A stretch of 64,000 nucleotides of DNA, from the NCBI RefSeq assembly GCF_011694815.1, contig NZ_CP050177.1, forward strand, positions 310,001-374,000, written 5' to 3'. Positions 1 through 64,000 of this stretch are shown one piece after another. This DNA is from Streptomyces liangshanensis (GTDB lineage: Bacteria > Actinomycetota > Actinomycetes > Streptomycetales > Streptomycetaceae). Below the pieces are notes generated by a model. It saw nothing but the letters and a program-made list of their open reading frames with translations. It was not told the origin of the DNA and did not search any database. Position 1 is the stretch's first letter; each line of letters begins with the position of its first letter. The position numbers were made by a program, and so were the translations under genes.

Positions 1-690
1 CAGGCCGCGCCGGGCGTCGTCCGGCGCCAGGTCCTCGCGGCGGGTGATCCCGCCGCCCAGGAAGCCCCGCCCGAGCGGGGAGAACGCGACGAAGCCGATG
101 CCCAGCTCCCGTACGGTGTCCAGCACGTCGTTCTGCTCGACGTCCCGGCTGAACAGGGAGTACTCCGACTGGAGCGCGGTCAGGGGGTGGACCGCGTGGG
201 CCCGGCGGATCTGGTCGGGGGTCGCCTCCGACAGGCCGAGGTAACGGACCTTCCCGGCCCTGACCATCTCGGCCATCGCGCCCACGGTCTCCTCGACCGG
301 CACGTCGGGGTCCACGCGGTGCAGGTAGTAGAGGTCGATGACGTCCGTGCCGAGGTGCTTCAGCGAACGGTCCACCGCCCGGTGGGCGTACCCGGGACTG
401 CCGTTCGGCCCGTGCGCCGTGCCGTCGTCGTCGAACTCCGTGGCGAACTTCGTCGCGAGGGTGATCTCGTCCCGGCGGGCGCCGAGGGCGCGCCCGACCA
501 GTCTCTCGTTCTCGAACGGCCCGTACGCCTCCGCGGTGTCGATGTGGGTGACACCGAGGTCGACGGCCCGGTTGAGCGTGGCGACGGCCTCCCGCTCGTC
601 GCGGGGGCCGTACCAGACGCTCATGCCCATCGCGCCCAGCCCTTCGGCGGAGACGGTCAGGCCCTGGGATCCGAGGTTCACGGTCTTCAT
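1..690 (-). CDS. Aldo/keto reductase, C-terminus cut by window edge
   Basis: NAD(P)H-dependent reduction of aldehydes or ketones by a cytosolic TIM-barrel enzyme. The 230 visible residues open with [19 protein letters not shown] and carry the family's catalytic tetrad in the expected order: Asp51 and Tyr56 in [14 protein letters not shown], Lys81 in ATKFATEF and His124 in YYLHRVDP. Homologues are about 320-330 residues, so roughly 95 C-terminal residues lie outside the window. The start codon overlaps the end of the upstream merR-type gene by 4 nt, so the two are translationally coupled and the reductase is the likely target of that regulator. The natural substrate cannot be told from sequence. 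Confidence 0.93.
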
Positions 691-1100
691 CGGGAGGTGG
701 TGCCCTTTCGGTAGTAGGCGATCTTGCGCTCGATGGCGGCCAGATGACCGCGGGTCTCCGCGAGCTGGTCGAGGACGCGCTCGCGGTGTTGCTCCAGGAC
801 GGCCAGCCGGGCGGCTTCGGTGCCTTCCGTGCGGCAGATCTCGGTGAAGGCCCGGATGGCGCGGATGGGCATGCCGGTCCCGCGCAGCATGACGACGCCC
901 GAGATCCAGCCCAGGTCCCGAGCGTGGTACCGGCGCTGCCCGGAGGGCGCGCGGTCGGCGGGGGACGCCGTCAGGCCTTCGCGTTCGTAGTAGCGGAGCG
1001 TGTCGATGGTGAGGCCGGACACCGCCGCCGCCTCGCCGATCGTCAGCCCGTCGTCGGGGATCTCCACTTCCGGCGCCTGCCGGGGAACCGCTGCGTTCAT
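687..1100 (-). CDS. MerR-family transcriptional regulator
   Basis: DNA-binding regulator of 137 residues. The winged helix-turn-helix is near residues 19-70 ([20 protein letters not shown], then [11 protein letters not shown]), followed by a coiled dimerisation helix ending [14 protein letters not shown]. There is no cysteine cluster of the metal-binding MerR or SoxR kinds, so an organic or redox ligand is more likely. I chose the ATG at 1100 rather than the GTG at 1115 because a MerR-type promoter (35 box 1132-1137, 19-bp spacer, 10 box 1107-1112) ends 6 nt before it, which implies a leaderless message. The gene overlaps the downstream aldo/keto reductase by 4 nt; an autoregulated two-gene unit is inferred. 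Confidence 0.9.
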
Positions 1101-1140
1101 GCGTCCAGCGTCCACCCTGGAGTGCGCTCCAGGGCAAATC
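1101..1140 (-). promoter_or_regulatory. MerR-type operator and leaderless promoter
   Basis: An inverted repeat CCCTGGAG-TGCG-CTCCAGGG (1115-1134) sits inside a 19-bp spacer between TTGCCC (minus strand, 1137-1132) and GACGCT (1112-1107). Over-long spacers that carry a dyad are the hallmark of MerR-activated promoters, and the CTGGAG/CTCCAG half-site resembles sites used by MerR proteins paired with aldo/keto reductases. Only 6 nt separate the 10 box from the ATG at 1100, so the transcript probably starts at the start codon. No Shine-Dalgarno sequence is present. Confidence 0.75.
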
Positions 1141-1272
1141 CCCCGTGTGAGGCTCGCCGCACGGGCGGGGTGGCGCGGCCGGGTCCGTCAGCCGCGGAAA
1201 GGATCTGTTCTCTCGGCGTGTCGGGCCACTTCGTGGCAGGGTGTGTGCCGATCACGGACGCGAGGAGGCCCC

Positions 1273-1869
1273 ATGGGCGAGAGCACCACCGGCACGGAAG
1301 CATGTCTGGGCTTCGACGACTGGACGTGGCTGAACCCGCCCGCCCGCTGGGCCCCGTACGACGACGCGCTCGACGTCACGACCGATCCGGACACCGACTT
1401 CTGGGTGACCACGCACTACGACTTCGTCCGGGACACGGGGCACGCGCTGCTGCGGCCGGTGCCCGCGCGGTTCCGGCTGCGGGCGACGTTCAGTGGTGAT
1501 TACCACGAACAGTACGACCAGGCGGGGCTGTTGCTCCGGATCGACGAGAAGAACTGGATCAAGACCGGCATCGAGTACGTCGACGGCAGGCAGCAGTTGA
1601 GCGCGGTGGTGACGCGCGAGGTGTCCGACTGGAACGTCGTACCGCTCGCGTATCTCACCGACGCCCCGGGGCCGGTGACCGTCGAACTGCGGCGCGAGGG
1701 CGACACGGTGACGATCCTGTACGGCGTCGGCGGCGCCCCGGAGACGATGCTGCGCCTCGCGTACTTCCCGCCGGAGGTGCCCGCGCAGGCCGGGCCGATG
1801 TGCGCGTCGCCCGACGGGAAGGGCTTCACGGCGCGGTTCACCGCGCTGCGTCTCGACGCGCTCACCTGA
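1273..1869 (+). CDS. DUF1349 domain protein
   Basis: A 198-residue soluble protein matching the DUF1349 family, a concanavalin-like beta-sandwich fold often described as regulation-of-enolase-like but with no proven biochemical role. Recognisable blocks are a Trp-rich start (DDWTWLNPPARW), DFWVTTHYDFVRDTGH, then QAGLLLRIDEKNWIKTGIEY near residues 90-110 and the closing PMCASPDGKGFTARF. The ATG at 1273 is preceded by AGGAGG at 1263-1268; a longer open frame upstream overlaps the merR promoter and is not used. Transcribed divergently from merR. The stop codon lies in a short tandem repeat (1867-1889). Confidence 0.88.
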   Translation: MGESTTGTEACLGFDDWTWLNPPARWAPYDDALDVTTDPDTDFWVTTHYDFVRDTGHALLRPVPARFRLRATFSGDYHEQYDQAGLLLRIDEKNWIKTGIEYVDGRQQLSAVVTREVSDWNVVPLAYLTDAPGPVTVELRREGDTVTILYGVGGAPETMLRLAYFPPEVPAQAGPMCASPDGKGFTARFTALRLDALT

Positions 1870-1889
1870 GGTGACGTGAGGTGAGGTGG
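1867..1889. repeat. 10-bp tandem repeat spanning a stop codon
   Basis: TGAGGTGACG is followed at once by TGAGGTGAGG and a partial third TGG. The first TGA is the stop codon of the DUF1349 gene. Confidence 0.6.
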
Positions 1890-1977
1890 CTCCGGCCGCG
1901 GGAGGCCCTCTGGTGCCTGCCGCGGCCGGGCGCTTTGCTGGTGGGTGTCCCCCGTCGTCCGACCGCGAGGACCCGCC

Positions 1978-3405
1978 ATGACGCAGCCGACCGAACCCGC
2001 CGGACCCGCCCCACTGCCGGCATCCGCCCCACTGGCAACATCCGCCCCGCCGCCCGTACCCGGACCGCGCCAGGTGCCCCTCCTCGGGAACCTGCCCGCG
2101 TTCGCCCGCGACCCGCTGGGCTTCTTCACCCGGTTACGGGGGCTCGGCGACCTCGTCGAGTGGAAACTCGGCCCGCAGCGTGCCCTGTTCCTCTCCCGGC
2201 CCGAGCACATCGGGGAGTTGCTCACGGGCGTCGAGACGCGCTACCGCCACCCCGAACTCGGCTGGGCGTTCAAGCTGGTGCTCGGCGACGGGGTGGTCAC
2301 CTCGGAGGGGCCCGCCTGGCGCCGCAAGCGCGCGCTGGTGCAGCCCGCGGTACGTCCCCGCCGGGTCAGGGCCCACGCGGGCACGATGACGGACTGCGCG
2401 GCCGCGCTGGCGGCCGGCTGGCGGCCGGGCCGGCGCGTCGACGTCCGGCGGGAGATGCTCGGCCTCACCCAGCGCATCGCGGTACAGACCCTGTTCGGCG
2501 CCGACACGGCGGGGCGCGAGAGCGCGATCGGTCCGGCGATGGACGTCGCGCAGCGGGAGATCGGGAGTGAGTTCCGGGGGCTGACCCTCTTCCTGCCGCC
2601 GTGGGTGCCCACGCCGGGCCGCCACCGGCTCAAGAAGGCCGTGGCGGTCATCGACCGCGAGGTCGCGCGGGTCACCGACCACCGCAGGCGCGCCGGGGAC
2701 GGGGAGGCCAGGGACGACCTGCTCAGCCGGCTGCTCGCGGCCCGGGACGAGGAGGGCGAGCCGCTCGGCGACAAGGAGATCCGCGACGAGGCGGTGACGC
2801 TCTACATCGGCGGCCACGAGACGACGGGCACGACGCTGACCTGGGCGTGGTACCTCCTGTCCCGCAATCCCGGGGCGCGGGCGCTGCTGGACCGGGAGCT
2901 GGCGGACGTCCTCGCCGGCCGGCCGCCGGGGCACGACGACGTCAAGGATCTGCCGTGGACCGAGCGGATCGTGAAGGAGACCCTGCGGCTCTACCCGCCG
3001 GTCTGGCTGATGACCGCGATCGCCAAGGAGGGTTCGACGCTGGCGGGGCGGCCGGTGGCGGAGGGCACGGTCCTGTGGTCCAGCCAGTGGAGCGCCCACC
3101 GTGACCCCCGTTGGTTCCCCGACCCCGAGGCGTTCCGCCCGGAGCGGTGGGACCCGGACGCCTCCCCCGCCGTACCGGACCACGCGTGGTTCCCGTTCGG
3201 GGGCGGCGCGCGGGCGTGTCTGGGCGCGCGGTTCGCGATGGTCGAGGCGGTGCTCGTGCTGGCGACGCTGGCGCAGCGTTTCCACATCGAGGTGGAGGGG
3301 GGCGAGAACCCGCCGAGGACGGGCCTCACACTCCAGCCGTCGCTGCCGGTACGGGGGACGCTGCGCGCGGCCGTCCCGCCCGGCGCCGTACCCCGGCAGG
3401 CGTGA
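1978..3405 (+). CDS. Cytochrome P450
   Basis: Haem-thiolate monooxygenase of 475 residues, probably soluble because the N-terminus is Pro/Ala-rich without a membrane anchor. Visible family signatures are the I-helix oxygen-activation motif GGHETTGTTLTW near residue 280, the K-helix KETLRLYPP, the PERF-region substitute FRPERW, and the haem-binding loop FPFGGGARACLGARF with the axial Cys near 414. The Gly-His-Glu-Thr-Thr I-helix and length are more like self-standing CYP102/CYP4-like bacterial P450s than the 400-residue class typical of antibiotic clusters. No ferredoxin or reductase is nearby, so electrons must come from elsewhere. The ATG at 1978 follows a GAGGA about 7 nt upstream; a GTG at 1945 is less likely. 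Confidence 0.92.
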   Translation: MTQPTEPAGPAPLPASAPLATSAPPPVPGPRQVPLLGNLPAFARDPLGFFTRLRGLGDLVEWKLGPQRALFLSRPEHIGELLTGVETRYRHPELGWAFKLVLGDGVVTSEGPAWRRKRALVQPAVRPRRVRAHAGTMTDCAAALAAGWRPGRRVDVRREMLGLTQRIAVQTLFGADTAGRESAIGPAMDVAQREIGSEFRGLTLFLPPWVPTPGRHRLKKAVAVIDREVARVTDHRRRAGDGEARDDLLSRLLAARDEEGEPLGDKEIRDEAVTLYIGGHETTGTTLTWAWYLLSRNPGARALLDRELADVLAGRPPGHDDVKDLPWTERIVKETLRLYPPVWLMTAIAKEGSTLAGRPVAEGTVLWSSQWSAHRDPRWFPDPEAFRPERWDPDASPAVPDHAWFPFGGGARACLGARFAMVEAVLVLATLAQRFHIEVEGGENPPRTGLTLQPSLPVRGTLRAAVPPGAVPRQA

Positions 3406-3410
3406 ACGGG

Positions 3411-3446
3411 CCGCGCGGGGCCGTCCACCGACCCGGCCCCGCGCGG
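3411..3446. terminator. Bidirectional terminator hairpin
   Basis: A perfect 13-bp stem (CCGCGCGGGGCCG at 3411-3423 with its complement at 3434-3446) and a 10-nt loop lie between the convergent P450 and small membrane-protein genes. There is no T-tract, as is usual in Streptomyces. Confidence 0.75.
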
Positions 3447-3476
3447 GAGTTGTGGGGCCTGTCGGAGCGGCTCACG

Positions 3477-3725
3477 TCAGCGGCGTTTCCCCTCCTGGTC
3501 CCCTGAGGACAGGACGGCGCCGCGCCCGGCCGCGTCCGCCGCCGCGCCCATGGCGAGGCCCGCGACGACGAGGATCACCGACACGTAGATCTCGTAGCCG
3601 TCGAAGGCGTCGAGCCTGGCCACCAGGGACCAGATGCTGAACCGCCCGCCGGTCAGCTCGTGCAGGAGGCCGCCCACCCCCTGGGACAGCAGGACGAAGC
3701 AGAGGAAACCGAAGAAGGTCTTCAC
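3477..3725 (-). CDS. Small two-helix membrane protein, hypothetical
   Basis: 82 residues starting MKTFFGFLCFVLLSQGVGG. Two hydrophobic segments are evident, about residues 3-20 and 46-65 (YVSVILVVAGLAMGAAAD), followed by a charged tail SSGDQEGKRR. No known domain is recognised. The GTG at 3725 is chosen because the frame upstream is proline/alanine-rich and would put charged residues before the first helix; a GGAGAG lies directly against this GTG, so the start is not firm. It sits alone between a terminator and the large phosphodiesterase gene, all on or against the minus strand. Confidence 0.6.
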   Translation of the reverse strand: MKTFFGFLCFVLLSQGVGGLLHELTGGRFSIWSLVARLDAFDGYEIYVSVILVVAGLAMGAAADAAGRGAVLSSGDQEGKRR

Positions 3726-3836
3726 CTCTCCGAGGCTAGGGACGGCGGCGGGGCGCGGCCATAGGCCATCGGCAGCGGCCGCCGCGACCAAAGTCGCGGG
3801 CGGCCCGCCGGCCGGCCTACCGAAGTCTGCCCCGCG

Positions 3837-6800
3837 TCACCCCGTCCCCGTCCGGACGGCGGCCGGGACCGCCGGGTCCGCCGTCGCCTCGACGACCGTC
3901 CGGGCCGTGCGGGTCACGCCGTTGACCGTCACCGCGAGCGTCACCGTCCCGGGCCGCAGCGCGGTGAGCGTGCCCGTGGCCGGGTCGAAGAACGCCACGT
4001 GCCGGTCCCGTACCCCGCGCCGCCCGTCCCCGATCAGCACGCCGGGCGAGCCGGTCCAGTCCGCGCTGAGCGGGAAGGCCACCGGCACCCGCCTGCCGCC
4101 CTGGGTGACCTCCGCCGTCACGTGCGCCCGGTGTCCCGGGGCCAGCGCCGCCGGGGCGTCCAGGGCCAGCGCGTCGGTGTGCGCGCGGGTCCGGACCGAG
4201 ATCCAGTCGGGGCCGCCCGTCCAGGGCGCCCGCCGGGCGGCGGTCCGGTCGCCCGGGGAGACCCGGTCCACGCCGATCAGGGACCACCCGGTGAAGCCGC
4301 CCTCGGCGGGCGGGGCGGCGGGCGCCTTACCCGCGTTGCCGTTGACGAGATACGGCACCCCGTCCACCCGCGAGGCGTCGAAGACCCCGACGTGGCCGCC
4401 GATCAGCGCGGCGCCCTTGCCGGTCGTACGGCGGAAGTCGGCGAGCCACCCTTCGAGGAGCGCGGCCTCCTTGCGGTCGCCGAGCTGGCTCGCCTTCTGG
4501 ACGGTCGGGTCGCGGGGCGGTACGTGCTCGATCACCACGACCGAGCCCACGCGGTCGTCGCGCGCCGCCGCGTCCAACTGCGCGCGTGCCGCCACGATCT
4601 GGGCGAGGCCGCCGCCGCGCAGCGACAGGCTGGACGTGTCGAGGGTGAGGAACCGGGTCCCCCGGTGGTCGAACACCCGCTGGGCGGACCCGAATTGGGC
4701 GGTGAAGTGCTCGATGCTCCCGCCCATCACCTCGTGGTTGCCCGGCACGTAGTACCAGGGCAGCGTGTCCCCCAGCTCCTCGGTCAGCACCCGGCGCGCG
4801 AACGCCAGGTCCTCGGGCGCCCCCTCGTCCACCAGGTCCCCGTTGATCACGAGGAAGTCGGGCCGGGCCGCCTTGATCTCGCGCAGGGTGCGGCGGGCCT
4901 GTGCCACGAGCGCGCTGTCGGGGTCGCGGGCGACGAACTGGGCGTCCGACATCACCGCGAACCGCCAGTCCCGGCCTTCCGTACGGGCGGCGGTGGCGAT
5001 CAACGGGTCGGCCCGGCGCGGCTGTTCGGGCAGGTCCACGGTGGGCGGCAGCCGTACCGTCAGGTCGTCCAGCACGACCTCCCCGGTGTACTGCTTCGTC
5101 GCCGCGGTCTCGGCGAGGTAGAAGCGGTACACGCTCAGCGGGGCCGCGGCGCCCTCGGGCACGGCGAAGGTCACCTGCCGCCAGCCGGTCCAGGTGACGT
5201 AGGGGCCGCGCAGCAACTGGTCGGAGCCCGCCGCGTCCTTGAGGTGCAGCGTGGGCCAGGCGCCCCGGCCGTCCCCCTTGATCCAGAGCGCGAAGGACTG
5301 CGGGCGGCCGGGGACCTGGACCGGCGCGGGCGGCAGCGCGTAGGCGGCGCGGGTCGCCGTCGACCGCGTGAAGTCGTAGCCGAGACGCAGGGCGGTGCCG
5401 GTACGGCCGTCCGGCACCGCGCCGACCGAGCCGTCCGCCCGCGCCTGGGCGAAGGTCCAGGACGCGGCGTCGTCGAAGCCGGTGACCGGCCGCTCCTCCA
5501 GTCCGACGGTGACGGCGAGCGCGGTGGTGACCCCGCCGGCGGTGACCGTGATCCGGCCGGCCCCCGCGCCCGTCAGGGAGCGGACGGTGAAGTTCCCGGC
5601 GCCGTCGTCGGTGACGGCGAACAGCGAGCGGTCGAAGTCCAGGGTGACGTCACGGGGTTCGACCGGGGCACTGGTGCCGTGGGCGTCGAACCCGACGATC
5701 CCGAAGGTGCCGGAGGCCGCCGCGTCCGCGAGTCCGACCCGCCGGGTCGTGGGGCTGATCCGGTCGAGCCGGTCGAGGACGGTCAGCTCCGTACCGCCGC
5801 CGGCCCGGCCGCGCTCGGCCCTCACCTCGGTCGTGCCGCTCGCGCGGGCGGTGAACAGGCCGTGCGCGTCGACCCGGCCGACGGCGGAGCGTACGGCCCG
5901 CCAGTGCGGGGTGCCGGCGGCCGGCCCGTACGTCTCGTCGTGACCGGCGGCGGTCAGTTGCCGGGTCAGGCCGGGGAAGACGCGCTCGGGGTGGCCGCCC
6001 CTGACGGGGTCGGCGGTCGGCGCGCCGCCCGCGGGGGTACGGGTTCCGACCCAGAAGCCGTCGAGCCGCCCGCTACCCTCCGGGGCGGTGAGGGCGAGGC
6101 CGTTGGGGACGGCGCGCTCGCTGCCGTCGGAGGGGCTGTTCTCCACGCGCAGGCCGTCCTGACCGGGGACGCGGGCGAGCAGCGTCGAGGAGCCGCCGCC
6201 GTCGAGGTTGAGCGCGCTGTACGAACCGGCGCGGCGCATCATCTCGCCGAGCCGGGTGAGCGTGACCCCGCCGCTGTCGGCCTGGCGGCCGTCGACGGTG
6301 AGGATCTGCATCACGGACCCGTCGCGCGAGAAGCCGACGGCGGTACGCGGGGCGGCGGAGTTGTTGCCCTCGCCGTCGTGGTTCTGCGCGACCCCGCCGA
6401 CGACGAGCTGTTCCCGGCCGCCGACCGCGGTACGGGGCACCGGCCCGCCGTCGTCGGTGCGCGGGCGGTACTCGACCGTCACCGGGTCGCCCGGGCGCAG
6501 CGCCCGGAGCGCCTCGGCGCCCGCTTCCCGGCCGACCAGGACGGTGGTGCCGGGGGCGACGGGCCCGGCGCCGGGGCGGTCCGCCACGGAGACGACCCGG
6601 CCGTCGCGGACGACGGCCTCCGCGACGGGCGCCGCCCGGTCGACGGTCAGGGCGCGGTCGGCGCCGCCCCAGCCGGGTGTGTAGAGGCCGAGGGCGCCGG
6701 GCGGCACGTTCGCGGCGTTGTAGGCGGCCAGCGGGCGCGTTCCCGAGGGCAGGGTCACGGTCCCGTCGAAGTAGAGGCGGAGGATCCGGCCGGCGTTCCC

Positions 6801-7355
6801 GGGGCCGATCCCGGCGGCCCGCTCGGCGCCGGCCGCCGGGGAGTGGTCGACCTCGCCGTTCCTGATGCCGGGGCCCTGCGGCGCGCCCGTCTCGTTGATG
6901 TCGAAGAAGTCCGCGTTGATCGCGGCGACGGTACGGCGCCCGGCGCCCGGGTCGTGGAGCGCGGCCAGTTCGGAGACCGTACGCCGGCCGGAGACCTGGC
7001 CGGAGGACAGGTAGTCGGCCCGCGCCCCGGCGCCGAGGTCCACGGAGAGCGCGTCGACCCTCAGCCAGGCGGCCGCTTCGAGGCGGTCGTACGAGGTGAG
7101 CGTGACGCCGGGGGCGACGGGGCGGGAGGAGCGCGCCGTCTCCAGGCCTTCCGCGTCGCCGCCGGCGCTCGCCGTCACGGGTGGGCCGCCGGGCGCGCTC
7201 GCCGGCGGGGGCGCGACCGGCCGCAGGATCTCGGCGGCGGTCAGCGGCCGGGGGTCGGGGGTGGAGTCGGCGAAGGACGGGGAGACCGCCCCGGCCGTCA
7301 GGGCGGTCGCCGCCGTGAAGAGCACGACGGACCGCCAGGCGTTGCCTGGGCCCAC
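3837..7355 (-). CDS. Secreted phosphodiester glycosidase / metallophosphatase fusion
   Basis: A 1172-residue exported protein combining two hydrolase modules. After a signal peptide (AWRSVVLFTAATALTAGAVS, cleavage near SFADS) comes an NAGPA-type phosphodiester glycosidase domain in the first 420 residues, with its conserved core RTAVGFSRDG and SYSALNLDGGGSSTLL. The middle third is beta-rich, with Big-like and carbohydrate-binding-like stretches (FALWIKGDGRGAWPTLHLKD). The last third is a calcineurin-like phosphoesterase: MSDAQF, INGDLVDEG, YVPGNHEVMG, VVIEHVPPRD and GGHVGVFD supply the metal ligands. I start it at the GTG at 7355 because AGGAG stands 5 nt upstream; the ATG at 7385 would place that ribosome site inside the gene. 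It likely acts on cell-wall or extracellular phosphodiesters; the substrate is unknown. Confidence 0.85.
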   Translation of the reverse strand: MGPGNAWRSVVLFTAATALTAGAVSPSFADSTPDPRPLTAAEILRPVAPPPASAPGGPPVTASAGGDAEGLETARSSRPVAPGVTLTSYDRLEAAAWLRVDALSVDLGAGARADYLSSGQVSGRRTVSELAALHDPGAGRRTVAAINADFFDINETGAPQGPGIRNGEVDHSPAAGAERAAGIGPGNAGRILRLYFDGTVTLPSGTRPLAAYNAANVPPGALGLYTPGWGGADRALTVDRAAPVAEAVVRDGRVVSVADRPGAGPVAPGTTVLVGREAGAEALRALRPGDPVTVEYRPRTDDGGPVPRTAVGGREQLVVGGVAQNHDGEGNNSAAPRTAVGFSRDGSVMQILTVDGRQADSGGVTLTRLGEMMRRAGSYSALNLDGGGSSTLLARVPGQDGLRVENSPSDGSERAVPNGLALTAPEGSGRLDGFWVGTRTPAGGAPTADPVRGGHPERVFPGLTRQLTAAGHDETYGPAAGTPHWRAVRSAVGRVDAHGLFTARASGTTEVRAERGRAGGGTELTVLDRLDRISPTTRRVGLADAAASGTFGIVGFDAHGTSAPVEPRDVTLDFDRSLFAVTDDGAGNFTVRSLTGAGAGRITVTAGGVTTALAVTVGLEERPVTGFDDAASWTFAQARADGSVGAVPDGRTGTALRLGYDFTRSTATRAAYALPPAPVQVPGRPQSFALWIKGDGRGAWPTLHLKDAAGSDQLLRGPYVTWTGWRQVTFAVPEGAAAPLSVYRFYLAETAATKQYTGEVVLDDLTVRLPPTVDLPEQPRRADPLIATAARTEGRDWRFAVMSDAQFVARDPDSALVAQARRTLREIKAARPDFLVINGDLVDEGAPEDLAFARRVLTEELGDTLPWYYVPGNHEVMGGSIEHFTAQFGSAQRVFDHRGTRFLTLDTSSLSLRGGGLAQIVAARAQLDAAARDDRVGSVVVIEHVPPRDPTVQKASQLGDRKEAALLEGWLADFRRTTGKGAALIGGHVGVFDASRVDGVPYLVNGNAGKAPAAPPAEGGFTGWSLIGVDRVSPGDRTAARRAPWTGGPDWISVRTRAHTDALALDAPAALAPGHRAHVTAEVTQGGRRVPVAFPLSADWTGSPGVLIGDGRRGVRDRHVAFFDPATGTLTALRPGTVTLAVTVNGVTRTARTVVEATADPAVPAAVRTGTG

Positions 7356-7564
7356 AACTTCTCCTGGAGGACGGTGGATTGGCATGGGTGAGGACTCTCG
7401 GCGACCAGCATTGCCGTGCACACACCAATGAACCAGGGGTTCGGGGAAACGCCGGGGAGAACACGCGAGGGCGGAAACTTTCGGTGCGGTGTCGATCGCG
7501 GGGTCTCCCGTTCGACGTAAGGATGAGAGGCGGGACAAGCCCCGCCCCGGACCGAGGAGTCACC

Positions 7565-7921
7565 ATGCCGCGCTTCCTGACGATGATCCGCGTCGACGAG
7601 CGGAACCCCCCGACCGATCCGCCGGGACCCGAGTTCGAGGAGCGCATGGGCGCGCTGCTGGAGGAGATCACCAAGGCGGGGGTCATGCTCGACACGGCCG
7701 GTCTGACGCCGACGTCCGAGGGCACCCGGGTCACCTGGGCCGACGGCAAGGTCCGCTACACGGACGGGCCCTTCACCGAGACCAAGGAAGTCATCGGCGG
7801 GTACTCGCTGATCCAGGCCAGGGACAAGGCCGAGGCCCTGGAGTGGGCCCGGCGTTTCCTGGAGATCCACCCGGCCCACTGGAGCATCACCGCGGAGGTC
7901 CGGGAGATCACCGAGGGCTGA
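7565..7921 (+). CDS. YCII-related (DGPF) domain protein
   Basis: 118 residues of the YCII/DGPF fold, a small dimeric alpha-beta barrel. The name-giving motif is intact in YTDGPFTETKEVIGGY (residues about 59-74), preceded by MPRFLTMIRVDE. In actinobacteria such proteins often sit beside ECF sigma factors, but no sigma factor is adjacent here. GAGGAG at 7554-7559 supports the ATG at 7565. Divergent from the large fusion hydrolase and followed by a strong terminator, so it is probably monocistronic. No enzymatic function is assigned. Confidence 0.88.
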   Translation: MPRFLTMIRVDERNPPTDPPGPEFEERMGALLEEITKAGVMLDTAGLTPTSEGTRVTWADGKVRYTDGPFTETKEVIGGYSLIQARDKAEALEWARRFLEIHPAHWSITAEVREITEG

Positions 7922-7931
7922 GCGGTCCGGT

Positions 7932-7964
7932 GGCGCGGACGGGGCCCGGCGCCCCGTCCGCGCC
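7932..7964. terminator. Bidirectional terminator hairpin
   Basis: A perfect 14-bp GC stem (GGCGCGGACGGGGC and its complement) around a 5-nt loop separates the convergent YCII and SpoIIE-phosphatase genes. Confidence 0.8.
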
Positions 7965-7999
7965 CCGCGCCGCGTTCACAGGGGTCCCGCCGGGGGCGC

Positions 8000-9718
8000 C
8001 TACCGGGTCCGGCGGGGACGCGCCGCGCGCCGGGACCGCCCGTCCCGGACGTCCCGGCGCAGGAGCAGCAGCGCCATGTCGTCACCGCCGCCCTGGGTCC
8101 CCAGCCGGTCGAACAGCATGTCGGCGAGGTCCGGCAGCTCCTCCGGGCCCGTCCTGACCGCCTCCGCGAGCACGTTCATCCGCTCCCCGAGGTCCGTGCC
8201 CGGCTCCTCCACCAGCCCGTCCGTGCAGAGCACCAGCGTGTCGCCGGGCCCCAGCGTCCCCGTGGTGACCGGGTAGTCGATCCCGCCGTCCCCGGCGAAC
8301 TCGGCGGCGAGGCCGAGCGGCAGCCCGCCGGTCGTGGTGATCCAGGCGCAGGTCCCGTCGGTCCCCCGCACCATCGGGTCGAGATGCCCGGCCCGTACGA
8401 TCTGGAGGCCTCCCGTCGCCAGGTCGACCTCGACGTACGTGCAGGTCGCGAACCGGTCGGTGTCCAGCTCGTGCAGGAACGCCGCCGCGCGCGCCATGGC
8501 CGTGGCGGGCGGGTGGCCCTCGGCGGCGTACGCCCAGAGCACCATCCGGAGCTGCCCCATGACCACGGCGGCCTCCGTGTCGTGGCCCTGGACGTCGCCG
8601 ATGGTCAGCCCCACCCGGCCGCCGGGCAGCGGGAGCACGTCGTACCAGTCGCCCCCGACGCTCCGCCCGATCCGCGCGGGCCGGTAGCGGACGGCCGTCA
8701 GCGCGCCCGGGATGTCGGGGATGCGGCGCGGGAGCATCGCCTGCTGGAGGCCGTCGGCGAGGTCGTGCTCCTGGTCGTACAGCATGGCCCGCTGGAGGCT
8801 CTGCGCGATGCTGCTGCCGAGCGCGACCAGCAGGGCGCGCTCCGAGTCGCTGAAGTCGCCGTGCCGGGGGTAGAGCATCGCGAGCACGCCGATGGGCCTG
8901 GACTGGGCGATCAGCGGCAGATACGCCCCCGAGGACACCACCAGGGGCTCGATGTGCGGCCAGAGCCGCGGGTACGCCGTGCGGAACTCCTCGCGTGAGG
9001 TGACGAAGCGGGGCCGCTCGGTGCGCACCGCCTCGCCCATCGGGAACCGCTCGTCGATCCGGGTGTACTGGAGCTCCGGCGCGAAGGGCCCGTTGCGCCC
9101 CTGCGCGACCAGCCTGATCCGTGTCCCCTCGACCACCCCGAGCGACACGCTCTCCGCCCTGAGGTGCCCGAGCGCCTCCTCGTCCTCCAGGACCTCGATG
9201 ACGTCCTGGACGGTCTCGGCGGTGGAGAGCAGGGCGGTGGTGCGCTCCACCATGTCCGTCAGCCGGCGGCGGCCCTCGTCCAGCTCGCTCCTGGCGGCGG
9301 CGTCGGCGCGGTCGCGGTTCGCGATCCGGACGATGCCGATGACCCGCACGGCCTCGCCCCGCTCGTCGCGGCGGATGCGGGCCTGGGAGTGCGTCCACCG
9401 CTTCGACCCGTCGCGGCAGCGGATCCGGAAGTACAGGGCGTAGCGGTCGGTGCCGGTCTCGACGGCCCGCCTGACCACACGGTCGACCCGTTCCGCCTCC
9501 TCGGGAGGGATACGGGAGAGCAGTGACTCGCCCCGGCCGTCGAACTCGTCCTCGCGCAGGTCGAACACCTCGAGGGCGGGTCCGTCCAGATGGAGCGCTC
9601 CGCCGACGAGGTCCCAGTCGAAACCGCCCATGCGGTTGAGGGCGAGTCCCACCGCCGGATCGGCGGGCCAGTCGTCCGGCGGCGACACGGCGCCCGGCCG
9701 GGCGCCCTGATCAGCCAT
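8000..9718 (-). CDS. PAS-GAF-SpoIIE protein phosphatase
   Basis: 572-residue PP2C-type Ser/Thr phosphatase with sensor domains. A PAS-like domain occupies about residues 25-140 (FRIRCRDGSKRWTHSQARIR is typical PAS/PAC), a GAF domain about 155-310 (ESVSLGVVEGTRIRLVAQG to LAMLYPRHGDFSDSERALL), and the SpoIIE phosphatase domain runs from about 325 to 560. Metal-binding signatures are GGDWYDVLPLPGG near 355, GDVQGHD near 374, VLCTDGLVEEPG and GGGDDMALLLLRR. Such proteins usually dephosphorylate anti-sigma-factor antagonists, linking a stimulus to an alternative sigma factor, but no partner kinase, STAS protein or sigma factor is adjacent. The catalytic residues appear intact. No membrane segment is seen. 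Confidence 0.93.
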   Translation of the reverse strand: MADQGARPGAVSPPDDWPADPAVGLALNRMGGFDWDLVGGALHLDGPALEVFDLREDEFDGRGESLLSRIPPEEAERVDRVVRRAVETGTDRYALYFRIRCRDGSKRWTHSQARIRRDERGEAVRVIGIVRIANRDRADAAARSELDEGRRRLTDMVERTTALLSTAETVQDVIEVLEDEEALGHLRAESVSLGVVEGTRIRLVAQGRNGPFAPELQYTRIDERFPMGEAVRTERPRFVTSREEFRTAYPRLWPHIEPLVVSSGAYLPLIAQSRPIGVLAMLYPRHGDFSDSERALLVALGSSIAQSLQRAMLYDQEHDLADGLQQAMLPRRIPDIPGALTAVRYRPARIGRSVGGDWYDVLPLPGGRVGLTIGDVQGHDTEAAVVMGQLRMVLWAYAAEGHPPATAMARAAAFLHELDTDRFATCTYVEVDLATGGLQIVRAGHLDPMVRGTDGTCAWITTTGGLPLGLAAEFAGDGGIDYPVTTGTLGPGDTLVLCTDGLVEEPGTDLGERMNVLAEAVRTGPEELPDLADMLFDRLGTQGGGDDMALLLLRRDVRDGRSRRAARPRRTR

Positions 9719-9938
9719 GCAGCCACCCTCTCACCGTTCGCCATTTCGCACGCGCCGAGCCCGGGGGGCGGGGACGGGCGTCCCGCCCTCGCCGGGTCTC
9801 CGGCGTGCCCACCCCCGACCGAGTGTCCCGCTTCGCGTCCACGGTCCGGAAACCGCTTCCGGTCCGGGGGCCGTCCGGAGGAGACTGCGGCCGCGCGCCG
9901 AGCGTGTACGACCGCCGCCGAAAGGGACTCCGCCCTCC

Positions 9939-11726
9939 ATGCAGAAACCCGAAGCCGCTCCCCGTCCCGGTCCGCTGGACCACCACTACTCGGGGGAGCA
10001 TCCGCTCCGTACCCTCGCCTACCTCTTCCGTCCCGACCGCGCGAGGCTCCTCCTCGTCGTCGCGGTGTTCACCGTCAAGCACATCCCGGTCTGGCTGCTC
10101 CCGCTGATCACGGCCAACATCATCGACGTGGTGGTGGAGCACCGGCCCGTGTCCGAGCTGTGGTTCAACGCCGGGGCGCTCGTCCTGGTCCTCGCCCTCA
10201 ACTTCCCGATGGCGCTGCTCTACGCGCGCCTGATGAGCACCAGCATCCGTCGTATGGGGCGTGAACTGCGCTCCGCGCTCTGCCGCCGGATGCAGTACCT
10301 GTCCCTCGGCTACCACGCCCGGGTGAGCGCCGGTGTCCTCCAGACCAAGGTGGTCCGGGACGTCGAGGCCGTCGAGCAGATGACCCAGCAGAGCGGTGAC
10401 CTCGGGCTCGGCGCGATCATGACGCTGCTCGGCGGACTGGTGGTGATCGGGTTCCGTACCCCGGTGGTGCTGCCGGTGTTCCTGGTGGTGGTGCCGCTGG
10501 CGGCGCTGCTGGTACGGCGGCTGCGCTCGCGGATCCGTACGAACAACGAGGAGTTCCGGCTGGAGATCGAGCGGCTGTCCTCGCGTGTCGGCGAGATGAC
10601 CACGCTGATCCCCATCACCCGCGCGCACGGCCTGGAGCGTACGGCGCTGCACCGCGTCGACCGGACGCTGGAGCGGGTGCTGACCGCCGGTTTCCGCCTC
10701 GACGTGCTCAACGGGCGCTTCGGGTCGCTGTCCTGGATCCTGCTCAACACCCTGGCGGTCGGCTGCCTGACGGGCTCGGCGGTGGTCGCGTACTACGGGT
10801 GGATGGGGATCTCGGCGGGCGACGTCGTCATGATCAGTACGTTCTTCACCGCGCTGACCGCCTCGCTGATGACCCTGATGAACCTGACGCCGGTCATCTC
10901 GAAGGGGCTGGAGTCGGTGCGCTCGATCGGCGAGGTGCTCCAGGCGCCGGACCTGGAGAGCAACGAGGGCAAGACCTCCGTGGAGCGGGTCGAGGGGCGG
11001 ATCGACTTCGAGGGGATGGGCTACCGCTACCCGGAGGCGGGCGAGCCGTCGGTGCGCGGCTTCGACCTGTCGGTGCGGCCCGGGGAGACGATAGCCCTGG
11101 TCGGCGCGTCGGGCGCGGGCAAGTCGACGCTGCTGAACCTGCTGATCGGCTTCATCCGGCCGACCGAGGGGCGCATCCTGCTGGACGGCGCGGACATGGC
11201 CTCGCTCGACCTGCGCACGTACCGGCGCTTCCTCTCGGTCGTGCCGCAGGAGTCGATCCTCTTCGAGGGGACGATCCGGGAGAACGTGACGTACGGCCTG
11301 GCGGGCGGCGAGGACGAGGCCGCGCTGCGGCACGCCCTGGACGCGGCGAACGCGACGGAGTTCGTCGACCGGCTGCCGGACGGGCTGGACACGGTGGTGG
11401 GGCAGCGGGGGGCGCGGCTGTCGGGCGGCCAGAAGCAGCGGCTCGCGATCGCCAGGGCCCTGATCAGGGATCCGCGGATCCTGGTGCTGGACGAGGCGAC
11501 CTCCGCGCTGGACAACCGGTCGGAGGCGCTGATCCAGGACGCGCTGGCGCGGCTGGTGGCGGGCCGGACGGTGTTCGTCGTGGCGCACCGGCTGTCCACG
11601 ATCCGCAACGCGGACCGGATCGTGGTGATGGAGCACGGGCGGATCGTCGAGACGGGCAGCCACCAGGAGCTGCTGGCGCGGGGCGGGGCGTACGCGACGA
11701 CGCTCCAGCCGCGGCGGTCGGGGTGA
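9939..11726 (+). CDS. ABC exporter half-transporter (fused permease and ATPase)
   Basis: 595-residue MsbA/MdlB-type exporter subunit. The first 320 residues form the six-helix transmembrane domain (for example LLLVVAVFTVKHIPVWLLPL and the helices after VLVLALNFPMALLYARL). The nucleotide-binding domain has all motifs: Walker A GASGAGKST, Q-loop VVPQESILFEG, signature LSGGQKQRLAIARAL, Walker B ILVLDEATSALD and the switch His in VAHRLST. With one gene it most likely works as a homodimer. The ATG at 9939 is preceded only by a distant AAGGGA. Divergent from the SpoIIE phosphatase gene and convergent with the TetR gene 7 nt away. The exported substrate is unknown. Confidence 0.9.
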   Translation: MQKPEAAPRPGPLDHHYSGEHPLRTLAYLFRPDRARLLLVVAVFTVKHIPVWLLPLITANIIDVVVEHRPVSELWFNAGALVLVLALNFPMALLYARLMSTSIRRMGRELRSALCRRMQYLSLGYHARVSAGVLQTKVVRDVEAVEQMTQQSGDLGLGAIMTLLGGLVVIGFRTPVVLPVFLVVVPLAALLVRRLRSRIRTNNEEFRLEIERLSSRVGEMTTLIPITRAHGLERTALHRVDRTLERVLTAGFRLDVLNGRFGSLSWILLNTLAVGCLTGSAVVAYYGWMGISAGDVVMISTFFTALTASLMTLMNLTPVISKGLESVRSIGEVLQAPDLESNEGKTSVERVEGRIDFEGMGYRYPEAGEPSVRGFDLSVRPGETIALVGASGAGKSTLLNLLIGFIRPTEGRILLDGADMASLDLRTYRRFLSVVPQESILFEGTIRENVTYGLAGGEDEAALRHALDAANATEFVDRLPDGLDTVVGQRGARLSGGQKQRLAIARALIRDPRILVLDEATSALDNRSEALIQDALARLVAGRTVFVVAHRLSTIRNADRIVVMEHGRIVETGSHQELLARGGAYATTLQPRRSG

Positions 11727-11732
11727 GGGCGT

Positions 11733-12422
11733 TCACCCCTGGTGCGGCTCCGGGGGCTCCGACGTCATCCGGTCCACCTGGCCGGTGTCGAGGGGCGGCC
11801 GGCTGAAGGCGATGTACGGGGTACGCAGCCCGGCCATGACGAGGTCGAGGTGGCGCTGCCAGGCGTCGGGGGCGGCTGTTCCCGTCGTCTCCACGACCCC
11901 GCGGATCCCCCACACGACCATCGCGATGTCGGTGACGGTGACCTGCTCGTTGACCACGCCGGCCCGGCGCGCCTCGGCCAGCAGGCCGTCGGTGATCCCG
12001 CGCAGGTGGCCCACCTGGGCGGGGCGGGCCAGTTCCCCCCAGGCGCCGGGGAGGTAGCCCCGGCTGCCGGCGATGAGCCGGCCGACGGTACGGAGGAACA
12101 GGTCGAGGCCCTCGCCGGGCGGCTGCCGCGTGGCCTCCTCGGCGAGGGCGACGAGCCGGTCGTAGAAGACCTCGACCAGCTCGGCGACGAGGGCGTCCTT
12201 GGTGGGGAAGCGGCGGTAGAGCGTAGCCGGGCCCACGCCGGCGAGGCGGGCGATGTCCTCCATGCCGGCGCCGGGACCCTGCTCGGCGAAGGCCCGGCGC
12301 GCCGCGTCGATCATGCGGGCGCGGTTCTCGGCGGCGTCGCGGCGCAGGGCCGGGCGGCGCGGTCGAGGTCCGGGAGGCGGCGGGCTGTCGCCGTCGGGGC
12401 TCGGGGCCCCGGCCGTGCCCAT
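11733..12422 (-). CDS. TetR-family transcriptional regulator
   Basis: 229 residues. A Pro-rich N-terminal tail precedes the DNA-binding domain at about residues 30-78 (MIDAARRAFAEQGPGAGMED, IARLAGVGPATLYRRFPTKD), followed by an all-helical ligand-binding domain with the usual low conservation. It is the second gene of a unit with the SDR dehydrogenase, whose stop lies 7 nt before this ATG, and is probably translated from the same message. It is likely to control its own operon through the palindrome at 13332-13354. Ligand unknown. Confidence 0.92.
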   Translation of the reverse strand: MGTAGAPSPDGDSPPPPGPRPRRPALRRDAAENRARMIDAARRAFAEQGPGAGMEDIARLAGVGPATLYRRFPTKDALVAELVEVFYDRLVALAEEATRQPPGEGLDLFLRTVGRLIAGSRGYLPGAWGELARPAQVGHLRGITDGLLAEARRAGVVNEQVTVTDIAMVVWGIRGVVETTGTAAPDAWQRHLDLVMAGLRTPYIAFSRPPLDTGQVDRMTSEPPEPHQG

Positions 12423-12428
12423 CGCCCG

Positions 12429-13280
12429 TCAGCCCGTCGCGCCGGCCGCGGCGGGGAACGCCGTCGACCTGCTGACCTCGGCCCATTCGCGGGTCTCGCG
12501 GATCCGGGCCGCGGTCGACCTCTCCACGGCGTCGACCGCGTCCGCCCCGAGCAGCAGCCGCAGCGGTGGTTCCGCCAGCCGTACCGCGTCCAGGATGACC
12601 CGGGCGCCGCGGGCCGGGTCGCCCTCCTGTACGCCGTCGGTGCCGTCGCGGTAGCGGTGGATCGCGCCCACGCTGGCCTCGTAGTCGGGGCCGACCTCGG
12701 CGCGCCGCATGGTCGTGCTCTGCCAGTCGGTGCGGAAGGCGCCGGGTTCGACGATGACGACCCGTACGCCGAACGGCCTGACCTCGTTGTTGAGCACCTC
12801 GGAGAAGCCTTCGACGCCGAACTTGGCGGTCTGGTACGGGGCCAGGCCCGGGGAACCGCCGACCCGTCCGCCGACGGAGGAGAACTGGACGAAGCGGCCG
12901 GACCGCTGCTCGCGCAGCACCGGCAGCGCCGCCTTCGTGACGTTGATGACGCCGAAGAGGTTCGTCTCGATCTGGGCGCGGAACTCGTCCTCGGAGGTGT
13001 CCTCGATGGGGGCGGAGTTGGCGTACCCGGCGTTGTTCACGACCACGTCGAGCCGGCCGAAGGCGTCGAGCGCGAGCTGTACGGCGGCGCGGGCGGCGGC
13101 CGGGTCGGTGACGTCGAGCGCGGTGGTCCGCACCCGGTCGCCGTACGCGCGCACCAGGTCGTCGAGCTGCGCGGGGCGGCGCGCCGTGGCAACGACGTGG
13201 TCGCCGGACTCCAGCGCCGCGAGGGCCAGCTCCCGGCCGAATCCGCGGGAGCTTCCGGTGATGAGCCAGGTCTGTGACAT
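12429..13280 (-). CDS. Short-chain dehydrogenase/reductase
   Basis: 283-residue NAD(P)-dependent oxidoreductase with a Rossmann fold. The cofactor motif is TGSSRGFGREL at residues 8-18, NNAGYA marks the fourth strand, FSSVGGRVG carries the catalytic Ser, and PYQTAKFGVEGFSE supplies the YxxxK pair. The basic Arg after the glycine motif and the later ATARRPAQLDD suggest NADP preference. The ATG at 13280 has AGGAG about 6 nt upstream; a longer frame to 13352 runs through the operator and is rejected. It leads a two-gene operon with the TetR regulator. Substrate unknown. Confidence 0.92.
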   Translation of the reverse strand: MSQTWLITGSSRGFGRELALAALESGDHVVATARRPAQLDDLVRAYGDRVRTTALDVTDPAAARAAVQLALDAFGRLDVVVNNAGYANSAPIEDTSEDEFRAQIETNLFGVINVTKAALPVLREQRSGRFVQFSSVGGRVGGSPGLAPYQTAKFGVEGFSEVLNNEVRPFGVRVVIVEPGAFRTDWQSTTMRRAEVGPDYEASVGAIHRYRDGTDGVQEGDPARGARVILDAVRLAEPPLRLLLGADAVDAVERSTAARIRETREWAEVSRSTAFPAAAGATG

Positions 13281-13331
13281 GTCGGCTCCTAGGGGGGCGA
13301 GGGACGCGGGTGACGGTGACAAGCAAGCGAT

Positions 13332-13354
13332 AAGCGAGAGACCGCCTCTCACTT
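13332..13354. promoter_or_regulatory. Candidate TetR operator for the SDR-TetR unit
   Basis: AAGCGAGAG (13332-13340) and CTCTCACTT (13346-13354) form an inverted repeat with 8 of 9 positions matched and a 5-nt centre. It lies 52-74 bp upstream of the SDR start, where a repressor encoded by the operon's second gene would bind. Confidence 0.5.
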
Positions 13355-13375
13355 CACGCTAACACGGCGACCCGG

Positions 13376-13888
13376 TCAGCGCGGCGCCCTGCTCGATGAG
13401 GGGGGCGCGGACCGCGCCGGGGCCTCGCCCGGAGCCGGGTCGATGCGGCGTGGCCTGACGTGCTCGTACGCCAGCGTCGTCTGGACGTCGGCGACCTCGC
13501 GGCGCTCGGTGAGCCGGTCGATGACAAAGGCGTAGACACCGTTGACGTCCGGGACGGCGATGTGGAGCAGGAAGTCGTGGGCGCCGGAGGTCACGAACAG
13601 GCCGATCACCTCGGGCAGCCGCGCCGCCCACTCCCGGAACCCCTCGATGACCGGACGGGCCGGCGGGCGGATGCGGACCGAGATCAGCGCCTGGACCGGG
13701 CGGCCGATCGCGTCGAGGTCGACGGCCGCGTGGTAGCCGGTGACGACGCCGTGCTCGCGCAGGAGCCTCACCCGCTCCAGCGAGGTGGACGGGGAGACGC
13801 CGGTCTTGGCCGCGAGGTCGCGGTTGGTCTGCCGTGCGTCGTTCTGGAGTTCCCGCAGCAGGGCCAGGTCGACCGCATCAAGTTTCAT
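13376..13888 (-). CDS. Lrp/AsnC-family transcriptional regulator
   Basis: 170-residue feast/famine regulator. The helix-turn-helix is at about residues 4-50 (LDAVDLALLRELQNDARQTN, then LAAKTGVSPSTSLERVRLL), with the conserved HGVVTGYHAAVD linker and a RAM ligand-binding domain (ALISVRIRPPARP, VIGLFVTSGAHDFLLHIAV). The C-terminal tail from about residue 150 is Pro/Ala/Ser-rich and not part of the fold. Start ATG 13888 has GAAAGG upstream; the longer frame adds only a short basic peptide. Divergent from the DUF2000 gene, a likely target, because Lrp-type regulators commonly act on the adjacent divergent gene. Confidence 0.92.
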   Translation of the reverse strand: MKLDAVDLALLRELQNDARQTNRDLAAKTGVSPSTSLERVRLLREHGVVTGYHAAVDLDAIGRPVQALISVRIRPPARPVIEGFREWAARLPEVIGLFVTSGAHDFLLHIAVPDVNGVYAFVIDRLTERREVADVQTTLAYEHVRPRRIDPAPGEAPARSAPPSSSRAPR

Positions 13889-13998
13889 GGAACACCTTTC
13901 ACGCCGCACGACGTACGGAAGGCGGCGACAGAACCGGGACGTGTGCCTAGCGTATCGGGATGTCCGTACACGAACGAGTAGCGACCAGCAGGAGCACC

Positions 13999-14463
13999 AT
14001 GTCCCTCCCCCGGCTGACCGGCGACGACCTGACCACCCACCGGCCCACGCGGCAGGCCCGGCTCAAGTGGGTGATCGTCGTCGATCAGAGCCTCCCGGCG
14101 GGCCGGGCGGCCAACGCCGCTGCCTGCATGGCCGCCGCCGTCGGCAAGGCCCTGCCCGATCTCCTCGGACCCGGAGGCGAGGACGCGTCGGGCGTCGCGC
14201 ACGCGGGTCTGCCGTGGGCCGGGTGCAGTGTGCTGGCCGCGGACGGGGAGGCGCTGCGCGCGCTGCGGGCGAGGGCGGCCGCGAAGGAGGACATCCTGAT
14301 CGTGGACATGCCCGAGGCGGCGCAGACCGCACGGGTGTACGACGAGTACCTCGGGGTGCTCGCCGCGACCGGGCAGGACACCCTCGGTTACTGCGCCGTC
14401 AGCCTGGTCGGACCGCGCAACCGGGTGGACAAACTGGTCGGCGGACTCGCTCTGCTGCGCTGA
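13999..14463 (+). CDS. DUF2000 family protein
   Basis: 154 residues of the DUF2000 fold, which is related to peptidyl-tRNA hydrolase 2 and is of unknown function. Signature stretches are KWVIVVDQSLPAGRAANAAA, PWAGCSVLAADGEALRALR and GPRNRVDKLVGGLALL at the C-terminus. The ATG at 13999 is preferred over 13960 because AGGAG stands 6 nt upstream of it. Divergent from the Lrp-type regulator across 110 bp, and in Streptomyces such pairs suggest an amino-acid-responsive switch; that is inference only. Confidence 0.87.
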   Translation: MSLPRLTGDDLTTHRPTRQARLKWVIVVDQSLPAGRAANAAACMAAAVGKALPDLLGPGGEDASGVAHAGLPWAGCSVLAADGEALRALRARAAAKEDILIVDMPEAAQTARVYDEYLGVLAATGQDTLGYCAVSLVGPRNRVDKLVGGLALLR

Positions 14464-14594
14464 CCGGGGGGTTGATCCGGTGGATTCCACATCCGTTGGG
14501 CCACTATCCGTTACCCAGCGTGAGTCGCGGCGTTGAACGTGCGTGAAGGCCGCACAACGTGCGGCTGTGCTCGAAACGTTCAAGGAGAAACTTG

Positions 14595-14864
14595 ATGTCG
14601 CGTATCGCGAAGGCAGCTGCTGTTCTCGCCGGCACGGGCGCCGTGCTGGCCGGTGGCGCCGGAATGGCCGCTGCCGACGCCGGTGCCGAGGCCGCGGCCG
14701 TCGGCTCGCCCGGTGTCCTGTCCGGCAACCTGCTCCAGGTGCCCGTGCACGTCCCGGTCAACGTCTGCGGCAACACCGTCAACGTGATCGGCCTGCTCAA
14801 CCCGGCGTTCGGCAACACGTGCGCCAACATCTCGGGCCACCACGGCGGCGGCTACGGCGGCTGA
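14595..14864 (+). CDS. Short chaplin, secreted aerial-hypha surface protein
   Basis: 89-residue precursor of a short chaplin, the amyloid-forming proteins that coat Streptomyces aerial hyphae and spores. A basic start (MSRIAKAAA) and hydrophobic segment form a Sec signal peptide ending near MAAADA. One chaplin domain follows: GSPGVLSGNLLQVPVHVPVN, then NVCGNTVNVIG and LLNPAFGNTC, with the two conserved cysteines. The end is a short His/Gly tail, GHHGGGYGG, which is not part of the usual domain. AAGGAG at 14582-14587 sets the start. It stands alone, with a strong terminator 58 nt downstream. Confidence 0.93.
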   Translation: MSRIAKAAAVLAGTGAVLAGGAGMAAADAGAEAAAVGSPGVLSGNLLQVPVHVPVNVCGNTVNVIGLLNPAFGNTCANISGHHGGGYGG

Positions 14865-14922
14865 ACACGGACTGACGTGCCTGGCCCCCGGGCCACGCGT
14901 TCCCGTTGAACGACGGTGACAG

Positions 14923-14956
14923 GACGGCCTCCCGCGCTTCGGCGCGGGAGGCCGTC
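14923..14956. terminator. Bidirectional terminator hairpin
   Basis: A perfect 15-bp stem closed by a TTCG tetraloop lies between the convergent chaplin and melC2 genes. Confidence 0.85.
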
Positions 14957-15006
14957 GTCCGGTCGGGGCGCCCGGCGGACACCGTGCCGCCGGGACGCCC
15001 GCCGTG

Positions 15007-15870
15007 TCAGGTGGCGTACCGGTAGATCGTGCGGTGGTCGAGCAGCGTGGACGGCTTGACGTTCCACGGCGGCAGCGGTTCCTCCAGGCTGATCGCCCGG
15101 CCGCTCTGCGGATCCCCCGCGGGCAGCTTCTTCCGCGGCAGGTAGGTCGCCTTCGGGTGCTTCTGCTGCCAGCGGTCCCACAGCAGGTCGACGAAGGCGT
15201 GGTGCAGCCAGAAGGCCGGGTCGTTGGGCGAGGCCGCGCCGAGCATGGCGCCGCCGATCCAGCGGTGCACGCGGTTGTGGTTGCGCCAGCGTTCGCTCCC
15301 CCCGGACGTCCAGCCTTCGAGGCGGTTGCGGAATCCGGAGGTGGCGGTCGAGTCCCAGGGGGCCGCGTCGTAGACCTTCTCGTTCATCGCCGTGGCCAGT
15401 TCCGCCTTGCTCGGCAGGGCGATCGGCGAGGAGGGGCGGCCCAGGTCCCGGGTGAGGAAGCGGTCGTCGGTCACCCCGCCCTTGATCGTCCAGTTCCCGG
15501 CGCTGTAGGCGAAGGGGCCGGTCATCACCTGCTGGTCCCTCTCCCGTCCCGTACCGCCGAGGAAGTCGTCACGCCACAGGGCGGCGGCGGGGGTGTTGTC
15601 GGTCGTCCAGTCCCAGTACGGGATCGTCACGGTGGCGTCGATCTTGCGCAGTTCGCGTTCGAAGTCGAGCAGGTAGCGCCGGTGCCAGGGCAGGAACGAG
15701 GGAGCCATGTGCCCGGCGCGTACCCCGCCCTCCGCGTCGGAGACGTAGTACCGGCTGTGCAGGCGGACGAACTCCTCGTACGTGCCTCGGCGTTTGAGCT
15801 CCAGGACGGCGCCGACAAATCTCTTCTTCTCGGCGCCGGTGAGATTCCGCTGGTTCTTTCTGGTGTACAC
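15007..15870 (-). CDS. melC2: Tyrosinase MelC2
   Basis: 287-residue binuclear type-3 copper monophenol oxidase that makes melanin. CuA ligands are the His in VRLHSRYY, GHMAPSF and PWHRRYLLDFE; CuB ligands are the two His in NHNRVHRWIGG and one in FWLHHAFVD. The opening (M)YTRKNQRNLTGAEKKRF matches Streptomyces MelC2 and there is no signal peptide, consistent with the known mechanism in which MelC2 leaves the cell bound to the Tat-exported MelC1. The GTG at 15870 has GGGAGGG about 9 nt upstream. It lies 98 nt behind melC1 in the same operon. Longer frames upstream are GC-driven read-through. Confidence 0.95.
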   Translation of the reverse strand: MYTRKNQRNLTGAEKKRFVGAVLELKRRGTYEEFVRLHSRYYVSDAEGGVRAGHMAPSFLPWHRRYLLDFERELRKIDATVTIPYWDWTTDNTPAAALWRDDFLGGTGRERDQQVMTGPFAYSAGNWTIKGGVTDDRFLTRDLGRPSSPIALPSKAELATAMNEKVYDAAPWDSTATSGFRNRLEGWTSGGSERWRNHNRVHRWIGGAMLGAASPNDPAFWLHHAFVDLLWDRWQQKHPKATYLPRKKLPAGDPQSGRAISLEEPLPPWNVKPSTLLDHRTIYRYAT

Positions 15871-15968
15871 CGGTGAAGGCCCTCCCGTGGTCGCTGGTGA
15901 TGGAGGCCGGCCATGGCACGGGCCGGCGGTGACGGCCGCCGGGGACGGGCGGCGGCCGGCGGCGGCCG

Positions 15969-16499
15969 TCAGACGTGGTGGACCGGCCCCGAGAGTGACA
16001 ACTGGGCGCCGCGGAGGTCGTCGACGGCCGCGCGGGCGGCATCGAGCAGCGTCGGGAACGACTCGTAGTGGTTGACCGCGCTCAGGTAGCTGCCGTCGGC
16101 GCGCCGCATGACGTGCAGGGGGCGGCCGTCGATCCGGATGTCGAAGGCGGAAGCGCCGGACGCGGCCGCGGCGGTGACGGCGCCGGTCCCCGCCGGACCC
16201 GCGCCCAGCCGGCCCGGGCCTCTGCCGACCTCGATCCGCCGTCCCTGGTACAGCTCCTCGAAGGCCCGGCCCGCCGCGTCCTGGGCGGCGCGGGCCGCCT
16301 CGGCCCCGGGAGCCGCCGCGCCGGGCGCGGGGTTGCCGGCCCTGACGACAGGGGCCAGGACCGCGGCGGTGCCGCCGACCACGCCCAGCGTGAAGAGCGA
16401 CCGCAGGAAGTCGCGGCGGGTACGGCCGCGGCGGGTGGCCCCGCCCTGCGGCGGCGCCTGCGGTAAGGGGCTGCGCCCGGCCTGGGTTCCACGTGGCAT
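15969..16499 (-). CDS. melC1: Tyrosinase copper chaperone MelC1
   Basis: 176-residue helper that loads copper into MelC2 and carries it across the membrane. A twin-arginine signal is plain: TRRGRTRRDFLRSLFTLGVV followed by a hydrophobic stretch to about residue 52. The mature part ends with the conserved block PLHVMRRADGSYLSAVNHYE and SFPTLLDAARAAV, which contains the His residues used for copper transfer. The region between (residues about 56-110) is Ala/Gly-rich and longer than in the classic S. antibioticus protein. First gene of the melC operon; a candidate promoter is at 16580-16608. Confidence 0.93.
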   Translation of the reverse strand: MPRGTQAGRSPLPQAPPQGGATRRGRTRRDFLRSLFTLGVVGGTAAVLAPVVRAGNPAPGAAAPGAEAARAAQDAAGRAFEELYQGRRIEVGRGPGRLGAGPAGTGAVTAAAASGASAFDIRIDGRPLHVMRRADGSYLSAVNHYESFPTLLDAARAAVDDLRGAQLSLSGPVHHV

Positions 16500-16861
16500 G
16501 AAGGACCTCCGCTCGTCGGTGAGGGCGCGGCAGAAGACGGGCCACGGCCCCGCCCGGACAACGAGACGGGGACCAAACGGTTATCCGGCGCCGCCCGCGC
16601 CGGATCAACGCCCTTGTCCCGCACGGGGGTTCACGCCGTGCCCGTACGGCCGTTCGGCCCCCTGGCGGTCACCCCGGCAGGGATCCCGTCAGCTGTCCCC
16701 GCCCGCCGGGCGCTGCCGGGCCGGGAACGGGGTACACGGGTGGCAGCGGGGTCCGGGTCCGGCGACGCACCGCCGGGACCGCCGGGGCCGGACCGGGTGA
16801 CAGGGCAGGATGTGCCGGGACCGGCACACGACGGTCGTACCGTACGAAAGCAGGAGGCAGC
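16500..16861. other. Divergent intergenic region, melC1 / YihY
   Basis: 362 bp without a convincing gene. On the minus strand TTGATC (16608-16603) and GATAAC (16585-16580) with a 17-bp spacer are the best melC promoter match. On the plus strand AGGAGG (16852-16857) serves the YihY gene. The middle is GC-rich repeats of G and C with no other signal. Confidence 0.5.
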
Positions 16862-17854
16862 GTGCCCGCCGAGGAACCCGCACCGACGGCAGGCCGGTTC
16901 TGCCGCGCCCTGCGGAGAACGCCGCTCGCGATGTGGCACGACGACGCCACCGACACGGCCGCCGCCCTGACGTACTACGCGGTGCTCGCCATCTTCCCGG
17001 CGCTCCTCGTGACGGTCTGTTCGATCGGCCTGGCCGGACCGGACGCGGGCGGCACGCTCACCGCCCAGGTGGCCTCGCTCGTACCGGCGCAGTCCCGGGT
17101 CCTGGTGGGCGACGCGCTGCGGGAGATGGCCGAGCAGCGCTCGGCGGCCTGGCTGCTCGCGTCCTTCGGGACCGTCGGCGCGCTGTGGTCGGCGTCCAGT
17201 TACCTGGGTGTGTTCCGGCGGGCCCTGCACGCGATGCACGGGGCGGTGGACCACCGGCCGCCGTGGCGGACCGCGCCCCGGATCGCCCTGACCGCCTGCG
17301 CCTTGCTGGCCTTGCTCGTGACCAGCGCCTTCACGCTGGTGCTGACCGGGGAGGCGGCGGCCGCGCTCGGCCGGATCCTGGGGATGCGGGGGGCGGTGGA
17401 CGCGGTGTGGGGCGGGTTGAAGTGGCCGCTGCTGCTGGCGCTCGCCGCGGTCCTGGTGCTGCTGGTGTTCCGTACCGGCCCGCCCGGCACCCGCCGGCTG
17501 CGGCGCGCGCTGCCGGGCGGGATCCTGGCGGTGGTGCTCTGGCTGCTGACGTCGGCGGGGTTCGCGCTCTACACGGCCCACGCCGGGACGTACAACCGGC
17601 TCTACGGCTCGCTCGCCGGGGTCATCGTGTTCCTCGTCTGGCTGTGGGTCACGAATCTCTCGCTCCTGGCGGGCGCCCGGTTCAACGCGGAGCTGGCCGG
17701 GGCCGGGGCGGGGCCACGCGCGAAGGCCGGCCCGACGGATTCGTCGGACCGGCCCGGTTCACCGGATGCGGACACCCGGCACGCGCTGTCAGGGGTTCAG
17801 CAGCTGAGGTTGGATCCCGCCGTGGTGCCGAGGATGCCGACGAAGCGCTGGTAG
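16862..17854 (+). CDS. YihY/BrkB family inner-membrane protein
   Basis: 330-residue polytopic membrane protein of the YihY/UPF0761 (older name virulence factor BrkB, mis-described as ribonuclease BN) family, function uncertain. The family signature DTAAALTYYAVLAIFPALLV is at about residues 31-50, and LYGSLAGVIVFLVWLWVTN with LSLLAGARFNAEL follows the last helices; about six membrane spans in total. The C-terminal 50 residues are hydrophilic. GTG at 16862 has AGGAGG 5 nt upstream. The last 58 nt of the gene run antisense into the 3' end of the chitinase gene, so the two genes overlap tail to tail. Confidence 0.9.
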   Translation: MPAEEPAPTAGRFCRALRRTPLAMWHDDATDTAAALTYYAVLAIFPALLVTVCSIGLAGPDAGGTLTAQVASLVPAQSRVLVGDALREMAEQRSAAWLLASFGTVGALWSASSYLGVFRRALHAMHGAVDHRPPWRTAPRIALTACALLALLVTSAFTLVLTGEAAAALGRILGMRGAVDAVWGGLKWPLLLALAAVLVLLVFRTGPPGTRRLRRALPGGILAVVLWLLTSAGFALYTAHAGTYNRLYGSLAGVIVFLVWLWVTNLSLLAGARFNAELAGAGAGPRAKAGPTDSSDRPGSPDADTRHALSGVQQLRLDPAVVPRMPTKRW

Positions 17855-18684
17855 AGGTTGATCCGGCTCTGCACCTGGGCGGGGTTGCCGCCGTTGCACT
17901 CGATGCTGCCGTTGATGCTGCGGATGGTCTCGCCGAAGCCGCGGCCGTTGACCATCGCGTTGTGGGGCGTCATGGTGCCGGGGCCGTTCTGGGTGTTCCA
18001 GTACCAGAGACCGGTCTTCCAGGCGACGGCCGCGTCGGTCTGCACCAGGTTGGGGTTGCGGAGCAGGTCGATGCCGAGGGCGTCACCCGCGGCCTTGTAG
18101 TTGAAGTTCCAGCTCAGCTGGATCGGGCCGCGGCCGTAGTACGAGGCCTGGCCGGCCGGGCAGCCGTAGGACTGGCTGGTGTCGCAGTAGTGCGGGTAGT
18201 TCGCCGTGTTCTGCTCCACGATGTAGACCAGGCCACCGGTCTCGTGGCTGACGTTGGCGAGGAAGGCGGCGGCCTCCTGGCGCTTGACCGTGTCGGAACC
18301 GGTCTTCGCGAAGCCCGGGTAGGCGCTCAGCGCGGCGGTCAGGCCGCTGTAGGTGTAGAAGGAGTTCCGGCTCGGGAACATCTGGTTGAACTGGGCCTCG
18401 CTGACCACGAATCCCGACGGGTTGGTCGGCGGCGGGGTCGTGGTGCCACCACAGGTGCCCTGGTCGGCCCAGACATCGGTGGTGCCGGGGATCTCGCCCT
18501 GTGTCCACCACTTCGCCGACCAGTTGTGGCCGTTGTACGAGGCGCCGGTGCCACCGACGTAGACCTGGGAGGCGCTCCAGCCGGCGGCGCAGGCCGCGGC
18601 GGACGCGGAGGTGGCGGGGAGGAAGACCGCGAGGGCGAGGGCCGAGACCATCGCCGTGAGCAGTGCCAAGACGCGTTGCTTCAA
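17797..18684 (-). CDS. Secreted GH19 chitinase with chitin-binding domain
   Basis: 295-residue exported chitinase. Signal peptide MKQRVLALLTAMVSALALAV with cleavage near ATSASA; a CBM5/12-type chitin-binding module at about 32-78 (the aromatic run NWSAKWWTQGEIPG); a TPPPTNP linker; then the GH19 catalytic domain. The two catalytic glutamates are Glu148 in SHETGG and Glu157 nine residues on in YIVEQ, and YGRGPIQLSWNFNY is the substrate-cleft signature. The start is the TTG at 18684: AGGAG stands 8 nt before it, while the GTG further up overlaps that site. Expression is probably under DasR through the site at 18777-18788. Extracellular, degrades chitin to chito-oligosaccharides. Confidence 0.93.
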   Translation of the reverse strand: MKQRVLALLTAMVSALALAVFLPATSASAAACAAGWSASQVYVGGTGASYNGHNWSAKWWTQGEIPGTTDVWADQGTCGGTTTPPPTNPSGFVVSEAQFNQMFPSRNSFYTYSGLTAALSAYPGFAKTGSDTVKRQEAAAFLANVSHETGGLVYIVEQNTANYPHYCDTSQSYGCPAGQASYYGRGPIQLSWNFNYKAAGDALGIDLLRNPNLVQTDAAVAWKTGLWYWNTQNGPGTMTPHNAMVNGRGFGETIRSINGSIECNGGNPAQVQSRINLYQRFVGILGTTAGSNLSC

Positions 18685-18771
18685 GGGACTCACTCCTATC
18701 CACGGCGGGGCGGCGGAAGCCGTCCGGCCGTCATGGGGGGTGAGGGAACCAAAGCGGAAGGGCGTGCACCC

Positions 18772-18788
18772 TGTCAAGGTCTAGACCA
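18772..18788 (-). promoter_or_regulatory. DasR-type operator (dre) overlapping chitinase promoter
   Basis: On the minus strand TGGTCTAGACCT (18788-18777) matches 11 of 12 bases of the core dre element TGGTCTAGACCA. It abuts a consensus 35 box TTGACA (18777-18772), about 90 nt upstream of the chitinase start. Known Streptomyces chitinase promoters have this arrangement, and the GntR-type regulator DasR acts there in response to amino-sugar phosphates. Confidence 0.8.
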
Positions 18789-18976
18789 AGGTGGACAGTT
18801 GGCCGGGCGACCGGCCCGAGGGAAGCGCGCAGGTCAGGCGGGGTGGGCCGACGCCCCACGGATCCGCCCCCGGCGACGGAGGCGTCCTTTGCCGGTCGAG
18901 CACGGCCAACGGGCCCCGGCGCTGGGGGTGTTCGCGAATCCCGCCGCTCGCGGCCGACGGCTCACGGGTTGGCCGA

Positions 18977-19007
18977 TTAAAGAGCTGGCATGGCTGGTTT
19001 AAAGAGC
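18977..19007. repeat. Direct repeat TTAAAGAGC, 22-bp period
   Basis: TTAAAGAGC occurs at 18977-18985 and again at 18999-19007, two helical turns apart on the same face of the DNA, in an A+T-rich patch upstream of the carbonic anhydrase gene. A binding site for an unknown regulator is possible. Confidence 0.5.
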
Positions 19008-19066
19008 AGGTCAACAAAGCCCCAATGTCAACCAATGGCCAACGATGTCACGGATAGTCTCCGGCC

Positions 19067-19816
19067 GTGATGTTCACCAGACATACGAAATCAGCCCCCG
19101 CCCCCCAGAACGCCACGCGCCGCAGCGTCCTGCGCGCGGCCGTCGCGGGCACCGCGGCCACCGGCGCCGCGGCTCTGGCCGCGCCCGCGGCTCTGGCCGC
19201 GCCCGTCGCGCGCCCCCGTCCCGAAGAGCCCCGCCCCACCACCCCCGCCGAAGCCCTCCGGGAGCTCAACGCGGGCAACCACCGCTGGCGCACCTTCCGG
19301 GAGCAGCACCCGCACGAGACCGAGGTCGTCCGCCGGACGCTCGTCACGGGCCAGCACCCGTTCGCCATCGTGCTCGGGTGCATCGACTCGCGGGTCGCGC
19401 CCGAACTCGTCTTCGACCAGGGCCTCGGCGACCTGATGACCGTACGGACCGCCGGCGAGGTCCTGGACGAGGCCGTCCGCGGCAGCATCGCGTACGGCGT
19501 CCTGGAGCTGGGCATCCCGCTCGTTGTCGTGCTCGGCCACCAGTCCTGCGGCGCCGTTTCAGCGGCGGTCGACGCGGACGCGTCCGGCTCGCTGCTCCCC
19601 GCCCACATCCAGTACCTGGCGGACGAGATCAAGCCCGCGATCGACCGCACCAAGACGGGCGACGCGCGCAAGGACGCCACGATCAACGCGAACGTCTCGC
19701 TGATCCGCGGCCGCCTCGCCGCCGATCCCGACCTCGCGGCGAAGATAGCCGACGGTTCCCTGGCCATCGTCGGTGCCCGGTACGAGCTGAACACCCAGCT
19801 GGTCCACCAGATCTGA
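19067..19816 (+). CDS. Tat-exported beta-carbonic anhydrase
   Basis: 249-residue beta-class carbonic anhydrase (CO2 hydration, zinc enzyme). The zinc ligands are visible as Cys-Asp-Ser-Arg in LGCIDSRVAPE and His-x-x-Cys in GHQSCGAV. A twin-arginine signal TRRSVLRAAVAGTAATGAAA with an Ala-rich h-region and APA-type cleavage shows export, which is the actinobacterial secreted subgroup rather than the cytosolic housekeeping enzyme. The GTG at 19067 is followed at once by ATG (19070); TAGTCT ends 6 nt before the GTG, so the message is probably leaderless. Monocistronic, with a terminator at 19828-19855. Confidence 0.9.
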   Translation: MMFTRHTKSAPAPQNATRRSVLRAAVAGTAATGAAALAAPAALAAPVARPRPEEPRPTTPAEALRELNAGNHRWRTFREQHPHETEVVRRTLVTGQHPFAIVLGCIDSRVAPELVFDQGLGDLMTVRTAGEVLDEAVRGSIAYGVLELGIPLVVVLGHQSCGAVSAAVDADASGSLLPAHIQYLADEIKPAIDRTKTGDARKDATINANVSLIRGRLAADPDLAAKIADGSLAIVGARYELNTQLVHQI

Positions 19817-19827
19817 CCGTGTCCGCA

Positions 19828-19855
19828 CCGGCCACGGCGTCCCCGCCGTGGCCGG
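19828..19855. terminator. Bidirectional terminator hairpin
   Basis: An 11-bp perfect stem (CCGGCCACGGC and complement) with a 6-nt loop lies between the convergent carbonic anhydrase and SDR genes. Confidence 0.75.
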
Positions 19856-19895
19856 GCGGCGGCCCGTGCGGTCAGGCCACCCCACCCGACGCCGC

Positions 19896-19915
19896 GTCAG
19901 GTCAGGTCAGGTCAG
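19896..19915. repeat. Four tandem GTCAG units at a stop codon
   Basis: GTCAG is repeated four times without interruption; the last unit contains the stop codon (TCA read from plus) of the minus-strand SDR gene at 19912-19914. Confidence 0.7.
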
Positions 19916-20706
19916 GGGACAATCGAGTCGATGTACCCGCCGTCGACCCGGACCGCCGCGCCGGTGGTCGCCGACGCGAGCGGCGAGCTGAGGTAGACGA
20001 CCATGTGCGCGATCTCCTCGGGTTCGATCAACCGCTGGAGCAGCGACTGCGGCCGGTGCTCCCGCATGAAGACCCGCTGGGCCTCGTCCCAGGGCAGCGA
20101 GCGATCCACCAGCTCGTAGACGAAGTCCTCGACGCCGCCCGTGTGGGTCGGCCCCGCCAGGACGGAGTTGACGGTCACGCCGCTGCCGGCCGCCGCCTTG
20201 GCGAAGCCGCGGGAGACCGCGAGCAGCGAGGTCTTCGAGACCCCGTAGTGGATCATCTCGGCGGGGACAACAACCGCGGAGTCGCTGCCGATGTACTGGA
20301 TCCGCCCCCACGAGCGCTCCATCATGCCGCCCAGGTAGGCACGGGTCAGCCGGATCGCGGCCAGGACGTTGACCTCGAAGTACCTCCGCCATTCGTCGTC
20401 GCCGATCTCCAGCGCGGGCCGGGACTCGTAGACGCCGAGGTTGTTGACGAGGATGTCCACCGACGGCAGGACACCGAGCACCCGCTCCGCGCCCTCCTCG
20501 GTCGCCAGGTCACCGGGCGCGGCCACGAACTCGGCGCCCGGCACCCGCGCGCGCATCCCTTCCAGCGCCTTGTCCACGGACTCCGCGCTCCGCCCGTTGA
20601 CCGCGACCCGGGCCCCGGAGCCGGCGAGTCCGGCCGCAATGGCCGCGCCGATCCCCTGGGTGGACCCCGTCACGAGAGCCGTCCTGCCGGTCAGGTCGAT
20701 CCGCAC
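19912..20706 (-). CDS. Short-chain dehydrogenase/reductase
   Basis: 264-residue classical SDR. Cofactor motif TGSTQGIGAAIAAG near the N-terminus, VDILVNNLGVYES after strand 4, catalytic Ser in YIGSDSAVVVP, Tyr and Lys in HYGVSKTSLL, and the C-terminal GAAVRVDGGYIDS typical of the fatty-acyl/ketoreductase-like branch. The GTG at 20706 has GGAAGG 7-10 nt upstream; an ATG at 20715 directly touches that site and is less likely. Single gene, divergent from the FN3 lipoprotein and convergent with the carbonic anhydrase. Substrate unknown. Confidence 0.88.
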   Translation of the reverse strand: MRIDLTGRTALVTGSTQGIGAAIAAGLAGSGARVAVNGRSAESVDKALEGMRARVPGAEFVAAPGDLATEEGAERVLGVLPSVDILVNNLGVYESRPALEIGDDEWRRYFEVNVLAAIRLTRAYLGGMMERSWGRIQYIGSDSAVVVPAEMIHYGVSKTSLLAVSRGFAKAAAGSGVTVNSVLAGPTHTGGVEDFVYELVDRSLPWDEAQRVFMREHRPQSLLQRLIEPEEIAHMVVYLSSPLASATTGAAVRVDGGYIDSIVP

Positions 20707-20851
20707 ACTCCACATCCTTCCTCGCGCCCACGGTGAGCACGTCATTGTGCGTCAGGCCCCTACCCCCGCCCGGCGAGAGGATTCCGGCGGTGTGTCGCGA
20801 CGGAGCCAGGGGGAGGAACCGGGCAGCCGACCGGCTTTGTGCGCCTGCCTC

Positions 20852-20892
20852 TTGATGTGGACCCGACACCTGTGTCATATATGTCTAGACCA
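20852..20892 (+). promoter_or_regulatory. Promoter with dre-like palindrome, FN3 lipoprotein
   Basis: TTGATG (20852-20857), a 17-bp spacer and TCATAT (20875-20880) make a plausible vegetative promoter. Directly after the 10 box, ATGTCTAGACCA (20881-20892) contains the palindrome GTCTAGAC and matches 10 of 12 bases of the DasR element, a position where a repressor would block initiation. Confidence 0.55.
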
Positions 20893-20915
20893 TTCCCCAC
20901 GGATGGAGGACAGGC

Positions 20916-21893
20916 ATGCAGGACAGGGCCCTGAGCAGAATCTTCCGCGTCGCCGCGCTCTCGTCCGTGGCCGCTCTCGGCCTCACCGCGTGCGGCTCCG
21001 ACGACGCCCCGCCCGCCGCCCCGTCCGGGGTGACCGCCCAGGCCGGTACCGCCACCTCCGTCCACGTCATGTGGCGCCAGGCTCCGGAGAGTTCCGGCAT
21101 CACCGCCTACGAGGTCTACCGGGGCAAGACCAAGGTCAAGGACGTCCCGGCGGACCAGAGCATGGTCGACATCACCGGCCTCGACCCGTCGACCCCGTAC
21201 ACCTTCACGGTCCGGGCCAAGGACGGTGACGGTACCTACTCCCCGCACAGCGCCGCCCGGTCCGCGACCACCCCCGCCGCCGTCCCCGAGGACAAGAAGG
21301 CACCCTCCCGCCCGGCGGGGCTGACCGCCAAGAGCGACGGCCCGCGCGGCGCCCTGCTGACCTGGACCGGGCTCCCCGGGGACGAGGGCGTCACGTCCTA
21401 CGACATCTACCAGGGCGGCTCGAAGATCCACAGTGTGGCCGGGGGCGCGACCTCCGCGCGGATCACCTGGCTGCGGCCGGGAACCCACTACTCCTTCACC
21501 CTCGCCGCCCGCGACGCGGCCGACAACACCTCGCCCGTCAGCCGCTCCGTCGAGGTCACCACCCCGAAGGGCCCGGGCGACGACCCCGACACCGCTCCGA
21601 CGGCGTTCCGCGCCGAGACCCACGCCGCCGGCGGCGCCTACTACGTCGACCTGTCGTGGGTGGCCCCCGAGACGGGCGCCGAGGTGACCACGTACGAGAT
21701 CTATCTCGACGGTACGTTCGCCACCACCCTCATCTGGGGCGGCGAACCCCCGAAGGGCCGCGCCACGTACAGCGTGTTCGTGGGCAAGAAGGCGGGCGAC
21801 GCGTATCGGGTGAAGCTCCGCGCCAAGCTGCCCGACGGCAAGTGGGGCCGGTTCTCCGAGGAGCGCTCCGTCGTCACCGGCAAGGCCTCCTGA
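20916..21893 (+). CDS. Lipoprotein with three fibronectin type III domains
   Basis: 325-residue exported lipoprotein. The lipobox LTAC (Cys near residue 26) ends a signal peptide beginning RIFRVAALSSVAALG. Three FN3 repeats follow, about residues 36-120 (PSGVTAQAGTATSVHVMWRQ, SGITAYEVYRG, DPSTPYTFTVRAKDGDG), 128-222 (DEGVTSYDIYQG, RPGTHYSFTLAARDAADNTS) and 230-325 (the most divergent). FN3 modules like these occur as spacers in Streptomyces chitinases, here without any catalytic domain, so a binding or scaffolding role at the membrane is likely. GGAGGA upstream fixes the ATG. A dre-like site at the promoter would tie it to chitin metabolism. Confidence 0.88.
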   Translation: MQDRALSRIFRVAALSSVAALGLTACGSDDAPPAAPSGVTAQAGTATSVHVMWRQAPESSGITAYEVYRGKTKVKDVPADQSMVDITGLDPSTPYTFTVRAKDGDGTYSPHSAARSATTPAAVPEDKKAPSRPAGLTAKSDGPRGALLTWTGLPGDEGVTSYDIYQGGSKIHSVAGGATSARITWLRPGTHYSFTLAARDAADNTSPVSRSVEVTTPKGPGDDPDTAPTAFRAETHAAGGAYYVDLSWVAPETGAEVTTYEIYLDGTFATTLIWGGEPPKGRATYSVFVGKKAGDAYRVKLRAKLPDGKWGRFSEERSVVTGKAS

Positions 21894-21910
21894 GCCCCGG
21901 TCAGGAGGCC
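21884..21910. terminator. Bidirectional hairpin containing both stop codons
   Basis: GGCCTCCTGA (21884-21893) and TCAGGAGGCC (21901-21910) are perfect 10-bp arms around a 7-nt loop. Each arm ends in the stop codon of one of the two convergent genes, so the terminator is part of both coding sequences. Confidence 0.75.
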
Positions 21911-22893
21911 GGGGCGGGAACGTGCGTGTCCTCCCGCCCCCTCTCCTTCCTGAGGCGCAGCCGGGTGAGCAGCCCCTTCCCGGAGCCCCGCCGCAGCGGC
22001 TCGCCCGGGTCCGGGCGCGGCGCCGGACGCGCACGTCTTGCCTCGTCGAGCAGCGCGGCGAGACTGGCGCGGTGCCAGCGGATCTCGTCGGGGTGGTCGG
22101 CCAGCAGCAGCGGGCGCATCGCCGCCCGCGCGGCGTCCGAATCGGAGCGGCCGTGGGCGAGGGCGGGCTCCAGTCTGCCCAGGTAGGCCCGCTCGTAGGG
22201 ATCGGGCACCAACTCGGCACGCTGCACCGGGTCCAGCACCGACCCGGTGATCGCCGCCCGCTCCCAGGGGTCCTCGCTCAGGTGCAGGAGGTGGCCGATG
22301 CGCCGCCCGCGCCAGTTCCGCGGCCGTACGTCCTCGTCCGGGTCGCGGCCGGCCGTGAGCGTCCTCGGGAACCGGCCCGCGAGGAGGGCCGCCTCCTCGG
22401 CGGCGAACGTCCGCAGCTCGTCGGCCAGATAGAGCCACACCACCGCCCGGTAGCGGTTCAAATAGAACTTGACCGGGGTCAGATACCCGGCCTTCGCGAG
22501 CCGGGTGAAGCGGCCGGGGCTGATGGCCAGGAGATCCGCCCCCTCGGCCGTGCCCACCGTCCGCACCCGCTCCCGCAACACGTCCGGGAACCCGTCGGCG
22601 GATCGCAGCCGCTCGATCTCCCGCCACTCGACCTCGCGCCGGGCTGCCACGCGCCGCCCCCCGCTCGCCGCCACCGTCGTGCGGATGTGTCCCAGCTGGG
22701 CCGCCAGCTCGAACTCGCCCCGCCTCAGCGCCAACTCCCGCGCGGCCCGCCCGAGGGCCACGGTCTCCGGCGGCCGCTCCGGCACGCTCCCCGGCGCCAC
22801 GTCCGGCGCACTCCCCCGCGCCCTCTCCCCTGCCACCGCGGCCACGGCCGTCTCCGCCGACGCCCCGTGCCCGGTGAACCCAACGATGTCCAT
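21901..22893 (-). CDS. DUF6397-like protein with excisionase-type HTH
   Basis: 330 residues, resembling from memory a Streptomyces-specific family named DUF6397; function unknown. The centre (about residues 118-170) looks like a MerR/excisionase winged helix: LLAISPGRFTRLAKAGYLTP followed by NRYRAVVWLYLADELRTFA. C-terminal to that is a helical, Arg/Asp-rich region with repeated short motifs (DPWERAAITG, DPVQRAELVPDPYERAYLG) and a basic tail. ATG at 22893 has GGGAGGA 5 nt upstream. It lies 100 nt downstream of the roadblock gene on the same strand and may be co-transcribed. DNA binding is inferred. Confidence 0.75.
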   Translation of the reverse strand: MDIVGFTGHGASAETAVAAVAGERARGSAPDVAPGSVPERPPETVALGRAARELALRRGEFELAAQLGHIRTTVAASGGRRVAARREVEWREIERLRSADGFPDVLRERVRTVGTAEGADLLAISPGRFTRLAKAGYLTPVKFYLNRYRAVVWLYLADELRTFAAEEAALLAGRFPRTLTAGRDPDEDVRPRNWRGRRIGHLLHLSEDPWERAAITGSVLDPVQRAELVPDPYERAYLGRLEPALAHGRSDSDAARAAMRPLLLADHPDEIRWHRASLAALLDEARRARPAPRPDPGEPLRRGSGKGLLTRLRLRKERGREDTHVPAPAS

Positions 22894-22993
22894 GACGGTC
22901 CTCCCCCGTGAGTCATCATTACTCTCGGTGACGACCGTAGCGCGACCCGGGCCCCTCCCGCTCAGCCTGTGGAAAACTCTCTTACGTACCAGG

Positions 22994-23407
22994 TCAGAGG
23001 CCACTCAGCGGAACAGGGCCCGGCTGCCTGGCGGCCACCCCGAGGCGTGCCCCGACCCGGTTGACGAGCAGTGTCATCTCGTACGCGACCTGCCCGACGT
23101 CGGCCTCGGCCGAGGCCAGGACGCACAGACAGCTGCCCTCACCGGCCGCCGTGACCACCATCAGCGCCTCGTCGAACTCCACCATCGTCTGCCGGGCGCC
23201 GCCCGCGCCGAAATGACGCCCCGATCCCCTCGCCAGGCTCTGCAACCCCGAGGAGACCGCCGCCAGATGCTCCGCGTCCTCCCGCGCCAGACCCGAACTG
23301 GCGCCCGTCACCAGACCGTCGTCGGACAGCACCAGCGCGTGCCGTACGTGGTCCACCCGCTCGGTCAGCTCGCTCAGCAGTCCGTCGAGTTCCTCGTCCA
23401 GCGGCAT
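22994..23407 (-). CDS. Orphan roadblock/LC7 domain protein
   Basis: 137 residues of the roadblock/LC7 (MglB-like) fold that regulates small GTPases. Typical features are DGLLSELTERVDHVRHALVL, SDDGLVTGASSG, LAAVSSGLQSLARGSG and ALMVVTAAGEGSCLCVLAS. In Streptomyces these proteins normally occur as the B component of conservons, with a histidine kinase, a DUF742 protein and a Ras-like GTPase next to them; none is present here, so it stands alone. GGAGGA 6 nt before the ATG at 23407 sets the start. A GTPase partner elsewhere in the genome is inferred. Confidence 0.9.
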   Translation of the reverse strand: MPLDEELDGLLSELTERVDHVRHALVLSDDGLVTGASSGLAREDAEHLAAVSSGLQSLARGSGRHFGAGGARQTMVEFDEALMVVTAAGEGSCLCVLASAEADVGQVAYEMTLLVNRVGARLGVAARQPGPVPLSGL

Positions 23408-23545
23408 TGCCGGTCCTCCGCGCTCCTGTGATCCCATCCCGTGCTACGCCCGTAGCCTTCCTCACCCACCGCGCCCGGGCAAGCGATCGGCACACCTCCG
23501 GGGCGTCGCCGCGCCCCGGGCGCCCCGACGGCCGAAACTGACCTC

Positions 23546-23974
23546 ATGGCATCTCACATGAGCAAGGACCAATGGCACGCGTTCGTCGGCGAGGGCACCC
23601 GGACGGCCAAGCTGTCCACCGTGCGGGCCGACGGCAGTCCGCACATCGCGCCCGTCTGGTTCCTCCTGGACGGCGACGACCTGATCTTCAACACCGGCAA
23701 GGAGTCGGTGAAGGGCCGTAACCTGCGGCGCGACAACCGCGTCGCGCTGTGCGTGGACGACGAGCGGCCCCCGTTCTCCTTCGTCGTGATCGAGGGCCGG
23801 GCCGAACTGAGCGAGGACCCGGAGCAGCTCCTGGCGTGGGCGGTCCGGCTCGGCGGGCGGTACATGGGCGAGGACCTCGCCCAGCAGGTCGGCGAGCGCA
23901 ATGCCGGGCCCGGGGAGCTGCTCGTGCGCGTGCGGGTCGACAAGGTCGTGAGCCTGGCGGAGATCGCGGGCTGA
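23546..23974 (+). CDS. PPOX-class F420-dependent oxidoreductase
   Basis: 142-residue split-barrel flavin/deazaflavin protein of the pyridoxamine-phosphate-oxidase-like class common in actinobacteria. Signature blocks: TAKLSTVRADGSPHIAPVWF, DDLIFNTGKESVKGRNLRRD, NRVALCVDDERPPFSFVVIE and the closing LVRVRVDKVVSLAE. The conserved Lys-Gly-Arg-Asn cofactor loop favours F420. No Shine-Dalgarno is present; GAAACT (23534-23539) ends 6 nt before the ATG, so a leaderless transcript is likely. Divergent from the roadblock gene. The substrate is unknown. Confidence 0.9.
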   Translation: MASHMSKDQWHAFVGEGTRTAKLSTVRADGSPHIAPVWFLLDGDDLIFNTGKESVKGRNLRRDNRVALCVDDERPPFSFVVIEGRAELSEDPEQLLAWAVRLGGRYMGEDLAQQVGERNAGPGELLVRVRVDKVVSLAEIAG

Positions 23975-24013
23975 CCTGGGGGCTTTCGTCGGACCGCCGG
24001 CGCCACCGGCACC

Positions 24014-24904
24014 TCACACCGCGGGACCGGCCGTGTCCTCGCCACGTCCCCGACCGGGCGAGGACACACGGCCGGCCGCCTGGAGCTCCGCCGGCGGCTG
24101 CCGCATCCGCACCGTGAACGGCGGGCCCTGTACGGCGCAGGCCGCCGCGTGGCCCGGGATCGTGGGCACGTCGACGACGGTCCAGCCTGCGGGCAGCGCC
24201 GCCCGCCCCGTCGTCCCGAGGTAGTCGGCGGCCAGGTCGCGCCCCAGACCCGTACCGATGCCCTTGAGGTAGGCCTCCTTGCGGGTCCACACGCGGGTGA
24301 ATCCGGCCGGCCGGCCGTCGGCGGGAAGCTCCGCCAACTCGGCCTGCTCGGCGGGGTGCAGGACGGCGGCGAGATCGCCGACCGCGCGCCGCAGGGCGAC
24401 GGGCTCGACGTCGACGCCGATGGCCTCGGACGCGACACCGATCATGACCAGATCACCGCCGTGGGACAGCGAGAAGTGCACCGGGAAGGGCGGATCGGCC
24501 AGCACGGGCCTGCCGTGCGGGCCCCCGCAGCAGGGGCAGGTGTCCCTGCCCAGCTCGATCGCCTCCGGCGCGCGCCCCACGCACGCCCCGAGCACACGGC
24601 GCAACGCGGTGTGCGCGACGGCGTACCGGATCCGGTCGCGGCCGTGCACGAAGGCGGCCACCCGCCGGCGCTCCTCCGCGTCCAGTACCGACAGGTCGAG
24701 GGTCTCCTCCGTCTGCCGCGAGACGTCCAGCAGCCAGAGGTCCACCACTCCCGGGCGCGGCGCGCCGGGCCGCCCGGCGGGTGGTGCGTCGCGGCGCTGG
24801 ATCTCGGACAGGACGGTCTCCCGGGACGTGCGGGTCGGTGGAACGCCCAGCGTAACCGCATCGGCCGCGCGACCGGCGCCCCGCGGCGCGGCCTGGGGGA
24901 TCAT
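24014..24904 (-). CDS. 4'-phosphopantetheinyl transferase (Sfp type)
   Basis: Transfers phosphopantetheine from CoA to carrier proteins of fatty-acid, polyketide or peptide synthases. All Sfp motifs are seen: TCPCCGGPHGRPVL, HFSLSHGGDLVMIG, the magnesium site IGVDVEPV, and WTRKEAYLKGIGTGL. With the ATG at 24904 the protein has 296 residues, 50 more than usual; the first 52 residues are Pro/Arg-rich and lack the fold, so the true start may be internal, for example the GTG at 24748 giving 244 residues. Neither has a clear ribosome site. Its ATG lies only 6 bp from the start of the divergent methyltransferase. No synthase genes are adjacent. Confidence 0.85.
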   Translation of the reverse strand: MIPQAAPRGAGRAADAVTLGVPPTRTSRETVLSEIQRRDAPPAGRPGAPRPGVVDLWLLDVSRQTEETLDLSVLDAEERRRVAAFVHGRDRIRYAVAHTALRRVLGACVGRAPEAIELGRDTCPCCGGPHGRPVLADPPFPVHFSLSHGGDLVMIGVASEAIGVDVEPVALRRAVGDLAAVLHPAEQAELAELPADGRPAGFTRVWTRKEAYLKGIGTGLGRDLAADYLGTTGRAALPAGWTVVDVPTIPGHAAACAVQGPPFTVRMRQPPAELQAAGRVSSPGRGRGEDTAGPAV

Positions 24905-24910
24905 GGGGCC

Positions 24911-25510
24911 ATGGCCCATGACCACACGCATGTACAGCAGTTCTTCGGCGCGAGGGCGGCGGACTGGGACAGCCGCTTCCCCGACGACGGCCCCGCCTAC
25001 GCGGCGGCCGTCGCGGACCTCGGCCTCCGGGCCGGCGACGCGGTGCTGGACGCCGGATGCGGGACCGGCCGCGCCCTGCCGGCCCTGCGGGAGGCGGTGG
25101 GTCCGGCGGGTGCGGTGCTGGGCGTCGACCTGACGGCCGCGATGCTCGACGCGGCCGTACGGGCGGGCCGCGACCGCAGCGGCCGGCTGGTGCGCGCCGA
25201 CGTGGCCGTACTCCCGGTCAAGGACGGGGCGCTGGACGCGGTGTTCGCCGCCGGGCTGATCGCGCACCTGCCGCAACCGGCGCGGGGGCTGGCGGAGTTG
25301 GCCCGGGTCGTGCGGCCCGGCGGGCAGTTGGCGCTGTTCCATCCCATCGGCCGCGCCGCGCTCGCCACCCGGCAGAACCGGGTGATCACGGAGGACGACC
25401 TGCGCGCCGAGCCCAACCTCCGGCCACTGCTGGCCGGTTCGGGATGGCGGCTGGAGTCGTACGTGGACGAGGAGGCCCGCTTCCTCGCGCTGGCGGTCCG
25501 TCAGGACTGA
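24911..25510 (+). CDS. Class I SAM-dependent methyltransferase
   Basis: 199-residue methyltransferase (methyltransf_11/UbiE-like). SAM-binding motif I is AVLDAGCGTGRALPAL at about 45-60, motif II VLGVDLTAAMLDAA, then RLVRADVAVLPVKDGALDAV and VVRPGGQLALFHPIGR. Lower-than-usual length implies no extra cap domain. The His-rich start MAHDHTH is followed by QQFFGARAADWDSRF, a common N-terminal helix of such enzymes. GATCAT ends 6 nt before the ATG, which would again be leaderless. Head-to-head with the phosphopantetheinyl transferase. Substrate unknown. Confidence 0.88.
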   Translation: MAHDHTHVQQFFGARAADWDSRFPDDGPAYAAAVADLGLRAGDAVLDAGCGTGRALPALREAVGPAGAVLGVDLTAAMLDAAVRAGRDRSGRLVRADVAVLPVKDGALDAVFAAGLIAHLPQPARGLAELARVVRPGGQLALFHPIGRAALATRQNRVITEDDLRAEPNLRPLLAGSGWRLESYVDEEARFLALAVRQD

Positions 25511-25616
25511 TTCCCCCACGGGACGCGGGCGGGCGGGGACGGCCTCTTCTGCCCGGGGCCCGGGGACCTTAGGTTGGAACGCCAGGCAGCGCCCGTCAGC
25601 AGGGAAGGTGGACCCG

Positions 25617-25928
25617 GTGTTCGACCGACTGCGCAGGATCTTCGCCTCGGACCACGCCATCGCACCGTCCGGATCGCGGCCCCCGGGAGGGCGGGGGGAT
25701 ACCCGGGGACGACAGCACAACCTCTTCGAGGCGGCGGCCACGTACGTGGCGGCGTGCGCGGAGGACGACCAGGGGCGGATCGACGAGGCCGCCGGGTGGG
25801 TCTCCCCGGAGGCGCTCTCGTTCGGTGTCAGCGAGCTGGCGTGCCGCGCCGTGATCGCCCTGGCCCGGGAGCGGGACGAGTCGCCGCAGACCGTGGCCCG
25901 CAGCCTCATGGGGCTGCCCGCGGCGTAA
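25617..25928 (+). CDS. Hypothetical helical protein, 103 residues
   Basis: No family recognised. Starts MFDRLRRIFASDHAIAP, has a Gly/Pro/Arg-rich linker, then a helical domain NLFEAAATYVAACAEDDQGR, WVSPEALSFGVSELACRAVI and SPQTVARSLMGLPAA. No signal peptide or membrane segment. The GTG at 25617 has GGAAGGTGG 5 nt upstream; a GTG at 25608 sits inside that site. Independent gene between the methyltransferase and another hypothetical on the same strand. Confidence 0.7.
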   Translation: MFDRLRRIFASDHAIAPSGSRPPGGRGDTRGRQHNLFEAAATYVAACAEDDQGRIDEAAGWVSPEALSFGVSELACRAVIALARERDESPQTVARSLMGLPAA

Positions 25929-26040
25929 GGACGGCGGGTCCCCGCAGCGACCGCGGGGATATCGGGTCGTAGCGGACTCTCGACGTCCGGGTGGTCGACT
26001 GGCTAGGGTGCGCCGACAACCGGTCGAATCGGGAGGTGTC

Positions 26041-26886
26041 GTGACCGTGGCGGACGATTCCATCGATGAGGACACCATCGACGATGACACCCTGTATGTG
26101 CTCACTGCCGCTCTGTTGACCCCGGCGCGCTTCCCGGGCGTCCTCGGCGACGACTACCCGGAGGCATGTGCGGCGCTCGGGCTGGATCCCTGGGCGCGGG
26201 GCTACGGGCTGGTCCTGGGCCAGGACGGCGAGGGGGCGCGCTGGACGGTGGCGGTGGACGACGTGTCGCTCGTGGCCGTCGCGATCTCGTCGTGGGACTG
26301 CGGCATGGCGTACGACCTCTCGCCGGAGGAGCGGAGCGTGGTCTGCGCGCTGCCCGGCTGGCCGCTGGACGTGGCCGTGGCGGCGCCCGGCGTGCCCGCC
26401 CCTCACGACCCGGAGCCGGATCCGGACCTGGAGGTGGGTGCGGCGGCACGCGGCCCGGACGGTCGGAGCGACACCTGGACGCCGCTCACGCCGCCCGACA
26501 CGACGGTCTGGGGCCCGGCACAGCGCCGGCTGGGCGCGGACGAGGTCGCGGCCGACTGGGCGGGCTGGCGGGAGCGCTACGACGCCGCCACGGCGGACGG
26601 ACCGGAGGCGGGGGAGCCGCTGCCCGAGGTGCGGCGGGTGATCACGGAGCTGCGCGGTTACGTGGAGAGGACGCCGCCCCTGGGCCGGGTACGTTCCGGC
26701 TTCGCGCCCGGCGGCGCCCGGACGCTGCGCGCGGACGGCCCCGGCTGGTCCTTCGTCGCCAGGACCGACGACATGGCCTTCGTCCTGCTGGACGAGGAGC
26801 CCAACGAAGTGCTTCCGCTCGCCCGCGGCCCCGAGCTCCCGGCGCTGCTCGCGGCCCTCGACGCCATGGCCGTACGTCCCGCGTGA
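26041..26886 (+). CDS. Hypothetical protein, 281 residues
   Basis: No family recognised with confidence. The opening VADDSIDEDTIDDDTLYVLT is strikingly acidic. The first half (about residues 16-120) looks like one alpha/beta domain (VLGDDYPEACAALGLDPWAR, SWDCGMAYDLSPEERSVVCA), a Pro/Asp-rich linker follows, and the second half (WAGWRERYDAAT to AALDAMAVRPA) may be another, ending GWSFVARTDDMAFVLLDEEP. Likely cytosolic. GGGAGG about 5 nt before the GTG at 26041 supports the start. Monocistronic, ended by the strong hairpin at 26911-26948. Confidence 0.75.
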   Translation: MTVADDSIDEDTIDDDTLYVLTAALLTPARFPGVLGDDYPEACAALGLDPWARGYGLVLGQDGEGARWTVAVDDVSLVAVAISSWDCGMAYDLSPEERSVVCALPGWPLDVAVAAPGVPAPHDPEPDPDLEVGAAARGPDGRSDTWTPLTPPDTTVWGPAQRRLGADEVAADWAGWRERYDAATADGPEAGEPLPEVRRVITELRGYVERTPPLGRVRSGFAPGGARTLRADGPGWSFVARTDDMAFVLLDEEPNEVLPLARGPELPALLAALDAMAVRPA

Positions 26887-26910
26887 ACCGTGGCGCCGCG
26901 GACACGGCAG

Positions 26911-26948
26911 AGCTGACCGGGGGGACCCGGTGGTCCCTCCGGTCAGCT
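26911..26948. terminator. Bidirectional terminator hairpin
   Basis: A 17-bp stem with one G-T pair (AGCTGACCGG...GGTCAGCT) and a 4-nt loop lies between convergent genes. Confidence 0.85.
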
Positions 26949-26959
26949 GTCCGGCCCGG

Positions 26960-27142
26960 TCAGCGGCCGATCTGCTTGCGGTTGATCCGGCGCAGCCTGC
27001 GGCGCTGCGACGGGTCGAGCATCAGGTAGGTGGCTGCCGGCACACCCACCACGATCAACAGGGCCACCCAGAACGGTACGAACGCCCAGAGGATGAGGCC
27101 GACGGCCACTCCCCCGACGGCGATCTTTGCTTGTGTCGACAT
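26960..27142 (-). CDS. Small membrane protein, 60 residues
   Basis: Short integral membrane protein starting MSTQAKIAVGGVAVGLILWA with one long or two short hydrophobic helices up to about residue 43, then a strongly basic tail RRRLRRINRKQIGR that should sit in the cytoplasm. GGAGG precedes the ATG with good spacing. No function recognised. It lies downstream of the desaturase gene on the same strand, 70 nt away, so it could share its transcript. Confidence 0.75.
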   Translation of the reverse strand: MSTQAKIAVGGVAVGLILWAFVPFWVALLIVVGVPAATYLMLDPSQRRRLRRINRKQIGR

Positions 27143-27212
27143 CCCGACGCCTCCTTCGCGGCCACGGGCCGCTCACTGCTCGGTGAACGCGTAGGAGCGT
27201 CCGCCAGTTCCA

Positions 27213-28298
27213 CTATGCGCCTGTACGGAGCGGTTCGCCGACGTCGTGGAGGTGACCGAGGGCCTGGCGGTACGAGTCGATCAGTCCGGTCTCGGCGTAG
27301 GAGACGCCCAGCGCCTGGCAGTGCGCGCGCACCAGCGGCTGGGCGAGCCGCAGGTGGGGGCGGGGCATGCTGGGGAAGAGGTGGTGCTCGATCTGGTAGT
27401 TCAGCCCGCCGAGGAACCAGTCGGTGAACACACCGCCGCGGATGTTGCGCGACGTCAGGACCTGGCGGCGCAGGTGGCCCCAGTCGGCGCCGTTCTCGGC
27501 GTCGGGCATCTCCATGCCCTTGTGGTTCGGCGCGAAGGCCATGCCCAGGTGCAGGCCCAGGAGCATCTGGTGGATGAGCGCGAAGACGACGGCCTGGCCG
27601 ACGGTCAGTGTGGTGAGCAGCAGGGTGACGTACGCGGCGACGTGGGCGGCCAGGAGCAGGCCCTCGACCACGCGGCGGCGGCCGGGCATGCGGGTGTCGT
27701 TCCGGCGCGAGAAGACGGCCTGGAAGCCGTACACCTTGAGGGCGATGCCCTCCAGGGTCGTCAGCGGGAAGAACATCCAGGCCTGGTGGCGGGTGAGCCA
27801 GCCCTTGAATCCCGTACGGCCGGCCGTCTGTCCCTGGGTGAAGACGAAGATGTCGGCGGCGACGTCCGGGTCCTTGTCGACGTGGTTGGGGTTGGCGTGG
27901 TGCCGGTTGTGCTTGTCGTTCCACCACTCCTGGCTCATCCCGAGCAGCAGGTTGGCGTGGACGAGCTGGATGACGCGGCCCTTGGCGCGGTCACCGGTGA
28001 TCTGGGAGTGCCCCGCGTCGTGGCCGACGAACGCGATGCGGGCCGAGAGGAGCGCCAGCGGGGGCGCGAGGAGCATCGTCCACCAGGTGGGGCCGAGGAG
28101 TGCCATGGCGGTGACCACGGCGGCGACGAGAACCAGGTTGACCGTGATGCCCCGGGCGTACCAGGCGACCCGGCGCTCGAGGAGCCCCTGTTCCTTGACC
28201 GTCCGCAGCAATGGCGCGAAGTCGCTGCCCGCGCCGCGGCCGGTGGCCGGTTCGGATATGGGCTCCACGGCGGGGGGTGCGGTGGTGGCCTGGGGCAT
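27213..28298 (-). CDS. Membrane fatty acid desaturase
   Basis: 361-residue di-iron acyl desaturase of the membrane-bound (DesA/FADS) class. The three histidine boxes are FVGHDAGHSQ, KHNRHHANPNHVD and YQIEHHLFPSMPR; the Gln at the first position of the third box is typical of front-end or acyl-lipid desaturases, although no cytochrome b5 domain is attached. Several hydrophobic spans surround the boxes (LVLVAAVVTAMALLG, HVAAYVTLLLTTLTVGQAVV). It likely adjusts membrane fluidity, for example in the cold. ATG at 28298 has GGAGA upstream. Single gene, with a 272-bp region before the divergent helicase gene. Confidence 0.92.
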   Translation of the reverse strand: MPQATTAPPAVEPISEPATGRGAGSDFAPLLRTVKEQGLLERRVAWYARGITVNLVLVAAVVTAMALLGPTWWTMLLAPPLALLSARIAFVGHDAGHSQITGDRAKGRVIQLVHANLLLGMSQEWWNDKHNRHHANPNHVDKDPDVAADIFVFTQGQTAGRTGFKGWLTRHQAWMFFPLTTLEGIALKVYGFQAVFSRRNDTRMPGRRRVVEGLLLAAHVAAYVTLLLTTLTVGQAVVFALIHQMLLGLHLGMAFAPNHKGMEMPDAENGADWGHLRRQVLTSRNIRGGVFTDWFLGGLNYQIEHHLFPSMPRPHLRLAQPLVRAHCQALGVSYAETGLIDSYRQALGHLHDVGEPLRTGA

Positions 28299-28570
28299 GT
28301 CGGTCTCCGGTCTGTCGGCCGATGTGCGGAAGAAGGGTCGCGCCGTCTGCGCTGACCTGGGGAAAAACGTACGGGCCCGGCGAAGGTGGCGACCATGGCG
28401 CCACCCCCCGGAAACGGGGGAGGCTTCCCGGGGGTCGGCAGTGGTGCTGGCTACACCCCGCCGCTTCGGTGTGAGCCGCGTCATGGAAACTCCGGGACCG
28501 CGTGGCTTCGCGGTCGGGTACCATCGGCGGCTCACCCGCAGTAGTCAAAGTTGAGGAATGCGTCTTCGCT

Positions 28571-31495
28571 GTGCACACGCTCCCCGCGGCAACGCTCTCC
28601 CGGGTCTCCGAACTCGCCCGCTGTTCCACGGTCTTTCTCCCGGGGGACCCGGCTCGCACCGGCCGGATCGCCTACTGGCATCCCGACGGCGCGGAACCGC
28701 CGTCCGCGCCGGGCTCCGTGGAGGAGCTGGCCGTCGTCGACACCGAGGCCCACCCTCTCATGGTCAGGGCGCTGCTGGTGCCCCTACGGGACGCTCTTCC
28801 GTGGCTGACCAGGGCCCGTGTGGCGGAGAATGTGTCCCCGTCCGCCGCCTTCTGGGGCGCGGCGACGCTGCTCGCCCTGCAACTGGCCTCCCGTGGACGG
28901 ATGTTGCCCGGTCTCACCGGGACCGGGCACGACGCGTGGCGGGCGGGGCCGCTGACGGCCGAGGACCTGGAGGAGGTACGTACGCTCGCCGCCTCCATGC
29001 CGCCCTGCGCCCATGCCGTTCCGCTCGCCGGGACCACGCTTCTGCCCGAGCAGGAAGGGTTGTTGCGCGACTTCCTCGACGCGGTGGCCGACACGCTGCC
29101 GCGTACCCCGGCCGCGCCGCTCGCCGCCGGTGGTCCCGCCTTCGCCGCCGTGCCCGCCCGGCGTTTCCCCGAACTCCGGTCCTGGGCGGGCGATGTGGCC
29201 GCGGGTCATGACGCGGGGGTACGGCTCTCCCTGCGCGTCGAGGTGACGGGGCTGCCCGACGCGGACGACCCGGTCCTGGACGAGGAGGCACCCGGTCCCG
29301 TCTTCCGGGCCGTGGTGCAGATGCACAGTGTCAGCGACCCGGCCGTGGTGGCCGACGCGGCGGAGTTCTGGGCGGCTCCCGCGGACCGGGGCTCCCCGGG
29401 AGGAGCCGGGGCGGCCTTCGGGCCGCGCGCGCGGATGGACGCCCTGCTGGCGCTGCGCAGGGCGGCGCGCGCCTGGCCCCCGCTGGCGCCGCTGCTCGAC
29501 GCGGCCGTGCCGGACGCCGTGGAGCTGGCCGACGACGAGATCGCCGAGCTGCTCGGCGAGGCCTCCGGGGCGCTCGCCGCGACCGGTGTCCAGGTGCACT
29601 GGCCCCGGGAGTTGGCGCGGACGCTCACGGCCCGCGCCGTGATCGGCCCGCGGCCGGCCGGGGACGGCGGAGAGGACGGCGGGGACGGTGCCGGCGGGAC
29701 CGGCCGCGGGCGGAGCGGGAGCGACCTGCCCTCCTTCCTCTCGGCGGACGCGCTCCTCGCGTTCAACTGGCGCTTCGCGCTGGGCGATCAGCAGCTCACC
29801 CGCGCCGAACTGGACCAACTCGCCGAGGCGGGGCGCCCGGTGGTCCGGCTGCGGGACCGGTGGGTGCTCATCGACCCCGCCGAGGCGCGGCGCGCGCTGG
29901 AGAGCCGGGACCGCGAGGTCACCCCGCTGGACGCGCTCGGCGCCGTACTGACCGGCTCCACCGAGGTCGACGGACGCCGGTTCGACGTCGTCGCGTCGGG
30001 GTGGCTCGCCGCGCTGCGCGACCGGCTGGCCGATCCCGAGTCCGCCGGGGCCGACCAGGTGGTCCCCCAGCCCGCCGGACTCGACGCGACGCTCAGGGAC
30101 TACCAGCTGCGCGGCTTCAACTGGCTGCACCGCATGACCTCGCTCGGCCTCGGCGCCTGTCTCGCCGACGACATGGGGCTCGGCAAGACCATCACGCTCA
30201 TCGCCCTCCACGTGCACCGGCAGACCGACCCGTCCGCCGCGGGCCCCACCCTGGTGGTCTGCCCCGCCTCGCTGATGGGCAACTGGCAGCGCGAGGTGGA
30301 GCGGTTCGCGCCCGGCACACCCGTACGCCGCTTCCACGGCGCGTCCCGCGGCCTGGAGGACCTGCGGGACGGCGAGTTCGTCCTCACCACCTACGGCACG
30401 ATGCGGCTGGACGCGGCACGCCTCGCCGACGCCGGCTGGGGCCTCGTGGTCGCGGACGAGGCCCAGCACGTCAAGAATCCCTACTCGGCGACGGCCAAGC
30501 AGCTGCGGACGATCGGGGCCAAGGCGCGGGTGGCCCTCTCGGGGACGCCGGTGGAGAACAACCTCTCGGAGCTCTGGGCGATCCTGGACTGGACCACCCC
30601 GGGGCTGCTCGGGCGCCTCGGGACGTTCCGTACCCGCTACGCGCAGGCGATCGAGAGCGGCGGTGACCCGGCGGCCGCCGAACGGCTCGCCGCGCTGGTC
30701 CGCCCGTTCCTGCTGCGCCGCCGCAAGTCCGATCCCGGCATCGCGCCGGAGCTGCCGCCGAAGACCGAGACCGACCGGGCCGTCTCCCTCACCCCGGAGC
30801 AGGCGGGCCTGTACGAAGCGGTGGTACGGGAGACGCTCGCGGCGATCGCCGGGGCCGACGGCATGGAACGGCGGGGCCTGGTCGTGAAGTTGCTGACCGG
30901 GCTCAAGCAGATCTGCAACCACCCGGCGCAGTTCCTCAAGGAGACCGCACCCCGCCTCGCGGACCGCTCGGGAAAGCTGGAGCTGCTCGACGAACTGCTC
31001 GACACCATCCTCGCGGAGGGCGCGAGCGTGCTGGTCTTCACCCAGTACGTGCAGATGGCGCGGTTGCTGGAGGCGCATCTCGCGGCGCGCGGGACCCCGA
31101 CCCAGTTCCTGCACGGCGGCACACCGATCCCCGAGCGCGAGGTAATGGTCGACCGCTTCCAGAACGGTGAAGTGCCGGTCTTCCTGCTGTCGTTGAAGGC
31201 GGCGGGCACCGGGCTCAACCTCACCAGGGCGGAACACGTCGTGCACTACGACCGCTGGTGGAACCCCGCCGTCGAGGCGCAGGCCACGGACCGCGCGTAC
31301 CGCATCGGGCAGAACCGTCCCGTCCAGGTGCACCGGATGATCACCGAGGGCACGATCGAGGACCGCATCGCGGGAATGCTGGCGCGCAAGCAGAAGCTGG
31401 CGGACTCGGTGCTCGCCGCGGGCGAGTCCGCGCTGACCGAACTGACCGACGCCGAACTGGCGGATCTGGTGGAGCTGCGAGGGAGTGCCCGATGA
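28571..31495 (+). CDS. SNF2-family DEAD/DEAH helicase
   Basis: 974-residue Swi2/Snf2 ATPase (HepA/RapA-like translocase). An N-terminal half of unknown fold (residues 1-490; this corresponds to the SNF2-associated domain of bacterial homologues, with FLSADALLAFNWRFALGDQQ) precedes the ATPase. Helicase motifs: Walker A DDMGLGKT, Ia TLVVCPASLMGNW, II VADEAQHVKN, III LSGTPVENNLSELW, IV VLVFTQYVQMARLL, V KAAGTGLNLTRAEHVVHYDR and VI QATDRAYRIGQNR. It probably remodels protein-DNA complexes. Its stop overlaps the next start as ATGA, so the SWIM protein is co-translated. The start is uncertain; GTG 28571 is chosen as the first plausible codon. Confidence 0.92.
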   Translation: MHTLPAATLSRVSELARCSTVFLPGDPARTGRIAYWHPDGAEPPSAPGSVEELAVVDTEAHPLMVRALLVPLRDALPWLTRARVAENVSPSAAFWGAATLLALQLASRGRMLPGLTGTGHDAWRAGPLTAEDLEEVRTLAASMPPCAHAVPLAGTTLLPEQEGLLRDFLDAVADTLPRTPAAPLAAGGPAFAAVPARRFPELRSWAGDVAAGHDAGVRLSLRVEVTGLPDADDPVLDEEAPGPVFRAVVQMHSVSDPAVVADAAEFWAAPADRGSPGGAGAAFGPRARMDALLALRRAARAWPPLAPLLDAAVPDAVELADDEIAELLGEASGALAATGVQVHWPRELARTLTARAVIGPRPAGDGGEDGGDGAGGTGRGRSGSDLPSFLSADALLAFNWRFALGDQQLTRAELDQLAEAGRPVVRLRDRWVLIDPAEARRALESRDREVTPLDALGAVLTGSTEVDGRRFDVVASGWLAALRDRLADPESAGADQVVPQPAGLDATLRDYQLRGFNWLHRMTSLGLGACLADDMGLGKTITLIALHVHRQTDPSAAGPTLVVCPASLMGNWQREVERFAPGTPVRRFHGASRGLEDLRDGEFVLTTYGTMRLDAARLADAGWGLVVADEAQHVKNPYSATAKQLRTIGAKARVALSGTPVENNLSELWAILDWTTPGLLGRLGTFRTRYAQAIESGGDPAAAERLAALVRPFLLRRRKSDPGIAPELPPKTETDRAVSLTPEQAGLYEAVVRETLAAIAGADGMERRGLVVKLLTGLKQICNHPAQFLKETAPRLADRSGKLELLDELLDTILAEGASVLVFTQYVQMARLLEAHLAARGTPTQFLHGGTPIPEREVMVDRFQNGEVPVFLLSLKAAGTGLNLTRAEHVVHYDRWWNPAVEAQATDRAYRIGQNRPVQVHRMITEGTIEDRIAGMLARKQKLADSVLAAGESALTELTDAELADLVELRGSAR

Positions 31496-32835
31496 GCGGG
31501 AACACGTACGACGACGACCTCGACGCCAAGGGCACGGACGGCGACGGCGACACCGGCACCGATCGTGAGGAGCGGGTCTTCGCGGCGCTCCCGCCCGCCC
31601 AGGGCCGGGGCTTCGCCCGGTCGTGGTGGGGCCTGGCCTGGCTGAAGGCGCTGGAGGACACGGTCCTGGAGGGCGATCAGCTGCGGAAGGGACGCGTGCA
31701 CGCCCGCCAGGGGGCCGTCGGGGCGGTGTCCGTCCAGCCGGGCCGGATCACGGCGGTCGTACGGGGGAAGGACGGGACGGCGCAGCGCAGCGACGTGCTG
31801 TGGCAGGCGCTGAGCGACGAGGAGTGGGACCGCTTCCTCGACATGGCGGTCGAGCGGGCGGGGCACATCGCCGCGCTGCTGGACCGGGAGATGCCGCCGC
31901 ACCTGGTGGAGGACGCGGCGGGCGCGGGGGTCGAACTGCTCCCGGGCATCGGTGACCTGGAGCCGCGCTGCGGCTGCGAGGCCTGGGACCACTGTCCGCA
32001 CACGGCGGCGCTCTGCTACCAGATGGCGCGGCTGCTGGACCAGGATCCGTTCGTGCTGCTGCTGATGCGGGGGCGGGGCGAGCGGCGGCTGCTGGACGAG
32101 TTGCAGCGGCGGAGCGCGGCGCGAGCGGCCGCCGGGGACGAGCCGGGCGGGGAGGCCGGGGACGGTGCCCCGGGGCGGCCGGGGGTGCCAGCCGGCGAGG
32201 CCTTCGCCGCGCGGGACATCCTGCCGCCGCTGCCCTCTCCCCCACCGCCGCCGCCCGCGCCGGGCCGGCCGCCGGCGCTCGACACCGACACACCGCCGCC
32301 CCCGGGCGTCGACGCCCGCGCGGTGGAGTTCCTGGCCGCCGACGCGGCGGCGCGGGCGTTGCGGATACTGTCGGACGCGCTGGCGCCGGGGCATGGACAG
32401 CAGCCTCCGGAGGCAGAGTTGACGTCACGTCAGGACGCTGTGCGGCTGGCGGTGTCCGCCGACGACGAGCGGCTCTCGGCACGGCTCGCGCAGGGCTCCG
32501 GCCGGCCGCGCGCCGAGCTGGACCTCGCCGTGCGGGCGTGGCGGTACGGGGGCGCGCCCGCGCTCGCCGCGCTGGAGGAGGAGTGGACCCCGGAGCCGGG
32601 GACGCTGGCCCGCGCCAGGGCCGCGCTGGACGGGGCGTGGGAGGACGGCGAGCGGCCCCGGCTGCGGTCCGGCGGATCCGCGCGCTGGACGGTGGAGGGC
32701 GCGGCGGCGCAGCTGCGCCTGGGGGCCGACGGGCGGTGGTGGCCCTTCCGCAAGGAGCGCGGCCGGTGGGCGCCGGCGGGGCCCGGGGACCCGGACCCGG
32801 CGGCGGCCCTGGCCGGCGCGCTCGGCGACGGGTGA
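31492..32835 (+). CDS. SWIM zinc-finger protein coupled to SNF2 helicase
   Basis: 447 residues. The SWIM zinc ligand set CxC...CxH is complete in RCGCEAWDHCPHTAALCYQ at about residues 158-176. The N-terminal part (GRGFARSWWGLAWLKALEDT, VLEGDQLRKGRVHARQGAV) is the conserved block found with SWIM in bacterial SNF2 partners. A Pro-rich linker near 240-270 leads to a second helical half with no known domain. The ATG overlaps the helicase stop by 4 nt. SWIM domains bind DNA or proteins, so it probably targets or regulates the helicase; this gene pair is widespread in actinobacteria. Confidence 0.9.
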   Translation: MSGNTYDDDLDAKGTDGDGDTGTDREERVFAALPPAQGRGFARSWWGLAWLKALEDTVLEGDQLRKGRVHARQGAVGAVSVQPGRITAVVRGKDGTAQRSDVLWQALSDEEWDRFLDMAVERAGHIAALLDREMPPHLVEDAAGAGVELLPGIGDLEPRCGCEAWDHCPHTAALCYQMARLLDQDPFVLLLMRGRGERRLLDELQRRSAARAAAGDEPGGEAGDGAPGRPGVPAGEAFAARDILPPLPSPPPPPPAPGRPPALDTDTPPPPGVDARAVEFLAADAAARALRILSDALAPGHGQQPPEAELTSRQDAVRLAVSADDERLSARLAQGSGRPRAELDLAVRAWRYGGAPALAALEEEWTPEPGTLARARAALDGAWEDGERPRLRSGGSARWTVEGAAAQLRLGADGRWWPFRKERGRWAPAGPGDPDPAAALAGALGDG

Positions 32836-32899
32836 GCCGGGCGGGCCCCCGGCCCGGCGAACCCGGACGTGTCCCGCGGCCCGGCGACGGGTGACCCGG
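32823..32899. repeat. 18-bp direct repeat spanning a stop codon
   Basis: Two copies, 32823-32840 and 32882-32899, agree at 17 of 18 positions (CGGCGACGGGTGA core). The first holds the last codons and the TGA of the SWIM gene. Confidence 0.6.
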
Positions 32900-33026
32900 A
32901 CGAGTCTTCCGCCCGGCGGTGGGCGCGCCGTACGGTGATCGCCGGTGCGGATGCCGCGGCCCGGCCGGGGCGGGGGCACGTACACCCGTACCTCCGCATG
33001 TCCGATCGAGGGAGAGGCGCGCGCCC

Positions 33027-34043
33027 ATGAGTGACCCGAGGATCCTGACCGTACGGCCGGAGAAGGGCGAGTACGCCTGGACGTTCGGCGGCGTCGCGCC
33101 CGTCGCGCGCATCACCCCGGGCACGGTCCTGGACCTGTTCACGGAGGACTGCTTCGCCGGGCGCGTGCGGTCCGTGAACGACCTGGTCTCCGAGGTGTGC
33201 GAGTTCCCGTTCCTCAACCCGCAGACCGGGCCGTTCTACGTCGAGGGCGCGGAGCCCGGCGACACGCTCGCGGTGCACTTCGTGTCGATCCGGCCCGCGC
33301 GGGACTGGGCGGCGTCCTCCACCGTGCCGCTCTTCGGCGCGCTGACGTCCACCACCACGACGGCGACCCTCCAGCCGCCGCTGCCGGAAGTGGTGTGGAT
33401 GTGGCAGCTCGACCGGGAGCGCGGCACGTGTCTGTTCAGCGCGCGCGACAGCGACATCCGGATCGAGCTGCCGATGGATCCGATGCACGGCACGGTCGGG
33501 GTGGCACCGGCGAATCTGGAGGTACGGTCCGCGCTGGTGCCCGACGCGCACGGCGGCAACATGAACACGCCCGAGATGCGTGCCGGTGTGACCTGCTACC
33601 TCGGGGTGAACGTGGAGGGCGCGCTGCTGAGCCTCGGCGACGGGCACGCGCGGCAGGGGGAGGGCGAGACGTGCGGGGTGGCCGTCGAGTGCGCCATGAA
33701 CACCGTGGTGATCGTGGAGCTGCTGAAGGGTGTGGCGACGCCCTGGCCGCGCATCGAGTCCGACACGCACATCATCTCGACGGGGTCGGCGCGCCCGCTG
33801 GAGGACGCGTTCCGCATCTCCCAGCTGGACCTGGTCCGTTGGCTGGCCCGCGACTACGGGCTGTCCGAGCTGGACGCGTACCAGCTGGTCACGCAGGCCG
33901 GTGAGGCGCCGCTGGCGAACGTGTGCGACACCAACTACACGTGTGTGGCGAAGATCCGCAAGGAGTGGCTGCCCGCGGGCGACCCGCACGGCGGCCTGCA
34001 CCGCCACCTGCGCGAGACGGCGGCGATCCTGCCCACCGGGTGA
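33027..34043 (+). CDS. Acetamidase/formamidase family amidohydrolase
   Basis: 338 residues of the FmdA/AmdA family that hydrolyses formamide or acetamide to ammonia and the acid. Characteristic stretches include VLDLFTEDCFAGRVRS, PFYVEGAEPGDTLAVHFVSI, PMHGTVGVAPA, DAHGGNMNTPEM and LGVNVEGALLSLGDGHARQG (the catalytic GDGHA region), then AVECAMNTVVIVELL. Length is below the roughly 400 residues of formamidase and fits the shorter actinobacterial acetamidase branch. GGGAGAGG lies upstream of the ATG at 33027. It could supply nitrogen; no transporter is adjacent. Confidence 0.9.
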   Translation: MSDPRILTVRPEKGEYAWTFGGVAPVARITPGTVLDLFTEDCFAGRVRSVNDLVSEVCEFPFLNPQTGPFYVEGAEPGDTLAVHFVSIRPARDWAASSTVPLFGALTSTTTTATLQPPLPEVVWMWQLDRERGTCLFSARDSDIRIELPMDPMHGTVGVAPANLEVRSALVPDAHGGNMNTPEMRAGVTCYLGVNVEGALLSLGDGHARQGEGETCGVAVECAMNTVVIVELLKGVATPWPRIESDTHIISTGSARPLEDAFRISQLDLVRWLARDYGLSELDAYQLVTQAGEAPLANVCDTNYTCVAKIRKEWLPAGDPHGGLHRHLRETAAILPTG

Positions 34044-34275
34044 CCGCCGCCGCGGCCGCCCGCGGCGTGACCGCGCCGCGGCCGCCTTCCGGGTGATTCG
34101 GGGCGTGTCCCGCGGACGGTGCCGGGCGGGAGCCCGCGGGACCACCGGGGCGCTCCCGTGGGCTTCCTGACGGCCGCTCAGGTCTCCCGCCGCGCTCTGC
34201 CCGGCTGCGGACACGACCGGATCTCCCTACTGTCGGTCCGTGGGGCACCGCGCGGTGTGCCCGGCATGAGCGCGC

Positions 34276-34299
34276 GTTCGGACGACCGGACGTCCGAAC
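34276..34299. promoter_or_regulatory. 9-bp inverted repeat before aldehyde dehydrogenase
   Basis: GTTCGGACG (34276-34284) and CGTCCGAAC (34291-34299) are perfect arms with a 6-nt centre, ending 2 nt before the GGAGGAG ribosome site. It could be an operator for a TetR-type (BetI-like) repressor, or a hairpin in the mRNA leader that masks the ribosome site. Confidence 0.5.
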
Positions 34300-34312
34300 C
34301 GGAGGAGTCACC

Positions 34313-35782
34313 ATGCCGGAGCTGTTCATCGGCGGCCGGTGGACCGCCGCCCGCGACGGGCGGACCCGCGAGATCCGCTGCCCGGCGGACGGCTCCCTGG
34401 TCGCGACCGTCGACGAGGGCGGTGCGGAGGACGCCGCCGCGGCGATCGGCGCGGCCCGTGACGCGTACGACCGCGGGCCCTGGCCCGGCACCCCAGCCGC
34501 CGAGCGGGGCCGGCTGCTGCTGCGGGTGGCCGGTCTGCTGGAGCGCGAGAAGCACGTGCTCGCCCGCGCCGAGTCGCTGGACACCGGGAAGCGGCTGGTG
34601 GAGAGCGAGTTCGACATGGACGACGTCGCGAGCTGCTTCCGCTACCACGGCAACCTGGTGGCGGCGGGCGGCCGGGGCCGGATCGTGGAGACGGGCCGTC
34701 CGGAGGTCGACAGCCGGGTGGTACGGGAGCCGGTGGGCGTGTGCGCGCTGATCACCCCGTGGAGCTACCCGCTCCTGCGGACCGCGTGGAAGGTCGCCCC
34801 CGCCCTCGGCGCGGGCAACACGTGCGTCCTGAAGCCCAGTGAGCTGACTCCGCACACCGCGATCCTGCTGATGCGGCTGCTGACCGAGGCGGGTCTGCCC
34901 GACGGCGCGGCGAATCTGCTGCTCGGCGCGGGGGCCGCCGCCGGGGCGCCGCTGTGCGAGGACCCGCGGGTGGACCTGGTGTCGTTCACCGGCAGCCTGG
35001 TCACCGGGCGGCGGGTCATGGCCGCCGCCGCGCCCACGGTGAAGCGGCTCACCCTCGAACTCGGCGGCAAGAACCCCCACATCGTCTTCGCCGACGCCGA
35101 CTACGAGACGGCGGTGGACCACGCGCTGACGGCCGCGTTCCTCAACTCGGGGCAGGCCTGCTCCGCCGGGACGCGGCTGCTGGTCCAGGACGAGCTGCAC
35201 GACGGCTTCGTGGAGGACGTGGTGGCGCGGGCGCGCGCGATCCGGCTCGGCGGTCCTTTCGACGGCCACGCCCGGACGGGCCCGCTGATCTCCGCCGCGC
35301 ACCGGGAGCGGGTCGAGGCGTACGTGGCGGCCGGCGTCGCCGAGGGCGCGGTGCTGCGGTGCGGGGGCGAGCGGCCCGACGACCCGGAGTTGAGCGCGGG
35401 CTTCTACTACCTGCCGACCGTGCTGGACGAGTGCGCCCCCGGGATGTCGGTGGTGCGCGACGAGTCGTTCGGGCCCGTGCTGACGGTCGAGCGGTTCCGC
35501 GACGAGCAGGAGGCGGTGGCCCTCGCCAACGACACCGTGTACGGGCTTGCCGGGGCGGTGTGGTCGCAGGACGTCGGCCGCGCCCACCGGGTGGCGTCGG
35601 GGCTGCGTACCGGAACGGTGTGGATCAACGACTTCGGATCGTCCGTACCGCAGGCGGAGTGGGGCGGGACGAGACAGTCGGGCTTCGGGCGGGAGTCGGG
35701 GCCCTCGGGGCTGGCGGAGTTCCAGCAGGTGAAGCACGTCTGGCACCACCTCGATCCCCGGCCGCTCGGCTGGTTCGAGTGA
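34313..35782 (+). CDS. NAD-dependent aldehyde dehydrogenase, betaine-aldehyde type
   Basis: 489-residue ALDH superfamily enzyme oxidising an aldehyde to the acid. Key motifs: the proton-relay Asn region ITPWSYPLLRTAWKVAPALG, VLKPSELTPHTA, the cofactor loop SFTGSLVTGRRV, catalytic Glu in LELGGKNPHIVF and catalytic Cys in NSGQACSAGTR, then SFGPVLTVERF and NDTVYGLAGAVWS. The Trp-Ser-Tyr-Pro variant and the C-terminal GLAEFQQVKHVW match betaine-aldehyde or aminoaldehyde dehydrogenases (GbsA/BetB), but the exact substrate is not proven. GGAGGAG at 34301 fixes the start. Monocistronic, followed by a hairpin. Confidence 0.92.
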   Translation: MPELFIGGRWTAARDGRTREIRCPADGSLVATVDEGGAEDAAAAIGAARDAYDRGPWPGTPAAERGRLLLRVAGLLEREKHVLARAESLDTGKRLVESEFDMDDVASCFRYHGNLVAAGGRGRIVETGRPEVDSRVVREPVGVCALITPWSYPLLRTAWKVAPALGAGNTCVLKPSELTPHTAILLMRLLTEAGLPDGAANLLLGAGAAAGAPLCEDPRVDLVSFTGSLVTGRRVMAAAAPTVKRLTLELGGKNPHIVFADADYETAVDHALTAAFLNSGQACSAGTRLLVQDELHDGFVEDVVARARAIRLGGPFDGHARTGPLISAAHRERVEAYVAAGVAEGAVLRCGGERPDDPELSAGFYYLPTVLDECAPGMSVVRDESFGPVLTVERFRDEQEAVALANDTVYGLAGAVWSQDVGRAHRVASGLRTGTVWINDFGSSVPQAEWGGTRQSGFGRESGPSGLAEFQQVKHVWHHLDPRPLGWFE

Positions 35783-35812
35783 CCGCGGGCCTCGCGGAGT
35801 GACCGCCGGGGG

Positions 35813-35846
35813 CGGCGTCCGGGACACGCGTCGTCCCGGGCGCGCC
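35813..35846. terminator. Terminator-like hairpin
   Basis: CCGGGAC (35819-35825) pairs with GTCCCGG (35833-35839), extended outward by four more pairs through a G-T wobble. It lies between the convergent aldehyde dehydrogenase and small membrane-protein genes. Confidence 0.55.
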
Positions 35847-35861
35847 GCCGGACGGCCGGGG

Positions 35862-36056
35862 TCAGGGCCGCAGCTCGCCCACCACGTTGGCGGTGGCGGA
35901 GATGCCCTCCGCGATGCTCGGCGCCATGCTCGTGCCCGCCAGGAAGAATCCGAGCAGGACACAGGTCACGGCGTGTGACATCTTCAGTCCGCCGGTGCGG
36001 ACGAAGATCACCGCGAGGACCACCAGCAGCAGCACCAGTGAGATCGAAATAGCCAT
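35862..36056 (-). CDS. Small two-helix membrane protein
   Basis: 64 residues beginning MAISISLVLLLVVLAVIFVR, a helix, a short loop TGGLKMSHA, and a second helix VTCVLLGFFLAGTSMAPSI, then a polar C-terminus. The pattern matches small conserved membrane proteins seen in many Streptomyces genomes, with no assigned function. The ATG at 36056 has GGAGGAGG at a 6-nt spacing; a TTG two codons upstream is possible but unneeded. Single gene. Confidence 0.75.
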   Translation of the reverse strand: MAISISLVLLLVVLAVIFVRTGGLKMSHAVTCVLLGFFLAGTSMAPSIAEGISATANVVGELRP

Positions 36057-36176
36057 GGCCAACCTCCTCCGCCGCAGCGCGATTGCGGCATTCGGCCGCC
36101 AGTGTGGCGGAGGAGGGGGTCCGGGCGGCCGACCGGCATGTCCGCCGAACGGGTGATTGACCGCGGGTGACCGTGA

Positions 36177-37061
36177 TTACGTACGGTTGCTCCTGAGGAA
36201 GTGCTCGAGTCCCGCGAGATCGTCCGTGTTGAGGTGGTCGACGCCGGCGGACAGCAGTTCGGCCCACACCGCGTCGCGGGCCGGTCCCGGCAGGTCGGGC
36301 GTGCTCCAGAAGCGGACCCGCTGCCCGCGCCGGTGCGCGGAGTCCACGAGGGCGCGGAGGGTGGCGCGTTCGGCGGTGGGGATCGGGCCCACGCCGGTCC
36401 AGCCGAACGTCTGTGTCCAGTTGGCGCTGATGAGCGGGACGAAGTCGGCGCCGGCGGCCGTCCCGAGGTCGTCGAGGCGGCCGTCGTAGAAGGCGTGGCG
36501 CACGCGCTGCGCCTCCATCGGGACCCGCGCGGCCCGGTCGCCCGAGACGACGGGGGTGACCGCGCCGGGGCGTACCGCACCGTGCGCGTAGGTGGTCAAC
36601 CACGATCGGTGCGCGGTGAGTTGGCGGTGCAGTTCGGCGTAGGCGGCGGCGCCGTCCGTCTTGATGTCGACGAGGAGCTGGACGGGACGGTGGTAACCCC
36701 GGTACACGAAGCCGTGGTTGGCCCGGACGCGGGAGCGCAGCGGGTCCAGGTAGAGCGCGCGGAGCGTACGGGTGGGGTCGAGGTCCGCGGCCTCGTGGGC
36801 GACGAGCAGGTCGCCGCCGACGAGGAAGACGTCGGCCTCGACGCTGGTGAAGCCGTGGTCCAGCGCGTCGTGGAGGGGGCGGGGGTGGAGGTAGTCGTTG
36901 TGCGCGTGGGCCTGGGGCAACGGCCGTGGTCCTGGGCCGGTCCGGGGGGTGTCGCCCTGCGCGGCGGTGGGTGCGGCGTGCGCGTACGAGGGGGCCGCGA
37001 CCGCCGCCGTGAGGGCGGCGGCGAACGTGCTGACGGCTCTGCGGCGCGTGGGGAGGGGCAT
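36177..37061 (-). CDS. Secreted glycerophosphodiester phosphodiesterase-like enzyme
   Basis: 294 residues. A twin-arginine-like signal TRRRAVSTFAAALTAAVAA with cleavage near AHAAP directs export. The catalytic domain is the PLC-like/GDPD TIM barrel: AHAHNDYLHPRPLHDALDHG with the first catalytic His, SVEADVFLVGGDLLVAHE with the acidic metal ligands and second His, then VQLLVDIKTDG and the closing GVDHLNTDDLAGLEHFL. Probably hydrolyses glycerophosphodiesters or phospholipid head groups outside the cell to recover phosphate. ATG at 37061 has GGAG upstream. Monocistronic. Confidence 0.87.
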   Translation of the reverse strand: MPLPTRRRAVSTFAAALTAAVAAPSYAHAAPTAAQGDTPRTGPGPRPLPQAHAHNDYLHPRPLHDALDHGFTSVEADVFLVGGDLLVAHEAADLDPTRTLRALYLDPLRSRVRANHGFVYRGYHRPVQLLVDIKTDGAAAYAELHRQLTAHRSWLTTYAHGAVRPGAVTPVVSGDRAARVPMEAQRVRHAFYDGRLDDLGTAAGADFVPLISANWTQTFGWTGVGPIPTAERATLRALVDSAHRRGQRVRFWSTPDLPGPARDAVWAELLSAGVDHLNTDDLAGLEHFLRSNRT

Positions 37062-37229
37062 GGGGGGCTCCGTGGGGACGCGGTGGGGCGGTCCCGGTGA
37101 GTATCGGCACCGGCGGCGGTGCGGAAAACGCGGAGCGTGAAGTGTTCGGCCGCCCGACAACTGCCCGTCGCGCGCCCGTCGGTCGGGGTCGTGACGGGCC
37201 GACGGGGTGGCGAGGCGCGGGGGTACGCG

Positions 37230-37265
37230 TCGGAGCGCGGAGCCGGGTCGGAGCGCGGGGCCGGG
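37230..37265. repeat. 18-bp tandem duplication
   Basis: TCGGAGCGCGGAGCCGGG is followed directly by a copy with one change, in the spacer between the phosphodiesterase and acyl-CoA dehydrogenase genes. Confidence 0.55.
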
Positions 37266-37295
37266 TGGGGCGGCCGCCGCGCTCCGACCGGGGTG

Positions 37296-38477
37296 TCAGT
37301 GGGGTGCCGGGAGGTTGATCAGCCGCGACAGGGTCCGCTTGTGGTGGCCGGGGGTGCCGAAGGCGATCTCGTCGGACTTCGCCCGCTTGAGGTAGAGGTG
37401 GGCGGGGTGCTCCCACGTCATGCCCGTACCGCCGTGCAACTGGACGCACTCCTCGGCCGCGTGGACGGCGACCCGCCCGGAGTACGCCTGCGCGACGGCG
37501 ACGGCGAGGGGTGCCTCGGCGCTCCCGGTGGCGAGGGCGTCGGCCGCGTTGCGGGCGGCGGCGCGGGCCGACACGACCTGGAGCCACACCTGTGCCATCC
37601 GGTGCTTGAGCGCCTGGAAGGAGCCGACGGGGCGGTTGAACTGGTGGCGTTCCCGGGTGTGCCTGACGGTTTCCTCCAGGCACCACTCGGCGATCCCGAG
37701 CTGTTCGGAGGCGAGCAGTCCGGCTCCCGCCGACAGGCCCCGGCGCGCGGCGGCTTCGGCCGTCGCCGCGTCGGCGATGCGGGTCCCCGTGCCGGGGGCG
37801 ACGGTGACGGTGGCGAGCGGGCGGGTCAGGTCGAGGGGGGTGAGGGGGGCGACCGTGACCCCGGGCGCGTCCGTGTCGACGGCGTACAGGCCGTCGTCCC
37901 GCAGGACGAGCAGGACGTCGGCGCGCGCCGCCTCCGCGACGCCGCCGACCGGTCCGGTGCCGGTGGGCAGCGGCGCGTCGGGCGCGGTGGCGAGGGGTAC
38001 GGCGAGCACCGCGACCCGGGCGCCGGTGGCGAGGGATCCCAGCAGGCCGGCGACGGCCGCGTCGCCGGTGTCGCAGGCGAGGAGCGTCTCGGTGGCCACC
38101 ACGGCGCTGGTCAGGAAGGGCGCGGCGGTGACGTGGCGGCCCAGCTCCTCCAGGACGACGGCCGCCTCACGGTGGCTCGCCCCCTGGCCGCCGAGCGCCT
38201 CGGGGATCAGCAGGCCCGCGGCGCCGATCCCGCCGGCGAGCGCCGTCCACAGCCCGCTGTCGTACGGGTCCCCGGCCTCCGCGCGCACCAGCCCGGCCGG
38301 TACGTCGGCGCGGTCGGTGAGCAGGGAGCGTACGGCCGCGCGCAGGTCGTCCTCGGCCTCGGAGTACAGCAGGTCGGGTGCGGTGCCGGTCGTCCCGGTC
38401 GTGCTCGTGCCGGTCATGCGCGTCCCGGTCTCGGTCGTCTCGGCTTCGGTCGTCGGGGTCTCGGTCGTCGGGGTCAT
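37296..38477 (-). CDS. Acyl-CoA dehydrogenase with Thr-rich N-terminal tail
   Basis: 393-residue FAD-dependent acyl-CoA dehydrogenase, the second of two in this operon. The fold is seen from DLLYSEAEDDLRAAVRSLLT onward, with GIGAAGLLIPEALGGQGASH, LGIAEWCLEETVRHTRERHQ, FNRPVGSFQALKHRMAQVWL and the C-terminal ECVQLHGGTGMTWEHPAHLY. The first 33 residues are a low-complexity run of Thr, Glu and Gly (TTETPTTEAETTETGTRMTG) encoded by an imperfect 9-12 bp tandem repeat and are not part of the enzyme. Its ATG overlaps the upstream stop by 4 nt. Two unlike subunits in one operon suggest a hetero-oligomeric dehydrogenase, as known for actinobacterial steroid or fatty-acid side-chain enzymes. Confidence 0.9.
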   Translation of the reverse strand: MTPTTETPTTEAETTETGTRMTGTSTTGTTGTAPDLLYSEAEDDLRAAVRSLLTDRADVPAGLVRAEAGDPYDSGLWTALAGGIGAAGLLIPEALGGQGASHREAAVVLEELGRHVTAAPFLTSAVVATETLLACDTGDAAVAGLLGSLATGARVAVLAVPLATAPDAPLPTGTGPVGGVAEAARADVLLVLRDDGLYAVDTDAPGVTVAPLTPLDLTRPLATVTVAPGTGTRIADAATAEAAARRGLSAGAGLLASEQLGIAEWCLEETVRHTRERHQFNRPVGSFQALKHRMAQVWLQVVSARAAARNAADALATGSAEAPLAVAVAQAYSGRVAVHAAEECVQLHGGTGMTWEHPAHLYLKRAKSDEIAFGTPGHHKRTLSRLINLPAPH

Positions 38478-39658
38478 CGGGCGAGGTCCTTCCAGGCGAC
38501 GTCCTTGTCGTTGCGCGGCTCGACGGGCAGGCCGAGGACACGTTCGGCGACGATGTTGAGCAGGACCTCGCTCGTGCCGCCCTCGATGGAGTTCCCCTTC
38601 GAGCGCAGGTAGCGGTATCCGGCGTCGCGTCCGGTGAAGTCGACCAGCTCGGGCCTGCGCAGGGTCCAGTCGGAGTACAACAGGCCCTCGTCGCCGAGGA
38701 GTTCGACCTCCAGGCCGCTGATCTCCTGGTTGAGCCGGGCGAAGGCGAGCTTCATGCCGCCGCCCTCGGGTCCCGGTTCGCCCGCGACGAGTTGCTGGCG
38801 CAGCCGCTCCCCGGTGAGCCGGGCCACCTCCGCCTCCACCCAGAGGGTCAGGAGGCGCTGGTGCAGGTCGTGGGTGCGCAGCTCGGGCCGCTCGCGCCAG
38901 GTCCGGGCGACCGGGCCGATCATGCCGCCCTCGCGGGGCAGCCGGGCGCCGCCGATGGAGACCCGCTCGTTCATCAGGGTCGTCCGGGCGACCTTCCAGC
39001 CCTCGCCGACACCCCCGAGGCGGTGGGCGTCGGGGATCCGTACCCCGGTCAGGAAGACCTCGTTGAACTCGGCCTCGCCGGTGATCTGGCGCAACGGCCG
39101 CACCTCGACACCGGGATCGGTCATGTCGCAGATGAAGTAGCTGATGCCCAGGTGCTTGGGCAGGGCGGGATCGGTACGGGCGATGAGGATGGCCCAGCGG
39201 GCCAGGTGCGCGCTGGAGGTCCACACCTTCTGCCCGTCGACGACCCAGTCTCCGTCGTCCGCGCGGACCGCGCGGGTGGCGAGCGCCGCGAGGTCGGAGC
39301 CCGCGCCCGGCTCGCTGAACAGCTGGCACCACACCTCCTCGCCGACCCAGAGGGGCCGCAGGAAGCGCCGCTTCTGCTCGTCGGTGCCGTACCGCAGGAT
39401 CGTGGGCGCGGCCATGCCGAGGCCGATGCCGATACGCCTGGGGTCGTTGCCGGGCGCCCCCGCGGCCGCCAACTCGGCGTCCACGACGGCCTGGAGGGAG
39501 CGCGGCGCGTCGGCGCCGCCGAGCCCGGCCGGGTAGTGCACCCAGGCGAGCCCCGCGTCGAAGCGGGCCTTGAGGAAGTCGGTCCTGTCGGTGGTGGCCG
39601 GGGGATGCGCGGCGAGCAACTCGCGGGTACGGGACAGGAGTCCGGCGGCATCGGTCAT
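38474..39658 (-). CDS. Acyl-CoA dehydrogenase, first subunit
   Basis: 394-residue flavoprotein. Motifs include CQLFSEPGAGSDLAALATRA (FAD/substrate loop), DGDWVVDGQKVWTSSAHLAR, the aldehyde-side strand ISYFICDMTDPGVEVRPLR, and near the C-terminus GNSIEGGTSEVLLNIVAERV, where GGTSE is the standard cofactor-binding turn. The catalytic base region is less clear than in the classic mitochondrial enzyme, so which subunit carries it would need an alignment. Start overlaps the quinone-oxidoreductase stop (ATGA) and its own stop overlaps the next gene the same way, giving strict stoichiometric translation. Confidence 0.92.
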   Translation of the reverse strand: MTDAAGLLSRTRELLAAHPPATTDRTDFLKARFDAGLAWVHYPAGLGGADAPRSLQAVVDAELAAAGAPGNDPRRIGIGLGMAAPTILRYGTDEQKRRFLRPLWVGEEVWCQLFSEPGAGSDLAALATRAVRADDGDWVVDGQKVWTSSAHLARWAILIARTDPALPKHLGISYFICDMTDPGVEVRPLRQITGEAEFNEVFLTGVRIPDAHRLGGVGEGWKVARTTLMNERVSIGGARLPREGGMIGPVARTWRERPELRTHDLHQRLLTLWVEAEVARLTGERLRQQLVAGEPGPEGGGMKLAFARLNQEISGLEVELLGDEGLLYSDWTLRRPELVDFTGRDAGYRYLRSKGNSIEGGTSEVLLNIVAERVLGLPVEPRNDKDVAWKDLAR

Positions 39659-40668
39659 CGGGTGGTGCTCCCTTCGGGGACCGCGTCCGGCGCGGTGTCC
39701 TGGGCCGTCCCGGGGACGACCACGATCCGTCCGGTGGTGACGCCGTCGGCGACCCGCTGGACGGCGTCCGCCGCGGCCTTCATCGGGACGCGCTCGCTGA
39801 TGAGCGGCTTGATCGCGCCCCGCGCGGCGAGCGCGGTCAGTTCGTCGTGGCAGCGCAGGACCGCGGCCGGGTCCTTGGTGTTGTACAGGCCCCAGTGGAG
39901 ACCCAGGATCGCGTAGTTCTTCACCAGCGCGTGGTTGAGGGCGGGGGCGGGGACCTCGCCGCCCGCGAAGCCCACCACCACGATCCGGCCCTCGAAGGCC
40001 ACGCACCGGGCGGACGCGGTGTAGGCGTCGCCGCCCACCGGGTCGAACACGACGTCCGCGCCCCGGCCGCCGGTGGCTTCCTTGACCGCGGCGGCGATGT
40101 CCTCCGTACGGCGGTCGACGACGGTGTCGCAGCCCAGTTCCCGGGCGACGCGCGCCTTGTCCGGGCCGCCGACGACACCGATGACGGTCGCCCCGGCGGC
40201 CTTCCCCAACTGGACGGCGGCGCTGCCGACCCCGCCGGCCGCCGCGTGGACCAGCAGGGTCTCGCCCGGCTGGAGCCGCGCGCGGCGGTGCAGGGCGAAC
40301 CAGCCGGTCTGGTAGCCGATGTGGAGGGCGGCCGTCTCCGCGTCGTCCAGCGCCCCGGGCGCGGGCAGGACGCCCGCGGCGTCCACGGCGGCGTACTCGG
40401 CGAAGCCTCCGGACGACGCCCCGGGGTCCAGGGTCGCGATCACCCGGCGCCCGTCCGGTGTCTCGCCGCATATCTCGATGCCGGGAGTGAAGGGCAGCGG
40501 CGGACGGACCTGGTAGTGGCCCCGGCAGAGCAGCGCGTCGGGGAAGTTGACGTTCGCCGCCAGGACCCGGAGCAGGACCTGCCCCTCACCGGGCACCGGC
40601 GGCTCCACCTCGTCGAGCCGCATCACCTCGCGCGGCTCACCGTTCCGGTGCACTCGCCATGCCTGCAT
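39655..40668 (-). CDS. NADPH:quinone oxidoreductase family protein (MDR)
   Basis: 337-residue zinc-free medium-chain dehydrogenase/reductase. An alcohol-dehydrogenase-like GroES domain (VLLRVLAANVNFPDALLCRG, PFTPGIEICGE) precedes the Rossmann domain with LLVHAAAGGVGSAAVQLGK and GCDTVVDRRTEDIAAAVKEA. The start MQAWRVHRNGEPREVMRL has GGAGG 7 nt upstream. First gene of a three-gene operon with two acyl-CoA dehydrogenases; a role as an enoyl or quinone reductase linked to acyl-CoA oxidation is inferred. The promoter is overlapped by the palindrome at 40715-40726. Confidence 0.9.
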   Translation of the reverse strand: MQAWRVHRNGEPREVMRLDEVEPPVPGEGQVLLRVLAANVNFPDALLCRGHYQVRPPLPFTPGIEICGETPDGRRVIATLDPGASSGGFAEYAAVDAAGVLPAPGALDDAETAALHIGYQTGWFALHRRARLQPGETLLVHAAAGGVGSAAVQLGKAAGATVIGVVGGPDKARVARELGCDTVVDRRTEDIAAAVKEATGGRGADVVFDPVGGDAYTASARCVAFEGRIVVVGFAGGEVPAPALNHALVKNYAILGLHWGLYNTKDPAAVLRCHDELTALAARGAIKPLISERVPMKAAADAVQRVADGVTTGRIVVVPGTAQDTAPDAVPEGSTTR

Positions 40669-40709
40669 ACCAGGGCCTCCACACGATGGGCAGTAGCACT
40701 ACGCCCCGC

Positions 40710-40739
40710 ATACTAAGCGGTCGCTTGCCCACCTGGGAA
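40710..40739 (-). promoter_or_regulatory. Promoter with TetR-like palindrome for acyl-CoA operon
   Basis: TTCCCA (40739-40734), an 18-bp spacer and TAGTAT (40715-40710) form the promoter on the minus strand. Inside it AAGCG-GT-CGCTT (40715-40726) is a palindrome of the type commonly bound by TetR repressors of fatty-acid genes in actinobacteria. No TetR gene is adjacent. Confidence 0.6.
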
Positions 40740-40774
40740 CCGTCCTTCGCCGGCCGCCCCGCACCGGCCCGCGC

Positions 40775-41359
40775 CTACGACGCCTTCGGCTTGGCCCGTA
40801 CGTGCATCCGCTCGCCCTGCGGCCCGAACAGGCTGAGGAACTCGACCGGTTCGTCCGCGGCGGGCCCGAACCAGTGGGGTACGCGGGTGTCGAACTCCGC
40901 CGCCTCCCCCGCCCCCAGCACCACGTCGTGCTCGCCGAGCATCAGCCGCAGCCGGCCCGCGAGGACGTAGAGCCACTCGTACCCCTCGTGGACCCGCGTC
41001 TCGGGCACCTCGCCGTCGGCCCGGTGCACCACCTTGTACGCCTGGAGGCCGCCGGGCCGCCGGGTGAGCGGCAGCATGGTCCGGCCGCCGCGCACGATCG
41101 CCTCGGCCCGGACACGGGGGTCGCCGACACGCGGCGCGCCGACCAGTTCGTCCAGCGGGACCTGGTGGGCGCGGGCCAGCGGCAGCAGCAGTTCCAGGCT
41201 GGGGCGGCGCAGGCCCGACTCCAGCCGCGACAGGGTGCTCACGGAGATCCCGGTGGTGGCGGAGAGGCTGTTCAGGGTGGCCCCGCGCTCGCGCCTGATG
41301 CGGCGCAGCCGGGGTCCCACTTCGTTCAGTACGGCATCGAGGCCCGCGTCGTCGTCCAT
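40775..41359 (-). CDS. XRE-family regulator with cupin domain
   Basis: 194 residues. Helix-turn-helix at about 15-70 (RLRRIRRERGATLNSLSATT, GISVSTLSRLESGLRRPSLE) and a C-terminal cupin sensor at about 115-185 (HEGYEWLYVLAGRLRLMLGE, VLGAGEAAEFDTRVPHWFGP). The two-domain layout is common in regulators of amine or amino-acid catabolism. The promoter is nearly ideal (TTGACA, 17 bp, TGCAAT) and its 10 box ends 6 nt before the ATG, so the message is leaderless. A near-palindrome TTGCTGTTTCTGCAA (minus strand, 41381-41367) overlaps the 10 box and suggests self-repression. Confidence 0.9.
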   Translation of the reverse strand: MDDDAGLDAVLNEVGPRLRRIRRERGATLNSLSATTGISVSTLSRLESGLRRPSLELLLPLARAHQVPLDELVGAPRVGDPRVRAEAIVRGGRTMLPLTRRPGGLQAYKVVHRADGEVPETRVHEGYEWLYVLAGRLRLMLGEHDVVLGAGEAAEFDTRVPHWFGPAADEPVEFLSLFGPQGERMHVRAKPKAS

Positions 41360-41394
41360 GCCCCCATTGCAGAAACAGCAAGCGCGTTTGTCAA
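41360..41394 (-). promoter_or_regulatory. Leaderless promoter and operator of XRE-cupin gene
   Basis: TTGACA (41394-41389), 17-bp spacer, TGCAAT (41371-41366), then GGGGGC and the ATG. The partial dyad TTGCTGTTTCTGCAA (41381-41367) spans the 10 box. Confidence 0.75.
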
Positions 41395-41401
41395 TCGCCG
41401 C

Positions 41402-41659
41402 TCAGTCGCGCACGCCCGGGGTGACGCTCTCCGCGCCCTCGGGGAAGATCGGGACGGGCTTGATACGGCGCAGGTACGCCTCCGCCTTGATGATCGCCTC
41501 GCGTGCCGTGCGCTGGCCCATCAGCACGCACAACGTGTAGGCGACGTCCTCGAACCGGCCACGTGTGGTCGTGTCCAGCGGGTCGGCGAGGACCAGCCGT
41601 TCCCACGCCCGGTAACGGCTCAGCAGATCGGCGACCAGATGCCTGTCCGGCAGCAGCAT
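41402..41659 (-). CDS. DUF5133 family protein
   Basis: 85-residue Streptomyces protein of the DUF5133 family, function unknown. The family core is MLLPDRHLVADLLSRYRAWE then TTRGRFEDVAYTLCVLMGQR and TAREAIIKAEAYLRRI, which lacks transmembrane segments and looks all-helical. The ATG at 41659 has GGAAG 7 nt upstream, while the ATG at 41677 has none. Transcribed in the same direction as the XRE-cupin gene 42 bp downstream, which has its own promoter. Confidence 0.82.
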   Translation of the reverse strand: MLLPDRHLVADLLSRYRAWERLVLADPLDTTTRGRFEDVAYTLCVLMGQRTAREAIIKAEAYLRRIKPVPIFPEGAESVTPGVRD

Positions 41660-41837
41660 GTCGACCACTTCCAGCATCGGAGTCCGGTGGGTTCCACGGG
41701 GTGCGCGGGGCCGCTTCACGCACAGCGGTGCTCGCGCCCCCGGCTTCCATTCTCCACCCGCCGGCGCACATCCGCCCGGCGGCGGCGAAGGGGATCCGGC
41801 CGGGAATACGGTCCGCGCCCCGGCCGCTCGCACATGT

Positions 41838-42536
41838 ATGAGCACTCTTGGACTGATCGGCAGTGGACACATCGGCAGCACCCTCGCCCGGCTCGGCGTG
41901 GCGGCGGGTCTCGATGTGGTCCTGAGCAACTCGCGGGGTCCGGAAACCCTCAAGGATCTGGTGGCCGAGCTGGGACCGCACGCACGCGCCGCGACGGCGC
42001 GGGAGGCGGCGGAGGCGGGTGACTGGGTGGTGGTGACGGTCCCGTTGAAGCACTACGACCAGGTGCCGGTGACACCCCTGGCCGGGAAGGTCGTCATCGA
42101 CACCAACAACTACTACCCGCAGCGTGACGGGGCGATCGCGGAGCTGGACGAGGAGCGGACCACCACGAGCGAGCTGCTCCAGGGCCACTTGCCGCAGTCG
42201 TACGTGGTCAAGGCGTTCAACAACATCATGTACACGCACCTGGCGTCCCTCGCCCGGCCCGCGGGCGCGCCGGACCGGTCGGTCCTGCCGATCGCCGGTG
42301 ACAACGCCGACGCCAAGGCGACGGCGGCGCGTCTGATCGACCAGTTGGGGTACGACACCTTCGACACGGGTGTGCTCGCCGACAGCTGGCGCTTCCAGCG
42401 CGACACCCCGGCCTATGTCGTCCCGTACGCGAAGAACCCGCTGGGTCTCGGCGCCTCCGGGGACGACCCGGGCGCGCCCTTCGACGTGGCGGGCCTGAAG
42501 GTGGCGCTGGACGCGGCGAAGCGGCCCGGCAGCTGA
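41838..42536 (+). CDS. NADPH-dependent F420 reductase-like protein
   Basis: 232-residue Rossmann oxidoreductase of the F420:NADP reductase (Fno-like) / ketopantoate-like group. Dinucleotide motif LGLIGSGHIGSTLARLG at residues 4-20; DVVLSNSRGPETLKDLVAEL follows; VVVTVPLKHYDQVP, VVIDTNNYYPQRDG and YVVKAFNNIMYTHLASLARP complete the pattern. The last is typical of NADP-reducing F420 homologues. No ribosome site is obvious; the ATG at 41838 begins the fold. The stop codon lies in the first unit of a triple 26-bp repeat. Confidence 0.87.
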   Translation: MSTLGLIGSGHIGSTLARLGVAAGLDVVLSNSRGPETLKDLVAELGPHARAATAREAAEAGDWVVVTVPLKHYDQVPVTPLAGKVVIDTNNYYPQRDGAIAELDEERTTTSELLQGHLPQSYVVKAFNNIMYTHLASLARPAGAPDRSVLPIAGDNADAKATAARLIDQLGYDTFDTGVLADSWRFQRDTPAYVVPYAKNPLGLGASGDDPGAPFDVAGLKVALDAAKRPGS

Positions 42537-42602
42537 GCGGGAGTCCTCGGCCGGGCAGCTGAGGGGGCGTCCTCCGCCGGGCAGCTGAGCGGGCGTCCTC
42601 GG
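42525..42602. repeat. Three tandem 26-bp units at a gene end
   Basis: Units at 42525-42550, 42551-42576 and 42577-42602 share the core GGCAGCTGAG-GGG-GTCCTC and differ at only 1-3 positions. The first unit encodes the last residues and the TGA of the F420-reductase-like gene; the others lie in the gap before the convergent hydrolase. Confidence 0.8.
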
Positions 42603-42608
42603 ATCTCG

Positions 42609-43910
42609 TCAGATCTCGTTCCGGGTGAGGGCGAGCAGGCGGTCGAGGACTCGTGGGCCGCTGGTACGGACGCCGTCGTGCTCGTACTCGTCGGTGACCC
42701 AGGTGCGCAGGCCCCGGATCGCCCGCGCCGTGCGCAGCGAGTGTTCCGTGTCGACGTACATGTCGTCGTGGTAGACGGCGGCGGCGACCGGTACCTCGTT
42801 GGCGGCGAGGCGGTCGGTGTCGTACAGCGGCCGCCAGTCGGTGCCGGCGGCGAGCAGGTGGGCCGTCTCGCGCAGCGGGCGCAGCGCGGGGTCGCTCTCG
42901 AAGGTCCACGGGTGGACGCTCTCGCCGGTGAAGTACAGCGGTCCGTCGCCGGCCAGGGTGGTGGTGGCGTCGAAGCGCGCGAACTCGCCGCGGGTGCGTT
43001 CGGCGGCCCAGTCGGTGGGCTCGCCGCCCTGGGCGTAGATGGCCTCGTGGAGCAGCGCGTACAGCGGGTGCGCGGCGTACGAGAGGGCCGCGGCGGCGCC
43101 CTCCTGGAAGGCGTCGGAGAGCACCTGGCCGCCGGGCGCCCGGACGAAGGCGTTCTCCAGGAGGTAGTGGAGCTGGTGGCTGCCGTCCCCGCGGCCGAGC
43201 ACGGTGCCGAGGGACTGGAAGGCCTCGGGGGTCAGGGTGTACCCGGTGGGCAGGACGACGGGGCTGTGCTCGGCGAGGTGTTCGGCGATGCGCCGGGCGC
43301 GGCCGATGTCCTGCGGGTAGCGCGCGTAGTGGGCCTCGACCTTGCGTGCGATCCGGGGGTACGCGGCGCGGTAGACCTCGTCGGCCGTCGCGTCCAGGGA
43401 GGGCAGGCCGCCGGTGATGAGGACGGTGCGCAGGCCTTCGGGCGCGGCGGAGAGGTAGTGGGTGGCGCAGAATCCGCCGAAGCTCTGGCCGAGGACGGTC
43501 CAGGGCGCGTCGCCGGTGAGCCGGGGGCGGATGGCCTCGCAGTCCCGGACGATCGAGTCGGCCCTGAAGTGGGCGAGGTAGTCGGCCTGTTCCCGGGGGC
43601 CGCCGCGCAGGGGCAGGGTCTGGCGGTTGGCGGGGGTGGACAGGCCGGTGCCGCGCTGGTCGAGGAGGAGCACCCGGAATTCCTGGAGCGCCCGGCCGAG
43701 CCAGGCCTGCCGGCCGGTGAACCGGCGGGCGCCGAAGCCGGGGCCGCCTTCCAGGTACACGAGCCAGGGCAGGTTCTCGCCGGTCTTCGCGCCGGCGACC
43801 ACTTCGCGGGCGAAGAGCTCGATCCGCTCGCCCGACGGGTCGCCGTGGTCCAGCGGGACCGTGAAGCGGTGGTCGGTGAGGACAACTCCGGGCTGGGTGT
43901 AGCTGGTCAC
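42609..43910 (-). CDS. Proline iminopeptidase-like alpha/beta hydrolase
   Basis: 433-residue peptidase family S33 hydrolase. Oxyanion-hole motif YLEGGPGFGARRFTG, the strand-4 LLLDQRGTGLSTPANRQ, nucleophile elbow LGQSFGGFCATHY (catalytic Ser near 147) and catalytic His in TDEYEHDG near 410. The usual HGGPG is replaced by EGGPG. Length and spacing match the actinobacterial prolyl aminopeptidase-like group around 430 residues rather than the 310-residue bacterial enzyme. It has no signal peptide and should act in the cytosol on N-terminal Pro or similar substrates. Confidence 0.9.
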   Translation of the reverse strand: MTSYTQPGVVLTDHRFTVPLDHGDPSGERIELFAREVVAGAKTGENLPWLVYLEGGPGFGARRFTGRQAWLGRALQEFRVLLLDQRGTGLSTPANRQTLPLRGGPREQADYLAHFRADSIVRDCEAIRPRLTGDAPWTVLGQSFGGFCATHYLSAAPEGLRTVLITGGLPSLDATADEVYRAAYPRIARKVEAHYARYPQDIGRARRIAEHLAEHSPVVLPTGYTLTPEAFQSLGTVLGRGDGSHQLHYLLENAFVRAPGGQVLSDAFQEGAAAALSYAAHPLYALLHEAIYAQGGEPTDWAAERTRGEFARFDATTTLAGDGPLYFTGESVHPWTFESDPALRPLRETAHLLAAGTDWRPLYDTDRLAANEVPVAAAVYHDDMYVDTEHSLRTARAIRGLRTWVTDEYEHDGVRTSGPRVLDRLLALTRNEI

Positions 43911-44092
43911 GGACGCTCCTGTTTCTCGGTCGCCCCCGCCGGGGCGCGCACGCCGGGACAGTACCGGGCCCCGGGCCGTGCGCGTACGGCCGGCCGCCGT
44001 CGCGCGTCCCGGCGGACCGGGTGGCCGGTCTTCAACCGCTGCCCGGTTGGTCGTACGGTGTGATCACCGGTTTCCCGACCAAGGTGGTCCGT

Positions 44093-45064
44093 ATGTCCCT
44101 GTTCGACCTGCCGCTCGACGAGTTGCGCGACTATCGCAGCGCGTCCGCGGAGCCCGAGGACTTCGACGAGTTCTGGGCGAAGACCCTCACCGAGGCGCGC
44201 GGTCACACCCTCGACGCCCGTTTCGAACCCGTACCGACGGGGCTGACGACGCTCGACGTCTTCGATGTGACCTTCGCCGGTTTCGGCGGCCACCCGGTCA
44301 AGGGCTGGTTCGTGCTGCCTGCGGGGACGAGCGAGCCGCTGCCCGTCGTGGTGCAGTACCTCGGGTACGGCGGCGGCCGCGGCCTGCCGCACCTCCACCG
44401 GCTCTGGGCGTCGGCCGGTTTCGCGCACTTCGTGATGGACACCCGGGGCCAGGGCAGCGGCTGGAACGGCGGCGACACCCCCGACCCCGTGGGCAGCGCC
44501 TCCTCCTTCCCGGGCTTCCTCACCCGGGGGATCGAGGATCCCCACGACTTCTACTACCGGCGCGTCTTCACCGACGCCGTGCGGGCCGTGGAGGCGGCCC
44601 GCTCGCACCCGCTGGTGGACGCCTCGCGCACGGCGGTGGTGGGCAGCAGCCAGGGCGGCGGGATCTCGCTCGCGGTCGGCGGTCTGGTGCCGGACCTGGC
44701 GGCGGTGGCGCCGGACGTGCCGTTCCTCTGCGACTTCCCCCGGGCGACGACCTTCACCGACCGCGACCCGTACCGCGAGGTGGGCAACTACCTCAAGACG
44801 TACCGGGGCAGGACCGAACAGGTGGGCCGGACGCTCGCCTACTTCGACGGGGTCCACTTCGCGGCGCGCGGGCGCGCGCCGGCGCTGTTCTCGGTGGCGC
44901 TGGAGGACCGTACGTGCCCGCCGTCGACGGTCTTCGGTGCCTTCAACGTCTACGGGGGCGAGGACAGGACGATCGAGGTGTACGACTTCAACGACCACGA
45001 GGGCGGCGGCCCGTTCCAGGAGGCCGTCCAGCTGGACTGGCTGCCGCGGCGCCTGTCGGCCTGA
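44093..45064 (+). CDS. Acetylxylan esterase / cephalosporin-C deacetylase (CE7)
   Basis: 323-residue carbohydrate esterase of family CE7, an intracellular hexameric deacetylase of short sugar acetates. The CE7 signatures are RGQGSG (in MDTRGQGSGWNGGDTPDP), the nucleophile GSSQGGG and the His-Glu pair in FNDHEGGG; the catalytic Asp is in LEDRTCPPSTVFGAFN. The opening MSLFDLPLDELRDYRSASAE and the DFDEFWAKTL helix are typical. AAGGTGG 5 nt before the ATG fixes the start. No signal peptide. The stop lies inside an 8-bp repeat. Confidence 0.92.
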   Translation: MSLFDLPLDELRDYRSASAEPEDFDEFWAKTLTEARGHTLDARFEPVPTGLTTLDVFDVTFAGFGGHPVKGWFVLPAGTSEPLPVVVQYLGYGGGRGLPHLHRLWASAGFAHFVMDTRGQGSGWNGGDTPDPVGSASSFPGFLTRGIEDPHDFYYRRVFTDAVRAVEAARSHPLVDASRTAVVGSSQGGGISLAVGGLVPDLAAVAPDVPFLCDFPRATTFTDRDPYREVGNYLKTYRGRTEQVGRTLAYFDGVHFAARGRAPALFSVALEDRTCPPSTVFGAFNVYGGEDRTIEVYDFNDHEGGGPFQEAVQLDWLPRRLSA

Positions 45065-45083
45065 CGGTGTGAAGGTGTGACGG
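45062..45083. repeat. 8-bp tandem repeat at a stop codon
   Basis: TGACGGTG, TGAAGGTG and a partial TGACGG follow each other; the first TGA ends the CE7 esterase. Confidence 0.55.
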
Positions 45084-45129
45084 CCGCCGGTCCCGCCGCG
45101 TGTGCGAGGGGGGCTCATAAGGTGGGCGG

Positions 45130-46008
45130 GTGACTTCGAGCGCGGCCTCCCTCGTCCCGGTCAACCTGACCCTCGGCATCCTGCTCGCCGTCCTGCTCCT
45201 GGTGGCGGCGGGAGTCGCGGCCGTCACCCACCTCACCGCCGACGCGGGCCGGAGCCGGTCCCGGGAGATCCTGGTCGCCGGGGTGCGGGCGGCGGTCCAG
45301 CTCACCGCGGTCTCGTTCGTGATCGTCTGGGTGGTGAAGTCGGTCCCGGCGCTGGTGGCGTTCCTGGTCCTGATGTTCGCCGTGGCCGTACGGACGGCGG
45401 GCCGGCGCATCACCCCGAATCACACGTGGTGGCTGACCGCCGCGCCCCTCGCCGCCGGGGTGGTGCCGGTGGTCGCGGCTCTCCTGCTGACCGGGCTCGT
45501 GCCGCTCAAGGGCATCGCGCTGATCCCGATCACGGGGATCCTCATCGGGGGCGCGCTCACCGTGACCGTGCTGGCGGGGCGCCGGTCGCTGGACGAGCTG
45601 GCCCTGCGCCACGGCGAGGTGGAGGCCGCGATGGCGCTGGGGCTCACGGACCGGGACGCGCGGCTGGAGGTGGTCCGGCCGGCCGCGTCGGACGCCCTGC
45701 TGCCGGGCCTCGACCAGACCCGTACGGTCGGGCTCGTGACGCTCCCCGGCGCGTTCGTCGGGGTGCTCCTGGGCGGCGCGAGCCCGCTGGTCGCCGGGGC
45801 GGTGCAGTTGTTCGTCCTGATCGCCCTGATGGCCGTGCAGTCGGTCGCGGTCGCGGTGACGATCGAGCTGGTCGCCCGTCACCACCTGCACCGTCCGGAG
45901 CGCGGGGCCGGGGACGGGCCGTCGGCGGGGACGCGCGGGCCGGCGGGGCGCCGGCCGCGCGCCGCCGGGATCAGGCGCAGGCGCTCCCGTGGTCCCGGTG
46001 CCTCCTGA
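45130..46008 (+). CDS. UPF0014 (FetB-like) ABC transporter permease
   Basis: 292-residue integral membrane protein with about seven helices, belonging to the UPF0014 family, whose E. coli member FetB works with ATPase FetA in iron export and resistance. Characteristic stretches: REILVAGVRAAVQLTAVSFV, ALVAFLVLMFAVAVRTAGRR, IPITGILIGGALTVTVLAGR, LDELALRHGEVEAAMALG and RPAASDALLPGLDQTRTVG. The C-terminal 40 residues are Arg/Gly-rich, cytoplasmic and unusual. GTG at 45130 follows AAGGTGGG. No FetA-type ATPase gene is nearby. The tail overlaps the GNAT gene convergently by 38 nt. Confidence 0.9.
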   Translation: MTSSAASLVPVNLTLGILLAVLLLVAAGVAAVTHLTADAGRSRSREILVAGVRAAVQLTAVSFVIVWVVKSVPALVAFLVLMFAVAVRTAGRRITPNHTWWLTAAPLAAGVVPVVAALLLTGLVPLKGIALIPITGILIGGALTVTVLAGRRSLDELALRHGEVEAAMALGLTDRDARLEVVRPAASDALLPGLDQTRTVGLVTLPGAFVGVLLGGASPLVAGAVQLFVLIALMAVQSVAVAVTIELVARHHLHRPERGAGDGPSAGTRGPAGRRPRAAGIRRRRSRGPGAS

Positions 46009-46669
46009 GGTCCTTCCGCAGGGTCAGGACGTCGCACGGGGTCGCGAGACGCCCCTCCGTGCACGGCCCGGACCCGCCGGGCGGGTCCACCGGGACCTCG
46101 CGGTAGCCGATCTCGCGGTAGCCCCTCCGGGTGTACCACTCGAAGAGGAAGTCCTTCGACGGGTGGGACCAGGTCCGGGGGACGAGCAGCTCGACCTCCA
46201 TCACGGCGAGGCCGGTCCGCCGGGCCTCCGCCTCGGCGAAGGTGACCAGATCGCGCCCCACCCCGACCCCCCGGTGGCCCGTGGAGGCGGCGAGCAGACC
46301 GAATTCGCCGGTCCTTCCGGAGATCCGCCGCACCCGGACGCAGCCGACGACGCGGCCGTCCATCCGGGCGACCGCGATCTCACCGGCCGCGATCATTCCT
46401 GATACCTCCCGGGTGGTGGTCCGCGCGGTGTTCTCCGCCCACAAGCCGATTTCCGCCGCCGCGTGGACGTCGTTGATCAATGCGGTCAGATCGGCGACCA
46501 GACGGCGGTTGCCGCCCGCCTCGGCGGGCAACAGATCCGTTTCGATCTCCGGGGCGCACCTCTCGAATCCGCCCAGGAAGTGAATCGCGAGCAGCGGATC
46601 ACTGATCGCGGAATTCTTCTCGCGGGCGGTGGCGGTCCGTTTCGCACCGGGGCGTGGATACGCAGTCAC
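45971..46669 (-). CDS. GNAT family N-acetyltransferase
   Basis: 232 residues. The acetyl-CoA fold is at about residues 85-200: SGMIAAGEIAVARMDGRVVG, RTGEFGLLAASTGHRGVGVG (motif A with the pyrophosphate loop RGVGVGRDLV), EAEARRTGLAVMEVELLVPR and the final YTRRGYREIGYREV. The N-terminal 60 residues are not recognisable. The GTG at 46669 is chosen because CACACT ends 6 nt before it, like other leaderless genes here; there is no Shine-Dalgarno, so the start is tentative. Its end overlaps the UPF0014 permease. Acceptor unknown. Confidence 0.78.
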   Translation of the reverse strand: MTAYPRPGAKRTATAREKNSAISDPLLAIHFLGGFERCAPEIETDLLPAEAGGNRRLVADLTALINDVHAAAEIGLWAENTARTTTREVSGMIAAGEIAVARMDGRVVGCVRVRRISGRTGEFGLLAASTGHRGVGVGRDLVTFAEAEARRTGLAVMEVELLVPRTWSHPSKDFLFEWYTRRGYREIGYREVPVDPPGGSGPCTEGRLATPCDVLTLRKDLRRHRDHGSACA

Positions 46670-46853
46670 CTGGGAAGTGTGCGCCGACGGCAGTGCCGGT
46701 GTGGTGCCGAATGTCTGCCGATCCGGTGTCCGCGGCCGTTCGCGGCGGAAAAGGCCGTGCGCGAGGTCGTGACGGTCCGCGATGTGGAGCGCATACTCAA
46801 CTGCTGGGACCGTACACCCCATGCCACCCGCGGCCGTGCGACGGAAGGGTGCG

Positions 46854-47084
46854 ATGTCATCGCAGGACGAGTTGGCAGCTGTCAGGAAACGTCTGGACGA
46901 CCTCATTCGTACGGTGGAACGGTTGGAGCGCGGTCTCGCCGAACTGCGCGACCAACGCTCCCCGTCCCCCGCGCCGAGCCGCGTGCCCGACCTCATCCCG
47001 ATCCCCGACACTCCGTACGACAGCGCCCTCTGGACGGACTCGGACGACGAGGGGCTGGGCGCGAGCCACCGCCGGGCCCCCTGA
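46854..47084 (+). CDS. Small coiled-coil protein, 76 residues
   Basis: Begins MSSQDELAAVRKRLDDLIRT followed by VERLERGLAELRDQR, a regular heptad coiled coil of about 32 residues, then a flexible Pro/Asp-rich tail (PDLIPIPDTPYDSALWTDSD). GGAAGG at a 6-nt spacing supports the ATG. It lies 104 nt upstream of the succinate dehydrogenase operon on the same strand; a shared transcript or a structural partner role is possible but not shown. No family name known to me. Confidence 0.7.
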   Translation: MSSQDELAAVRKRLDDLIRTVERLERGLAELRDQRSPSPAPSRVPDLIPIPDTPYDSALWTDSDDEGLGASHRRAP

Positions 47085-47131
47085 CCAGGCCTGCCTCCTG
47101 ATCAGGTCTGCCCTCTGATCAGGCCTGAACG
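47081..47131. repeat. Three tandem 17-bp units at a gene end
   Basis: Units start at 47081, 47098 and 47115, each reading CTGANCAGG followed by CTG or TCTG; the first contains the stop codon of the coiled-coil gene (47082-47084). Units two and three contain the palindrome TGATCA. Confidence 0.75.
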
Positions 47132-47188
47132 ACCCGGCGTTTCCCTCCCCCTCGCTGTCGGCGGCGTCCTTCTCCCGAGGAGATCCTG

Positions 47189-48010
47189 TTGGCCACCGGT
47201 ACGGAACCTCCCTCACTCGGCACGGGCGTGCGCGGCGCGGGACGTGCCGCCATCGCCGCCCGGCACCTGCGGACCGACCGCTGGTGGCTCGCGCCCGCCG
47301 CGACCGCGGCCGGCCTGTTCCTCTTCGTCGTGTACTCGACCTGGCGGGCCTTCGCCGACTCCCATTACTACGCGGCTCCTTACGTCTCGCCGTTCTACTC
47401 GCCGTGCCTCGCGGACAACTGCCTGACGATGCGCCAGGGCCCCAACTGGGAGCTTTTCGGCACCTGGTGGGGAATCTCCCCGGCGCTGCTGATCCTGGTC
47501 TTCCCGCTCGGCTTCCGGATGACCTGCTACTACTACCGCAAGGCGTACTACCGGAGTTTCTGGGCCTCTCCCCCGGCCTGCGCGGTCGCCGAGCCGCACG
47601 CGGCGTACAGCGGGGAGACGCGCTTTCCGCTGATCCTCCAGAACCTCCACCGGTACTTCTTCTACGCCGCCCTGCTGGTCGCCGGGATTCTCACGTACGA
47701 CGCGGTGCTCTCCTTCCGGGACGAGGATTACGCCTGGGGCCACATGGGGCTCGGAAGTGTGATCTTCGTGGTGAACGTGGCACTGATCTGGGCGTACACG
47801 TTGTCCTGCCATTCGTGCCGCCATGTCGTCGGCGGACGGCTGCGGCATTTCTCGAAGCATCCGGTGCGCTATCGGCTGTGGGGCTGGGCCGGACGGCTGA
47901 ATCACCGTCATATGCAGCTCGCCTGGGCGTCGTTGATCAGTGTCGCCGCGGCCGACTTCTACGTCTATCTGCTCGCCTCCGGAGCCTTCGCCGATCCGCG
48001 CTTCTTCTAG
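47189..48010 (+). CDS. sdhC: Succinate dehydrogenase membrane anchor (Sdh1 type)
   Basis: 273-residue membrane subunit that anchors the complex and carries haem and quinone sites. About five helices: APAATAAGLFLFVVYSTWRA, GISPALLILVFPLGFRMTCY, YFFYAALLVAGILTYDAVLS, SVIFVVNVALIWAYTLSCHS and QLAWASLISVAAADFYVYLL. Conserved His residues (in QNLHRYFFY, CHSCRHVV and LNHRHM) are candidate haem ligands. Size and order match the mycobacterial Rv0249c-Rv0247c (Sdh1) genes rather than the sdhCDAB layout. The TTG at 47189 has GAGGAG 5 nt before it. First gene of the operon. Confidence 0.88.
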   Translation: MATGTEPPSLGTGVRGAGRAAIAARHLRTDRWWLAPAATAAGLFLFVVYSTWRAFADSHYYAAPYVSPFYSPCLADNCLTMRQGPNWELFGTWWGISPALLILVFPLGFRMTCYYYRKAYYRSFWASPPACAVAEPHAAYSGETRFPLILQNLHRYFFYAALLVAGILTYDAVLSFRDEDYAWGHMGLGSVIFVVNVALIWAYTLSCHSCRHVVGGRLRHFSKHPVRYRLWGWAGRLNHRHMQLAWASLISVAAADFYVYLLASGAFADPRFF

Positions 48011-48038
48011 GTATCAAGGACAGGGAGAGCTTTCACCC

Positions 48039-49979
48039 ATGACGCAACTCGAACGCCGTCAGTGGGACGTCGTCGTGGTCGGCGCGGGCGGCGCGGGGCT
48101 GCGGGCCGCCGTCGAGGCGCGCGAGCGGGGCGCCAGGACCGCCGTCATCTGCAAGTCGCTGTTCGGCAAGGCCCATACGGTGATGGCCGAGGGCGGGATC
48201 GCCGCCTCCCTCGGCAACGTGAACTCCGGCGACAACTGGCAGGTGCACTTCCGCGACACGCTGCGCGGCGGCAAGTTCCTCAACCAGTGGCGCATGGCCG
48301 AGCTGCACGCCCGGGAAGCACCGGACCGGGTCTGGGAGTTGGAGACCTGGGGCGCGCTGTTCGACCGTACGCCCGACGGCAGGATCTCCCAGCGCAACTT
48401 CGGCGGGCACGAGTACCCCCGCCTCGCGCACGTCGGCGACCGGACCGGGCTGGAGCTGATCCGTACCCTCCAGCAGAAGATCGTCTCCCTCCAGCAGGAG
48501 GACTTCCGGGAGACCGGCGACCACGAGTCGCGGCTGAAGGTCTATCAGGAGTGCACGGTCACCCGGGTCCTCAAGGACGGCGAACGGGTGGCGGGCACCT
48601 TCTGCTACGACCGGGAGACCGGGCGCTTCTTCGTGCTGGAGGCGCCCGCCGTGGTGCTCGCGACGGGCGGCATCGGGAAGTCGTTCAAGGTGACCTCGAA
48701 CTCCTGGGAGTACACCGGCGACGGCCACGCCCTGGCGCTGCTGGCGGGGGCGCCGCTGCTGAACATGGAGTTCGTGCAGTTCCATCCGACCGGGATGATC
48801 TGGCCGCCGTCGGTCAAGGGGCTGCTCGTCACCGAGTCGGTGCGCGGGGACGGCGGGGTGCTGCGCAACTCCGAGGGCAAGCGCTTCATGTTCGACTACA
48901 TCCCCGACGTCTTCAAGGAGAAGTACGCCGACTCCGAGGAGGAGGGCGACCGTTGGTACCACGATCCGGACCACAACCTGCGGCCGCCCGAGCTGCTGCC
49001 CCGTGACGAGGTGGCCCGGGCCATCAACGCGGAGGTGAAGGCGGGGCGCGGCTCACCGCACGGCGGGGTGTTCCTCGACGTGTCGACCCGGATGCCCGCG
49101 GAGGCGATCAAGCGCCGGCTGCCGTCGATGTACCACCAGTTCAAGGAGCTGGCGGACGTGGACATCACGGCGGAGGCGATGGAGGTCGGCCCCACCTGCC
49201 ACTACGTGATGGGCGGGATCGCGGTCGACTCGGAGACCGCCGCCGCACCGGGGGTGACCGGGCTGTACGCCGCGGGTGAGGTCGCGGGCGGGATGCACGG
49301 CTCCAACCGGCTCGGCGGCAACTCCCTGTCCGACCTGCTGGTCTTCGGCCGCCGGGCGGGACTGCACGCGGCGGCGTACGTCGCGGGGCTCGACGCGCGG
49401 CCGGCCGTGGACGAGGCGCAGATCGACGCGGCGGCGGCCGAGGCGCTGCGCCCGTTCAGCGCCGAGGACGCGGGGACGGGGGCGCCGCCGGAGAACCCGT
49501 ACACGCTCCATCAGGAGCTCCAGCAGGCGATGAACGACCTGGTGGGCATCATCCGGCGGCAGGACGAGATGGAGGAGGCGCTGGAGAAGCTGGCCGGCCT
49601 GCGGGTACGGGCCCGGCGGGCCGGGGTCGAGGGGCACCGGCAGTTCAACCCCGGCTGGCACCTCGCGCTCGACCTGCGCAACATGCTGCTGGTCAGCGAG
49701 TGTGTCGCGCGCGCCGCCCTGGAGCGCACCGAGAGCCGGGGCGGGCACACCCGGGACGACTGGCCGGGGATGGATCCCGCCTGGCGCCGGGTCAACCTGC
49801 ACTGCCGCCTGGCCGGCCCGCCGGGCGCTCCAGGACCGGAGGCCGGAGCCGCCGGCCACCCGGCGGGAAGGATCACGCTGTCGCGGCACACGACCGAGCC
49901 CATCCGTCCGGACCTGCTCGCCCTGTTCGACAAGGAAGAGCTGGTCAAGTACCTGGCCGAAGAGGAGCTGCACGAGTGA
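48039..49979 (+). CDS. sdhA: Succinate dehydrogenase flavoprotein subunit (Sdh1 type)
   Basis: 646 residues, the same length as mycobacterial Sdh1 flavoprotein. FAD motif VVVGAGGAGLRAAVEA at about 12-27; GKAHTVMAEGGIAASLG carries the His that binds FAD covalently (His in KAHTVMAEGG); LATGGIGKSF; the active-site FVQFHPTG and Arg in VTESVRGDGGVLRN; and SNRLGGNSLSDLLVFGRRAG near 445. Oxidises succinate to fumarate in the TCA cycle and respiration. ATG at 48039 has GGGAGAG upstream. Its stop overlaps the next start (GTGA). Confidence 0.93.
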   Translation: MTQLERRQWDVVVVGAGGAGLRAAVEARERGARTAVICKSLFGKAHTVMAEGGIAASLGNVNSGDNWQVHFRDTLRGGKFLNQWRMAELHAREAPDRVWELETWGALFDRTPDGRISQRNFGGHEYPRLAHVGDRTGLELIRTLQQKIVSLQQEDFRETGDHESRLKVYQECTVTRVLKDGERVAGTFCYDRETGRFFVLEAPAVVLATGGIGKSFKVTSNSWEYTGDGHALALLAGAPLLNMEFVQFHPTGMIWPPSVKGLLVTESVRGDGGVLRNSEGKRFMFDYIPDVFKEKYADSEEEGDRWYHDPDHNLRPPELLPRDEVARAINAEVKAGRGSPHGGVFLDVSTRMPAEAIKRRLPSMYHQFKELADVDITAEAMEVGPTCHYVMGGIAVDSETAAAPGVTGLYAAGEVAGGMHGSNRLGGNSLSDLLVFGRRAGLHAAAYVAGLDARPAVDEAQIDAAAAEALRPFSAEDAGTGAPPENPYTLHQELQQAMNDLVGIIRRQDEMEEALEKLAGLRVRARRAGVEGHRQFNPGWHLALDLRNMLLVSECVARAALERTESRGGHTRDDWPGMDPAWRRVNLHCRLAGPPGAPGPEAGAAGHPAGRITLSRHTTEPIRPDLLALFDKEELVKYLAEEELHE

Positions 49980-50785
49980 GCCCGGATGTGAGCCGCGAGG
50001 CGGACCCTGAGGTGTCGACGGTGTACGAGGCGGCGTTCCGCGTGTGGCGCGGCGACGCGGCGGGCGGCGGGCTGACCGACTTCGCCGTGGAGGTGCACGA
50101 CGGGGAGGTGGTCCTCGACGTCGTGCACCGGATCCAGGCCACCGTGGCCAACGATCTGGCGGTGCGCTGGAACTGCAAGGCGGGCAAGTGCGGTTCGTGC
50201 AGCGCGGAGGTCAACGGGCGGCCGCGGCTGCTGTGCATGACGCGGATGTCCGTGTTCTCGCGCGAGGAGACGATCACGATCACTCCGCTGCGGGCGTTCC
50301 CGGTGATCCGCGACCTGGTGACGGACGTGTCCTTCAACTACGCGAAGGCGCGGGAGGTGGCGTCGTTCGTACCGCCGCCGGGGGTGGCGGCCGGTGCGTA
50401 CCGGATGCGGCAGGAGGACGTGGAGCGCTCGCAGGAGTTCCGCAAGTGCATCGAGTGCTTCCTCTGCCAGGACACCTGTCACGTGGTGCGGGACCACGAG
50501 GAGAACAAGACCGCGTTCGCGGGGCCCCGGTTCCTGATGCGGGTGGCGGAGCTGGACATGCACCCGCTGGACGCGGCCGCGGAGACGGGCGTCGAGCGGA
50601 GTGTCACGGCGCAGGACGACCACGGGCTCGGCTACTGCAACATCACCAAGTGCTGCACGGAGGTGTGCCCGGAGCACATCCGGATCACGGACAACGCCCT
50701 GATCCCGCTCAAGGAGCGGGCCGTGGACCGGAAGTACGACCCGCTGGTGTGGCTCGGGAGCAGGATCAGGCGGCGGGGCGCGTAG
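49976..50785 (+). CDS. sdhB: Succinate dehydrogenase iron-sulfur subunit (Sdh1 type)
   Basis: 269-residue electron-transfer subunit with three clusters. [2Fe-2S]: CKAGKCGSCSAEVNG with a fourth Cys in RLLC; [4Fe-4S]: CIECFLCQDTC; [3Fe-4S]: CNITKCCTEVCPEHI. The N-terminus (AAFRVWRGDAAGGGLTDFAV) is the ferredoxin fold. It passes electrons from FAD to the quinone site of the anchor. The GTG at 49976 overlaps the sdhA stop by 4 nt and has GAGGAG 8 nt upstream. The 3' end overlaps the convergent hydrolase by 20 nt. Confidence 0.93.
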   Translation: MSPDVSREADPEVSTVYEAAFRVWRGDAAGGGLTDFAVEVHDGEVVLDVVHRIQATVANDLAVRWNCKAGKCGSCSAEVNGRPRLLCMTRMSVFSREETITITPLRAFPVIRDLVTDVSFNYAKAREVASFVPPPGVAAGAYRMRQEDVERSQEFRKCIECFLCQDTCHVVRDHEENKTAFAGPRFLMRVAELDMHPLDAAAETGVERSVTAQDDHGLGYCNITKCCTEVCPEHIRITDNALIPLKERAVDRKYDPLVWLGSRIRRRGA

Positions 50786-51650
50786 CGGGGGCGGCGCGCA
50801 GCCCGTGCTGGTCCGCCCAGGCGGAGAGGGCGGCGGCGATCTCCTCGGGGCGGTCCTCGGGGGCGTGGTGTCCCGCCGTGCCGCAGGCGACGGTCTCCAG
50901 CGAGGCGATGTGGGTCGCGCACCAGCCGGCCAGTTCCTCGCCGATGAGCAGGGTGGGTGAGCCCTCGAAGGTCAGGAGGAGCTTGGGTACGGAGGCGCTG
51001 GTGGCGAGCCAGGCGTCGTACGCCTCGATGCGGGCGACCAGTTCGGCCGGCTCGCCGCCGACGGGCATCTGGCGTGCCCAGGCGAGGAGGGGGCGGCGGC
51101 TGTCACGGGTCGGGTACGGGGCGAGGTACACGGCGAGGTCCTCCTCGGCCACCGGGGTGAGCACGCCTCCGGTGAACGCCTGCCGGACGAGCTGGTCCTG
51201 ATCGAGCGCCAGCTCCTCGCCGACTCCGGGCGTGCGGAGCCGCTCGAAGCGGGCACGCGCCTGCGGGGTCAGGTCGTCCCGGTCCAGCGGCTTGACGAAG
51301 GTCTCCAGGAACGCGAGGCCGGCGACCCGGTCCGGGTGCCGGGCGGCCCGGTCGAAGGCGAGCGCGCCGCCCCAGTCGTGGCCGACGAGGACGACCTGGT
51401 CGAGGCCGAGGGCGTCGAACCAGGCGTCGAGGTAACGGGCGTGGTCGGCGAAGCGGTAGGGCAGGTCGGGCTTGCCGGAACGGCCCATCCCGACGAGGTC
51501 GGGCGCGAGGAGCCGTCCTTCGCCGACGCGGGGCAGGACGTGGCGCCACGTGTGGGAGGAGCCGGGGTTGCCGTGGAGGAACACGAAGGGGGTTCCGCTT
51601 CCGGAGTCCTCGTAGTGGAGGGTCGAGTCGAGCACGGGTATCGAGGGCAT
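50766..51650 (-). CDS. Haloalkane dehalogenase-like alpha/beta hydrolase
   Basis: 294 residues. Oxyanion HGNPGSSHTWRHVLP, Asp of strand 4 in APDLVGMGRSGKPDLPYRFA, nucleophile elbow VGHDWGGALAFDRAA with Asp where esterases have Ser, and the late His in CGTAGHHAPEDRPEE. The Asp nucleophile and Asn/Trp in HGNPGSSHTW point to the dehalogenase subfamily, although epoxide hydrolases share it. It is the first gene downstream of the MarR regulator on the minus strand (74 bp) and convergent with sdhB. The physiological substrate is unknown. Confidence 0.88.
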   Translation of the reverse strand: MPSIPVLDSTLHYEDSGSGTPFVFLHGNPGSSHTWRHVLPRVGEGRLLAPDLVGMGRSGKPDLPYRFADHARYLDAWFDALGLDQVVLVGHDWGGALAFDRAARHPDRVAGLAFLETFVKPLDRDDLTPQARARFERLRTPGVGEELALDQDQLVRQAFTGGVLTPVAEEDLAVYLAPYPTRDSRRPLLAWARQMPVGGEPAELVARIEAYDAWLATSASVPKLLLTFEGSPTLLIGEELAGWCATHIASLETVACGTAGHHAPEDRPEEIAAALSAWADQHGLRAAPATRPAA

Positions 51651-51723
51651 GGCCGTTGGTCCTTCCGCCGGTTGCCGGTACGGAGGTTCGCGTGGTCGGT
51701 ACGGAGGTGTGTCGGTGCGGACG

Positions 51724-52188
51724 TCAGTGAGGAGGGTCGAGCGGAGCGTCGAGGAGAGCGGTCAGGTCGCGGACCAGCGCGGCCGTACGGAAGTCGTCGC
51801 GACCGCCCAGGGGGGCCAGGAGGCGGTCCATGAGCACCTGGACGGTGGCCATGGCCGGGCGGACGGCCTCGTCCCCGCTCTCCGTGAGGGTGAGCCGCAC
51901 CGCGCGGGAGTCCTGGGGGTCACGGACCCGCTCGACGAGGCCGTCCGCCTCCAATGCGCGGGCCAACTTGGAGACGTACAGCGCCTCCAGGCCCGTGTGG
52001 TCGGCCAACTCACGCTGGCTGGGGTGCAGTCCGGCGTGCCGCATGCCGTACAGCGAGGACAGCACGGCGTACTGGGCGTGCGTCAGCCCGAGCGGCGCGA
52101 GGGCCCGGTCGACGGCGACCCGCCACTTGGTGGAGAGCCGCCAGACCAGGTAGCCGGGCGTGGGCCGGTGCGGCGCGTCGCTGCTCAT
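51724..52188 (-). CDS. MarR-family transcriptional regulator
   Basis: 154 residues of winged-helix MarR type: KWRVAVDRALAPLGLTHAQY (dimerisation helix), VLSSLYGMRHAGLHPSQREL, ADHTGLEALYVSKLARALEA (recognition helix) and VERVRDPQDSRAVRLTLTES (wing, with the conserved Asp-x-Arg). The ATG at 52188 has no ribosome site; TACGCT ends 7 nt before it, so the message appears leaderless. It lies immediately upstream of the dehalogenase-like gene and probably controls both. The repeats at 52202-52224 lie over its promoter. Confidence 0.9.
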   Translation of the reverse strand: MSSDAPHRPTPGYLVWRLSTKWRVAVDRALAPLGLTHAQYAVLSSLYGMRHAGLHPSQRELADHTGLEALYVSKLARALEADGLVERVRDPQDSRAVRLTLTESGDEAVRPAMATVQVLMDRLLAPLGGRDDFRTAALVRDLTALLDAPLDPPH

Positions 52189-52194
52189 GAAAAA

Positions 52195-52224
52195 TAGCGT
52201 ACATGGCTACTATCGCCATGGCTA
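52195..52224 (-). promoter_or_regulatory. Promoter and repeats upstream of marR
   Basis: TACGCT (minus strand, 52201-52196) is the likely 10 box. CATGGCTA occurs at 52202-52209 and 52217-52224, 15 bp apart, and CATGGC...GCCATG (52202-52220) also reads as an inverted repeat with a 7-bp centre. Typical of an autoregulatory MarR operator. Confidence 0.55.
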
Positions 52225-52251
52225 TGAGTTTCTGCCGGACAACCAGGAGGG

Positions 52252-52521
52252 TCAGTCGCCGGACAGTTCCGCGCCACTGGCTCCGAGCAGCTGTCGGCGC
52301 AGCGCCATCTCGGTCTCGGTGAGGGGGACTTCGGGGCACAGCCGCTCGGGGTGACCCGGCGCCGGGCCCGTCAGCTCGTGCGGGCCGGGCGGCGCGGGGG
52401 GACTCTGCGGCGTCTGTGCGGCGGGGGAACGGGGCAGCGGGGGGACGTAGACCCAGAGGTGCCCGAAAGCGACCAGCGCGTTAACCGCGGACCGCAGGCA
52501 CCGGGCCAGGAGGAGACGCAT
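52252..52521 (-). CDS. DUF6059-like small protein
   Basis: 89 residues. Starts MRLLLARCLRSAVNALVAFG then HLWVYVPPLPRSPAAQTP, a Pro-rich middle and an ending GHPERLCPEVPLTETEMALR that resembles from memory the Streptomyces DUF6059 family (PERL.P..PLT..E..L). No function known. No clear ribosome site upstream of the ATG at 52521, a weak point. Minus strand, between the marR promoter and the DUF1684 gene, 139 nt downstream of the LLM operon and possibly its last member. Confidence 0.6.
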   Translation of the reverse strand: MRLLLARCLRSAVNALVAFGHLWVYVPPLPRSPAAQTPQSPPAPPGPHELTGPAPGHPERLCPEVPLTETEMALRRQLLGASGAELSGD

Positions 52522-52660
52522 ACGGGGAGGATGCCCCCGGTCACGGATACCACGCCAGGGGTCCGGCACGACTGTTCGGGTGAGGTCGCGGGGCCGGCCG
52601 CGAACGGGCCCCGCCCTCGGGGAGGGTGAGGCCCGTCCTGGAGTACCCGCGTCCTGGGGC

Positions 52661-53491
52661 CTACCGCGCGCCGAGCCGTTCGTGGGGGATCTTCTCGCCT
52701 GCCTCGACCGCGACCGGCAGGCGGTTCTCCGCCGGGGGCAGCGGGCACGTGGCCAGGTCGGTGTACGCGCAGGGCAGGTTCGTCGCCCGGTTGAAGTCGA
52801 GGCGCACCCGGCCCTCGGCGTCGGGGGCCCCGACGGCCAGGGTCCGGTTCGCCGCGTAGGTCGTGACACCGGACGTGGCGTCGGTGAAGAGCACCAACAG
52901 GCTGCCGGGGGCGCTGCCGTTGAAGGCGGTCAGCCGGTGCGTCGCGCCGTCCACCTCGAACTCGACCTGTCCCGGCGCGTCGTACACGTGCTGGAGCCCT
53001 TCCACCGCCGCCCCCACCGTCACCGCGCGGGGAGTCCCGTACGGCAGGTAGCGCCCGGTACGGACCCAGCGCGGGTCGGGTTCGTACGCCGGGGCGGGCA
53101 CGTGGGCGGCGAGCAGCGCGCTGTCGGGGTGGCGGGGGCGCACGATGTGGTGGCCGCCGCGCTTGGCGACCTCGATCACCGCGTCGCCCGCCCCCGCGTA
53201 CACGCTGGCGCGCTCGGCGAGGATCCCGAAGCGGTACGTGCCGTGGACGGCCACGCCGTCGACGGTCAGTTCCTCGCCCTCGTCCAGCCGGACCTGCACG
53301 CCGTCCGCCGTGGCGGACCAGGCGCCGGGGGCGTCGGGGAACCGGGCCGGCTCGGCGTCGAGCCAGCGCAGGCTCGTGACGGCGAGGAAGCCGTGCGGGT
53401 CCGCGAGGCGCCGCTCGTGGTCGTCGCGCCACCGGCGCCACTCCTCGGCGAAGCCCGCCCGGTCGGCCTGGTAGTGGTCCTGGACCGTCAC
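52661..53491 (-). CDS. DUF1684 family protein, last gene of the LLM operon
   Basis: 276 residues of DUF1684, a family of unknown function. Recognisable blocks: HERRLADPHGFLAVTSLRWL, ARFPDAPGAWSATADGVQVR, TAFNGSAPGSLLVLFTDATS and the highly conserved VRLDFNRATNLPCAYTDLAT. The last, with Arg and Tyr-Thr/Asp residues, is the family's signature. GTG at 53491 overlaps the flavin-reductase stop by 4 nt, so it is translated together with it; its presence links the protein to flavin-dependent desulfurisation here. No signal peptide. Confidence 0.88.
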   Translation of the reverse strand: MTVQDHYQADRAGFAEEWRRWRDDHERRLADPHGFLAVTSLRWLDAEPARFPDAPGAWSATADGVQVRLDEGEELTVDGVAVHGTYRFGILAERASVYAGAGDAVIEVAKRGGHHIVRPRHPDSALLAAHVPAPAYEPDPRWVRTGRYLPYGTPRAVTVGAAVEGLQHVYDAPGQVEFEVDGATHRLTAFNGSAPGSLLVLFTDATSGVTTYAANRTLAVGAPDAEGRVRLDFNRATNLPCAYTDLATCPLPPAENRLPVAVEAGEKIPHERLGAR

Positions 53492-54027
53492 AGCGATTCC
53501 CTCACGTTCTCCTCTAGGCGCCGGAATCCCCCGGCGTGGAAGACCAGCGGGGGCACCCGGTGGTCGGCGTCCAGCTCGTGGATCCGGAGCAGGACGATGT
53601 CGTGGTCACCGGCTTCGACGTGCCGCTCCACGGTGCAGTCGAACCACGCGCTCGCGTCGTCGACCAGCACCGCCCCGTCGGGCGTGGCACGCCAGTCGAG
53701 GCCGGCGAACCGGTCGCCGTCGCGGGCGGCGAGCCGTCGGCAGGCCCGTTCCTGGTGGGCGCCGAGCACGGAGACCCCGAGCCGCGCCCGGTCACGCAGC
53801 ACCGGCCAGGTGGTGGAGCTGTGGGCGACGCACACCGAGATCAGCGGCGGGTCGAGGGACACGGACGTGAACGAGCTGGCGGCGAGGCCCACCGGCCGGC
53901 CGTCCACGAGCGCCGCGACGGCCGTGACGCCGGTGGGGAAGGTCCCGAAGACCTTCCGCAGGTCGGCCGGGCGCAGGCTGGGGCGCTCCGGGCGCTGTTC
54001 GAGGCAGGGTGTACGGCTGATGCTCAT
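53488..54027 (-). CDS. Flavin reductase supplying reduced flavin to the LLM enzymes
   Basis: 179-residue flavin reductase-like FMN-binding split barrel (HpaC/NtaB class). Motifs: RKVFGTFPTGVTAVAALVDG, LAASSFTSVSLDPPLISVCV (flavin phosphate loop), RLGVSVLGAHQERACRRLA and the C-terminal LVFHAGGFRRL. Such reductases reduce free FMN or FAD with NAD(P)H and pass it to two-component monooxygenases. The ATG overlaps the preceding LLM gene (ATGA) and its stop overlaps the DUF1684 start. It is the only reductase in the operon, so it presumably serves all four LLM oxygenases. Confidence 0.92.
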   Translation of the reverse strand: MSISRTPCLEQRPERPSLRPADLRKVFGTFPTGVTAVAALVDGRPVGLAASSFTSVSLDPPLISVCVAHSSTTWPVLRDRARLGVSVLGAHQERACRRLAARDGDRFAGLDWRATPDGAVLVDDASAWFDCTVERHVEAGDHDIVLLRIHELDADHRVPPLVFHAGGFRRLEENVRESL

Positions 54028-55160
54028 CGTCGGCCCCATTCGCCGGCCAGCAGCTCGTAGCTGCGGACCCGGTCCGCGTGGTCGTGGGTGAGGGTGGTGA
54101 CGATCAACTCGTCGGCCCCGGTGGCGTCGCGCAGGATCTCCAGCTGGTCGGCGACCTGCCGCGGCGATCCCACGAACTGGGTTTCGAGCCGGTCGGCGAC
54201 CAGGGCCCTGTCCGCGTCGGACCACACATGGGCCCGGGCCTCGTCGGGTGTCGGGAACGGGATGGCGCCCTCCCCGCTGCGGATGCTCCGCACCCACAGG
54301 CCGTAGCCCGTCGCGCGTTCACGCGCGGTCGCCTCGTCCTCGGCGACGACGACGTCGGCGGAGACGCTGACGTAGGGCCGGTCCAGTTCTGCGGAGGGCT
54401 TGAACGCGGCGCGGTAGCCCTCGGTCGCGTCCAGCACGCTGGACGGGCTGACGTGGTAATTCGCCGCGAACCGCAGGCCGTTGGCGCCCGCGGCCTGCGC
54501 GCTGACGCCCGCGCTGGAGCCGAGGATCCAGACCTGGAGATCGGCGCCCTCGCCGGGCACGACGTGCGCCTCGACGCCGCCGTCCGTGGTGTAGGTGCCG
54601 CCGAGCAGGGCGAGGATGTCGGCTATCTGCTCGTCGTACGGCTGGGATTCGGCGCCCGGCTGCTGGAGCAGCCTCCGGTGCAGGGCGAAGAGCGGGGAGC
54701 GCAGGAGGTGTTCGAAGGAGAACGGGGCGGGGATCCGCAGCCCGCCGGGAGTGCGGCCGTCGACGACGGGGGTCGCGCCGGCCGGCGGGACGTCCTTGCC
54801 GGGGAGGGCGCCTCTGCCGCCGGAGCGGCCGAGGCCGAGGTCGAAGCGCCCCGGGTGGACGGCGTCGAGCAGTCCGAACTCCTCGACGGCGGACAGGGCG
54901 GTGCGGTGCCCGAGCTGGACGGCGCCCGACCCGAGCCGGATGGTGGAGGTCGCGGCGGCGGTGAGGGCGAGGAGGACGGCCGGGGAGGTGCCCGCGACCC
55001 CGGGGTTGAGGTGGTGCTCGGCGAACCAGTAGCGGGCGTAGCCGAGGCGTTCGGCGTGCCGGGCGAGGTCGACGCTGTTGCGCAGCGCCTGGGCGGCGGT
55101 GGACCCCGAGGAGATCGGGACGAGGTCCAGGACCGCCAGGGGCGTGCGGGGGGAGGCCAT
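54024..55160 (-). CDS. LLM-class flavin-dependent monooxygenase
   Basis: 378-residue TIM-barrel luciferase-like monooxygenase of the group close to MsnO3/Nem-type hydroxylases. Motifs: LGYARYWFAEHHLNPGVAGT, TSTIRLGSGAVQLGHRTALS, GLLDAVHPGRFDLGLGRSGG and LQVWILGSSAGVSAQAAGAN. Several Gly-Ser phosphate-binding loops are recognisable. It needs FMNH2 from the neighbouring reductase. Start ATG 55160, 14 nt behind the upstream LLM gene; stop overlaps the reductase start. Substrate unknown, but the operon's leader points to organosulfur. Confidence 0.9.
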   Translation of the reverse strand: MASPRTPLAVLDLVPISSGSTAAQALRNSVDLARHAERLGYARYWFAEHHLNPGVAGTSPAVLLALTAAATSTIRLGSGAVQLGHRTALSAVEEFGLLDAVHPGRFDLGLGRSGGRGALPGKDVPPAGATPVVDGRTPGGLRIPAPFSFEHLLRSPLFALHRRLLQQPGAESQPYDEQIADILALLGGTYTTDGGVEAHVVPGEGADLQVWILGSSAGVSAQAAGANGLRFAANYHVSPSSVLDATEGYRAAFKPSAELDRPYVSVSADVVVAEDEATARERATGYGLWVRSIRSGEGAIPFPTPDEARAHVWSDADRALVADRLETQFVGSPRQVADQLEILRDATGADELIVTTLTHDHADRVRSYELLAGEWGRR

Positions 55161-55174
55161 GATGATCGCTCCTT

Positions 55175-56326
55175 TCAGCGCGGGGCGGGTACGGGCGCGG
55201 CGGTGTCGTGCGTGCCGGTGGCGGACGGGTCCGTGGGCGCCGGGCCCTCGCCGGCCGCGTTGTCGTCGGCGGGCGCGACCGGTCCCCAGGTCCAGGGCGG
55301 GTCGGGGAGGTCACGGCGCAGGGTGGGGGCGACCTCGGCCTGGAACAGTTCCAGGCTCGCCCGGTGCTGGGCCGTGGTGAGGCCGGACGCGTCGGCCTGG
55401 AGGTGCAGCACGCTGTGGCCGAACCGCTCGTGGTAGCGGTACACCTTCTCGATGATCTGCTGGGGGCTGCCGACGAGGGCGGAGCTGCGGGCGACGAAGT
55501 CCTCCAGGGTGGGGAAGACCGGTTCAAGTCCGAGCCGCTTCTGGAACGCCAACTGCCCCTCGAAGACGGGCCGGTAGGCCGCCAGGGCCTCCTGCGAGGT
55601 GCGGGCCGCGTAGAACCCGGCCGAGCCGGCGCCGACGGTGGCGAGCGCCGGGTCGTGGCCGTAGTGCTCCCACCGCTCGCGGTAGTGGCGGACCAGTTCG
55701 GCGTACGGCTCGATCGGGTTGGTCACGTTGGCGGAGAACAGCGGGTCGCCGTAGCGGGCGGCGAGGTCCACCGATTCCCGGCTGGTCGCGCTGCCGTGCC
55801 AGACGCGGACGGGGTGCTGGTAGGGCCGCGGCCAGACCTCGGCGTCCTTCAACGCGCCGCGGAACACGGGCGAGGCGGTGACCTTGTCGTCGCGCCAGAT
55901 CCGCCGGAACAGTTCGTACGACTCGGCGTTGCGCTCCCACTGGTCCTCGGGGGTGACGTGGTACAGCTCGCGCTGGGCGGCCCCGTTGCCCTTGCCGATG
56001 ATCAGTTCGAGGCGGCCGTTCGACAGGTGGTCGAGCGTCGCGTAGTCCTCGTACGCCCGGACGGGGTCGAGCAGGCTCAGGGTGGTGACCGCCGTGAACA
56101 GCCGGATCCGCCGGGTGAGCGCGGCGAGGTGGCTCAGGACGACGGGGGGCGACGAGGAGATGAAGGGGCGCTCGTGGCGCTCCCCCACGCCGAAGCCGTC
56201 GAAGCCCAGTTCCTCGGCGAGCAGGGCGTTGTCGATCACCTCCCGGAAGCGTTCGTGGGTCGACTTCCTGACCCCGGTGACCGGGTCGGGCGCGTGCACG
56301 ATCAGGGTGATGGCGAGGAACTTCAT
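55175..56326 (-). CDS. LLM-class flavin-dependent monooxygenase
   Basis: 383 residues. Motifs: EELGFDGFGVGERHERPFIS, RRIRLFTAVTTLSLLDPVRA, YEDYATLDHLSNGRLELIIG, VWHGSATSRESVDLAARYGD (FMN phosphate site) and SALVGSPQQIIEKVYRYHER. The last 45 residues are a Pro/Ala/Thr-rich tail not needed for the fold. Start overlaps the stop of the upstream NtaA-like gene (ATGA). It belongs to the group annotated in sulfur operons as LLM oxidoreductase, related to the SsuD-like alkanesulfonate enzymes. Confidence 0.9.
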   Translation of the reverse strand: MKFLAITLIVHAPDPVTGVRKSTHERFREVIDNALLAEELGFDGFGVGERHERPFISSSPPVVLSHLAALTRRIRLFTAVTTLSLLDPVRAYEDYATLDHLSNGRLELIIGKGNGAAQRELYHVTPEDQWERNAESYELFRRIWRDDKVTASPVFRGALKDAEVWPRPYQHPVRVWHGSATSRESVDLAARYGDPLFSANVTNPIEPYAELVRHYRERWEHYGHDPALATVGAGSAGFYAARTSQEALAAYRPVFEGQLAFQKRLGLEPVFPTLEDFVARSSALVGSPQQIIEKVYRYHERFGHSVLHLQADASGLTTAQHRASLELFQAEVAPTLRRDLPDPPWTWGPVAPADDNAAGEGPAPTDPSATGTHDTAAPVPAPR

Positions 56327-57717
56327 GACGCGGCCTTCCTGTCGGCGGCTCCGGCCCGGTCGTCCCGTACCGCACGGGCCGCGCCGAGCCCCAGGTGCTC
56401 GCGCAGGGTGTCGCCTTCGTACTCGGTCCGGAAGACGCCCTTCTCCTGGAGCAGGGGTACGACGGTGTCGGCGAAGTCGTCCAGGCCGCCGGGGGTCAGG
56501 TGCGGGGTGAGGATGAATCCGTCGCTCGCGTCGGACTGGACGAAGTGGTCGAGCGCGTCGGCGACGGTGGCCGGGGTGCCGATGAAGGACTGCCGTCCGG
56601 TGACGGCGATGATCAGCTCCCGGATCGAGAGGTGCTTCTCCTCGGCCAGGGCGCGCCAGCGGGCGGCGGTGGCGGTCGGGTCGCGGTGCATCCGTACGGA
56701 GGCCCGGCCGCGGGCGACGGTGTTCTCGCCGACGAGCGGGTCGACGTCGGGCAGCGGACCGTCCGGGTCGTACGCGCTCAGGTCGCGGTTCCAGAGCTGT
56801 TCGAGCAGCTTGATCGCGGTGGGGCCGCTGACCTGCTGGTGGCGGATGACGTCCGCCTTCTCCCGGGCGTCGGCGTCGGTGTCGCCGAGCACGAAGGTGA
56901 CGCCGGGCAGGATCTTCAGCTCGTCGGGGGCGCGGCCGTACCGGGCGAGGCGCCGCTTGACGTCGGCGTAGAACGCCTGGCCGTCCTCCAGGGTGCCGTG
57001 GCGGGTGAAGATGGCGTCCGCGCCCGAGGCCGCGAACTCCCTGCCCTCCTCGGAGTCACCCGCCTGGAAGATGACGGGGCGGCCCTGGGGGCTGCGGGGC
57101 ACGTTGAAGTGGCCGCTGATGTCGAACTGGTCGACGTGGTGGTCGAAGCGGCCGGGCGCGGGATCGGTGAGGAAGACCCCGGTGTCCTGGTCGGCGGTGA
57201 TCTCGTCGCCGCGCCAGGAGTCGAACAGCTCCCACGTGGCGGCGAGGAACTGCCGGGCGCGCAGGTAGCGGTCCTCCTGGGCCAGGAAGCCGCCGCGCCG
57301 GAAGTTCTGTCCGGTGAACTCGTCCCAGGAGGTGACCACGTTCCAGGCGGCCCGGCCCGCGGAGAGGTGGTCGAGCGTGGCGAACTGCCGGGCCACTTCG
57401 TACGGTTCGTTGAAGGTGGAGTTGATCGTCCCGGCGAGTCCGAGCTTGTCGGTGACGGCGGCCAGGGCGGTCAGGACGGTGAAGGTGTCGGGGCGGCCGA
57501 CGACGTCGAGGTCGTAGATCTCCCCGTTCTGCTCGCGCAGCCGCAGCCCCTCGGCGAGGAACAGGAAGTCGAACTTGGCGCGCTCCGCCGTCCTGGCGAG
57601 GTGCACGAAGGAGCTGAAGTCGATCTGGCTGCCGGCGGCGGGGTCGCTCCACACCGTGCTGTTGTTCACGCCGGGGAAGTGGGCGGCGAGGTGGATCTGC
57701 TTGACGGGCTTGCTCAT
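56323..57717 (-). CDS. NtaA/DszA-type FMN-dependent monooxygenase
   Basis: 464 residues of the NtaA/SnaA/DszA family, the long LLM branch that includes dibenzothiophene-sulfone monooxygenase and nitrilotriacetate monooxygenase. Motifs: QIHLAAHFPGVNNSTVWSDP, KFDFLFLAEGLRLREQNGEI, TFNEPYEVARQFATLDHLSA, GRAAWNVVTSWDEFTGQNF, RSPQGRPVIFQAGDSEEGRE and the C-terminal DGFILTPHLTPGGLDDFADT. The size fits DszA-like enzymes (about 450). Likely oxidises an organosulfur compound using FMNH2 from the operon reductase. Start ATG at 57717; end overlaps the next LLM gene. Confidence 0.92.
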   Translation of the reverse strand: MSKPVKQIHLAAHFPGVNNSTVWSDPAAGSQIDFSSFVHLARTAERAKFDFLFLAEGLRLREQNGEIYDLDVVGRPDTFTVLTALAAVTDKLGLAGTINSTFNEPYEVARQFATLDHLSAGRAAWNVVTSWDEFTGQNFRRGGFLAQEDRYLRARQFLAATWELFDSWRGDEITADQDTGVFLTDPAPGRFDHHVDQFDISGHFNVPRSPQGRPVIFQAGDSEEGREFAASGADAIFTRHGTLEDGQAFYADVKRRLARYGRAPDELKILPGVTFVLGDTDADAREKADVIRHQQVSGPTAIKLLEQLWNRDLSAYDPDGPLPDVDPLVGENTVARGRASVRMHRDPTATAARWRALAEEKHLSIRELIIAVTGRQSFIGTPATVADALDHFVQSDASDGFILTPHLTPGGLDDFADTVVPLLQEKGVFRTEYEGDTLREHLGLGAARAVRDDRAGAADRKAAS

Positions 57718-57778
57718 GCGGGGTGTGTCCTCACGTGTCTTCGGAGCTCTCTTCGGAGCGGGCGAGGCCGGGGCGCGC

Positions 57779-58984
57779 TCAGAGCGCGGCGTACCGGTTC
57801 GCGGGCCGGGGCAGGCCGAGCAGGCCGCGCAGGGTGGCCGCCTCGTAGGCGGTACGGAACGCTCCGCGCCGCTGGAGTTCCGGCACCAGGCCCCGGGTGA
57901 TCCGCTCCAGGTCGTGCGGCAGGACGGCGGGCCGCAGGCGGAAGCCGGTCAGCCCGGCCTCCTGGCCTTCGAGGAGCAGGTCGGCCAGCTCGGCGGGCGT
58001 ACCGGCGAAGACCCGGGCGTCGCTGGTGTACGGGGCGCCCGCGCGCTCCTCCAGGCGCGCCCTGCGGTCGGCGGCGGCGCCGGGTTCGTCGTCGAGAAGG
58101 ACGACCAGGTCGCCGAAGACGTGGACCGTCTCGTCGGCGCGGCCCGCGGTGGCCTGCGCCGCCCGGATCCGGGCCAGGATCGCCCGGGTGTCGGCGGTGT
58201 CCTGCGGGGTGACGAAGCCGACGTCCGCGGAGGCCGCGACCAGGCGGAACGGTTCTTCACGGTGGGCGAGGGCGGTGACGACCGGCTGTCCCTGCGGCGG
58301 GCGCGGGGTGATGGAGGGGCCCTTGACGCTGAACCGCTCGCCCGTGAAGTCGATGTAGTGGAGCTTGTCGCGGTCGATGAACCGGCCGGTGGCGGCGTCG
58401 CGGATCTCGGCGTCGTCCTCCCAGCTGTCCCAGAGCCGGCGCAGCACCTCGACGTAGTCGCCCGCCTCGTCGAACAGCTCCTTGAGCGCGGCCAGGCCCG
58501 CGGGCGAGTCCAGCTCGTCGGGACGGAACCGGATCGCGGGCCTGCGGCCGAAGTGCGGGGCCTCGTCGGCGCGTCCGGACACCTTGACCTGGACGCCGGC
58601 CCGTCCGGTGCTGACGAAGTCCAGGGTGGCGACGGCCTTCGAGACGTGGAACGGCTCGGTGTGGGTGACGACGGCGGTGGGGATCAGCCCGATGTGCCGG
58701 GTCAGGGGCGCGACCCGGGCGGCGACCAGCAGGGCGTCGAGCCGGCCCCGTACCTGATCGGTACGGCCGTCGGGACCGGCGAAGGACGAGGACTGGAGGC
58801 TCAGGGAGTCCTCGATGGTCACGAAGTCCAGCAGGCCCCGCTCGGCCTCGGTCACCAGGTCGGTCCAGTACCGCGCGGTGAACAGTTCGCGGGGCCGGGC
58901 GCCCGGCTCGCGCCAGGCGGCGGGATGCCAGCCCGCCGCGTCGAGGGCGACGGCGAGATGGAGGGGTGAGGGTGCTGAAGGCAT
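57779..58984 (-). CDS. LLM-class monooxygenase, first gene of the operon
   Basis: 401 residues, NtaA-like. Motifs: LHLAVALDAAGWHPAAWREP, GLLDFVTIEDSLSLQSSSFA, RHIGLIPTAVVTHTEPFHVS, KAVATLDFVSTGRAGVQVKV, PPQGQPVVTALAHREEPFRL and the ending PHDLERITRGLVPELQRRGA. ATG at 58984 has GGGAAGCG upstream; a GTG at 59029 would extend it by 15 residues and is less likely. It is the first structural gene after the leader peptide and two hairpins at 59038-59117, so its expression should respond to that attenuator. Confidence 0.88.
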   Translation of the reverse strand: MPSAPSPLHLAVALDAAGWHPAAWREPGARPRELFTARYWTDLVTEAERGLLDFVTIEDSLSLQSSSFAGPDGRTDQVRGRLDALLVAARVAPLTRHIGLIPTAVVTHTEPFHVSKAVATLDFVSTGRAGVQVKVSGRADEAPHFGRRPAIRFRPDELDSPAGLAALKELFDEAGDYVEVLRRLWDSWEDDAEIRDAATGRFIDRDKLHYIDFTGERFSVKGPSITPRPPQGQPVVTALAHREEPFRLVAASADVGFVTPQDTADTRAILARIRAAQATAGRADETVHVFGDLVVLLDDEPGAAADRRARLEERAGAPYTSDARVFAGTPAELADLLLEGQEAGLTGFRLRPAVLPHDLERITRGLVPELQRRGAFRTAYEAATLRGLLGLPRPANRYAAL

Positions 58985-59037
58985 GGCGGTATCGCTTCCC
59001 GCTCGGAAATCTCGTGGATTCGAGGTCACGTGGACGC

Positions 59038-59117
59038 GGAACTCCCCTGGCCGGGAGAGCTCCTGGACATGCCGAGTGCCTTCCGCGCCGGGTCCGTTCC
59101 CGGGCGGAAGTGTCGGC
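59038..59117 (-). promoter_or_regulatory. Two stem-loops between leader peptide and LLM operon
   Basis: The larger hairpin (59071-59117) has outer arms GCCGA/TCGGC, a middle CTTCCGC/GCGGAAG and an inner CCGGG/CCCGG stem. The second (59038-59063) pairs CTCCC with GGGAG. Both lie in the 187-nt leader between the small peptide and the first LLM gene, where alternative structures could form depending on ribosome position. This is a candidate attenuator; no T-tract follows, as usual in Streptomyces. Confidence 0.5.
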
Positions 59118-59171
59118 GGACGTGCGTCGGAGGGCGCTGTACGTCGGGGCCGTGCGGCGGAGAAGGTGCCG

Positions 59172-59261
59172 CTACGGGGTGTGCCGCGGCGCGGCGTTCA
59201 CGTGACCCGGACACAGGGCGCCGGCGACACGCTGGAGATCGATGTGGCGCCGGGAGAACAT
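59172..59261 (-). CDS. Putative cysteine-attenuation leader peptide
   Basis: 29 residues: MFSRRHIDLQRVAGALC then PGHVNAAPRHTP. The Arg-Arg-His-Ile-Asp-Leu...Ala-Gly-Ala-Leu-Cys pattern resembles the short leader peptides that precede sulfur-assimilation operons in Streptomyces and other actinobacteria, which end near a Cys residue and sense cysteinyl-tRNA. The Cys codon is TGT (59213-59211), less common than TGC in this genome. It lies 187 nt before the LLM operon on the same strand, in the correct order for attenuation. No clear Shine-Dalgarno is visible upstream, so the start at 59261 is tentative. The known family pattern is from memory, not a search. Confidence 0.7.
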   Translation of the reverse strand: MFSRRHIDLQRVAGALCPGHVNAAPRHTP

Positions 59262-59769
59262 GCCGACGGCGCGGGGGTGGCTCGTGACGGCGAAGGCCGT
59301 ACGCGTGCCGGAGCGTCCTCGCACTGCCTTCACCTCCGCCTCGACCGGTCGTGCCGGTCCGAGCTCTCGCGCTTGCGCTGCCGTCATTGGCTCCGCCGGG
59401 TCGTCACCTGGAGCACCCCGCCGCGTCAGGAGGGTTGCCGGTCAGCAAACCCAGGGCTTGTCGCTGACTCTCATAACCTGCGTGAACGGTAACTCCGCAC
59501 CGGCGTCCGGCACAATCCCCACTCGACGCGCCCGCGTGCCGGGCGACTTGTAACGGGAAGATCATCGGGACGCTGCGCCGGATTGCCGAATCGTGACGGC
59601 GTACGGACAGAACGTAACGCCCCATGTCGGGGTCATGTCATCTCCCGGAAACCGTTGTCCCGCCGGACCGGGCCGGTGCATCGTCACTGGGCGGCGTACG
59701 AACACCCGTACCCCACACCCCACTTGAGGCGCGCACACCAGCTCGCGCCACTGACGCGAAGGACCCCCC
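59262..59769. other. Intergenic region before subtilisin gene
   Basis: 508 bp with no gene I can support. It separates the LLM leader (minus) from the secreted protease (plus) and must hold both promoters. A stretch at 59456-59500 (around CTCATAACCTGCGTGAACGG) is A+T-richer than its surroundings and may be a promoter. AAGGA just before 59770 is the ribosome site of the protease gene. Short open frames here have poor codon bias. Confidence 0.5.
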
Positions 59770-60981
59770 ATGTCAGCAGTGCGTACGAACAAGCGGCGCT
59801 TCGCCACCGCGATCGCCACCGCGGCGACCGTGGTCGCGATCATCGGAGCGGGCACGGCCCTGCCGGCCCAGGCCGCCCCGGCCGAAGGCAGAGTCCTGCA
59901 CGCCGGCGCCGCCGACGCCGTCAGCGGCAGCTACATCGTCACGCTCAAGAAGACGGCCGGTTTCTCGGCGCGGGCCACCCAGGGCAAGCAGCTCATCGCC
60001 GAGTACGGCGGCAAGGTGAAGCGGACGTACTCCTCCGCGCTCAACGGGTACGCCGCCACGCTCAGCGGCACCGAGGCGGCGCGGCTGGCCGCGGACCCCG
60101 CCGTCGAGTCGGTCGAGCAGGACCAGAAGGTCTACGCGACGGCCACGCAGACCAACGCCCCCTGGGGCCTGGACCGCATCGACCAGGCGAACCTCCCGCT
60201 GAACGGCACGTACACCTACCCGGATTCCGCGGGCGCCAACACGACCGTCTACGTCCTGGACACGGGCGTGCGCATCACCCACCAGCAGATCGCGGGCCGC
60301 GCCTCCTACGGATACGACTTCATCGACAACGACGCCACCGCGCAGGACGGTTACGGCCACGGCACGCACGTCGCCACCACCGTCGCGGGCTCCACCTACG
60401 GCGTGGCCAAGAAGGCGAAGATCGTCGCGGTCCGGGTCCTCGGCAACGACGGTTCCGGCACCACGGCCGGCGTCATCGCGGGCGTGGACTGGATCACCGC
60501 CAACCACGTGGCGTCCTCCGTCGCGAACGCCTCGCTCGGCGGCGGCGTCAGCACCGCCCTCGACAACGCGGTGAAGAACTCGATCGCCTCGGGCGTGACG
60601 TGGGCCGTCGCGGCGGGCAACGCCAACGTGCCGGCCACCAACTCCTCCCCCGCCCGGGTGCCCGCCGCCCTCACGGTCGGCGCCACCACCAGGACGGACG
60701 CGAGGGCCTCGTACTCCAACTACGGCTCGGCCGTGGACATCTTCGCCCCCGGCTCCGCGATCACGGCGGGCTGGAACTCCTCCGACACCGCCACCTACAC
60801 CGGTGACGGCACCTCGTTCGCCGCCCCGCACGTCGCGGGCGCGGCCGCGATCTACCTGACCAACCACCCGGGCGCCTCGCCGGCGACCGTGGCCGCCGCG
60901 CTGGTGAACGGCGCGACGTCCAACGTCCTGACCGGCATAGGCACGGGCTCGCCGAACAAGCTCCTCCGGCTCGTCCCGTAA
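59770..60981 (+). CDS. Secreted subtilisin-like serine protease (S8)
   Basis: 403-residue extracellular endopeptidase of the proteinase K/thermitase type. Signal peptide RFATAIATAATVVAIIGAG ending near AQAAP, an I9 propeptide ([48 protein letters not shown]), then the mature enzyme from about residue 128 (NAPWGLDRIDQANLP). Catalytic residues: Asp in VYVLDTGVR, His in GYGHGTHVATTV and Ser in GTSFAAPHVAGAAA. The mature part has no Cys. ATG at 59770 has AAGGA upstream. Monocistronic with a strong terminator at 61040-61072. It probably supplies amino acids from extracellular protein. Confidence 0.93.
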   Translation: MSAVRTNKRRFATAIATAATVVAIIGAGTALPAQAAPAEGRVLHAGAADAVSGSYIVTLKKTAGFSARATQGKQLIAEYGGKVKRTYSSALNGYAATLSGTEAARLAADPAVESVEQDQKVYATATQTNAPWGLDRIDQANLPLNGTYTYPDSAGANTTVYVLDTGVRITHQQIAGRASYGYDFIDNDATAQDGYGHGTHVATTVAGSTYGVAKKAKIVAVRVLGNDGSGTTAGVIAGVDWITANHVASSVANASLGGGVSTALDNAVKNSIASGVTWAVAAGNANVPATNSSPARVPAALTVGATTRTDARASYSNYGSAVDIFAPGSAITAGWNSSDTATYTGDGTSFAAPHVAGAAAIYLTNHPGASPATVAAALVNGATSNVLTGIGTGSPNKLLRLVP

Positions 60982-61039
60982 CACCTGTCATCCCCGCGGC
61001 ACCACCCGTAACGCCCGGCGGACACCGCCGACACGTGTG

Positions 61040-61072
61040 AGTCCCGCCGCCCGGACCCCGGGCGGCGGGACT
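61040..61072. terminator. Terminator hairpin
   Basis: A perfect 15-bp stem (AGTCCCGCCGCCCGG and complement) with a 3-nt loop lies between the convergent subtilisin and DUF427 genes. Confidence 0.85.
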
Positions 61073-61114
61073 TCGGCGCGCGGCGCGCGGGCGGCACGAC
61101 GCCCCGGACGGAAC

Positions 61115-61930
61115 CTACTCGCTGCTCCCCCGCCCGCTGGACGCCTCGTGCGTCGCCCGGGTGAGCGTCGGCGGCCGCGGCTGGAGTTCGCCGTCCAGGT
61201 ACAGGTCGACCCGCTCGTTGTAGAAGGCGACCAGCCCGGCGATCGGCGTGAGCTGACGCGTCGGGAAGTCGTACGCCCACACCACGTCGTCGTGGACACC
61301 CGCGGGGGTCTCGACCGACCAGTAGCCGCTCGTCTTCCCCTTGTACGGGCAGGAGGTCACCGTGTCCGTGGGCAGCAGGAGGGTGAAGTCGACGTTCAGC
61401 CGGTCGAGGTAGTAGCGGGTGGGCAGGCCCGTCTCGAACACCATGACGGAGGAGTCCGCCTCGGCCAGCACGACCCCGTCCAGCTCGACCCGGATCTCAC
61501 GCCCGGAGCGCAGGGCGTCGACCCGGGTGTACGGGCTCCTCGGGTGGACGAAGACCTGCTCGTCCTCCTCGTACCACGCGTCGAGCGCCTCCCACCGGAA
61601 CCTGACCGTCCCCTCCAGGCCCTCCGACGCCCCCTCCGCCCACAGCCACCCCGCGTCGGGCACCACGGTCTCCCCCGCCTTCAGCCCCTGGCGGCGCGCG
61701 GGACCGGGGGCGAGCTTGAGTACGCGGTCCTCGTCCACCAGCTCGCAGTCGACCAGGTCGGCGACGGGGACCGAGTACTGCGGATAGCCGGGCCACTCCC
61801 ACACGTACCGCGCCCGCAGGGTGTCCACGACGGCGCGCCCGCCCAGGAAGCCCCGGATGCGCCGGGGAACCGGCTCGACGTGGCCCGCCGGTGTGATCAT
61901 CTTTGGCTGGTTCGGCACCGATTCGGTCAT
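61115..61930 (-). CDS. DUF427 domain protein
   Basis: 271 residues with DUF427, a small beta-fold family of unknown function widespread in actinobacteria. The motif is clear in the C-terminal half: IRVELDGVVLAEADSSVMVF, YYLDRLNVDF, SCPYKGKTSGYWSVETPAG and VAFYNERVDLYLDGEL. An N-terminal DUF427-like copy is also present (GRAVVDTLRARYVWEWPGYP, WEALDAWYEEDEQVFVHPR), so this is the two-module form. ATG at 61930 is chosen; an ATG at 61939 is possible. Single gene, divergent from nothing nearby; upstream of the protease gene on the same strand. Confidence 0.87.
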   Translation of the reverse strand: MTESVPNQPKMITPAGHVEPVPRRIRGFLGGRAVVDTLRARYVWEWPGYPQYSVPVADLVDCELVDEDRVLKLAPGPARRQGLKAGETVVPDAGWLWAEGASEGLEGTVRFRWEALDAWYEEDEQVFVHPRSPYTRVDALRSGREIRVELDGVVLAEADSSVMVFETGLPTRYYLDRLNVDFTLLLPTDTVTSCPYKGKTSGYWSVETPAGVHDDVVWAYDFPTRQLTPIAGLVAFYNERVDLYLDGELQPRPPTLTRATHEASSGRGSSE

Positions 61931-61969
61931 GATCCCCATTGTCCACCGGGGCCCGACCGCCCGCATCCG

Positions 61970-63127
61970 TCAGGCCGTGTGCAGGGTCAGCCCGTACCGG
62001 CTCAGCACCGGATTGATCGGCTGGTAGAACGACTGGCCGCCGCTGGTGCAGTTGCCCGAACCGCCCGAGGTGATGCCCTGGGCCTGGTCGCCGCTGATGT
62101 ACGAGCCTCCCGAGTCACCGCCCTCGACGCAGACGCTCGTCCCGGTCATCGCGTACACCGCGCCCTGGCTGTAGTTGACGGTGATGTTCTTGCCCTGGAT
62201 GACACCGCAGCGCCAGTGTGTCGTGGAGCCCGACCGGCAGATCGACGCGCCGACCGGCGCCTCGTTGGAGCCCCGGACCAGCTGGTCGGAGACCGTGCCC
62301 CAGCCGAGGACCACCGGGACGGTCCACCAGCCGCTGCCGACGTTCACCCACGCGTAGTCGTTGCCGGGGAACGTCGATCCCTGGAAGTTGCCGATGTACG
62401 AGCGGTCCCAGCCGTACACCGCGGCGCCCGTGCCGCCGCAGTGACCGGCCGTCACGAACCCGCCGTACACGGAGAAGCCGATGGAACAGCGGACGTTGCC
62501 GGTGTAGTACGGGTCGCCGCCGACCGTGCCCGCGGCCGTCGTACGGGGCGCCTCGGCGGTCTCCTCGACCGTGACGGGCCCGGTCGTGAGCGCCTTCGCG
62601 ACAAAGGCGCGGACATCGTTGTCGTCCGCGTGCTCGGCGACCACGTTCACGACGACCCGGTTGGTCCTGGGGTCGACCTGCCAGCTGCTGACACCGGCCG
62701 GCGCGGAGAGCGCGTCGATCCGCTTCTTCGCCGCGTCGAGCTGCCGCTCGCTGTGGCGCACCAGGCGGACGGCCGCCCCGGTGGCCCGTACGGCGGCGGC
62801 CTTCCCGTCACCGGCGAGCGCGACGGTCAGGATGCCGTCGGCCGGGTCGAACCACGAGCCTCCGTAGGAGGATCCCGCCGCGCGGCGCGCCCGCGCGTCG
62901 ACGGCCGTCGCCGTCCTCTCGGCGGCGAGGCGCGCGGTGGCCTGTTCCTCCGTCAGCCCGAGGTCCTTGCGGAGCGCGGACAGCAGACCCGCGGAGGCGG
63001 GAGCCTCGGCGGCGGGCGCGGACGGGGCGGCGGGGGCGGCGGCGGCCGGGGCGAGCCCGGCCGCCGACCAGGCGCCGAGCAGGAGGAGGGCGGACAGGCC
63101 GGTACGTAGGACGGTGTGACGTCGCAT
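61970..63127 (-). CDS. Secreted S1 serine protease (alpha-lytic/streptogrisin type)
   Basis: 385-residue extracellular chymotrypsin-fold protease. Signal peptide VLRTGLSALLLLGAWSAAGL with AAAAP cleavage, an alpha-lytic-type propeptide about residues 40-205 (LLSALRKDLGLTEEQATARL, DGILTVALAGDGKAAAVRAT, SWQVDPRTNRVVVNVVAEHA) and the mature domain from about 206 (VGGDPYYTGNVRCSIGFSVY). Catalytic residues: His in TAGHCGGTG, Asp in GNDYAWVNVG and Ser in EGGDSGGSYISG. Six cysteines fit three disulfides. AGAAGGG lies upstream of the ATG at 63127. A perfect 16-bp palindrome lies 52 bp upstream and may be its operator. Confidence 0.93.
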   Translation of the reverse strand: MRRHTVLRTGLSALLLLGAWSAAGLAPAAAAPAAPSAPAAEAPASAGLLSALRKDLGLTEEQATARLAAERTATAVDARARRAAGSSYGGSWFDPADGILTVALAGDGKAAAVRATGAAVRLVRHSERQLDAAKKRIDALSAPAGVSSWQVDPRTNRVVVNVVAEHADDNDVRAFVAKALTTGPVTVEETAEAPRTTAAGTVGGDPYYTGNVRCSIGFSVYGGFVTAGHCGGTGAAVYGWDRSYIGNFQGSTFPGNDYAWVNVGSGWWTVPVVLGWGTVSDQLVRGSNEAPVGASICRSGSTTHWRCGVIQGKNITVNYSQGAVYAMTGTSVCVEGGDSGGSYISGDQAQGITSGGSGNCTSGGQSFYQPINPVLSRYGLTLHTA

Positions 63128-63144
63128 GGGAGGTGGCCCTTCTG

Positions 63145-63170
63145 TGTTCCAGAGATGTGGGGGTGGAACA
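63145..63170 (-). promoter_or_regulatory. Inverted repeat in the 5' region of the S1 protease gene
   Basis: TGTTCCA (63145-63151) and TGGAACA (63164-63170) are perfect 7-bp arms with a 12-bp centre, between the palindrome and the start codon. Possibly an mRNA hairpin or a second operator. Confidence 0.4.
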
Positions 63171-63178
63171 GCAGGCGT

Positions 63179-63194
63179 CTGAGAGCGCTCTCAG
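63179..63194. promoter_or_regulatory. Perfect 16-bp palindrome upstream of S1 protease
   Basis: CTGAGAGCGCTCTCAG is a complete palindrome with a central CG, the architecture of LacI-family operators; the cellobiose regulator CebR binds the related TGGGAGCGCTCCCA. It lies 52 bp before the protease start, so a LacI-type repressor probably controls this protease. Confidence 0.65.
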
Positions 63195-63359
63195 GCGTGC
63201 CAGGCGGAGCCTAGTGGAGGTTCATGGTCAGGTCCATGCCAAGTTCAGGACTCGACCGATCCGGTCGCTTTCCCGCCGGGCGCTCGTCGTCGCCGTACGC
63301 TCACGCCCCGCCCGTCCGCGCCCTCCCGGCCCGCTCGCTCCCCCGCCCCCCGCCGCTCA

Positions 63360-63396
63360 CTCCTCGCCCGCTCACCCTCGCTCCTCGCCCGCTCAC
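63360..63396. repeat. 16-bp direct repeat at a gene end
   Basis: CTCCTCGCCCGCTCAC at 63360-63375 is repeated at 63381-63396; the second copy contains the stop codon (TCA, minus) of the beta-propeller gene. The region 63341-63410 is otherwise C/T-rich low complexity. Confidence 0.6.
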
Positions 63397-64000
63397 TCCC
63401 CGGCGTGCGGGCGGAGCGGGTCGACCGAGCGCAGGGAGCCGTTCGCCAGCGTCACGATCGCACCGCCCGTCCGCATCGGAACCACCCCCTGCTGCATCCC
63501 CGAGGTGCTCGTCCCCATCGCGGCCGTCTGCCAGCGCTTGCGCCCCGTCCGCAGGTCGAGCGCCACCAACCGCCCGGTGTAGCTGGACAGGTAGAGCGCG
63601 CCCTCCCGCTCGGACGCCGTCGGCGGTCCCAGCAGGTCCACGCCGGTCTCCCGGCTCCACACCTGGTCACCGGTGCGCGGATCGACCATCGTGACCCGCC
63701 CGGTCTCCTGGACGAACACGACGTGGCGGCCCACCGCCGACGGCCTGCCCTCGGGACGCGAGGGCAGCTTCACCGTCCGCTTCCCGCCCGTACGGACGTC
63801 GACGTCCACGACGGAGGTGTACGCCGCCTCCGGGCCGCCCGCCGTCATCAGGAGGCGCAGGACGCCGCCCACGATGCCCGTCGAGTGGGTGACCCCCTTC
63901 ACCTCGGCCACCTGCTCCGGCGTGCCCTTCGCCGGGTCCAGCCGCAGCAACGTCGTCCGCCGGCCGTCGGGGCCCACCGAGCACAGGGCGTACGGCACGT
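63393..64000 (-). CDS. PQQ-like beta-propeller protein, N-terminus outside window
   Basis: The last 202 residues of a larger protein. Repeated blades of the PQQ/quinoprotein-dehydrogenase-like propeller are visible: VDVDVRTGGKRTVKLPSRPE, GRVTMVDPRTGDQVWSRETG, LYLSSYTGRLVALDLRTGRK (with the WD-like DLRTGRKRW) and ANGSLRSVDPLRPHAG. Such C-terminal propellers occur in Streptomyces Ser/Thr kinases and in free-standing outer-surface proteins; the kinase half would lie beyond the window, so the architecture is not known. Open at the window edge, no start visible. Confidence 0.85.
   Translation of the reverse strand, partial: VPYALCSVGPDGRRTTLLRLDPAKGTPEQVAEVKGVTHSTGIVGGVLRLLMTAGGPEAAYTSVVDVDVRTGGKRTVKLPSRPEGRPSAVGRHVVFVQETGRVTMVDPRTGDQVWSRETGVDLLGPPTASEREGALYLSSYTGRLVALDLRTGRKRWQTAAMGTSTSGMQQGVVPMRTGGAIVTLANGSLRSVDPLRPHAGE

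Follow-up and report, generated by a model that had tools for sequence, protein, structure and literature searches.

The flavin-dependent monooxygenase operon examined here lies in a window of 64,000 nucleotides from Streptomyces liangshanensis, and sequence comparison indicates that in front of it a SAM-IV riboswitch and a putative cysteine leader peptide form a tandem. This arrangement recurs elsewhere and describes the region better than a leader responding to cysteine only. Each half of this arrangement, the riboswitch and the leader family, is of a known kind, and the combination is apparently undescribed; a literature search limited to open-licence papers returned no description of SAM-IV and a cysteine leader as one unit. 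The original prediction for this region was correct in the type of peptide and in the candidate signal that it named; the riboswitch escaped it, it placed the start at an internal ATG, and the hairpins on which it depended do not appear to be conserved. The reading that we favour, with somewhat better than even confidence, is a composite leader RNA in which SAM-IV gates the translation of a cysteine-sensing leader, such that the operon would be on at low levels of both SAM and cysteine. The features of the region are collected in Table 1.

Table 1. Features of the leader region and the monooxygenase operon, in the direction of transcription (window coordinates)
Feature	Position	Strand	Basis
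Probable promoter TTGTGC-N18-TACCGT	59486..59515	-	Hexamers and spacing shared with relatives
SAM-IV riboswitch aptamer (RF00634), full length	59364..59478	-	85.2 bits, gathering score 38; E 8.5e-14 / 1.2e-15
SD GGAGGTGA of leader ORF	59330..59337	-	Read directly; 8-nt match to anti-SD complement
Leader ORF from GTG, 50 codons plus TAG	59172..59324	-	SD; SD plus start conserved in relatives; NF042934 34.9 bits at 50-codon length
29-codon leader version (internal ATG 59261)	59172..59261	-	Frame read from sequence
NF042934 motif SRRHIDLQRVAGALC	59211..59255	-	Family model match
Cys codon TGT, proposed stalling site	59211..59213	-	TGT in 39/39 LLM1 leaders
5' arm GGTCACGTG of 9-bp long-range helix, just past Cys codon	59199..59207	-	Minimum-energy fold
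Spacer stem-loop TTCCGC...GCGGAA	59081..59109	-	Minimum-energy fold; spacer structure unconserved in relatives
3' arm CACGTGACC of 9-bp long-range helix, upstream of LLM1 SD	59024..59032	-	Minimum-energy fold
SD GGGAAG of LLM1	58995..59000	-	Read directly
LLM1, luciferase-like monooxygenase (NtaA/DmoA-like, under that model's cutoff)	57779..58984	-	Over Pfam cutoff only
LLM2, NtaA/DmoA family FMN-dependent monooxygenase	56323..57717	-	TIGR03860 418 bits, cutoff 279.7
LLM3, luciferase-like monooxygenase	55175..56326	-	PF00296; over Pfam cutoff only
LLM4, MsnO8 family LLM oxidoreductase	54024..55160	-	TIGR03558 306 bits, cutoff 166.95
Flavin reductase, listed ORF	53488..54297	-	PF01613
DUF1684 protein, likely last operon gene; true start probably later than listed ORF	52661..53491	-	PF07920

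The gene content expected behind the leader, four LLM-class monooxygenases and a flavin reductase, was borne out by a Pfam scan of the operon, which returned Bac_luciferase four times together with Flavin_Reduct. The flavin reductase domain begins at residue 118, so the true start of this gene is probably later than listed. Judging from the enzyme families and the regulation, the substrate of the operon is probably an organosulfur compound. The upstream region is common to the operon and a divergent gene for a subtilase-family (S8) protease (window 59770-60981, plus strand).

The 29-codon frame on which the original prediction was built is present exactly as claimed, running on the minus strand from ATG 59261 (MFSRRHIDLQRVAGALCPGHVNAAPRHTP) to a TAG ending at 59172, with a single Cys codon (TGT, 59213-59211) and a spacer of 187 nt from its stop to the LLM1 ATG at 58984. 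This peptide matches the NCBIfam model NF042934, 'putative leader peptide', at 35.8 bits against a cutoff of 27 (E = 4.2e-9), and is therefore not a chance frame; as had been proposed from its appearance, it belongs to a known family of putative-attenuator leaders and is conserved before orthologous operons. That the ORF is translated without any regulatory role, or matches the family by accident, is extremely unlikely in view of this match, the conservation of the peptide with synonymous change and the tandem controls at or near zero that are described below.

The leader frame remains open upstream of ATG 59261 and contains an in-frame GTG at 59324, 5 nt past a perfect SD (GGAGGTGA), so that the leader most likely starts at this GTG and would encode an SD-led peptide of 50 residues. 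The suggestion that the peptide has no ribosome site and may be leaderless is contradicted by this SD, and a leaderless start at ATG 59261 was rejected, as no TAnnnT box lies nearby and the perfect SD stands upstream in frame. There are 11 places in the S. liangshanensis genome over the NF042934 cutoff, and the window leader is thus one of a set. Among the eight of these 11 leaders that were read, SD-led starts are mixed with leaderless-looking ones, so that the mode of starting varies within the genome; one of them (L003) has TACGAT 6 nt ahead of its ATG and a leaderless-looking start.

An Rfam scan of the whole window produced a single match, the SAM-IV riboswitch on the operon strand, which covers model positions 1-116 and stands between the promoter and the leader SD, with the leader GTG 39 nt past the end of the aptamer. 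Since the leader also carries this riboswitch, S-adenosylmethionine is a better supported signal than cysteine. The cysteine signal originally proposed is retained in part: it fits the codon-level constraint on the Cys codon described below, and it does not stand as the only input. A strict consensus promoter scan lists none at the leader, and the promoter call therefore rests on comparison with three relatives, of which L178 has hexamers and spacing identical to those of the window, L094 has TTGTCG-N18-TACCGT and L095 has TTGTGC-N18-TACGGT. The promoter of the window ends 7 nt upstream of the aptamer. In L178, L094 and L095 it runs straight into the leader, and among these loci only the window has an aptamer between the -10 hexamer and the SD.

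The phylogeny of LLM1 groups the window with L178, its nearest relative in the tree (support 93/84), and with L092 (100/95), and places the aptamer-bearing L053, L175 and L176 in another clade. Because the tree splits aptamer-bearing loci between clades, the aptamer must have been gained or lost more than once. Neither L178 nor L094 has an aptamer. Ahead of the leader SD of L092, a segment that looks like the 5' half of SAM-IV can be recognized by eye, which suggests that this locus lost its aptamer by deletion. Aptamer and LLM1 leader occur together in the S. liangshanensis genome and in three others (G313, G267 and G070) among the best matches listed for 392 Streptomyces genomes. The distribution bears on the model originally put forward, control by the leader peptide only, in which SAM-IV would be a decaying passenger: the LLM1 leaders of L178 and L094 without an adjoining aptamer and the apparent 5' half that is all L092 keeps are what such a model would expect, but the aptamer of the window is full-length and scores 85 bits, and the leaderless translation that the model included is contradicted by the SD, and we consider it quite unlikely.

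Selection on the peptide was evaluated in 76 distinct LLM1 upstream regions. Conservation upstream of orthologous operons was confirmed, the leader being present in at least 39 of the 76 by a sequence pattern that misses real leaders (L111; L094 and L095 are not among its 76 rows). The Cys codon of the motif is TGT in all 39, compared with 18 of 208 Cys codons in nearby genes, and it is TGT in all eight leaders read in the S. liangshanensis genome, where 11 are over the cutoff. Across 34 distinct motif DNAs, third positions vary at the invariant R, I, D, L, R and V codons and the Cys codon is invariant. As the residues hold under synonymous change while the Cys codon is fixed, the pattern indicates that the leader peptide is translated and kept, and that UGU is kept beyond its residue. 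This codon-level constraint fits sensing of cysteinyl-tRNA, and a cysteine response of the leader would be expected by analogy with mycobacterial Cys leaders. An SD match of at least 5 nt precedes 32 of the 39 leaders. There are exceptions behind SAM-IV: seven L079-type leaders end in SSAY-stop and have no Cys, and L084, L086 and L092 have TGC at other positions. In the seven (L079, L083, L085, L087, L088, L090 and L091) the leader ends RRLHIDLLRVSSAY-stop (DLSRV in L090), the Cys is gone and a Tyr codon stands before the stop.

The same residues can be read differently, with the nascent RHIDLxRVxxALC itself stalling the ribosome and UGU setting only the position; the compound sensed might then be cysteine or a different sulfur compound, and it would not matter how many Cys codons the leader holds. 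Such an arrest peptide would account for the near invariance of Arg, His, Ile, Asp, Leu, Arg and Val, residues unrelated to cysteine beneath which synonymous variation occurs, and for the sufficiency of a single Cys codon in the window. It is nevertheless unlikely, since the fixation of UGU in 39 of 39 leaders is a sign of decoding or RNA pairing rather than of the residues alone, and since in Ornithinimicrobium cavernae a leader without the motif serves an LLM1 relative. At that locus (L166, 5604-5733) a leader with seven Cys codons begins 14 nt past a SAM-IV aptamer, and the LLM1 relative lies behind it. Another SAM-IV, in the opposite direction, lies at 5409-5522. Neighbouring SAM-IV aptamers that face opposite ways, each with an operon of its own behind it, were also observed at G040:C1:8784920-8785304 and, by eye, at L176.

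To determine how widely the tandem of aptamer and leader occurs, we surveyed SAM-IV loci in 150 Streptomyces genomes, 147 of which have RF00634 among the matches listed. From these, 36 genomes with at least two matches were picked, giving 86 matches, of which the 33 highest-scoring were taken as canonical and the 53 lower-scoring were fetched. By length and score, three of the 53 (L042, L060 and L065) were also classed as canonical, and the 49-locus test did not include the window and L053, as both are LLM1 loci. A leader profile trained on 27 LLM1 leaders that do not adjoin SAM-IV (threshold 10 bits, reach 400 nt downstream) detected a leader at 41 of the 49 non-canonical loci, against 0/49 in antisense, 0/49 upstream, 0/49 in shuffled sequence and 2 of 147 stretches further downstream. 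The profile found no leader at the other eight (L071, L072, L074, L075, L076, L077, L081 and L093). With the window and L053 included, the non-canonical tandem occurs at 43 of 51 loci. As many of the loci belong to a single genus, the counts do not represent independent events. The leader starts 17 to 39 nt past the aptamer in all 43 (29-39 nt in 39 of them), and no TAnnnT box precedes the start in any of the 43; the starts were chosen by best SD, and the presence of an SD at these loci is thus partly by construction. Genes tested behind tandem leaders include a TcyN-like (cystine) ABC transporter, family-5 solute-binding proteins, a DUF1684 protein and LLM monooxygenases. Outside Streptomyces the identical profile finds a leader at only 2 of 75 loci (L262 and L272), so that the tandem is chiefly a feature of this genus. 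A criterion based on Cys-rich ORFs proved useless outside Streptomyces, with 6 sense and 7 antisense cases among the 75.

The canonical SAM-IV riboswitches, which precede a class V aminotransferase/desulfurase, were represented by 31 loci, the S. liangshanensis locus and the 30 best from the 150-genome listing (L001 and L011-L040). All 31 carry a mini-ORF of the form GTG nnn nnn CGA ATG [CT]Gn TAG behind a GAGG-type SD, which usually encodes MSKRMR-stop, with VQ, NR, MQ, NQ and IQ as variants at codons 2-3. This mini-ORF, with its Met codon, may be another leader gated by a riboswitch. Term-seq in S. clavuligerus reportedly shows a premature transcript at a leader with SAM-IV (PMC8269248), and SAM-IV has been noted ahead of a cysteine desulfurase in S. 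lividans (PMC8079986). We tentatively suggest, as a generalization that is more doubtful than the model for the window, that Streptomyces SAM-IV may mainly permit a short sensor ORF, and not the gene itself, to be translated, by way of a Cys leader and a two-input AND gate at non-canonical loci and of the mini-ORF M-x-x-R-M-R-stop at canonical ones, in which case RHIDLxRVxxALC with its fixed UGU would act as a conditional arrest peptide and not as a simple codon counter.

A relay from riboswitch to gene through a short ORF has a published precedent in the Mycobacterium tuberculosis ppe2 system, in which a B12 riboswitch acts through the uPPE2 uORF on the gene (PMC11260477). The likeness is that an SD-led uORF comes immediately after the riboswitch and would be required by the downstream gene here as it is there; the differences are the ligand, a stop/start overlap there as opposed to 187 nt in the window, and the absence of amino-acid sensing from the published proposal. 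On this pattern SAM-IV might relay through translation of the leader ORF to the first gene while the Cys codon senses nothing, as the strength of the aptamer (85.2 bits), the published relay of comparable layout and the seven leaders that end in SSAY-stop with the Cys absent would allow. However, the ppe2 relay needs an overlapping stop and start, the fixation of UGU would be left unexplained, and LLM1 is also preceded by the same leader where the aptamer is absent, which together make control by the riboswitch on its own very unlikely.

Structural predictions were examined for the steps that would connect the leader with the operon. The two strong stem-loops originally placed between leader and operon do fold in the window, where the RNA from the Cys codon to LLM1 is more stable than its shuffles (z = -3.1 and -2.96 in two runs), but they do not appear to be conserved: the mean z over the 39 LLM1 loci with a leader is -0.69, compared with -0.19 in 39 control windows, and conserved hairpins were rejected as a shared feature. 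Covariation tests were negative. The region of the Cys codon and stop was considered as an anti-SD of the first gene and rejected, being complementary in many loci without cognate preference (cognate -14.56 versus -14.13 kcal/mol, mean rank 0.53). No intrinsic terminator was found in 58950-59800. A Rho-site signature was non-discriminating, the C-excess being 0.18 in 39 LLM1 spacers and 0.22 in 10 intergenic stretches taken from elsewhere in the fetched loci (references: coding 0.06, SAM-IV 5' flank 0.01).

At the leader start, the region from aptamer to start folds no better than shuffles in the window (z = +0.89). Of four window-type sequences, L053 and L175 show a clear consensus helix that would mask the leader SD, the window and L176 do not show one clearly, and a universal anti-SD helix after the aptamer was not found. 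Pairing covers more of the leader start region than of the gene start region, the mean unpaired probability being 0.25 (32 leaders) versus 0.45 (39 genes); the difference holds with and without an aptamer and does not prove switching. In the transporter group (L041-L062), predicted folds allow the leader start AUGUACGCAGC to pair with GCUGCGUACA further down the leader, and in L052 both sides of the pairing change (AUGGACGC with GCGUCC). This paired change hints, in the transporter group, at a start-masking hairpin that is absent from the predicted folds of several members.

In the composite leader that we favour, transcription would start near the 5' end of the aptamer, as the shared promoter implies. 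With SAM bound, the riboswitch would keep ribosomes off the leader start, and the untranslated leader would leave the operon off, via either Rho-type termination or masking of the LLM1 SD. With SAM low, the leader would be translated, and the outcome would then depend on charged tRNA-Cys: where this is plentiful the ribosome would run off and the operon would be off, and where it is scarce the ribosome would stall at UGU and the operon would open, as the leader family and its mycobacterial analogues suggest. An AND gate for sulfur starvation is the simplest joint model; the riboswitch appears to sit where ribosome entry to the leader can be gated and the leader bears the apparent marks of a cysteine sensor.

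Comparison with known systems places the two halves of this leader. The window peptide resembles other members of NF042934 (cis_reg_atten), a family named 'putative leader peptide', in scoring over the cutoff, in being encoded by a short ORF ahead of a metabolic operon and in a motif that ends in Cys, and differs in lying behind a riboswitch and being SD-led. The SAM-IV element agrees with RF00634 in having a full-length aptamer over the gathering score in the 5' leader of a probable sulfur operon, and differs in that the next start codon belongs to a leader peptide and not to the regulated gene. Cysteine-responsive leaders in mycobacteria are cited in PMC9094748, PMC4633059 and PMC13236596. 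With the poly-Cys leaderless attenuators of mycobacteria (Canestrari 2020), as described in papers that cite them, the window shares a short uORF ending in Cys before sulfur genes, but it has one Cys codon and no Cys run, and is SD-led without a TAnnnT box before its start; its matches to the Ms4527A and Ms5788A models are weak (20.7 and 16.2 bits, below the cutoff of 45). The leaders of actinobacterial cys operons, described in the available text of PMC1262725 as having Cys runs and no clear terminators, are alike in a Cys codon near the stop and the lack of an intrinsic terminator, and differ in their runs of Cys codons as opposed to one in the window; that text makes no mention of a riboswitch. 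From a classical transcription attenuator the window differs in that no intrinsic terminator follows the leader within the stretch scanned.

If this system works as proposed, a single leader RNA would tie together two nodes of sulfur metabolism with no need of a regulatory protein. The recurrence of the arrangement in Streptomyces supplies natural variants, with the aptamer present, absent or left as a probable remnant and with leaders that are Cys-rich or have lost the Cys, and whether riboswitch control and ribosome stalling are combined can be tested directly with these variants.
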